A stretch of DNA of 22,560 bases, taken from the IMG/VR virus record IMGVR_UViG_3300050821_007054, positions 1-22,560 of that record; one strand, given 5' to 3'. The stretch is from a virus. The notes beneath the pieces are model-generated. The model saw only the letters and a list, made by a program, of their open reading frames with translations, had not been told where the DNA came from and did not search any database. A program made the position numbers and the translations under genes. Positions 1 through 22,560 of this stretch are shown here, piece after piece; the stretch's first letter is position 1, and each line of letters opens with the position of its first letter.

Positions 1-33
1 GCTCCTAAGAAGAATCCCTCCCAAAAGAAATAA
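1..33 (+). CDS. possible C-terminal end of an upstream gene (partial)
   Basis: Frame 1 is open from the window edge and stops at a TAA at 31-33, giving the lysine-rich tail APKKNPSQKK. This would be the last ten residues of a gene that lies mostly outside the window. Ten codons cannot establish coding. A second frame (9-119) is also open for about 36 codons after a stop at 6-8, so the true reading here is uncertain. The stretch from 34 to 105 holds no other gene that I can see. Confidence 0.25.
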   Translation, partial: APKKNPSQKK

Positions 34-105
34 CACCCTCAATAGTTATTGAAATTCAAGCACTTATAAGGGTTTGTCCCATTAACGTAGTCAATTCCGA
101 AAAAA

Positions 106-750
106 TTGGAGGAATTTAATAAAAATTCACAAGTTAAAGATGGTCGAAGACCTGATTGCAAAGAATGTGAAAGAAAACGTAGTGCTGAATATTATGAGAA
201 AAATTCAGAATCTATTAAACAAAAAAGTGCCAAATATTACGAAGATAATAAAGAAGCTAAGTTGGAATATCAAAAAGAATATGCTGCAAAAAATGCAGAA
301 AGTATAGCAGAATATAAAAGATCAGATAAAGTTAAAGAAACTGCTAAAATATATAGGGCTAATCATAAAGAAGAAGAATATGCTAGAAATGCTAAATATA
401 AACGAGAGCAAATGCAAAATAATCCTGTTTTTAGATTTAAAGAAAATACAAGGACTTTAATACGAAATTCTATGACTAAAAAGTATGGAACTAAGCGTGG
501 AAAAACAATTGAAATATTAGGTTGCACACTTGACGATTTTAATAAATATATAGAAAGTCAATTTGATTCTAATATGACATGGGAAAATTACGGATCTTAC
601 TGGGAGATAGATCATATAAAACCATTAGCATTAGCTAAAACAATAGAAGAAGTAATTACACTAAATCATTTTACTAACCTACAACCACTTGAGAAAAAAG
701 CAAATCGTGAAAAATGGGATTATTGGGAAGGTAAAAGAGCAAGTGTTTAA
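106..750 (+). CDS. HNH homing endonuclease, N-terminally truncated
   Basis: Probable free-standing homing endonuclease of the HNH (beta-beta-alpha metal) type. The C-terminal nuclease core shows D169-H170 (EIDHIKPLA), N187-H188 and N191 (LNHFTNLQPLE) and N200, which fits an HNH active site. Residues about 25-105 are a charged, repetitive helical stretch rich in K, E and Y that probably contacts DNA. A complete relative at 2504-3130 has two Cys pairs at its N-terminus. This protein keeps only the second pair (C18, C21 in DCKECER) and has no ATG. The frame is open only from position 91, and the first usable codon is the TTG at 106. I infer a 5' truncation or remodelling that removed half of the zinc knuckle. 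The gene may still be expressed from TTG, or it may be decaying. Confidence 0.72.
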   Translation: MEEFNKNSQVKDGRRPDCKECERKRSAEYYEKNSESIKQKSAKYYEDNKEAKLEYQKEYAAKNAESIAEYKRSDKVKETAKIYRANHKEEEYARNAKYKREQMQNNPVFRFKENTRTLIRNSMTKKYGTKRGKTIEILGCTLDDFNKYIESQFDSNMTWENYGSYWEIDHIKPLALAKTIEEVITLNHFTNLQPLEKKANREKWDYWEGKRASV

Positions 751-787
751 TATATTTATATAAATTTGAAATAGAGCTTACTGTCTT

Positions 788-797
788 TAATATATAA
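788..797 (+). promoter_or_regulatory. putative phage late promoter upstream of the portal gene
   Basis: TAATATATAA ends 21 nt before the portal ATG. The same ten bases lie exactly 20 nt before the protease-scaffold and capsid genes. It resembles, but differs from, the T4 late element TATAAATA. The upstream ACTTTT seen at the other two sites is poorly matched here. The region 751-818 is otherwise AT-rich and non-coding. Confidence 0.55.
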
Positions 798-818
798 AGG
801 AAATACATTCACATATAG

Positions 819-2501
819 ATGCCAGCTGCAACATATAATCCTTATAATAGTTCCAACGTAAATAATAGTTTTAATACTAACACTAATACACGTACTGTTT
901 TTTCGCGTGTATTGCGAGATTTGTCTAACTGGGGGATGAGTTATGATAATATGGTCATTAAAAACCGAATGGCTGTTGGTATTAATGAAGATCCGAGGGC
1001 TGCGATATCATACGGAATGTATGATTTCTTTAGCCAAAGAGCGATTGCTTCAATCATGTCTAAAAAATCAATATCTTATTTAGATAAATCGTATTTTGAC
1101 AAGAGGAGGATACTCAGGGAGTATTCTCTTAAAGACGAAATACGTGAATTTTTAACCACCATTACTGACGAAACAATTATTTTTGATAATGACAAAAATT
1201 TCTGTAAACCATCTGTCATTCCCGATTCTTATGAACAAAATGTGAAAGATAAATATCAACAAGTTTTTGAACAGATTTACACAGCCTTTGGTTTTAATGA
1301 CGGTATATCAGCATGGAATTTTATGAAAACTTTCTTGATTGATGGTTATTTATCATTCGAAATGATATATGATGATAAACAAAAAAATATCATAGGTTTT
1401 AATCAAATTGATCCTACAACAATTATACCTGGTTATGAACCAACCAGTGGAAAACATATTTGGATTCAATATCCAGAAGATCCACTTTTAAGAAGGGTTC
1501 TTTTAGATAGTCAAATTATTTATATTTCATATAGTACACATTCTGATTTTTCTGAAACATCATATGTTGAAGGATTGATCAGACCGTTTAACCAATTGAA
1601 GATACTCGAACAGACACGTATTATGTTTAATATTGTGAATGCGTCGCCTTATCAAAAATTTACTATACCTGTACAAGGTATTTCGAGGCAAAGAGCAGAG
1701 GAGCAGGTGGCACAATTGATTGCGGATTATTCAGAGGAGGTTAATTGGGATGATACCTTAGGTACAGTTTCTATCAATGGTGCAAAACATTTACCTTTAA
1801 ACAAACAGCTCTGGTTCCCAGAAGGTGAATCAGGTAAACCTGAATTTGAATTAGTATCACCACAGCAAGAAAATTTAAATGAAGCTGAAATTTTAGGCTG
1901 GTTTTATAAAAATCTAAAACGTGCTTCTAAAATTCCATTCACACGTCTTGATAATGAATCTGGAGGAGGTGCTGTTTATTCAAGTGATTCGTCTGATATT
2001 ACACGTGATGAAATAAAATTTTCAAATTTCACATCACGTTTACGCACAATTTTTAAAGAAATCATCACTAAGCCAATAAAAATACAAATGCTTATCGAGT
2101 TTCCTGAACTACGTAATGATAATAAATTTTTAAATAAAATCGGGATAGAGTTTAACACTAATGAAGAATTCCAAGAATGGAAACGATTAGCTAATTTAGC
2201 TAAAAAGGTAGAAATTGCATCCACTTTACTATCTACGTTCCAAGTAGAGGAAGGTAAACCTTATTTCCACCCATCGTACTTAGTAGATTCTGTACTTAAA
2301 TTGACAGAAGAAGAAAAACAGGCTAATCAAGCATATTTCTTGAAAGAACCACTTACAGGTTTAGCGGGGGGTAGTGAGGCTGGAGGCGGGGCACAAACAA
2401 CACAGGCGACACCTGAAGCAGGAGGTGGAGAGCAAGAAGCACCGCCAGAAACACCTGAATCAGAAGCACCAGCTGAGGGCAAAGAAGGATTTGAGTTTTA
2501 A
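819..2501 (+). CDS. gp20: portal vertex protein, T4 gp20 family
   Basis: Portal protein: it forms the dodecameric ring at one capsid vertex through which DNA is packaged and to which the neck and tail attach. At 560 residues it is close to the size of T4 gp20 (524). The most diagnostic stretch lies around residues 325-375: a WFPEGESG motif, an ELVSPQQENLNEAEI segment and then FYKNLKRASKIPFTRL. These match in order the WLPRREGG, GG-N-(x)-ED and KKLYKSL-(x)-P-(x)-RL segments of the T4 family. The last 45 residues are a Gly/Pro/Glu/Ala-rich low-complexity tail of noticeably higher GC, probably disordered. The ATG at 819 is preceded by the TAATATATAA element. An HNH gene follows the stop after only 2 nt. 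The assignment is firm; the role of the tail is unknown. Confidence 0.93.
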   Translation: MPAATYNPYNSSNVNNSFNTNTNTRTVFSRVLRDLSNWGMSYDNMVIKNRMAVGINEDPRAAISYGMYDFFSQRAIASIMSKKSISYLDKSYFDKRRILREYSLKDEIREFLTTITDETIIFDNDKNFCKPSVIPDSYEQNVKDKYQQVFEQIYTAFGFNDGISAWNFMKTFLIDGYLSFEMIYDDKQKNIIGFNQIDPTTIIPGYEPTSGKHIWIQYPEDPLLRRVLLDSQIIYISYSTHSDFSETSYVEGLIRPFNQLKILEQTRIMFNIVNASPYQKFTIPVQGISRQRAEEQVAQLIADYSEEVNWDDTLGTVSINGAKHLPLNKQLWFPEGESGKPEFELVSPQQENLNEAEILGWFYKNLKRASKIPFTRLDNESGGGAVYSSDSSDITRDEIKFSNFTSRLRTIFKEIITKPIKIQMLIEFPELRNDNKFLNKIGIEFNTNEEFQEWKRLANLAKKVEIASTLLSTFQVEEGKPYFHPSYLVDSVLKLTEEEKQANQAYFLKEPLTGLAGGSEAGGGAQTTQATPEAGGGEQEAPPETPESEAPAEGKEGFEF

Positions 2502-2503
2502 TA

Positions 2504-3130
2504 ATGTGTTTAACTAAAAAATGTATCAAGTGTGGCTCAAATAAAGCACTATCAGAATTTTACATAAAATCAAAATTGTCTGATGATACATACACTATGT
2601 GCAAGATTTGTTACAATGAAAAGAAAAGAGAATACGCATCTAAAGATTCTGTGAAGACAAAAGAAGTTAACGATCGGAAAAGTAAAAAGTATCGGGATAA
2701 AAATAAAGATAAATTAAATGCTCAATCTAGGGAATATCATAAGAAAAATTCCACAGAGATAAATAAGCGTAGGGTTAAAAACGCTAAAGAGCAATATCAT
2801 TCAGATCCTTTATATAAATTAAGTGTTAATATGAGAAACTTGATAAGAAAATCTGTTACTAGTTGTTATGGTAAAAAGGCCAAGAAGACTAACGAAATAT
2901 TAGATTGTACGTTTGAGGAATTTAAAATACATATTGAAAAACAATTTACTTCTGAGATGAGTTGGGAAAATTATGGATCTTATTGGGAATATGATCACAT
3001 CGTACCATTGTCGTCAGCTAAAACTGATAGTAATGTTATAGCACTAAATCATTATACAAACTTTCAACCGCTAGAAGTTTATATAAACAGACATGTTAAA
3101 AGTGATAGACTTGATTGGCAACGATTATAA
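2504..3130 (+). CDS. HNH homing endonuclease with N-terminal zinc knuckle
   Basis: A complete relative of the endonuclease at 106-750. Two Cys pairs (C7/C10 in CIKC and C33/C36 in CKIC) suggest a zinc ribbon. A long charged helical linker follows, then the nuclease core with D164-H165 (EYDHIVPLS), N182-H183 (LNHYTNFQPLE) and N195. The C-terminal hundred residues are strikingly similar in the two proteins, including a shared ENYGSYWE segment. The ATG lies 2 nt after the portal stop, so the gene is probably cotranscribed and translated with the portal. I see no intron structure, so it looks free-standing. Its 3' end overlaps a minus-strand remnant by 6 nt. Family assignment is strong; the target site is unknown but may lie in or near the portal gene. 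Confidence 0.85.
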   Translation: MCLTKKCIKCGSNKALSEFYIKSKLSDDTYTMCKICYNEKKREYASKDSVKTKEVNDRKSKKYRDKNKDKLNAQSREYHKKNSTEINKRRVKNAKEQYHSDPLYKLSVNMRNLIRKSVTSCYGKKAKKTNEILDCTFEEFKIHIEKQFTSEMSWENYGSYWEYDHIVPLSSAKTDSNVIALNHYTNFQPLEVYINRHVKSDRLDWQRL

Positions 3131-3397
3131 TTTCTCAATACCGCCATTTTTACGCCACCATGTCTTGCCATCGAAGTTAGAATACTGCTCAAACAAGCAG
3201 GGATCGCTTATGCCGAAAGGATTTGTTTCCAGAATAGTCATAGGTCGTTTATCATTGCCTACTATAATATCAGCTATATAGCTGTCTGTTGACATATTTG
3301 GTATAACGATATTATTCAAAAATTCTCTGATGTCTTTATCTGTTTTTTGTACATATGTAATGTCTTGTAGTTCTGGAAATTCTGAGTCATAGTAATA
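3125..3397 (-). pseudogene. remnant of an ATP-grasp-like protein, C-terminal end only
   Basis: The minus-strand frame is open for 91 codons, from a TAG at 3398-3400 to a TAA at 3125-3127, but has no convincing start; the first alternative start is a TTG at 3319. The translation contains IADIIVGNDKRPMTILETNP followed by FGISDPCLF. That ILE-(x)-NPFG block, with acidic and Asn residues at the end of a beta strand, resembles the metal-binding C-terminal end of ATP-grasp enzymes, including phage R2K-type ones. The N-terminal lobes are absent, because the next minus-strand gene ends only 14 nt upstream. I infer a gene whose 5' part was deleted, perhaps when the neighbouring HNH gene arrived. It could instead be a small intact gene with an unusual start. 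Confidence 0.5.
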
Positions 3398-3410
3398 CTA
3401 ATTTGGTATT

Positions 3411-4001
3411 TTAAGCATTGGTTATATTTGTTGGTTTACCTAAATTAATCCATTCAGCTATATTACCTAATACTATGTGTATAGCATCATTAGCTAATTT
3501 TGATTCCTTGCTAAATAGAATGCTGCCATTGTTGATATCATATACTGATACAATATAAGTTTTTGTATCAACTCTTGATAAAATTTGTGTAGCATAACCC
3601 ATTTTAAAAAGTTTATCAACAACTTTCATCATTAAGTTATAATCAGTATGAAATTTAAATGTAGTATCCATTTCAATGGCACCTCCTTCAGAACGATATA
3701 CTCTTCCTTTGTCTGGAAAACTATCATCAACTCGCCAGTTCATTAAAACAGTAGCAATTAAAATATTTGCTTGGTTGGTACTTAGCACCGTACTTTTGTA
3801 GGAATTATTAATAACGACCGATTTCTTTTTTGCTTGTTTTGCTTTATTTCGTTGAACGATATACCACTTCCATTGTCCGTATGGTACATACAGCAGAAAA
3901 ATAAATGCTGCGTTAGTGTGAAATACGAAAAAGAAAAGTAAGAAAAATATTACTCCTATCGGATATAAAAACCATGTATATTTAAAAGAGTCTTTTAGCA
4001 T
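3411..4001 (-). CDS. small membrane protein of unknown function
   Basis: A 196-residue protein with a membrane anchor at its N-terminus. Residues about 9-27 (rich in F, L, V and I) and 30-42 form one hairpin or two short transmembrane segments. A strongly basic stretch (RNKAKQAKKK, 51-60) follows and would stay on the cytoplasmic side. Residues about 70-196 look like a soluble alpha/beta domain. I recognise no family. The ATG at 4001 is preceded by an A/T-rich leader and lies 5 nt after the stop of the DUF262-like gene. It is the last gene of the minus-strand run starting near 7414. A role in the host envelope (exclusion, lysis timing) is possible but unsupported. Confidence 0.7.
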   Translation of the reverse strand: MLKDSFKYTWFLYPIGVIFFLLFFFVFHTNAAFIFLLYVPYGQWKWYIVQRNKAKQAKKKSVVINNSYKSTVLSTNQANILIATVLMNWRVDDSFPDKGRVYRSEGGAIEMDTTFKFHTDYNLMMKVVDKLFKMGYATQILSRVDTKTYIVSVYDINNGSILFSKESKLANDAIHIVLGNIAEWINLGKPTNITNA

Positions 4002-4006
4002 GTTTT

Positions 4007-4978
4007 TTAAATTTTAATTGTTTTAACAAATTCTATATGTTCTTTTGACATAGGAGCACCTGTAAAATTCAAAGTTAGGAAAGCTGCTATAACTTCTTTA
4101 TCGGTACAATTTTCACGCATTACACCAACAGCCATTTTGTTGTATGTCATAAAATGGTGTTGAGCATCATGTGATAGGTCATTGTAGTAGTTTCCATGTA
4201 GATCAGGAAATTTATTAGACCAGAAATCAATCAGCGCGTTCATTCTCTGTTTACCATCTACCATATGATAGTCATAGCCATGTCCGTTCTCTGCCATTTC
4301 TTTTTCAATCACTTTCCAGTCTTGGTGACGAAAAATAAATTTACCAATCTCGATACCGTTGTAAATTGATTCGATCAATAATTGTTTTTGTTCAGTAGTC
4401 CATACAAGGCCACGCTGATAGTATTGTACTTTACCGTTTTCATCAATTACATACGGATCGAAATTTACGCCACCGTATGAACTGTTTTTATACTTTGGTT
4501 CGGTACAAACAGTATATACAGGTTTGTGTGTTTCAGTATCTTTGCCGTATCCGGCATAGCCCATAATTTGCCAAATTGATTGTGCTAAGAAATCAACACG
4601 CACTGCTTCTTTTTTGAAAGGATTAGCTCCTATATTATTTATGTTTTTAGTAACCCAATCTTCTTTTAAAACATTTGTGCCATATGGATAATCTTTATTT
4701 TTTACGACAGCTGGTTTAAAATTTGCTTCGTGCGGAACTGGCCACGAATCGCTGTTGTTTACAATGTAAACTGTTCCTTCTTTTTTATCAGTGAGAATAT
4801 CAATGACATCTCCCTGTCCTCTTTTTGTACATTCTACCTGCTGAATTTCTGTCTTTTTGTTTTTACCTTTCCCTATGATGGTAGATGATTCTTTGTAATA
4901 TTTGATACAAACATCTACTTTATCGCCAATTTTGATGTGTTGCTTTAAAGTTTTTTTGATTTGTTCTTGCTTAGTCAT
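4007..4978 (-). CDS. DUF262 / GmrSD N-terminal-like protein (ParB-Srx fold)
   Basis: A 323-residue protein whose middle and end resemble the DUF262 (GmrS N-terminal) family, a ParB/sulfiredoxin-like nucleotide-binding fold. The family motifs are visible: YQRGLVWT (187-194), a following QLLIESIYNGIEIG stretch, and VDGKQRMNALIDFW (240-253), which corresponds to the usual D-G-(x)-Q-R signature. LNFTGAPMSKEH near the end fits the family's L-N-(x)-G-(x)-P segment. No C-terminal HNH (DUF1524) nuclease domain is present, so this is an N-domain-only form. The first 110 residues are unlike the family and begin with a lysine-rich helix. A longer reading from 5245 exists, but the ATG at 4978 is preferred: it overlaps the previous stop by 8 nt, and the upstream part is the antisense frame of another gene. 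Its role in the phage is unknown. Confidence 0.78.
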   Translation of the reverse strand: MTKQEQIKKTLKQHIKIGDKVDVCIKYYKESSTIIGKGKNKKTEIQQVECTKRGQGDVIDILTDKKEGTVYIVNNSDSWPVPHEANFKPAVVKNKDYPYGTNVLKEDWVTKNINNIGANPFKKEAVRVDFLAQSIWQIMGYAGYGKDTETHKPVYTVCTEPKYKNSSYGGVNFDPYVIDENGKVQYYQRGLVWTTEQKQLLIESIYNGIEIGKFIFRHQDWKVIEKEMAENGHGYDYHMVDGKQRMNALIDFWSNKFPDLHGNYYNDLSHDAQHHFMTYNKMAVGVMRENCTDKEVIAAFLTLNFTGAPMSKEHIEFVKTIKI

Positions 4979-5291
4979 TTTGTTGGTTGAGTTTATATTG
5001 CAGTTCGTACATTTTACCGGATTGGTAATTGAAATTGTTATCTTCGAAACGCTGGCGCAAATAACCAAAATCTGTGTATTTACTTTCCGGCCAGTAAAAA
5101 GCGTTCTCAAATACTTGTTTATACAGGGTTTCTTTGTGGTTATAGTAAAGATCCTTTGATAACTGTAAGTCGAGCATATGGAACTGTTGGCACTTAGAGC
5201 AGCCATCTTTCTTACATACACACAGAGGAAATTTAAGCGTTTCAAAAAACGTCACTGTTCCTGTTTCATTATCTACGGTAAATGTCAACAT
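4971..5291 (-). CDS. small protein with four-Cys zinc knuckle, unknown function
   Basis: A 106-residue protein beginning MLTFTVDNETG. A CVCKKDGCSKC segment (residues about 25-35) gives four closely spaced cysteines likely to bind zinc. The rest is rich in aromatic and charged residues and matches no family I know. A start at 5339 is possible, but it would lie 47 nt inside the upstream gene. The ATG at 5291 follows that gene's TAA by one base, which suits translational coupling. The end overlaps the next start by 8 nt (AATGACTAA). Confidence 0.7.
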   Translation of the reverse strand: MLTFTVDNETGTVTFFETLKFPLCVCKKDGCSKCQQFHMLDLQLSKDLYYNHKETLYKQVFENAFYWPESKYTDFGYLRQRFEDNNFNYQSGKMYELQYKLNQQND

Positions 5292-5292
5292 T

Positions 5293-6033
5293 TTATCTAT
5301 CTTTAAATTTCTTTGTGAAGCATTTATCTTTAAATTCAAGAAGTTTCTTTTCTGTACTGAACCTTTTACAAACTTTGATGTGCTTAGACGACATCTTTGC
5401 TGTTTCGCTGGATTCTAACTGTGACAAATTAGAATATACTGTGGAATAATTACATATCCTGTCAGTGCTTTCGTTAAACGGTCTAAGTTCATATCCTTTG
5501 CTGTTACTGTAATCGAGCATGCTGTTATACATTGTGTATTTTTTACTTTCGAAATCAGCTTTCAGTCTTTTGAAAGTGGGAAAATTAGTGCCATCGGAAT
5601 TATCAACTCTAATGTTACGACCCGGAGCATTTACAGCATAAATATACAATCTTGATGGATACATTTTCTGCAGGATACTATCTCTGTTTTCATATCGTTC
5701 AGCAATTAATATAAACGTATCGTAATCAGAGGCAACAGCGTTGTCACAAATTTCAGTCACATCAAACGTTCGTATTTTAATTACTTTTTTACCTATTCCT
5801 TTACATATAGCGGTTATCTTATCAACAAGAGAAAGACTTTCACCAACCTCTATATCTTCCTCTTTTATTTGAAACGTTCCTTTGTTGGTGACACTTAAAT
5901 CCATATCGCCTAAGGAAAATGGTTTACCGTCATATCGTGCCCACTTCTCAACTGTTTCCAGAAATTTTCCGGTTAACAATTTAGAATTAAGTTGACTCAT
6001 TAATTTAGGTAGAAAAGATTCCCGGTTTAACAT
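5293..6033 (-). CDS. protein of unknown function (246 aa)
   Basis: A soluble protein without recognisable domain, signal peptide or membrane segment. Alternating hydrophobic stretches such as KKVIKIRTFDV, YDTFILIAERY and SRLYIYAVNAPG suggest an alpha/beta core of parallel strands in residues 80-145. The C-terminal 50 residues are rich in K, S and F. It sits in the middle of the minus-strand run, 4 nt downstream of the 79-residue gene and 1 nt upstream of the zinc-knuckle gene, and is presumably cotranscribed with both. The leader is A/T-rich with no Shine-Dalgarno sequence. I do not recognise the family. Confidence 0.75.
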   Translation of the reverse strand: MLNRESFLPKLMSQLNSKLLTGKFLETVEKWARYDGKPFSLGDMDLSVTNKGTFQIKEEDIEVGESLSLVDKITAICKGIGKKVIKIRTFDVTEICDNAVASDYDTFILIAERYENRDSILQKMYPSRLYIYAVNAPGRNIRVDNSDGTNFPTFKRLKADFESKKYTMYNSMLDYSNSKGYELRPFNESTDRICNYSTVYSNLSQLESSETAKMSSKHIKVCKRFSTEKKLLEFKDKCFTKKFKDR

Positions 6034-6037
6034 AATT

Positions 6038-6277
6038 TCAATTTAAAATATCTTTAATAGTATTGCTTCGTAAATATGGTGTAAATTTAATTAATAAAAG
6101 TGTATCCAAAGTTGGTTTTAAATGTGCAGGAAATTGGTCATATAGCTCAACAAAAGTTCCTTTTAGCGTTTTATTATCACCCCCAGTCATAAACATTTTA
6201 ACCTTCCAGTTTTCATCAATGACCTCCTGTAAAGCTTTACCAAACTGCTCAGCGGTTACTAAATTTTTTATGTCCAT
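6038..6277 (-). CDS. small protein of unknown function (79 aa)
   Basis: A 79-residue soluble protein beginning MDIKNLVTAEQFGKALQEVI. It is mixed helix and strand by inspection, with no Cys motif and no membrane segment. The ATG has the TTTTAA leader typical of this block. It lies 11 nt downstream of the preceding stop and 4 nt upstream of the next ATG, so it is part of the same operon. A + strand ORF of similar length covers the same bases and is its mirror image. Confidence 0.62.
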   Translation of the reverse strand: MDIKNLVTAEQFGKALQEVIDENWKVKMFMTGGDNKTLKGTFVELYDQFPAHLKPTLDTLLLIKFTPYLRSNTIKDILN

Positions 6278-6288
6278 TTAAAATTTAA

Positions 6289-6570
6289 TTAAGCCAATTT
6301 AGCATTATATCCCATTGAAATAAGCTTATCTACTAATTCACTTACGCTGAGTTCACCATCGTAGGTCATGTATCCTTCCATTTCGTCAGCTAAGCCTATA
6401 TCTTCGAGTTCTTGAAATGATTCAACGATACCCTCATCAATCATCCCTTGCTGTTTTAAATCTAATGCTTCAACTCCTATTTTAGTGCCTTCTTGGAAGG
6501 CTTCAATTTGCCAATCAATTTTCGATAGGGCATAATCACTAACGCTGAGTATAAAATTTGTTTTTTTCAT
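6289..6570 (-). CDS. small acidic protein of unknown function (93 aa)
   Basis: A 93-residue protein from the ATG at 6570 (MKKTNFILSVSDYALSKIDW). The frame extends to 6618, but those 16 codons overlap the upstream gene, and the ATG at 6570 sits 10 nt after that gene's stop. The sequence is acidic and mostly helical (SFQELEDIGLADEMEGYM), ending with LVDKLISMGYNAKLA. Small acidic phage proteins often inhibit host enzymes by mimicry, but nothing here proves that. No family recognised. Confidence 0.65.
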   Translation of the reverse strand: MKKTNFILSVSDYALSKIDWQIEAFQEGTKIGVEALDLKQQGMIDEGIVESFQELEDIGLADEMEGYMTYDGELSVSELVDKLISMGYNAKLA

Positions 6571-6580
6571 AGTTTTATTT

Positions 6581-7123
6581 TTATATTGATAACCAAGATG
6601 ATTTAATATGCAGCACAAAATATTTTTTGGAAATTTTTATCTTACACGAGTTTAGCTCTCTTTCGAATTTATTTCCATAAACGGTATCTTTAGCAAAATT
6701 TTCAGTTTTATAATGATCAACAAAAATATAATTACAATATTTATAATCCTGATTCTTTTGCGCTTTAGCTGATGCGACAGCCATATTATTTGAAGGATGT
6801 GGTAAAGCATCTTGATCATTAGACTGATCTAACCAGCACTCTATTCTAGAAACCGTTTTACCATCCTTATTTAAATCTGTGATGAATTTAGTAATGCCAT
6901 CGTATACTTTTTTTATTTCTTTATCCAAATCATTTTTGTCAGTCAAAATTGGCGAAAATATTTGACAACTTTTGCTGCGAGAATTTTGATGGTATATCCA
7001 GCCAGATAAATGCTTCACTAGAAGTGGCCCCTGATGTTCTAAAATAACATTCTTATCCCAGCGATTCAGAATGAGATCAGTTTGTGAATGTGCTATTGTT
7101 ATAATTTTTGTTTGAGTTTCCAA
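6581..7123 (-). CDS. protein of unknown function (180 aa), TTG start
   Basis: A 180-residue soluble protein. The frame opens after a TAA about 15 nt upstream, and the only sensible initiator is a TTG at 7121-7123 (METQTKIITIAHS). The next ATG is over 100 codons in and would discard most of the protein. The strand-helix pattern in the first 35 residues and the Asp/Asn-rich middle (ECWLDQSNDQDALPHPSNN) match nothing I recognise. It lies 18 nt downstream of the 90-residue gene and continues the minus-strand operon. Confidence 0.66.
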   Translation of the reverse strand: METQTKIITIAHSQTDLILNRWDKNVILEHQGPLLVKHLSGWIYHQNSRSKSCQIFSPILTDKNDLDKEIKKVYDGITKFITDLNKDGKTVSRIECWLDQSNDQDALPHPSNNMAVASAKAQKNQDYKYCNYIFVDHYKTENFAKDTVYGNKFERELNSCKIKISKKYFVLHIKSSWLSI

Positions 7124-7141
7124 GTTGTATATTTTTAATTA

Positions 7142-7414
7142 TTATATAAAATCAAAATCTTTTGATGAATATGTTAACAGATATGTGTCGTCTTGTATTG
7201 TCACATATCTCACGCCATCAATATTTTCGTCTTTAACGACATTATGCAACATTTCATCAACGCCACCAGCGACCGACAGTGAATTATGTGGCATTGGTGT
7301 AATTGTACCATTAATAATTTCTGACATTTTTATAGCAGAAGCATGCTTTGATCTTGCCATAACAGGCATTTTCATTTTTTGTTCTGAAATAAATGTTTGT
7401 CTTTCGATATCCAT
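7142..7414 (-). CDS. small protein of unknown function (90 aa), first gene of its operon
   Basis: A 90-residue protein beginning MDIERQTFISEQKMKMPVMA. It has a Met/Lys-rich N-terminus and a C-terminal half that looks like beta strands (GVRYVTIQDDTYLLTYSS). No family recognised. It is the first gene after a good host-type promoter at 7442-7473, and the genes from here down to 3411 all run the same way with short gaps or overlaps. They therefore probably form one transcript of about 4 kb. Confidence 0.66.
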   Translation of the reverse strand: MDIERQTFISEQKMKMPVMARSKHASAIKMSEIINGTITPMPHNSLSVAGGVDEMLHNVVKDENIDGVRYVTIQDDTYLLTYSSKDFDFI

Positions 7415-7441
7415 TTTCGGTTAAATTTGGTATTAATAATA

Positions 7442-7473
7442 CAAAGATATATAAATTTTATCAGAAAAACAAA
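7442..7473 (-). promoter_or_regulatory. host-type (Bacteroidota) promoter for the 7414-3411 operon
   Basis: On the minus strand: TTTG, exactly 20 nt, then TATCTTTG followed by TATTATTAA. This matches the known Bacteroidota primary-sigma consensus (TTTG near -33, TAnnTTTG near -7). The start of transcription should be near 7435, about 20 nt before the ATG at 7414. Two sister promoters at 8159 and 9580 share the spacing and the downstream TATTA. Confidence 0.72.
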
Positions 7474-7474
7474 T

Positions 7475-7630
7475 TTAGCAACTGATAGAGCCTCTGCTGC
7501 GGAGTTCTTCTTCCAGCCTTTCGTAAAAATCAGTAACATTTTCCGCCATTTTACTAATCTTCTCTACGGTTTCATAGCTCAGATTATAATCATGGGCAGT
7601 TTGTGTAATAAACCCTTTGTCAGCTTCCAT
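7475..7630 (-). CDS. small protein of unknown function (51 aa)
   Basis: A 51-residue ORF with ATG at 7630 and TAA at 7475. It begins MEADKGFITQTAHDYNLSYE and continues as an amphipathic, Glu-rich helix ending in ELRSRGSISC. The composition, the position 21 nt after the preceding stop, and the fit between that gene and the promoter at 7442-7473 make it a likely real gene. The first half (TAHDYNLSYETVEKISK) could be a small helix-turn-helix, but it is too short to call. It would be cotranscribed with the 161-residue gene from the promoter at 8159. Confidence 0.6.
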   Translation of the reverse strand: MEADKGFITQTAHDYNLSYETVEKISKMAENVTDFYERLEEELRSRGSISC

Positions 7631-7651
7631 ATGCGTTTAGTTTATTTAAGA

Positions 7652-8137
7652 TTAATGAGCAGTGCGTTTACCTTCGGTTGGTGAAAGGTAGTTGTGTGAG
7701 TTGCCTGATGCCTTGCTTGCTTCTTCCCATTCTGGGACAGAGCATCCTCCTACCAACTCTACTCCGGTAGGACTTTGTTCACTCCTCCAGTAGATGTTGT
7801 AATAGTTACCCAATTCGCTCGGGTTAAATCTCGCATAGGCAAAATTTGGATGTGCGATCTTCCCGGCAGGTGTAAGGGTATTGTATAATGCTCGGAACGC
7901 TGCTGCTTTTTCTTGGTAGGCATTATCTTTTTCGATATTTTCAATAAGAGTATCTAACTTAACACTCAATTTGTATTTGTTCTTTGATCCATAGGAAATG
8001 CCCCGGTTGCCGATGTGATACGAAAATACAAGTTTCATTGGCCCGAAATTAGTTTCAGGAGTTCCATTAATTACAACCTTATGTCCTTTATAGGTTATAT
8101 TATGAGTTGTTGTCAATGTATTTCGGGTAGGTTTCAT
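7652..8137 (-). CDS. protein of unknown function (161 aa)
   Basis: A 161-residue protein beginning MKPTRNTLTTTHNITYKGHK. The first 55 residues look like a small beta-rich unit with many Gly and Thr. A helical stretch (about 60-90) and an aromatic-rich tail (NYYNIYWRSEQSPTG) follow. No family, Cys motif or membrane segment is visible. The ATG at 8137 follows the promoter at 8159-8190 closely, with a leader of about 15-20 nt. GC content is somewhat higher than in its neighbours. It heads a short unit with the 51-residue gene. Confidence 0.7.
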   Translation of the reverse strand: MKPTRNTLTTTHNITYKGHKVVINGTPETNFGPMKLVFSYHIGNRGISYGSKNKYKLSVKLDTLIENIEKDNAYQEKAAAFRALYNTLTPAGKIAHPNFAYARFNPSELGNYYNIYWRSEQSPTGVELVGGCSVPEWEEASKASGNSHNYLSPTEGKRTAH

Positions 8138-8158
8138 GGGACTGTTTTTATATTAATA

Positions 8159-8190
8159 CAAAGGTACGAACTATTTTTGGCCTGTGCAAA
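8159..8190 (-). promoter_or_regulatory. host-type (Bacteroidota) promoter for the 161-residue gene
   Basis: Minus strand: TTTG, 20 nt, TACCTTTG, then TATTAATA. This is an essentially perfect match to the Bacteroidota primary-sigma consensus. Its spacer is closely similar to that of the promoter at 9580-9611, with about three quarters of positions identical, including an AGG-(x)-C-(x)-AAATAGTT core. The two are therefore probably copies of one element. Confidence 0.78.
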
Positions 8191-8208
8191 TATATTATAT
8201 TAAATATT

Positions 8209-9051
8209 TCAATCGTTTTCTTCCACTGCTTCATCGAAAATATTCTCGTAATAGTGACGAGTTAGGCAGTAAACGTCTTTAAATTCTGTCTCCTTTTCGT
8301 TGTCTTTTTTAGATAGCACCAAGCCGACACCATGGTAGTAGTTATTTTTCAGGGTATCTCTTACTTCTTTAATTTTGTACCGACTCCCAAAATCTTTACC
8401 GATTTGTTTTTTTAACTCTCCAAGTTTTTTAAACATGGTGTTCTCGGCAAATAGCTGGCAGTGGAGCGAATCAATTTCTTCCATACAAAATATAAAATTA
8501 TCTACTCCATGAATTTGATCATTATCAAATGCCAACTTTATTTCAACATGCTTAGGCACTTTCAAGCAAGCAGAATTCTGAACCCAGTAAGTTCCCCGTT
8601 CGATAATAACTTCAAGCATTTGCTTAATACATTGGTTGAGGTCAAAGAAAGGATTATCATAGAGAGTATCTAACATTTCGTCATGTTTATCGTCATTGAA
8701 AAATTTCATGTTTGAGTGAAATGTAAATGCAGCAAATTCACTTATATCTTTTTCCCGAAACTCACAAGGTTTAGTCACTTTAGTGTATATAGTTAAATGT
8801 TGTTGATACGAACGAATCAACATTTTAACATTTTTATAATTAATGACTGACCAATTATAATTTTTACGCTCATTTTGTTTTACTTTGTTCAGGTTGATTT
8901 TTTTATCAAGTGATTTTAGCGTTAAGGAATGTCCGTTCTCTTCAAGAGTTTTGAAAATATAGTTCAGGGGTTCTTTAACCTTCTTAAACAATTTCATCTC
9001 ATAGAGAATGTGATCTGTTATTTCGTCTTTACCAAATTTGAAAACTCCCAT
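8209..9051 (-). CDS. protein of unknown function (280 aa)
   Basis: A 280-residue soluble, Lys/Glu-rich and largely helical protein beginning MGVFKFGKDEITDHILYEMK. Residues about 55-90 contain a basic segment (KKINLNKVKQNERKNYNW), and the C-terminal half has three scattered cysteines without a zinc pattern. I recognise no family. It is the longest unknown of the minus-strand block. It starts 34 nt after the stop of the 71-residue gene and probably shares its promoter at 9580. Its end lies next to the promoter at 8159-8190, so that unit seems to stop here, though I see no clear hairpin. Confidence 0.75.
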   Translation of the reverse strand: MGVFKFGKDEITDHILYEMKLFKKVKEPLNYIFKTLEENGHSLTLKSLDKKINLNKVKQNERKNYNWSVINYKNVKMLIRSYQQHLTIYTKVTKPCEFREKDISEFAAFTFHSNMKFFNDDKHDEMLDTLYDNPFFDLNQCIKQMLEVIIERGTYWVQNSACLKVPKHVEIKLAFDNDQIHGVDNFIFCMEEIDSLHCQLFAENTMFKKLGELKKQIGKDFGSRYKIKEVRDTLKNNYYHGVGLVLSKKDNEKETEFKDVYCLTRHYYENIFDEAVEEND

Positions 9052-9085
9052 AGGCTGATTTTTAGTTATATAAATAAATTTTAAA

Positions 9086-9301
9086 CTATATAGTTTCGAC
9101 TTCCAGAATATCGCTAATGAAATAAATGGATTGCATTTTTAGGCCGTCTTTGTTAAAAAGATTGTCATTCTTAATTCTATAATGCTCGATAAGCTTATCT
9201 TTAGCTTTGTACGAATTTTCAGCCATTACAAACATCATTTTCATTTTAGGAGCATGTTCTGTAATGTTTTCTAACATATATTGAAAGAGAAATTTTTCCA
9301 T
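9086..9301 (-). CDS. small protein of unknown function (71 aa)
   Basis: A 71-residue protein beginning MEKFLFQYMLENITEHAPKM. It is Met/Lys-rich and predicted mainly helical, ending in a strand-like YFISDILEVETI. No family recognised. The ATG at 9301 has the AATTAAAAAC leader common in this block. It sits between the frameshifted gene (stop at 9327) and the 280-residue gene, all apparently from the promoter at 9580. Confidence 0.62.
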   Translation of the reverse strand: MEKFLFQYMLENITEHAPKMKMMFVMAENSYKAKDKLIEHYRIKNDNLFNKDGLKMQSIYFISDILEVETI

Positions 9302-9326
9302 GTTTTTAATTATATTATTTTAATTA

Positions 9327-9556
9327 TTAATTAAATTTGACAGAAATTGCAAAACGATTTGCTGCTTCGTCCATAATGATCTTCTCTGCCAAAGTTAATG
9401 CATAGGATGAACTTCCTAAATCTTTAGCAATTTTTTACTGAATTCTCTAACTGAACCTTCAGGTAAAACGGAAGTTTCTTTAAATTCTTTAATATCAATA
9501 ACACCTTGTGCTAATTTTTGATCATTCCAAGTTTTAACTTCTTCTATGTGGTTCAT
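9327..9556 (-). pseudogene. small gene interrupted by a -1 frameshift at an A6 run
   Basis: The ATG at 9556 opens a frame of 46 codons (MNHIEEVKTWNDQKLAQGVI at its start) that stops at 9416. At the six A bases (T6 at 9431-9436 on the + strand), a shift of -1 joins it to an open frame that continues KKIAKDLGSSSYALTLAEK and stops at 9327, giving a protein of about 75 residues. The continuous low-complexity-free reading on both sides makes a single original gene likely. It may be a real mutation, a homopolymer sequencing error, or programmed frameshifting on T AAA AAA. It is the first gene after the promoter at 9580. Function unknown. Confidence 0.6.
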
Positions 9557-9579
9557 GTTGATATGTGTTAATTATAATA

Positions 9580-9611
9580 CAAAGGTACAAACTATTTCTG
9601 ACCTACACAAA
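9580..9611 (-). promoter_or_regulatory. host-type (Bacteroidota) promoter for the 9556-8209 genes
   Basis: Minus strand: TTTG, 20 nt, TACCTTTG, TATTATAATTAA. It matches the Bacteroidota consensus and is a near-copy of the promoter at 8159-8190. It lies 24 nt upstream of the ATG at 9556 and slightly overlaps the end of the small ORF at 9603-9779. Confidence 0.76.
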
Positions 9612-9779
9612 TACATTATATAGAAAGTTATTAACAATATGTAACTGCCTGATAGTCAAAATGTTACAATATTGCTTTTTCAAACAATTTAATTCTGCCT
9701 CCCAATATATTCCACAGTTCTCCCTAGGCATATTAGAATTAAATTGTTTTTCTATATTGCAAGTTTTACAAATTTTCAT
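9603..9779 (-). CDS. tiny CxxC-containing ORF, possible endonuclease N-terminal remnant
   Basis: A 58-codon ORF from ATG 9779 to TAG 9603, beginning MKICKTCNIEKQFN. The C-(x2)-C-N-(x)-EK pattern is typical of the N-terminal zinc knuckle that precedes HNH-type phage endonucleases, including the HNH protein at 2504. The remaining residues contain two more cysteines but no nuclease core. The ATG overlaps the end of the endonuclease gene at 9766 by 14 nt in another frame. It is either a translated small gene or the leftover 5' end of a lost HNH gene. Confidence 0.4.
   Translation of the reverse strand: MKICKTCNIEKQFNSNMPRENCGIYWEAELNCLKKQYCNILTIRQLHIVNNFLYNVFV
9682..9749. repeat. 15-bp perfect inverted repeat with 38-nt loop
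   Basis: The arm AAACAATTTAATTCT (9682-9696) has an exact reverse complement at 9735-9749. It would make a 15-bp hairpin between the endonuclease gene at 9766 and the promoter at 9580. Beyond the arms, the loop begins GCC and ends near GGC, allowing a few more pairs with a bulge. There is no T-run on the minus strand after it, so it is not a standard terminator for the minus genes. Confidence 0.6.
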
Positions 9780-10677
9780 TGATTATTATTTTATTCATTT
9801 CAGTTTCTATATCGTCTTTATAGGAAATTCGATAAAGTTTTATATCATTATTATTACAGTAACTATCTTTAATGAAATCATTTACTTTTGTTTTCTCGAA
9901 ACCGTCCATACCGCCAAAACATGTTTTCGCTTTAAAATGCTGTTCACCATCGAATTCTAAGCATATATTTAAATCTGGTAAATAGAAATCAAATGGTAAT
10001 TGATATATGTTTTTACAATCATTGAATTTGTGCTGCTCAAAATATTTTATGTTTAATGATTTTAATATTATTGAAATAAGTAATTCTCCTTTAGATTGAT
10101 TGCACTTAGGACATCCGTGTCCACGTAAATGATTATTTATTTCTTGTGTGAAATTTCCATGGTCAATGCAAATAATTGAAATTAAATCGTGTATATTTAT
10201 AAATTGAGTAACGTTAGAATAATCATAACGCGATTCATGTACTATATTTGCTCGTTTTTTAAATACATCGACAGATAATTTTTTATTCTTTGCACAATCA
10301 GCACAACCACAGCCGCCATTCATATGTGAAGAAGCACTTTGTTTAAAAATCCCGTGATCTGGACAAATAATATTAACTTTATTGTGTATACCATTTATTT
10401 CTGTGATGAGAGAATAATCGTAAAAATAATTATGTATAATATTTGAAGCCGTTATAAATTTTTTTAAAGATATAGGTTTGTTACCAGCACAATCAGGACA
10501 GCCTTGTTCTTTTCTGATATGATTATCTGGCGATTGCCAAAAATATCCATGCTCAGAGCATTCTATTTTCATTTTTTTACTAGAAGAAACAAAACTATCT
10601 GGATAATATGCAAATTTATTTCCATGTACAATTTTAGCTTGTTGTAATGTTAATTCAAATGTTTTTAGACTTATCAT
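9766..10677 (-). CDS. DUF723 zinc-repeat, Vsr/EDxHD-like homing endonuclease
   Basis: Probable homing endonuclease. Residues 1-195 hold three copies of a 55-65-residue unit with the pattern hydrophobic-(x)-A-(x)-H-(x)-Y-(x)-YS, then I-(x)-C-(x2)-HG-(x)-F, H-(x)-GCP-(x)-C, each probably binding one zinc. This is the DUF723-type repeat. Residues about 200-300 form a restriction-endonuclease-like catalytic domain: SKGELLISIIL, then FDFYLPD, then CLEFDGEQHF, then YRISYKDD, supplying E, D and E-(x)-D-(x)-QH residues as in Vsr-like or I-Bth0305I-type enzymes. Its ATG overlaps the previous stop (ATGA), so it is translationally coupled to the larger relative at 10674-11801. Family assignment is good; target unknown. 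Confidence 0.8.
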   Translation of the reverse strand: MISLKTFELTLQQAKIVHGNKFAYYPDSFVSSSKKMKIECSEHGYFWQSPDNHIRKEQGCPDCAGNKPISLKKFITASNIIHNYFYDYSLITEINGIHNKVNIICPDHGIFKQSASSHMNGGCGCADCAKNKKLSVDVFKKRANIVHESRYDYSNVTQFINIHDLISIICIDHGNFTQEINNHLRGHGCPKCNQSKGELLISIILKSLNIKYFEQHKFNDCKNIYQLPFDFYLPDLNICLEFDGEQHFKAKTCFGGMDGFEKTKVNDFIKDSYCNNNDIKLYRISYKDDIETEMNKIIINENL

Positions 10678-11801
10678 TTTATTAAATTATGTGTTGTTAA
10701 TATTTTTAGCATTTCGATATTAATATCATCTTTATAAGATATTCTATATAAAATAATATTATTCTTTATGCAATATTCTGTTTTAATATTGTCTCGAATT
10801 TTCCTGATTTTAAAATCTTCTTCTCCACCAAATCTTTTTACTGGTGTGAAATGTTGTACACCATCGTATTCTATGCATATATTTTTTCCGATTATTTTAA
10901 AATCAAAAGATAATACTTTTTTATACTTACAATCTGGAAAAGTATGTTGTGCTTTAAATAGTATATTATGTGTTGTTAAGATATTAATGATAGCATTTTC
11001 TCCAATCGAATTACAACAATTAGGACACCCTTGTCCCTGCATATGATTATCTGGTGTTTGTTCAAACTTTCCGTGTTTTAAACATATTATAGGAATACTA
11101 ATTTTAGAACCTAATATTTTATGAATTAAACTATAATCATATTTTGAATTATGTTTTTCGTTAGAAACTTGAATAAATCTTTCAATAGTGAGGGGTAAAT
11201 TTCCGCCACAATGTGGGCAACCACTTTTTCCTGTTATATGATGTGATGGTGTTTGACTAAAAAATCCATGTACACGACAATATATATTTAATGGTATTTC
11301 ATAATTAATATAATCAGCAAATGCGTACAAATATCTAGATCCATGTACATTATGTGCACGTTTTAAAAATTGTATTTTAGTCAACCCTGAAAGATATACA
11401 CCTTTTTCGTTTAAACATTTTTCACATGCACATTTTTTAATCAAATGTTGTGTAGGAGTTTGTTTTACTATCGTGCTATGTTTTTTGCACAAGAATAATA
11501 TCGGAGTCTTTGCGTCTATATAATCGATATTGTTGTAATTGAATTTATCTTCGCCCCAAACTTTTATAGCTTTTTTGATAAATATTTCTTTTAGTGTGTC
11601 AATTTGACATTTTTTACACGCACAACGTTTCTTTAAATGGTGCTTAGGTGATTGCCGCACCTCAATATTATGTTTTAAACAAATAAAAATTACAGGCTTG
11701 TGGTTGTTTATATAATCGACACTACTATAATCGAAACGATTATCACCCCATACTTTTGTTGCTCTTTTTATAAACTTTTCTTTCGATGATCTACTTGTCA
11801 T
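10674..11801 (-). CDS. DUF723 zinc-repeat, Vsr/EDxHD-like homing endonuclease, four repeats
   Basis: A 375-residue relative of the downstream gene with one more zinc repeat. The four units end CACKKC, CACEKC, GCPHC and GCPNC. The first two are more like each other (VWG-(x2)-(K/R)F-(x)-Y, then H-(x2)-KKCAC-(x)-KC) than like the last two, which suggests internal duplication. The C-terminal catalytic domain shows GENAIINIL, LSFDFKI, CIEYDGVQHF and YRISYKDD. The ATG at 11801 has a long A/T leader. The end overlaps the next start as ATGA. It is the first gene after the strand of small genes changes to endonucleases. Confidence 0.8.
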   Translation of the reverse strand: MTSRSSKEKFIKRATKVWGDNRFDYSSVDYINNHKPVIFICLKHNIEVRQSPKHHLKKRCACKKCQIDTLKEIFIKKAIKVWGEDKFNYNNIDYIDAKTPILFLCKKHSTIVKQTPTQHLIKKCACEKCLNEKGVYLSGLTKIQFLKRAHNVHGSRYLYAFADYINYEIPLNIYCRVHGFFSQTPSHHITGKSGCPHCGGNLPLTIERFIQVSNEKHNSKYDYSLIHKILGSKISIPIICLKHGKFEQTPDNHMQGQGCPNCCNSIGENAIINILTTHNILFKAQHTFPDCKYKKVLSFDFKIIGKNICIEYDGVQHFTPVKRFGGEEDFKIRKIRDNIKTEYCIKNNIILYRISYKDDINIEMLKILTTHNLIK

Positions 11802-11832
11802 AAATTATTATATTAAATTTTTAACTAAAAGT

Positions 11833-12270
11833 TTATTCCTCAACATCTTTCCCTTTAACTTCGATAGGCACAAAGAACTCATCCTGAATAGTTAATGTGT
11901 ATTCGCCATTGTTATACACAAGCCCATAAAAATAATTATCTTTTAAAATATGCGGAACACCATTTATAGTTAAAGTATCACCTTCGATATTTGTTATATA
12001 ACCATCAGCATCTTTAAATTCTGCTTTCACTTTCTTATCGCGACTCAGTAAGTCAGAAAGTTTTATCTTAACATCATTGAAATCTAAATGAGAAAATGAT
12101 TGCAAATCTGTATCTTTTACCATATCCATATTTTTAAGAAAATCTTTCTCATAATCGGTTAGTTTGTTGATACCCAATTTATTGACCTTATCTAAAATTT
12201 TATTTAGCTCATCATCCTTACGAGTTTCAACGATCGTCTGTTGAAATTGTTTGAAACGTTTGATATACAT
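11833..12270 (-). CDS. acidic protein with a Bacteroidota-type helical motif, unknown function
   Basis: A 145-residue protein from ATG 12270 (MYIKRFKQFQQTIVETRKDD). A GTG at 12279 would add three residues but is less likely. Residues about 22-50 (LNKILDKVNKLGINKLTDYE, then KDFLKN) resemble the short helical motif ILDKI-(x)-G-(x)-SL-(x)-EK-(x)-FL that ends many Bacteroidota proteins (the DUF6576 type). Residues 75-145 look like a small beta-barrel or SH3-like unit (ADGYITNIEGDTLTINGVPH). It is transcribed away from the protease-scaffold gene, with which it shares a divergent intergenic region of 110 bp. The motif match is by memory; its function is unknown. Confidence 0.7.
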   Translation of the reverse strand: MYIKRFKQFQQTIVETRKDDELNKILDKVNKLGINKLTDYEKDFLKNMDMVKDTDLQSFSHLDFNDVKIKLSDLLSRDKKVKAEFKDADGYITNIEGDTLTINGVPHILKDNYFYGLVYNNGEYTLTIQDEFFVPIEVKGKDVEE

Positions 12271-12338
12271 GGTTTCCACAATTTGTTTTTAATATATATT
12301 TTTTGAAGAAAGTAGTTATTTGAAAGTAGCAGAAAATG

Positions 12339-12360
12339 ACTTTTGATCAATAATATATAA
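12339..12360 (+). promoter_or_regulatory. putative phage late promoter upstream of the protease-scaffold gene
   Basis: ACTTTT, 6 nt, TAATATATAA, with the last base exactly 20 nt before the ATG at 12381. The arrangement before the capsid gene is identical (14638-14659). A short purine-rich GGAG lies between promoter and ATG and may act as a ribosome site, which is unusual for this genome. The divergent minus-strand gene starts at 12270; its own promoter is not obvious. Confidence 0.62.
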
Positions 12361-12380
12361 TAAAAAATCGGAGAAAAATC

Positions 12381-14609
12381 ATGAGCATGAAACCCGTGTT
12401 AATTATTGAAAACAGTACAAATTCGTTAAGTCTTAACGAAAGTGCTGATAGTTCAGGAAAACGCAAATATGAGATGTCTGGTATTTTTACAGAATTTGAT
12501 GTAAAAAATCGGAACGAAAGAATCTACACTGCCGAAAAATTTATACCCTGCTTAAATGAGCTTAATGAGCGTATTAAAACATTTGGTATGGTATTCGGTG
12601 AATATGATCATCCAGATGTTTTTGATACATCACTTAAATGTACATCCCACATTGTAACAACAGCTTCTTTCAATGAATCTAAAAATTTAGTTGAAGGAAG
12701 TATTAGATTACTTTCGACCAAGTGGGGAAAAGAAGCCAGAAGTCTGGTAGAAGACCATTGCCCAATTTTCGTATCATCCCGTGCCGCAGGTATCACTGAG
12801 GCAGATGGGATGGTTAGTTTGAAAAAATTGTTTACATATGATATAGTAGCTGACCCGGGCTTCTCTTCCGCAAAAATGAATTTATCCAATATTAACGAAT
12901 CGTTAGGTTTCAAAAATCCTAAAGCAAATTTTAGAATTTATGAAATGAGCGATGCGTCAAAAATCAATGATGTTTTTAACATGAATAATGATGAATTAGT
13001 AACAAGAACCCAAATGACTGAATACTCTAAACACCTTATCAATGAGATTCAATCTACAAAAGCTATCGTAGAAAATGCCGTTAAAACTGGCACTATGGAC
13101 CCTTCTAAACTCAATGAATACATCGGATACTATGATGAACTTCGCGCTACTAACGAGAAGATTGTTAAATATCTTGATTATATCGCTGATAAACTTCTTG
13201 TGGCAGTTTCTGAGAATGATTCTCTAAAAGAAACTACTAACAAATTGATCGCTCACAATGATTACATTGTTGAGAATATGATAAAAGGTATTAGTTATAC
13301 TAAATATGTAGCTGAACAACTTGATAATACAATCCGATATAATGAATACATCGGAGAGAATTTAGAAAAGACTGTAAAATTCGGAGATTATCTTGCAGAA
13401 AATCTTGACAAGACAATCGAATACACAGATCATCTTTGTGAGAATTTAAATAGCTCTATTCGTTACAGTCAATATATTACTGAAAAACTTGGTAATACTA
13501 TTGAACATTCTAATGCTATATCAGAAAAAGTTGAAGATACTATCGAATATGTAGAACATGTTCGTGAGCATGTTGAAGGTGGTATTAGATACGTACAATA
13601 TGTAGCTGAACAAGTTGATGATACTATTAAGTATAGCGATTATATCGCTGAAAAACTTGATAACACACTTTCTTATTCTAAAAAAATTGTGGAAACACTT
13701 AACAATACCAAATTAATTACAGAAAGCATGGCTGATAAACTTCCTATGCCAGAAGAAGAAGGTATCTATATTATAGACGCAGAGAAAGAAAATGAAGAAG
13801 ATAAAAAGGAACCAGTTATGGGTGATGAGAATGATCACACAGCAGCAGATAATGAAACACCGAATGTGGTAGAATCTACAACTGAAACAACAGTTGTTGA
13901 AACTCCTGTGGTTGCTACCACTGAAACCATAGTGGAACAGCCAGTTATCGAAACTGCTACTGAAATCACCACAGAAGCTACTGCTGAAACAACACCTGTT
14001 GTTGCTGACCCAGTAGTTGAAAGTACACCCGCTGTGACTGAACCAGTTTCTACTGTCGTTACAGAAGTTGAAAACAAAACAAATGAATCAATTACATTAT
14101 CACAAAAAATAGATCAACTGATTACTGAGGCTAAAAAACGGAAAGCTGCAGAGACAGAGGATATACACTTCTTGAAATTCTTAAATAAGTCACAAGTAGA
14201 TAATTTCTACGCTATGACTCAGGATGATCGTGAGAAAATCGTTGCTTACATAAACGAAAAAAGCAATTACTACACAGGTACTGATGTTCTACGCTTAATG
14301 AATGAATCTCTTGCTCTTAAAGAAGAAGGTCTTGAGGAAAAGTTAGTTCGTTTAATTCCAGAAAGTATTAAACCTATCTGGGAATCAATGAACGAGTCTG
14401 CTAAGAAAGGTATTTTTTCGCAAGCTAAATTGTTCCCAACATTGAACAATGATCAAGCGATTGAACATTTTTGGTTGACTAGATCTTTAAAGAAAAATGA
14501 TACTTCAACAAAACAGATCGTTAATGAGTCTACTAAGATTTTAAATGATGATAAACTTAGTGATTCTGAGATGAATTCTATTCTTGCAAGGTTCAATTCT
14601 TTAAAATAA
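12381..14609 (+). CDS. prohead protease (gp21-like) fused to a coiled-coil scaffold region
   Basis: The N-terminal ~175 residues are a T4 gp21-type prohead protease: the early NRNERIYTAEKF segment, the catalytic His in GEYDHP (H77), Ser in VSSRAAG (S132 or S133) and Asp in YDIVADPG (D158 likely). In T4 the protease is about 212 residues. Here the chain runs to 742. Residues 264-445 are thirteen in-phase 14-residue repeats of the type Y-(x2)-YIAE-(x)-LD-(x)-TI-(x), a two-heptad coiled-coil period. Residues 470-565 are acidic and then Thr/Val/Pro-rich and disordered. Residues 566-742 are helical. I infer that the extension is the internal scaffold (gp22 role) fused to the protease. NES occurs seven times and may mark cleavage sites. 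It sits directly before the capsid gene, where T4 keeps genes 21 and 22. Confidence 0.85.
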   Translation: MSMKPVLIIENSTNSLSLNESADSSGKRKYEMSGIFTEFDVKNRNERIYTAEKFIPCLNELNERIKTFGMVFGEYDHPDVFDTSLKCTSHIVTTASFNESKNLVEGSIRLLSTKWGKEARSLVEDHCPIFVSSRAAGITEADGMVSLKKLFTYDIVADPGFSSAKMNLSNINESLGFKNPKANFRIYEMSDASKINDVFNMNNDELVTRTQMTEYSKHLINEIQSTKAIVENAVKTGTMDPSKLNEYIGYYDELRATNEKIVKYLDYIADKLLVAVSENDSLKETTNKLIAHNDYIVENMIKGISYTKYVAEQLDNTIRYNEYIGENLEKTVKFGDYLAENLDKTIEYTDHLCENLNSSIRYSQYITEKLGNTIEHSNAISEKVEDTIEYVEHVREHVEGGIRYVQYVAEQVDDTIKYSDYIAEKLDNTLSYSKKIVETLNNTKLITESMADKLPMPEEEGIYIIDAEKENEEDKKEPVMGDENDHTAADNETPNVVESTTETTVVETPVVATTETIVEQPVIETATEITTEATAETTPVVADPVVESTPAVTEPVSTVVTEVENKTNESITLSQKIDQLITEAKKRKAAETEDIHFLKFLNKSQVDNFYAMTQDDREKIVAYINEKSNYYTGTDVLRLMNESLALKEEGLEEKLVRLIPESIKPIWESMNESAKKGIFSQAKLFPTLNNDQAIEHFWLTRSLKKNDTSTKQIVNESTKILNDDKLSDSEMNSILARFNSLK
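13170..13715 (+). repeat. 42-nt coding repeat (thirteen 14-residue units) in the scaffold region
   Basis: In-frame units of exactly 14 codons follow one another without gaps, e.g. YTKYVAEQLDNTIR, YNEYIGENLEKTVK, FGDYLAENLDKTIE, YSQYITEKLGNTIE and YSDYIAEKLDNTLS. DNA identity between units is modest while the protein pattern is kept, so the repeat is old and selected at protein level. A weaker fourteenth unit may precede it from 13128. Confidence 0.85.
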
Positions 14610-14637
14610 TATTAATTTATAAAAGTGGAAATAATTC

Positions 14638-14659
14638 ACTTTTAGACGTTAATATATAA
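14638..14659 (+). promoter_or_regulatory. putative phage late promoter upstream of the major capsid gene
   Basis: ACTTTT, 6 nt, TAATATATAA, with the last base exactly 20 nt before the ATG at 14680. The leader between them consists almost only of A and C (AAAACAAAAAAC type), typical of highly translated Bacteroidota genes without a Shine-Dalgarno sequence. Same layout as at 12339-12360. Confidence 0.65.
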
Positions 14660-14679
14660 AACAAAACAAAAAACAAAAA

Positions 14680-16467
14680 ATGAGTCAAGTTAAGATTGAT
14701 AAACAAAAAGCTCTCAAAAAATGGACACCGATCCTCGAGACGCTTGGCGTTAAAGATTCCGATCGTATTGATTGGATGTCAGAGATGGCGGAATACCATG
14801 CTTTGAAAGAGAACGTAGCTTATGCTAACCAAGGTAACGTAGCTGGTTTAGGTTCCATTACTGGTGCTACTCCTGCAACAATTCCGGGCGTAACATATGG
14901 ACCAAATTATGCTGCTAATGGTGGTACAACTGGTTCTGGTGACGTTGGACAAAACTTGCTTCCAGTTGCAATGAAAATTGCAGCTCAGACTATTGGTCTT
15001 GATTTGGTAGCAGTTAAACCTTCTCCCGGTCCAAAAATCGATTTGATGTATGTAGACTTCAAATACGATGATACCCCAAACTACGATCCTACACAGTTTA
15101 AACCACAAGTATTTAAACTTCAGATCGCTGGTGTTGCTAACGCAATTCCTTCGCCTGCATCTTTAACCACTCTTGATGAGCAAGAATCTCTTCGTAGATA
15201 TCTTGAAGCAGTTATTGCTGCTGTTGGAGCTGTTGAAACAGTTGGTGGTCTTTCACTTCGTATTTTCTTAGAATTGAATGGTACTGGTGCTACTACTACT
15301 AGTAATCACCTTACTTCACACACTACTGTAACTTCGGATAAAGAGTGTAAACTCGAATTCCTTGGTTTCTCCCGTGTAGATTTACTTCCTATGTTCCGTG
15401 CTTTCCGTCAGGTAAATACTCCTACTGGTCAACCGAACTGGCAGTTTATCTCTGCTAATAACACTTTCGATTTTAGCCAAGCTATTATCACTGTTATGGC
15501 AGCTGGTTTCCACACAGGTGCAGGTTTAGTAGCTACTACTAATTCTAGTTCTGCTTCTGCTGCTTATGATGTTACCACTTTAAACGGTACTCTTAGTGCT
15601 GAATTAATTTCCGCTTTAGAAGATCACATCCCAGGATATGTATCTAACTTCACTGGAAATCTTCAGCCAATGGATCGTTTAACTGATGATCAATCATATG
15701 CTGGTGTTATTGCACCTTCTGTATCTATGCTTTCTATCGGTATCGGTACTATCGAAATCACTTCTGCTTTAAAACGCACTGAGATTGAAGATATCAAGGC
15801 TAATACTGGTATGAACATCATTCAGAAGATGGAATCTATCCTCGTTAACGAACTTTCCCAAACTATCTCTAAACAGATTGTTGCTAAAGTATTCGAAATG
15901 GGTGAAGACAATCGTCAAGCTGCTCCGGGTTACAATGCAGGTACTACTATCTTCGACTTTAACGTAGATACATATTTAGTAGGTGCACCCGGTGGCGAGA
16001 CTTCTCACGCATTGCAACGTAAACTTATCAGCAAACTTTTCAGTGCAAGTAACTTTATCGCAACTGAAGGACGAGTTGGTCCAGGTCAATACGTTGTTAC
16101 TAATGGTAAGCTTGCTGCTGTACTTATGGACATCTCTGGTTACACAATTAACCCATTGAAATCCAAAATGTCTAGCACTGGACAATTGTATCCTGTTGGG
16201 ACAATAGGGGACCTTTCTATCTATGTAGATCCTTACATGAAGTATGATGATAACCGTATGTGTATCGGTCGTAAAAATAATCCTGATCAACCTGGTATTA
16301 TTTTTATCCCATACCTTATGGCTCAGTCTATTCAGATCATCAGCGAAGCAACTTTTGCCCCTCGCATAATGTTGAGAAGCAGATACGCTGTTGCCGAAGT
16401 AGGATTCTTCCCACACAAACAGTACATGGCTATCCACGTTACTGACACTAACAACAGACTTATGTAA
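14680..16467 (+). CDS. gp23: major capsid protein precursor, T4 gp23 family
   Basis: The main shell protein, 595 residues (T4 gp23 is 521). The N-terminus KALKKWTPILETLGV matches the start of the gp23 propeptide, a helix that binds the scaffold. A likely maturation site follows L42-K43-E44, fitting the h-x-E specificity of T4-type prohead proteases. The C-terminal third shows the fold's conserved pattern: SALKRTEIEDIKANTGMN with ILVNELSQTISKQIV, then GQYVVTNGKLAAVL, IYVDPYMKYDD, GIIFIPYL and APRIMLRSRYAV. The middle (about 200-330) has Thr/Ser/Asn-rich loops and may be an inserted surface domain. Codon use is biased to CT/GT-ending codons, consistent with high expression. It has its own late promoter and a strong terminator. 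Confidence 0.93.
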   Translation: MSQVKIDKQKALKKWTPILETLGVKDSDRIDWMSEMAEYHALKENVAYANQGNVAGLGSITGATPATIPGVTYGPNYAANGGTTGSGDVGQNLLPVAMKIAAQTIGLDLVAVKPSPGPKIDLMYVDFKYDDTPNYDPTQFKPQVFKLQIAGVANAIPSPASLTTLDEQESLRRYLEAVIAAVGAVETVGGLSLRIFLELNGTGATTTSNHLTSHTTVTSDKECKLEFLGFSRVDLLPMFRAFRQVNTPTGQPNWQFISANNTFDFSQAIITVMAAGFHTGAGLVATTNSSSASAAYDVTTLNGTLSAELISALEDHIPGYVSNFTGNLQPMDRLTDDQSYAGVIAPSVSMLSIGIGTIEITSALKRTEIEDIKANTGMNIIQKMESILVNELSQTISKQIVAKVFEMGEDNRQAAPGYNAGTTIFDFNVDTYLVGAPGGETSHALQRKLISKLFSASNFIATEGRVGPGQYVVTNGKLAAVLMDISGYTINPLKSKMSSTGQLYPVGTIGDLSIYVDPYMKYDDNRMCIGRKNNPDQPGIIFIPYLMAQSIQIISEATFAPRIMLRSRYAVAEVGFFPHKQYMAIHVTDTNNRLM

Positions 16468-16487
16468 TCTAAGTCAGTTTGTTTCGC

Positions 16488-16515
16488 AAAAAACCACCTT
16501 AATCGGTGGTTTTTT
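16488..16515 (+). terminator. Rho-independent terminator after the capsid gene
   Basis: The stem CCACC/GGTGG (16494-16498 with 16505-16509), extended by A6/T6, has a 6-nt loop and a run of six T. It lies 20 nt after the capsid stop. The A-run on the other side could let it work in both directions. It should end the capsid transcript before the endonuclease genes. Confidence 0.88.
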
Positions 16516-16586
16516 CGTTATTAATATATTATAATTTTTGCTAAAGTTGCTTCGCTGATGATCCAATAAAATAGAAACTTAAATTA

Positions 16587-16596
16587 TAATATATAG
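16587..16596 (+). promoter_or_regulatory. weak late-promoter-like element before the endonuclease gene
   Basis: TAATATATAG lies 29 nt before the ATG at 16626. It differs from the structural-gene element in its last base and in spacing. The rest of 16516-16625 is AT-rich non-coding DNA in which I see no gene or RNA. Confidence 0.3.
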
Positions 16597-16625
16597 AAGT
16601 ATATCACAAAAATAATTTTTAATAA

Positions 16626-17984
16626 ATGTCAAATAAAGAATTAATATTAAATTTGGTAGGGAAAAATTCTAATAGAAGAAAAGAATCATATATAAAAAAA
16701 CATTATAACAATCTACATATTCAAATTTTAGAATACACAAAAAATATATCCGATTTACCTTTTAAACAATTATTATGGCATTTTGAAAATGAAAAATTAA
16801 ATTATATTTTTTGTGCATGCCCTAATTGTAATAATAGAGTAAATTTTTCAGAACCAAATTCGCATTATTACAAACATTGTTCACCAGCATGCTCAGGTAA
16901 TAATCCAGATACTACCGAAGCTAAATTATTTTCCACCGATCGTGATAAAAATACAGAATTAACTAAGCAAAATTTTATAAAAAAACACAAACAATATTTT
17001 ACAGAAAATAATTTAAGATTTATATCTATAAATAATACAAGTAACAAATATACATTTGAAGATCTATCGTGTAATCATGTTGTGTATGATATGCTACAAG
17101 AAACTATAAAACGTAGAATAGATAATAATTTACACGTTTGTAATATATGTAATCCATATTTTTTATTAAATCCTTCAACATCAAGTAAAAAATCAAAACC
17201 AGAACAAGAAATTTTTGATTACATAAATAGTGATTTAAAATATATAGGTGTTGATAGTGATCATTCCGTTTTGGATCGTAAGGAAATTGATATTTATCTT
17301 CCAATCCAAAAGTTTGCTATTGAGCATAATGGTGTATATTGGCACTCCGATATACATGTTAAATTTGATGAACATCAACACAAAACCATAGAATCTAACA
17401 ACAAAGGAATATCTTTATTACATATATGGGGTGATGAGTGGCTGTATAAACAAGAAATTGTTAAATCGAATATTCTATCATATTTAAACAATCAACCATA
17501 TCATAAATTCGCACAATCTTGTTTAATATATGAAGTTTCAGAGACTGAAAAATCATTCTTTTTATATAATAATCATATCGATGGTACTTGTGGTGAATCT
17601 TTAAATTTAGGGCTTTACTATCAAGGAGAATTAGTATCAATATTATGTTTGTATACTAAAAACGTCAATAATAATAAAATCGTGCGATTCGCTAACAAAT
17701 TAAATACACAAGTAACTGATTCTTTCACTAAACTATTCAAATATTTTATAGAAAATTATACATATAATAAAATAACAATTTATCATGATTTATCTAAGCC
17801 TAATATTTTACCATTAATAGAATTAAGGTTTATATATACAAATAGAATAGAACCACAACATAAATATGTAGTTAATAGTAAACGGCTTTCGTATAAAGAA
17901 TTGTCAATATCTTATATATCATATAATAAAATCTACGATTGTGGTTATGATAAATATGTTTTCACTAAACAAAACCTTCTCTAA
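16626..17984 (+). CDS. Hef-like homing endonuclease
   Basis: A 452-residue free-standing endonuclease of the Hef-like phage type. The N-terminal part has two Cys clusters: CACPNC with CSPAC (about 63-90), then CNICNP (about 171-176), probably zinc fingers for DNA binding. A PD-(D/E)XK or EDxHD-type catalytic core follows: SKPEQEIFDYI (Glu), DRKEIDIYLP (Asp) and AIEHNGVYWHSD (Glu, Asn), then a GISLLHIWGDEW segment typical of this family. The last 170 residues contain the accessory domain seen in its relatives (IVRFANKLN, SFTKLFKYFIENY). It follows the capsid gene and terminator, suggesting insertion next to a conserved target. Its stop is followed within 20 nt by a DUF723-type endonuclease. 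Confidence 0.8.
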   Translation: MSNKELILNLVGKNSNRRKESYIKKHYNNLHIQILEYTKNISDLPFKQLLWHFENEKLNYIFCACPNCNNRVNFSEPNSHYYKHCSPACSGNNPDTTEAKLFSTDRDKNTELTKQNFIKKHKQYFTENNLRFISINNTSNKYTFEDLSCNHVVYDMLQETIKRRIDNNLHVCNICNPYFLLNPSTSSKKSKPEQEIFDYINSDLKYIGVDSDHSVLDRKEIDIYLPIQKFAIEHNGVYWHSDIHVKFDEHQHKTIESNNKGISLLHIWGDEWLYKQEIVKSNILSYLNNQPYHKFAQSCLIYEVSETEKSFFLYNNHIDGTCGESLNLGLYYQGELVSILCLYTKNVNNNKIVRFANKLNTQVTDSFTKLFKYFIENYTYNKITIYHDLSKPNILPLIELRFIYTNRIEPQHKYVVNSKRLSYKELSISYISYNKIYDCGYDKYVFTKQNLL

Positions 17985-18000
17985 CCACTATAATCATTTA

Positions 18001-18930
18001 ATGCCTGTTAAACCTGTTTTGTACTCTCAATTTATAAAACATAAAAGATCTAATACTTTATACGATAAACAATCATATAAAAATATTCGAACTTCTATGG
18101 TTATGTTGTGTACGAAACATTTGCATACATATAGGCAAATTCCGCATGATCATATTAAAGGACACAATGGTTGTGAATTTTGTCAAACTGAATTTAAATA
18201 TAATAATAAAATAAAATCACACGAACAATTTATTAACGAAGCTATGATAATACATGGTGATAGATATAAATATCCTGAAAAATATAAAGGAGCAACGATA
18301 AAAATTAAGATAATATGCCCTAAGCATGGTAAATTTTATCAAAAACCATCTACCCATATCACACAAAAATCAGGTTGCCCGAATTGCTTTGGTAATATTA
18401 TAAAAACAAAAAATGAATTTATAAGAAAAGCAAACATTAAGCACAGCAATAAATATTGTTATGATGACACGAACATGGGAATTAATGGCAGAGTAAAAAT
18501 TAATATTATGTGTTTTGATCATGGAATATTTTATCAATCTCCTAAAGATCATTTGATAGGCAGAGGCTGTCCAAAATGTAAAACATCAAAAGGTGAGTTT
18601 GAAATTAGGAAAATATTAATAAAGTATTCCATAAAATTTGTAGAGCAATTTAAATTTACTGATTGTAAACATATTAATTTTTTATATTTTGATTTTAAAA
18701 TTAAAAATTTACCAATCTGTATAGAATTCGATGGCCGTCAACACACTGAACCTGTAAGTAAATTTGGAGGACTGATAGAATTTAAGAAAATAAAATTAAG
18801 AGATTCAATTAAAAACAATTATTGTCGTAGAAATAATATTAAACTATTTCGAATATCTTATAAGAATAACTTTTTAAAAACATTAAATAAAATAATTGAA
18901 TATATAAAAAATGAAAATATTAACAAATGA
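18001..18930 (+). CDS. DUF723 zinc-repeat, Vsr/EDxHD-like homing endonuclease
   Basis: A relative of the two minus-strand enzymes at 9766 and 10674. The frame is open from 17941 (GTG, then ATGs at 17947 and 17956), but these overlap the upstream gene. I prefer the ATG at 18001, 16 nt after its stop. From there (309 residues) there is one incomplete unit ending GCEFC and two full zinc repeats ending GCPNC and GCPKC. The catalytic domain follows: SKGEFEIRKIL, LYFDFKI, CIEFDGRQHT and FRISYKNN. The glutamine-histidine pair is kept, but the following residue differs from the usual F. It overlaps the next endonuclease by 20 nt and is probably a tandem duplicate of it. Confidence 0.78.
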   Translation: MPVKPVLYSQFIKHKRSNTLYDKQSYKNIRTSMVMLCTKHLHTYRQIPHDHIKGHNGCEFCQTEFKYNNKIKSHEQFINEAMIIHGDRYKYPEKYKGATIKIKIICPKHGKFYQKPSTHITQKSGCPNCFGNIIKTKNEFIRKANIKHSNKYCYDDTNMGINGRVKINIMCFDHGIFYQSPKDHLIGRGCPKCKTSKGEFEIRKILIKYSIKFVEQFKFTDCKHINFLYFDFKIKNLPICIEFDGRQHTEPVSKFGGLIEFKKIKLRDSIKNNYCRRNNIKLFRISYKNNFLKTLNKIIEYIKNENINK

Positions 18931-19849
18931 AGAATTCTTATCAAAAGCTTATAAAATAAGAAAAAATATTAAATATTTAGAGCCTTATGTTGATAATAAA
19001 ACGTTAATAAGAATGTGTTGTACTATTCATAATTATGAGTATGTGCAATCTCCTTATGGTCATCTAAGTAAAAGAAATTCATGTATTTATTGTCAGAAAG
19101 ATAGTAGAGGTTTTACAAATATCATAAAAACAACATCTGAATTTATCGAGCAATCTAAATTAAAGCACGGTGATAAATGTGATTATTCTCTTGTAAAATA
19201 TATTTCTAATATAAAGAAAGTGATATTCATATGTAATAATGGTCATCCTAATTTTAAGCAAACTCCTAAGCAGCATTTAAAAACTAAAAATCCTTGTCCA
19301 GTTTGTTCTAACAGAGAAAGAATTACAAAAACAAGATTCGTTGATGAATCTAATGACATACATGATTTTCTATACGACTACAGCAAAGTGTGTATAAATA
19401 AAAAATCTAATAATCGTTCTAAAGTTATTATAAAATGTTTTAAACACGGGTATTTTAATCAAATGATACATAAACATTTAGGTGGGCAAGGTTGTCCAGA
19501 CTGTAGGAAATCAAAAGGAGAGCTACACATAAAGAAAATATTAAAACGTTCTGATATAAAGTTCGTACAACAATTTAAATTTTTTGATTGTCGCTATATT
19601 AATCCATTATCTTTTGATTTTAAAATAGTAGACATGGATATATGTATAGAATTTGATGGTGAACAGCATTTTAATCCGATAAAAAGATGGGGCGGCTCTG
19701 ATAATTTAAATATAATTAGACTTCGTGATTCAATTAAAACCAAATATTGTCGTAAAAATGGCATAAAATTATATAGAATTTCATATAAGGATAATATTAT
19801 TTACAAAATGAAAAATATAATCAAACAAATTAAGTCAGAAATTATATAA
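18911..19849 (+). CDS. DUF723 zinc-repeat, Vsr/EDxHD-like homing endonuclease (second of tandem pair)
   Basis: A 312-residue protein with three zinc units. The first is degenerate (CCTIHNYEY, SCIYC) and the others end PCPVC and GCPDC. The catalytic domain shows SKGELHIKKIL, LSFDFKI, CIEFDGEQHF and YRISYKDN, all the expected acidic residues. It is closest to its upstream neighbour: both share KFVEQFKF or KFVQQFKF and RDSIK-(x2)-YCR. The gene starts 20 nt inside that neighbour in another frame. The second unit has NNGH in place of the usual H-G, the sort of drift expected in a homing gene. Target unknown. Confidence 0.8.
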   Translation: MKILTNEEFLSKAYKIRKNIKYLEPYVDNKTLIRMCCTIHNYEYVQSPYGHLSKRNSCIYCQKDSRGFTNIIKTTSEFIEQSKLKHGDKCDYSLVKYISNIKKVIFICNNGHPNFKQTPKQHLKTKNPCPVCSNRERITKTRFVDESNDIHDFLYDYSKVCINKKSNNRSKVIIKCFKHGYFNQMIHKHLGGQGCPDCRKSKGELHIKKILKRSDIKFVQQFKFFDCRYINPLSFDFKIVDMDICIEFDGEQHFNPIKRWGGSDNLNIIRLRDSIKTKYCRKNGIKLYRISYKDNIIYKMKNIIKQIKSEII

Positions 19850-19854
19850 GCGGT

Positions 19855-20376
19855 ATGAAACCAATCTATTTAGACTTTGAATTAGATAATATACCTGAAA
19901 AAATTAATAATTATTATAGTGATAACAGCAGAGATATAACAATTTTTAATCGTGTTAATGATTTTTTTAAAACGAATCATTATTATAAATTAACTGATAT
20001 ATCAATAGAAAAACGACTCAATATAACAATTGTAGATACCTGCTACAGCACCGAACACGAGATAAGTTATGATTTACCTTTGTATGATTATCAGGCTAAG
20101 CGAGAGGAGATTGAAGCTATAAAAACTGGCTTAGATAAACTAGTAGACGAATTGATAAATAATGAAAGTGAGTCAGTAAATCTAAATAGTGAAATCACTG
20201 ATTCTGATATGAAGATACATAATTATATTAAAGAAAATGGATACCATCTTATATATTTTACTAAAGATAATACAGGTATCACACTTAAGATAAGTGATGG
20301 ATTACATGAATTTGAATCAAATGTAATTGAAATTAATTACGATTTTATTTCGGAAAATTTTGATATTAACAATTAA
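19855..20376 (+). CDS. acidic protein of unknown function (173 aa)
   Basis: A 173-residue strongly acidic protein beginning MKPIYLDFELDNIPEKINNY. Two apparent strand-rich parts (residues about 1-80 and 125-173) flank a helical Glu-rich stretch (REEIEAIKTGLDKLVDELIN). Tyr, Asp and Asn are abundant; no Cys or membrane segment. It starts 5 nt after the endonuclease stop and ends 23 nt before the tmRNA. No family recognised. Its nearness to tmRNA makes a partner role conceivable, but SmpB features are not visible and I do not propose it. Confidence 0.65.
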   Translation: MKPIYLDFELDNIPEKINNYYSDNSRDITIFNRVNDFFKTNHYYKLTDISIEKRLNITIVDTCYSTEHEISYDLPLYDYQAKREEIEAIKTGLDKLVDELINNESESVNLNSEITDSDMKIHNYIKENGYHLIYFTKDNTGITLKISDGLHEFESNVIEINYDFISENFDINN

Positions 20377-20389
20377 ATATATATCTTTA
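20359..20389 (+). promoter_or_regulatory. host-type promoter for the tmRNA
   Basis: TTTG, 19 nt, TATCTTTA: one base off the Bacteroidota TAnnTTTG element and one base shorter than the three minus-strand promoters. Transcription would start about 5-10 nt downstream, close to the mature tmRNA 5' end at 20400. It overlaps the last codons of the preceding gene. Confidence 0.5.
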
Positions 20390-20399
20390 CAATAAATAT

Positions 20400-20812
20400 G
20401 GGGATGGCAGAATTGACAGTTACTGATCATTCTATATTAGCAAGTAGTGGGTTGTCTAGTAAACCACTTTAAAACTCTAGGTAAATGTAAACGGCAACGT
20501 TACAAACGAAATCGGCACAAAAGCCGATGTTTTAGCAGTTATGAAAAATAACTTGTTAAAACCCGCAAAAAAGCAAGTCGCTGAACTTGCTCTTGCGTAA
20601 ACAGTGAAGCACAGTAACTGTTTTAAAGTTCACAGCAAAGCCAGCAACCAGTTTTGTATTAGTCTTTTTGCTCAAAATTAAAAAGATTATTTGGTAGTGT
20701 CGAAAGCACCATAATTTTCGAATATTTTGTCAGCGTTAGAAAATACTGAATAAACTTGTAGAAAATATAGATTGGCGTGATTTGGACTCGGGATCGACCC
20801 TCGACATCTCCA
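20400..20812 (+). ncRNA. ssrA: transfer-messenger RNA (tmRNA), phage-encoded
   Basis: tmRNA rescues stalled ribosomes: it enters as alanyl-tRNA, then supplies a short message for a degradation tag. The tRNA-like half is clear. GGGGATG (20400-20406) pairs with CATCTCC (20805-20811), with the G3-U pair that specifies alanine, and A20812 is the discriminator. The T-arm is TCGGG/CTCGA around ATCGACC. CCA is not encoded. Long helix P2 pairs TCTATATT (20431-20438) with AATATAGA (20764-20771). A pseudoknot PK1 is visible: AGTGG/CCACT, with loop CTAG pairing to CTAG near 20478. About 12 nt after it comes the tag frame. Total length is about 413 nt (E. coli 363), the excess lying in the tag region. 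A terminator follows directly. Confidence 0.9.
20493..20600 (+). other. predicted tmRNA tag reading frame (35 codons plus stop)
   Basis: The frame runs from GGC at 20493 (nt 94 of the RNA; the E. coli resume codon is at nt 90) to TAA at 20598-20600. The peptide begins GNVTNE and ends AELALA, contains a basic KPAKKQ stretch, and would carry one more untemplated alanine in front. The GUAAAC before GGC is like the sequence I recall before the resume codon in Bacteroidota tmRNAs, whose tags also start with G. Two hairpins (ATCGGC/GCCGAT at 20511-20528, and GTTTTA paired with TAAAAC across 20529-20562) lie inside the frame. A shorter reading starting at GCT 20580 (AELALA only) is possible. Confidence 0.6.
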
Positions 20813-20814
20813 CA

Positions 20815-20845
20815 AAAAAGACTCAGAAATTATCTGAGTCTTTTT
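20815..20845. terminator. bidirectional hairpin terminator between tmRNA and the minus-strand array
   Basis: AAAAAGACTCAG / CTGAGTCTTTTT: 12 paired bases around a 7-nt loop, with T5 on the + strand and, read from the other side, T5 on the minus strand as well. It starts 3 nt after the tmRNA 3' end and ends 3 nt before the stop of the last array gene, so it should end both converging transcripts. Confidence 0.9.
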
Positions 20846-20847
20846 AT

Positions 20848-21159
20848 TTATGCTAATAGTTCATTAATTATTTTATTGCGTTTCTCCCAGTATATATCAT
20901 TTATATTAAATACTTTAGTAGATGATACTTGATATTTGGCTGATGCGCCGTTGAAACAATAATAATCACCGTCAATTTTATATTCTTTTGTGAGAGTATA
21001 TCGTTTTAATGTTTTATTTTTTATCACTATCATAATATATTTATCGTCAGGCTCCAACCAAGTACGGAACTTTATTTTCGTATATCCATATATATTATTG
21101 GTAGAAAAATATTTTCTGATATGCGCTTTGATAAGAATATATTGTCCGTCTGTATTCAT
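20848..21159 (-). CDS. small array protein 1, unknown function (103 aa)
   Basis: The last gene of a minus-strand array of six related small genes. It has 103 residues, many Tyr, Lys and Ile, apparently mostly beta, with KEYKIDGDYYCFNG near position 60-73 and a C-terminal end NDIYWEKRNKIINELLA. That end aligns with the shared array signature (I-(x2)-I-(x)-R, then K-I-N-E-(h)-L). Its ATG overlaps the previous stop as ATGA. The stop lies against the shared terminator. No known family, Cys motif or membrane segment. Confidence 0.7.
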   Translation of the reverse strand: MNTDGQYILIKAHIRKYFSTNNIYGYTKIKFRTWLEPDDKYIMIVIKNKTLKRYTLTKEYKIDGDYYCFNGASAKYQVSSTKVFNINDIYWEKRNKIINELLA

Positions 21160-21527
21160 TTCAATACTTCATTAATTTTTTTACTTCTTATGATTTTACC
21201 TATCTGAAATATACGTGTGAGATTTTTGTCAAACTCAGAATGATATTTTAAATATCCAGTATTATTGAACTGTATTTTGAGATAGCCAGATATATAATTT
21301 GGATTTTCTATTATTTTATATGTCTTACCGCAATCAACATCTTTTATATTCTGTGATGTGTTATAACGAACAAAAAATACATAAGATAATTCATTAGAGT
21401 GTACAGCGGAATGTATTCTAGCTCTTAGTGTTTGGTATCTTTTTTTACACATCTGCAGCTTATGTTTCATGATATACTTGTCAACAATTCGCATAGCTAT
21501 TTTAAAATCTTTAGTTTCTTTAATCAT
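21156..21527 (-). CDS. small array protein 2, unknown function (123 aa)
   Basis: The ATG at 21527 (MIKETKDFKIAM) is chosen because it overlaps the upstream stop by 8 nt (AATGATTAA), as at two other array junctions. An ATG four codons earlier at 21539 is also open. The first half is basic and helical (YIMKHKLQMCKKRYQTLRAR), the second beta-like with KTYKIIENPNYISGYLKIQF. The end, FQIGKIIRSKKINEVLK, is the clearest form of the array signature. It shares KY-(x)-(H/N)-(x)-L, then KK/NRR-type spacing with array protein 5. No family recognised. Confidence 0.72.
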   Translation of the reverse strand: MIKETKDFKIAMRIVDKYIMKHKLQMCKKRYQTLRARIHSAVHSNELSYVFFVRYNTSQNIKDVDCGKTYKIIENPNYISGYLKIQFNNTGYLKYHSEFDKNLTRIFQIGKIIRSKKINEVLK

Positions 21528-21810
21528 TGTATAACACATTACATATTTTCACTTCTCTAATAGTTTTTGATATATTAATATACACGATGTTAGTTGACAC
21601 AGGATTATCGTCAGAAAAATATATTCCATCCACGCCGTAGCCCTTATCTGGTAGAAGCATACAGATATATTTTGATATAATTTCATTATCGTTATTTTCG
21701 TATAATTTTATTCTAAGTGCTATAATAGCACTGTCGTAGATATAATTACCTGTTTTTAATATAGCTAACGAACATGCGTTTACTAATATCTCAATATCAT
21801 CATTAGTCAT
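21520..21810 (-). CDS. small array protein 3, unknown function (96 aa)
   Basis: A 96-residue protein beginning MTNDDIEILVNACSLAILKT. It has a helical first half, then YGVDGIYFSDDNPVSTNIVY and the signature end INISKTIREVKICNVLYND. The DG-(x)-YF-(x)-D turn before the signature parallels DGDYYCFN of array protein 1. Its ATG overlaps the previous stop by 8 nt, and its own end overlaps the next gene the same way. No family recognised. Confidence 0.7.
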   Translation of the reverse strand: MTNDDIEILVNACSLAILKTGNYIYDSAIIALRIKLYENNDNEIISKYICMLLPDKGYGVDGIYFSDDNPVSTNIVYINISKTIREVKICNVLYND

Positions 21811-22102
21811 TTAATATATTATTTAAGTTATCTTGTCTGATAAATTTTGCAATATCTATTTTTATATTATATTTTTTGTAAGTATTTCCACCAATTTCTG
21901 TAAAAAATACATGAGTAATATTATTACTATTTGCATTTGAAAAACATATAACAGCATATCTATATTTATATGTAAATAATTGCCTAATTTCATATTTTGA
22001 TATATTGTCATGATGCCATATATAATTATTTGACATACAATAATTTTTAAATACACTTATGATAGCACCAATGTCTTTTTTGCAATATCCTGTATTACTC
22101 AT
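21803..22102 (-). CDS. small array protein 4, unknown function (99 aa)
   Basis: A 99-residue protein beginning MSNTGYCKKDIGAIISVFKN. It is rich in Asn, Tyr and Ile, with a strand-like middle (RYAVICFSNANSNNITHVFF) and the signature end IKIDIAKFIRQDNLNNILND. The ATG overlaps the preceding stop as ATGA. Array genes 3 and 4 share the last residues ND before the stop, which are also encoded by the overlap with the next start. No family recognised. Confidence 0.7.
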   Translation of the reverse strand: MSNTGYCKKDIGAIISVFKNYCMSNNYIWHHDNISKYEIRQLFTYKYRYAVICFSNANSNNITHVFFTEIGGNTYKKYNIKIDIAKFIRQDNLNNILND

Positions 22103-22479
22103 TGTAACAATTCTTTTATTAAATCATACCTCATTATTTTTTTAATTTCTAAATTATGTGTTCTGGATATTGGGCTTGTTTTACCACGATCATTATCATA
22201 AATATAATAATACTTACCAATCGTATACGATTTAGCTCGAAATATATTATTAACGTCTTGTGGCCGTTCTACAAAAGTTTGGATTATAATATAATCGAAG
22301 CTATTATAATCAATATATTTATTTTTATTATATCTAATTAATTTACCATTTACAAAAGTCATTTGTTGGTGAAAACTTTTAATAAAAGTTTCACGTCTAT
22401 TTTTTGATATATTTAAATTGTGATTAGTTATGTAACCATCAATATATTTTACTATTATATCAACCATTTCTTTAGTCAT
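22099..22479 (-). CDS. small array protein 5, unknown function (126 aa)
   Basis: A 126-residue protein beginning MTKEMVDIIVKYIDGYITNH. The N-terminal helix pair (VKYIDGYITNHNLNISKNRR) parallels array protein 2 (VDKYIMKHKLQMCKKRY). Then come AKSYTIGKYYYIYDNDRGK and the signature end LEIKKIMRYDLIKELLQ. The ATG overlaps the partial upstream gene by 8 nt (CATGACTAA). It is the longest complete member and the best one to search with. No family recognised. Confidence 0.72.
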   Translation of the reverse strand: MTKEMVDIIVKYIDGYITNHNLNISKNRRETFIKSFHQQMTFVNGKLIRYNKNKYIDYNSFDYIIIQTFVERPQDVNNIFRAKSYTIGKYYYIYDNDRGKTSPISRTHNLEIKKIMRYDLIKELLQ

Positions 22480-22560
22480 GTAGTATGCTATTTATTTTAT
22501 ATCTTCTTATAGTTGATCTTATGTGCAAAAATATGTAACGATCAGATAATATAGTAGAAA
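22472..22560 (-). CDS. small array protein 6, C-terminal end only (partial)
   Basis: The frame is open from the window edge to a TAA at 22472. Its last residues, YIFLHIRSTIRRYKINSILH plus D, carry the same signature as the five genes downstream (I-(x2)-TIRR-(x)-KIN-(x)-IL). The stop overlaps the next ATG by 8 nt. Only about 28 residues are visible, but the signature and the junction both make it a sixth member. Confidence 0.6.
   Translation of the reverse strand, partial: STILSDRYIFLHIRSTIRRYKINSILHD

Follow-up and report, generated by a model that had tools for sequence, protein, structure and literature searches.

We find that a phage genome fragment encodes a one-piece tmRNA whose tag is almost certainly a genuine 35-codon reading frame. 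The fragment, hereafter the window, is the whole 22,560-nucleotide IMG/VR record IMGVR_UViG_3300050821_007054. The tag is not an isolated long tag: it is a member of a family conserved among related phages, and is probably a dedicated phage signal.

The tmRNA gene (ssrA) lies at 20400-20812 (+), is 413 nt long and does not encode the CCA end. The sole Rfam match that cmscan returns in the window is RF00023 at 20400-20815 (+) (82.5 bits, E 6.4e-31, for a gathering threshold of 47 bits), and it spans the full model, 1-374. An earlier note on this DNA had recognized a phage tmRNA by eye, citing its acceptor stem, G3-U pair, T-arm, P2 and PK1, and had proposed running Infernal and ARAGORN on it; the Rfam match bears out this identification, and ARAGORN calls no tmRNA in the window. 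The acceptor stem (GGGGATG 20400-20406 / CATCTCC 20805-20811) forms 7 of 7 pairs and contains the G3-U pair, the identity element for alanylation. The discriminator A at 20812 falls exactly where the note had placed the end of the gene, giving a mature body of 20400-20812. The P2 helix, TCTATATT (20431-20438) with AATATAGA (20764-20771), is paired in the cmscan alignment, which also includes the T-arm TCGGG-ATCGACC-CTCGA (20788-20804). The pseudoknot PK1 (20446-20484) combines AGTGG/CCACT (20446-20450/20464-20468) with an 8-bp second stem, TTGTCTAG/CTAGGTAA (20452-20459/20477-20484), and its score was reached by none of 60 shuffles. On the 3' side, the conserved motif ATAAACTTGTAG (20750-20761), common to the loci L134, L140, L182, L155 and others, served to find relatives. 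An intrinsic terminator, GACTCAGA-aatta-TCTGAGTC-TTTTT (20820-20845, +), follows the gene. A possible Bacteroidota-type promoter (TTTG 20359-20362 (+), a 19-nt spacer and TATCTTTA 20382-20389) ends about 11 nt ahead of the RNA, a weak call given the AT-rich region.

The window T-loop, ATCGACC, fails the canonical TTCGANT, its first base (position 54) being A and not U, which is perhaps why ARAGORN misses the gene; the program likewise calls no tmRNA in L134, L135 and L140. The irregular loop looks like a clade trait and is not a ground for excluding the RNA from the tmRNAs. The T-loops of the huge phages LR745206 (GGCGGTA; L127 10140-10520) and LR756504 (TGTCGTAA; L134 1501-1857) are more irregular still, which suggests a relaxed T-loop in the phage clade of the window.

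The tag frame runs from GGC at 20493 to the TAA at 20598-20600 (+) and encodes GNVTNEIGTKADVLAVMKNNLLKPAKKQVAELALA; the remaining two frames across the region contain stops. As PK1 is paired here, the resume codon lies 8 nt after it, and not about 12 nt as first described. Its context, TAAAYGRCRAC, is common to independent relatives at a similar distance from the tmRNA 5' end, and this recurrence in other phage tmRNAs fixes the tag start at 20493. A start at 20580, which would leave a tag of six residues and which the earlier note had named as a result that would overturn its reading, is rejected on the conserved resume context and on coding-type variation along the whole frame. By codon usage, only this frame fits the structural genes of the window: its mean log-odds is +0.36, while the two alternative frames score -0.59 and -0.38. 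The frame also holds a predicted RNA hairpin, ATCGGC-acaaaa-GCCGAT (20511-20528, +), retained with altered pairs in L182 (TCGGA/TCCGA) and L221 (GTTGGC/GCTGAC). The canonical tag recognized by ClpX carries a C-terminal LAA; the window tag ends ELALA, with no LAA or MAA. An AlphaFold model of the peptide is mostly helical, at a confidence too weak for interpretation (pLDDT 64), and the peptide is absent elsewhere in the related phage genomes searched.

The genes that adjoin the tmRNA are those of a T4-like phage: a portal protein (gp20; 819-2501 (+), PF07230, E 8.5e-61), a head-maturation protease (12381-14609) and a major capsid protein (14680-16467 (+), PHROG 138), about 3.9 kb downstream of which the tmRNA is found. 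In tblastn, the top matches of the capsid protein are huge phages of 634-735 kb at 47-57% identity: LR756502 (57%), LR745206 (55.5%), then LR756504 and LR756501. A huge-phage survey places all of its largest genomes in the Mahaphage clade and, where they exceed 634 kb, predicts Bacteroidetes as their hosts (PMC7162821). The window phage may well be a T4-like huge phage akin to this clade, with predicted Bacteroidota hosts.

Other features of the window deserve mention. Seven endonuclease-like ORFs (endonuclease VII, HNH, homing or treble-clef types) crowd its structural region, at 106-750, 2504-3130, 9766-10677, 10674-11801, 16626-17984, 17941-18930 and 18911-19849, some assigned by family match and others by visible similarity. 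Just past the tmRNA terminator, 20848-22479 (-) holds five consecutive small ORFs of 96-127 aa that end alike (INELLA, INEVLK, CNVLYND, NNILND and IKELLQ) and may be diverged paralogues arranged in tandem. An ORF with a GmrSD_N domain (PF03235; 4007-5245 (-)) lies in a minus-strand block between the portal and protease genes.

Homologous tags occur in related phages. A 508-kb IMG/VR phage (L182), retrieved by the 3'-domain motif and not by tag sequence, carries the tag GNVITNEVGSLSDILSVLAKSKTTATQVEELEIA, about 45-47% identical to that of the window, or 53% in another alignment where the gaps fall differently. When the window tag was compared with those of L182, L221 and L220, none of 5000 shuffles did as well. 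The 634-kb phage LR745206, reached by blastn from L182, encodes GNVNEVVTREDLVAALQNNMLLVEEPATV 2.5 kb downstream of its capsid gene, and LR756502 encodes DNVSEVGTREDIVSALQNNMISVGDLAVA at the corresponding place downstream of its own. After two more pattern scans this group, family B (GNV.NEVG...), comprised 16 distinct genes with tags of 29-36 aa, found in "Mahaphages" of 634 and 642 kb and in IMG/VR contigs of 482-508 kb, including the 482-kb phage L221. Its conserved element is GNV.NE[VI]G...D[LVI]..[VA]L, of which GNV.NE[VI]G...D shows little or no variation (in part as set by the search patterns), with C-termini such as ELALA, ELEVA or EELEIA.

A second group, family A (AEDIMSIPTSLT[RK]G..VFA...ELA.AA, 26-29 aa), is found in many large contigs of up to 365 kb, and the 735-kb phage LR756501 has a 33-aa version of it, GDYKMNAEDMMSIPTSLTGKVATESFVEDLVLA; LR756504 carries a 24-aa tag. 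The residues imposed by the search patterns were AEDIMSIPT in family A and GNV, TNE.G and D in family B, and the decisive tests rest on other residues or on genes found without the tag. Homology between the two families was considered through three apparent bridges (L203, L140 and L211), with shuffle p-values of 0.1 to 0.6; the families were kept separate and, as judged by their sequences, are apparently unrelated. Among the 32 long-tag genes collected, the acceptor stem pairs 7/7 with G3-U in 31, while other pairs vary; because the stem search favoured G3-U, it is the full 7/7 pairing that carries more weight, and the 32nd gene (L161) starts too near its contig end. The tag frame is intact in all 32, only genes with 15-45 open codons having been admitted to the collection.

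Direct searches of the phage collection recovered little: tblastn with two of the tags matched nothing, tblastn with a 30-aa family-B tag matched only LR745206 and LR756502, and blastn of the window tmRNA gave only chance-like matches to the terminator and 3' flank. The AED pattern had only 4 matches across 84,980 genomes of bacteria and archaea, none with a tmRNA context.

Several of the relatives carry peculiarities of their own. The tmRNA of LR756501 (L140 1861-1248 (-)) is interrupted within the T-loop by a 229-nt stretch matching group I introns (1493-1265; Rfam Intron_gpI, 96 bits). Once the exons are spliced together the T-arm is regular, CAGGG-TTCGAAT-CCCTG, and the tag frame has 33 codons. 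A GOLLD RNA (287 bits) lies beside tRNA genes in LR745206 (L138 2540-2945), the family-B tmRNA being elsewhere in that genome. A 99.7-kb contig (L162 4532-4940) has another, unrelated 21-aa tag, GNTFAKLAALGLTKEAGVTVA. The PK1/resume segment GGTTCAAAACAATAAATGC is near-identical between the Streptomyces phage BillNye (L283 601-637) and the family-A loci L155 and L160, whose tags are unrelated to that of BillNye, reflecting either horizontal exchange or convergence.

Variation within the families is of the coding type. Family A has a pS of 0.52 and a pN of 0.22 with the seeded residues excluded, and family B a pS of 0.49 and a pN of 0.26 from column 4 to the end. Diversity at the three codon positions is 0.11/0.11/0.48 in codons 10-18 of family A and 0.24/0.33/0.57 in the last eight codons of family B; it is less clear in the last seven codons of family A (0.40/0.40/0.48). 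No comparable periodicity is seen in the upstream or downstream flanks of the tags. The tags therefore read as translated-type sequence under purifying selection and not as a by-product of RNA structure, in line with the 35 open codons originally described. On this evidence from sequence comparison, the long tag is truly protein-coding, and related phages keep its amino-acid sequence. That the added codons serve RNA structure only, or that the gene is a decaying pseudo-tmRNA, is very improbable and largely refuted: the hairpins within the tag frame and the off-consensus T-loop position 54 speak for it, but the coding-type variation is confined to the frame, the frame is kept throughout the long-tag collection, and acceptor stem, G3-U, P2 and PK1 are intact.

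We surveyed 15 phage records for proteins that might act with the tag. SmpB is encoded in seven, six of which have long tags (LR745206, LR756502, LR756504, LR756501 and the L182 and L221 phages); the exception is Lak-A1, whose tag is 10 aa long although it encodes both SmpB and ClpP. Of the eight records without SmpB, LR756500 likewise has a tag of 10 aa and the rest are IMG/VR contigs, mostly fragmentary. The SmpB proteins pass the NCBIfam cut-offs where scanned, and the basic tail is present in LR745206, LR756502 and the L182 phage. These same three phages also encode a ClpP with Ser-His-Asp triad motifs and a double-AAA+ Clp protein (701-709 aa) whose VGF loop is of the ClpP-docking type, and thus hold SmpB, ClpP and a Clp unfoldase together; the window record, at 22.6 kb, is too short to show its own set. 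The scores of the AAA+ proteins fall short of the NCBIfam equivalog cut-offs, and it is their architecture and VGF loop that point to the ClpC/ClpA type. LR756504 additionally encodes ClpX.

The association between long tags and this module is imperfect, not strict. LR756501 has a long tag and no ClpP match, and its AAA+ protein lacks the VGF loop, presumably as a ClpB-type chaperone would. The L221 phage combines a family-B tag and SmpB with a weak ClpP-like match only and no Clp unfoldase match, and the 349- and 365-kb family-A contigs have no SmpB match and no convincing ClpP. Lon is encoded in none of the 15 records. In Lak-A1, a ClpX-like ORF of 735 aa (L307 602-2809 (-)) has a long insertion between the ClpX halves that looks like an intein.

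The best explanation in our view is a functional, alanine-accepting, one-piece phage tmRNA whose long tag would hand nascent chains to a Clp machine owned by the phage. That the tag redirects chains towards particular proteases is plausible, the circumstantial evidence being the SmpB, ClpP and Clp unfoldase genes of tagged relatives. During infection, the tmRNA would enter stalled host ribosomes with SmpB, which related genomes encode, add an alanine and 35 residues to the nascent chain, and release the ribosome. The short host degron ending in [LM]AA would thereby be replaced by a bipartite signal, in which a conserved and possibly helical N-terminal and middle element would confer specificity or act as an adaptor, while the hydrophobic C-terminus would engage the unfoldase. 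Tagged chains would then go to the phage ClpP and its ClpC/ClpA-type unfoldase, instead of or alongside host ClpXP, and amino acids and ribosomes would be recycled for the phage. We infer such a largely phage-owned tag-and-degrade route from the tmRNA anatomy, the coding tag, the homologous tags and the genes co-encoded in relatives; because the association is imperfect, we give this mechanism about an even chance. Against it, host ClpX could recognize the ELALA end, which remains hydrophobic. More tentatively, huge phages of Bacteroidota may possess an orthogonal trans-translation system, with their own long-tag tmRNA, SmpB, ClpP and unfoldase and a mark read only by phage machinery, for which at least two apparently unrelated tag families would have evolved in different phage groups.

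Alternatively, the tag could work as an ordinary degron for host ClpXP on a longer linker, with only its last few hydrophobic residues being important and its N-terminal part serving as a spacer that aids engagement. The window end ELALA and the ELAIAA and ELAFAA ends of family A do resemble LAA/LVA-type degrons, and there are family-A contigs without SmpB or a convincing ClpP of their own. Spacers need no conserved sequence, however, yet the family-B core is invariant or close to it, in part through the search patterns, and no sampled Bacteroidota tag has an end like the ELEVA, EELEIA, EEPAMV or ELELV of many family-B tags. We consider this reading unlikely, if still a serious one.

It is more improbable that the tag is an address or a functional peptide that protects, localizes or sequesters rescued chains, or blocks host ClpXP, with no role in degradation. 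The departure of family-B C-termini from LAA, the strongest conservation falling on the N-terminal and middle parts and the helix predicted at low to moderate confidence would suit such a function, but many tags keep hydrophobic, alanine-rich ends, Clp machinery is co-encoded in relatives, and the motif has no other copy in the phage genomes. A switch to Lon or to another non-Clp host protease is a shade less probable again. It has a precedent in the 27-residue tag of Mesoplasma florum, AANKNEENTNEVPTFMLNAGQANYAFA (PMC9097571), which is read by Lon (PMC9382460). The similarity of the window tag to this peptide is at the level of chance (14% of shuffles as good, p 0.14), it has no NYAFA end, and none of the phage records provides a Lon, though that of the host could serve.

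Tags of tmRNAs are usually seen as short, interchangeable LAA degrons. That phage RNAs which have diverged widely keep the amino-acid sequence of long ones implies a specific reader. If this reader is the phage's own Clp machine, as we favor, these viruses would encode a private protein-turnover route, the question of why phages carry tmRNA would become directly testable, and new pairs of degron and protease would follow. Annotation based on ARAGORN misses or misreads many phage tmRNAs, and the huge-phage tmRNAs of Al-Shayeb 2020 were called with that program (PMC7162821).

Compared with the one-piece tmRNAs of RF00023, the window RNA is alike in its G3-U acceptor stem, T-arm, P2, PK1, resume codon, tag frame and stop, and differs in having 35 codons instead of the usual 9-10, an off-consensus T-loop and no ARAGORN call. 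We also read 52 loci from 148 genomes of the phylum of a Bacteroidales genome (G017), 30 of them top-scoring and most others low-scoring, a sample and not a census. ARAGORN gave 48 tags of 9 or 10 aa, two loci (L372 and L378) were read by hand and two had no call, so that 50 of 50 readable cellular tags have 9-10 aa and end in [LM]AA. The 20-aa tag that ARAGORN assigns to L372 is a miscall, its frame GGCGAAACAACTTACGCCATGGCTGCTTAA giving 9 aa, and the tag of L378 was read as GENNYALAA by motif. These cellular tmRNAs resemble that of the window in their one-piece form, in a first tag residue of G, D or A and in overall length, but no long tag occurs in the sample. As they reach about 400 nt with tags of 9-10 aa, the excess of about 50 nt over E. 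coli tmRNA, which the earlier note had attributed to the tag, is not diagnostic.

The same note took both the length and the sequence of the tag to be new. Its length lies at the upper edge of the published range of 8-35 aa (PMC8012679), the commonest being 10 aa (PMC11915505, a 2025 tmRNA database), and is not in itself new; the new part is the sequence-conserved families of long tags in huge phages, for which we found no description in the open-licence literature, itself weak evidence of absence. Phage tmRNAs as such, with SmpB in related phages, are already reported for huge phages (Al-Shayeb 2020, PMC7162821), and phage-encoded tmRNA or SmpB for other phages too (PMC9004378, PMC4131195); the accessible parts of these three papers do not mention tag families or long tags. 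Among other phage tmRNAs with tags of more than 10 aa, that of BillNye reads as 20 aa and that of Bacillus phage G as 13 aa, their sequences being unrelated to the window's (39% of shuffles as good for BillNye). Mesoplasma florum offers a cellular parallel, in which a longer tag likewise replaces the usual short LAA tag; that tag has another sequence, a NYAFA end and a Lon-based route, whereas the window tag ends in ELALA.

Follow-up and report, generated by a model that had tools for sequence, protein, structure and literature searches.

A short C-terminal tag on mostly unrelated proteins encoded in a gene array of a huge-phage relative

The DNA analysed here, referred to below as the window, is a virus record of 22,560 bases that stops at position 22560, right inside an array of six overlapping minus-strand genes; as a first-pass annotation had described, five ORFs are complete and the sixth runs off the end. 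The major capsid protein of the window is 57, 55.5, 50.6 and 47.3% identical to those of LR756502 (642 kb), LR745206 (634 kb), LR756504 (636 kb) and LR756501 (735 kb), hereafter W01, W02, W03 and W04, respectively. In the main text of PMC7162821 the four largest complete genomes measure 634, 636, 642 and 735 kb, their clade is called Mahaphage, and Bacteroidetes are the predicted hosts of genomes >634 kb; from these sizes we infer that W01-W04 are those Mahaphage genomes.

All six genes of the array end in a tagged tail (C-tag). Gene 1, the last of the array (20848-21159, minus strand like all the others, 103 aa, C-tag score 18.5), carries IYWEKRNKIINELL (20854-20895); gene 2 (21156-21539, 127 aa, or 123 aa if it starts at 21527, as is likely) carries IGKIIRSKKINEVL (21162-21203), gene 3 (21520-21810, 96 aa) ISKTIREVKICNVL (21532-21573), gene 4 (21803-22102, 99 aa) IAKFIRQDNLNNIL (21812-21853), gene 5 (22099-22479, 126 aa) IKKIMRYDLIKELL (22105-22146), and gene 6, represented by its C-terminal 28 residues only (22472-22560, with coordinates taken from the overlap with gene 5), IRSTIRRYKINSIL (22481-22522). 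If gene 2 starts at the inner position 21527, the junctions of the array are ATGA or ATGANTAA overlaps of 4 or 8 bases each. In the window the C-tag is not limited to the array: a 79-aa ORF at 6038-6277 on the minus strand ends in FTPYLRSNTIKDIL followed by N and the stop (score 14.5). The tmRNA noticed beside the array in the first-pass annotation is there as well, at 20400-20815 on the plus strand (Rfam, 82.5 bits), and is missed by ARAGORN; its tag frame comprises ~35 residues up to the stop and ends in ELALA. Usual tmRNA tags are much shorter. Among the head genes, 12381-14609 encodes a 742-aa protein consisting of a prohead-protease-like part (by eye) and a long run of ~18-residue repeats of the YIAENLDKNIAYSE type, with similar counterparts in related phages. 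Four ORFs around the head genes (9766-11801 and 17941-19849) combine CxxHG..C..C repeats with a C-terminus that looks Vsr-like (by eye), and are probably homing-type endonucleases.

The six genes had been interpreted as diverged paralogues, produced by tandem expansion, that share a C-terminal pattern. The pattern itself was upheld: I, R, [IL] and L occur at identical spacing in all six tails, and with a matrix built from the other tails the left-out tail of genes 2, 3, 4, 5 and 6 is equalled by only 0, 0, 1, 4 and 0 of 965 other ORF tails, respectively; gene 1 gives the weakest recovery, its tail being equalled by 15 of 965. Common descent, on the other hand, can be demonstrated only for the pair of genes 2 and 5. 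In full-length Smith-Waterman comparisons this pair scores 80 (z 7.0, 0 of 500 shuffles as good), while the remaining nine pairs of complete genes give z between -0.4 and 2.0. Leave-one-out full-length HMMs, searched against 4969 sequences, recover gene 5 at 1.6e-12 and gene 2 at 1.8e-7; gene 4 appears as the best non-member at a weak 0.012, and gene 1 (rank 9, E 0.16) and gene 3 (rank 31, E 1.2) are not recovered, even though recovery was favoured because the underlying alignment included all five complete members. The family claim thus fails for genes 1 and 3 by the annotation's own test, and the DGxY[YF] turn ascribed to several members is seen in two of five only (genes 1 and 3). Homologs of the bodies are scarce. 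We found no tblastn match for genes 1, 2, 4 and 5 in 50,697 phage records (E limit 10; 1 for gene 2) and only matches with E >= 1 for gene 3 (E limit 10), no homolog of genes 2, 4 and 5 in single-protein scans of IMG/VR, only weak matches in Pfam and PHROGs (best 0.0055), and no match below 0.05 for the array profiles A1 and A2 in nine related records. Against 4963 ORFs the bodies yield only two weak cross-matches, of gene 3 to a Lak ORF (0.0017) and of gene 4 to an ORF of LR756500 (0.011). The structure predicted for gene 5 together with gene 2 (pLDDT 41) is not usable. As far as sequence comparison can tell, what the array has in common is a short end-tag of the kind found on many unrelated proteins, and not a family.

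The C-tag is a C-terminal pattern of ~14 residues, hxxxhR[DEN]x[KR][IL][ND]x[IL][LG], with a near-invariant Arg; in the iterated consensus of 200 tails R is present in 199, followed by D/E/N, any residue, K/R/I, I/L, N/K/D/E, any residue, I/L/V and L/G/I/F. Its distribution was analysed in ~492 kb sampled from each of W01-W04, i.e. part of each record, with ORFs of at least 40 aa (other limits in a few listings) called greedily, longest first and with no gene finder, open-ended ORFs being excluded and identical proteins counted once. With the matrix of the six array tails, 104 C-termini are tagged in the 2461 ORFs of W01-W03 (chosen by capsid similarity) and G006-G008 (chosen via the motif), where the internal density of matches predicts 3.4; for the 2183 control ORFs the figures are 5 tagged and 1.8 expected. 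In an earlier run of this matrix with the window left out, 71 of 118 matches were C-terminal, vs 4.2 expected. With the iterated matrix, 140 of 773 sampled ORFs are tagged in W01 (18.1%), 120 of 759 in W02 (15.8%) and 75 of 787 in W03 (9.5%), altogether 335 of 2319, and these rates are in-sample because the matrix was iterated on data rich in W01 and W02. The six-tail matrix and a plain regular expression are the less circular checks; the latter finds 135, 112 and 77 tagged ORFs in W01, W02 and W03, vs 4.2, 3.6 and 3.4 in random internal stretches. An unbiased search for patterns in the last 16 residues ranks R..[KR]...[ILVM] and R...[ILVM]..[ILVM] first in W01-W03, and patterns of the same kind still rank first after removal of paralogues. 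In three IMG/VR contigs reached via the motif, 10 of 45, 11 of 54 and 6 of 43 ORFs are tagged. The C-tag was found on 0 of 727 ORFs in W04, 0 of 84 in T4, 0 of 418 in LR756500, 0 of 612 in PTm1, phage G, Atu_ph07, phiKZ, RaK2 and P-SSM2, and 1 of 342 in Lak-A1 (table 15; with table 11, 0 of 79 in the first 50 kb). We found no description of such a tag in the literature covered, outside the scope of which lay preprints and most subscription journals, or in the main text of PMC7162821, where "c-terminal" occurs 0 times.

Comparison of W01 with W02 indicates that the tag is conserved at the protein level. Among their reciprocal best hits the motif is present on both partners in 42 pairs, on one in 4 and on neither in 208; in 33 of the 42 motif-bearing pairs it is C-terminal in both partners. 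The bodies of these 42 pairs are 41% identical, and all 42 retain the Arg, a figure that is partly circular because the matrix weights Arg. Codon choice at most positions of the motif is close to that of the genome, with A-ending codons mildly preferred at some, which suggests selection on the protein and not on a DNA element. The opposite possibility is that the DNA itself carries the signal, for instance where translation of the following, overlapping gene is initiated. It finds some agreement in the overlap of 106 of 179 tagged genes with the next gene, likewise seen in the window, but we regard it as scarcely tenable: in addition to the codon usage, the next gene is on the opposite strand in 45 of the 179 cases, no gene lies close behind gene 1, and the Arg stays constant across AGA, AGG, CGT and CGA codons, synonymous change being largely free.

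Tagged proteins have mostly unrelated bodies. After removal of the tails, 198 of them fall into 167 blastp clusters, and 142 are singletons. A Pfam and PHROGs scan of 106 sequences (the 100 longest tagged proteins with a score of at least 13, and six with internal copies of the motif) reveals few known domains, riboflavin kinase, BtpA and DUF6011 being found once each; zinc-ribbon-like, membrane-like, BtpA-like and polymerase-fragment-like sequences are among the tagged proteins, partly as judged by eye. One of them, a C-tagged protein of 210 aa (L058:38946-39578), looks by eye like part of a family-B DNA polymerase (YIDTDS) and has no Pfam match. A C-tagged fragment resembling the major capsid protein (by eye) occurs in L007:26966-27751, L008:26425-27156 and L209:1773-2513, and in W01 and W02 it sits a few kb behind the capsid gene. 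The motif is also found away from the C-terminus: 277 ORFs are tagged within 8 residues of the end, vs ~60 internal or N-terminal matches, so a free C-terminus is not essential. In W02 a UvsW-like helicase (L039:830-2440) contains the motif as an insertion, at the place of which its orthologs from W03 and W04 (L094:3459-5033 and L071:12420-13982) show a 14-residue gap, and the W01 helicase (L018:9523-11283) has a degraded copy; helicase matches in the domain scan come from two of the six internal-copy sequences. One may suppose that all tagged proteins belong to a single huge, fast-diverging paralogue family, of which the tail is the last conserved piece, and the homology of genes 2 and 5 and the clustering of part of the bodies agree with this. 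The 142 singletons among 198 bodies, the different kinds of protein that bear the tag, and the internal copies, including the helicase insertion, make it highly improbable.

A search of the same kind on N-termini reveals a second pattern, the N-tag MK[HY][LI]Kx[FY]xxF[E/N], present on 115 of 773 ORFs in W01, 91 of 759 in W02, 55 of 787 in W03 and 27 of 727 in W04, i.e. on 288 N-termini vs 6.3 expected (matrix threshold 8), with the diversity of the bodies judged without clustering. The data for W01-W03 come from L007-L009, L013-L052, L057, L058 and L079-L099, where 7-15% of ORFs are N-tagged. In the window a 148-aa ORF (11833-12279, minus strand) starts in an N-tag-like manner with METMYIKRFKQFQQ, at a score of 6.0, under the threshold. 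The two tags nearly exclude each other: both occur on the same ORF in 2, 0 and 0 cases vs 20.8, 14.4 and 5.2 expected in W01, W02 and W03 (P 6e-9, 5e-8 and 0.003, respectively). Neither of the two double-tagged ORFs of W01, one of which is the capsid-like fragment, has a typical N-tag start.

The two sets of genes also differ in the sequences preceding them. Upstream of N-tag genes the heptamers AATATAT/ATATATA are enriched in W01-W03, and TAATATATA, at a median distance of 14 nt from the gene start, occurs within 100 nt of 50 of 113, 35 of 91 and 21 of 55 N-tag genes in W01, W02 and W03, but of none of the C-tag-only genes (0 of 138, 0 of 120 and 0 of 75; 0 of 333 in total). Among operon leaders it lies within 120 nt of 75 of 119 N-tag genes vs 0 of 92 C-tag genes, and of 81 of 712 other small ORFs; the looser AATATAT precedes 8 of 138, 12 of 120 and 6 of 75 C-tag genes. 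In the window the element is found on the plus strand before the portal gene (TTAATATATA, 787-796), the protease/scaffold gene (TAATATATA, 12351-12359) and the major capsid gene (TTAATATATA, 14649-14658). In W01 it precedes the portal gene, and the protease/scaffold and capsid genes are preceded by near forms of it (AATATATA); W03 has it before the portal gene and only a weak form at the protease/scaffold gene. Because of the genes it precedes (portal, protease/scaffold, capsid), we interpret TAATATATA as a putative late promoter, and the label "late" used below refers to this element and these genes. A copy of TTAATATAT inside gene 3 of the window, ~45 nt before gene 2, is taken as chance. 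The T4 sequence TATAAATA, considered as a candidate late promoter, is not clearly enriched before N-tag genes, and a Bacteroides-type early promoter shows no clear enrichment in C-tag vs N-tag leaders (20 of 92 vs 13 of 119; 13 and 14 in the reversed control). The C-tag is thus apparently carried by non-late proteins and is near-exclusive with the N-tag of late-type genes. This distribution bears on the idea that the C-tag is another capsid-targeting sequence, whose bearers are injected cargo. Many proteins are packaged by huge phages, and the capsid-protein-like fragment encoded near the capsid gene is tagged; given the near-exclusion with the N-tag and the absence of the late element of portal and capsid genes before all 333 C-tag-only genes, we consider this quite unlikely.

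Other repeated peptides were observed in phages without the C-tag. In W04 (LR756501; L056, L010, L059-L078) DPYGEExW occurs in 58 of 727 sampled ORFs, with 32 C-terminal, 12 N-terminal and 22 internal copies, and a scan of IMG/VR with its coding pattern retrieved 71 stretches (L104-L174) with up to 11 copies in one. Its codons are biased to CCT/TAC, so part of its spread may be due to recent copying. We kept this peptide apart from the C-tag, since its positions and promoter use differ; in W04 it coincides with the N-tag on 2 ORFs vs 2.2 expected, i.e. with no exclusion. In LR756500, NADDFGFFDN-like tails are found on about eight ORFs (L055:11601-17016, L101:25662-26507), with a weak signal once paralogues are removed, and these ORFs may constitute a paralogue family.

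The main rival of an addressing function is timed clearance: the C-tag would be a degradation signal, and a Clp machine of the phage would clear non-late proteins at a later stage of infection and spare the capsid set, which bears the other tag. Two full-length ClpP-like proteins and a ClpA/C- or ClpX-like AAA+ protein are encoded by each of W01, W02 and W03, with an additional, shorter ClpP match in W01 and W03, while the untagged W04 has no ClpP and Lak-A1, phage G and Atu_ph07 have a single full-length copy each; both the exclusion of the N-tag and the absence of the late element from C-tagged genes would fit. Yet untagged phages encode ClpP too, and internal copies of the tag, one of them in a helicase loop, are ill-suited to a C-terminal degron. 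Lon was not matched in any of 11 records, and the late element precedes 0 of 10 phage Clp genes inspected, i.e. no late-timed protease was seen. No ClpP was found in the motif-derived G006-G008, all three of which are incomplete fragments. We rate clearance as unlikely, though less so than the alternatives discussed above.

The two tags look like an undescribed protein-addressing code. The explanation we lean towards is that the C-tag docks non-late accessory proteins and that the N-tag marks a late set, probably capsid cargo; with the same modest preference, and as part of this explanation, the array of the window would be a cluster of tag-bearing accessory genes in a Mahaphage relative. Each array protein would consist of a mostly unrelated body and one short C-terminal tag, probably an amphipathic helix with a fixed Arg, which may dock on one common putative receptor, either phage-made or of the host, so that small non-late proteins, in changing sets, would gather at a single place or complex. 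C-tagged genes would be early or middle in timing, and the N-tag set with its late-promoter-like element would probably be packaged, by analogy with the capsid targeting sequence (CTS) of T4. Against this explanation speak the C-tagged capsid-protein-like fragment, a single one, the ~60 motif copies away from the C-terminus and the early-promoter counts, which show no clear enrichment before C-tag leaders. The repeats of the protease/scaffold protein were considered as the receptor by charge complementarity and rejected, as among the repeats listed they look alike, by eye, in tagged phages and in the untagged W04 (L010). More tentatively, in a joint proposal that could well prove wrong, roughly a quarter to a third of the gene products of Mahaphages may be sorted by two mutually exclusive terminal addresses. 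Late capsid cargo would bear its address at the N-terminus and non-late accessories theirs as a C-terminal helix, and a dedicated receptor would collect the accessories in an assembly organised by the phage; new functions would then be recruited by adding a tag, and other huge phages would use other peptides, such as DPYGEExW in the 735-kb phage. An anti-defence use of the putative accessory genes, as suggested in the first-pass annotation, is plausible, since the C-tag marks small, lineage-specific, non-late accessory genes, with which an arms-race role is compatible; the adjoining tmRNA adds no further support.

Small genes of huge phages are mostly orphans, and a tag readable in the sequence allows hundreds of them to be assigned to two classes, which makes it testable where a phage sends its accessory proteins. 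If the putative receptor is real, it would offer a way into the machinery with which the largest known phages take over the cell, and the C-tag could then carry chosen proteins to that site.

Several known systems resemble the tags in part. Rickettsia palindromic elements sit in frame within unrelated genes and code for short peptides; the C-tag differs from them by its codon use near background. Clp protease C-terminal degrons are likewise C-terminal peptides on many proteins, and the phages encode Clp proteins, but the C-tag has a helix-like pattern with a near-invariant Arg and occurs in internal copies. Cargo peptides of encapsulins and bacterial microcompartments and the Rubisco-binding motif of the pyrenoid are short, often terminal, and send unrelated proteins to a common assembly; unlike these systems, which have a shell or hub protein, the C-tag has only a putative receptor. 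The internal proteins of T4 are, in the passages of PMC3012670 that deal with them, diverse defence proteins with the CTS as their only common part, ten residues of which are enough for capsid targeting according to a passage of PMC9026906. The C-tag and the CTS (IPI-IPIII) are alike in being a short terminal peptide on otherwise diverse accessory proteins; the C-tag differs in its C-terminal position, its sequence, its presence on 10-18% of sampled ORFs and its lack of the late element, and so, to judge by the genes and their upstream regions, fails the defining features of a T4-type CTS, namely N-terminal position and late expression. The N-termini of T4 ipII and ipIII (MKTYQEFIAE) score negatively with the N-tag matrix, so that a sequence kinship of N-tag and CTS is not supported and spacing alone is similar. 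In place, spacing and the diversity of the proteins that bear it, the N-tag of the huge phages is nevertheless like the CTS of T4.
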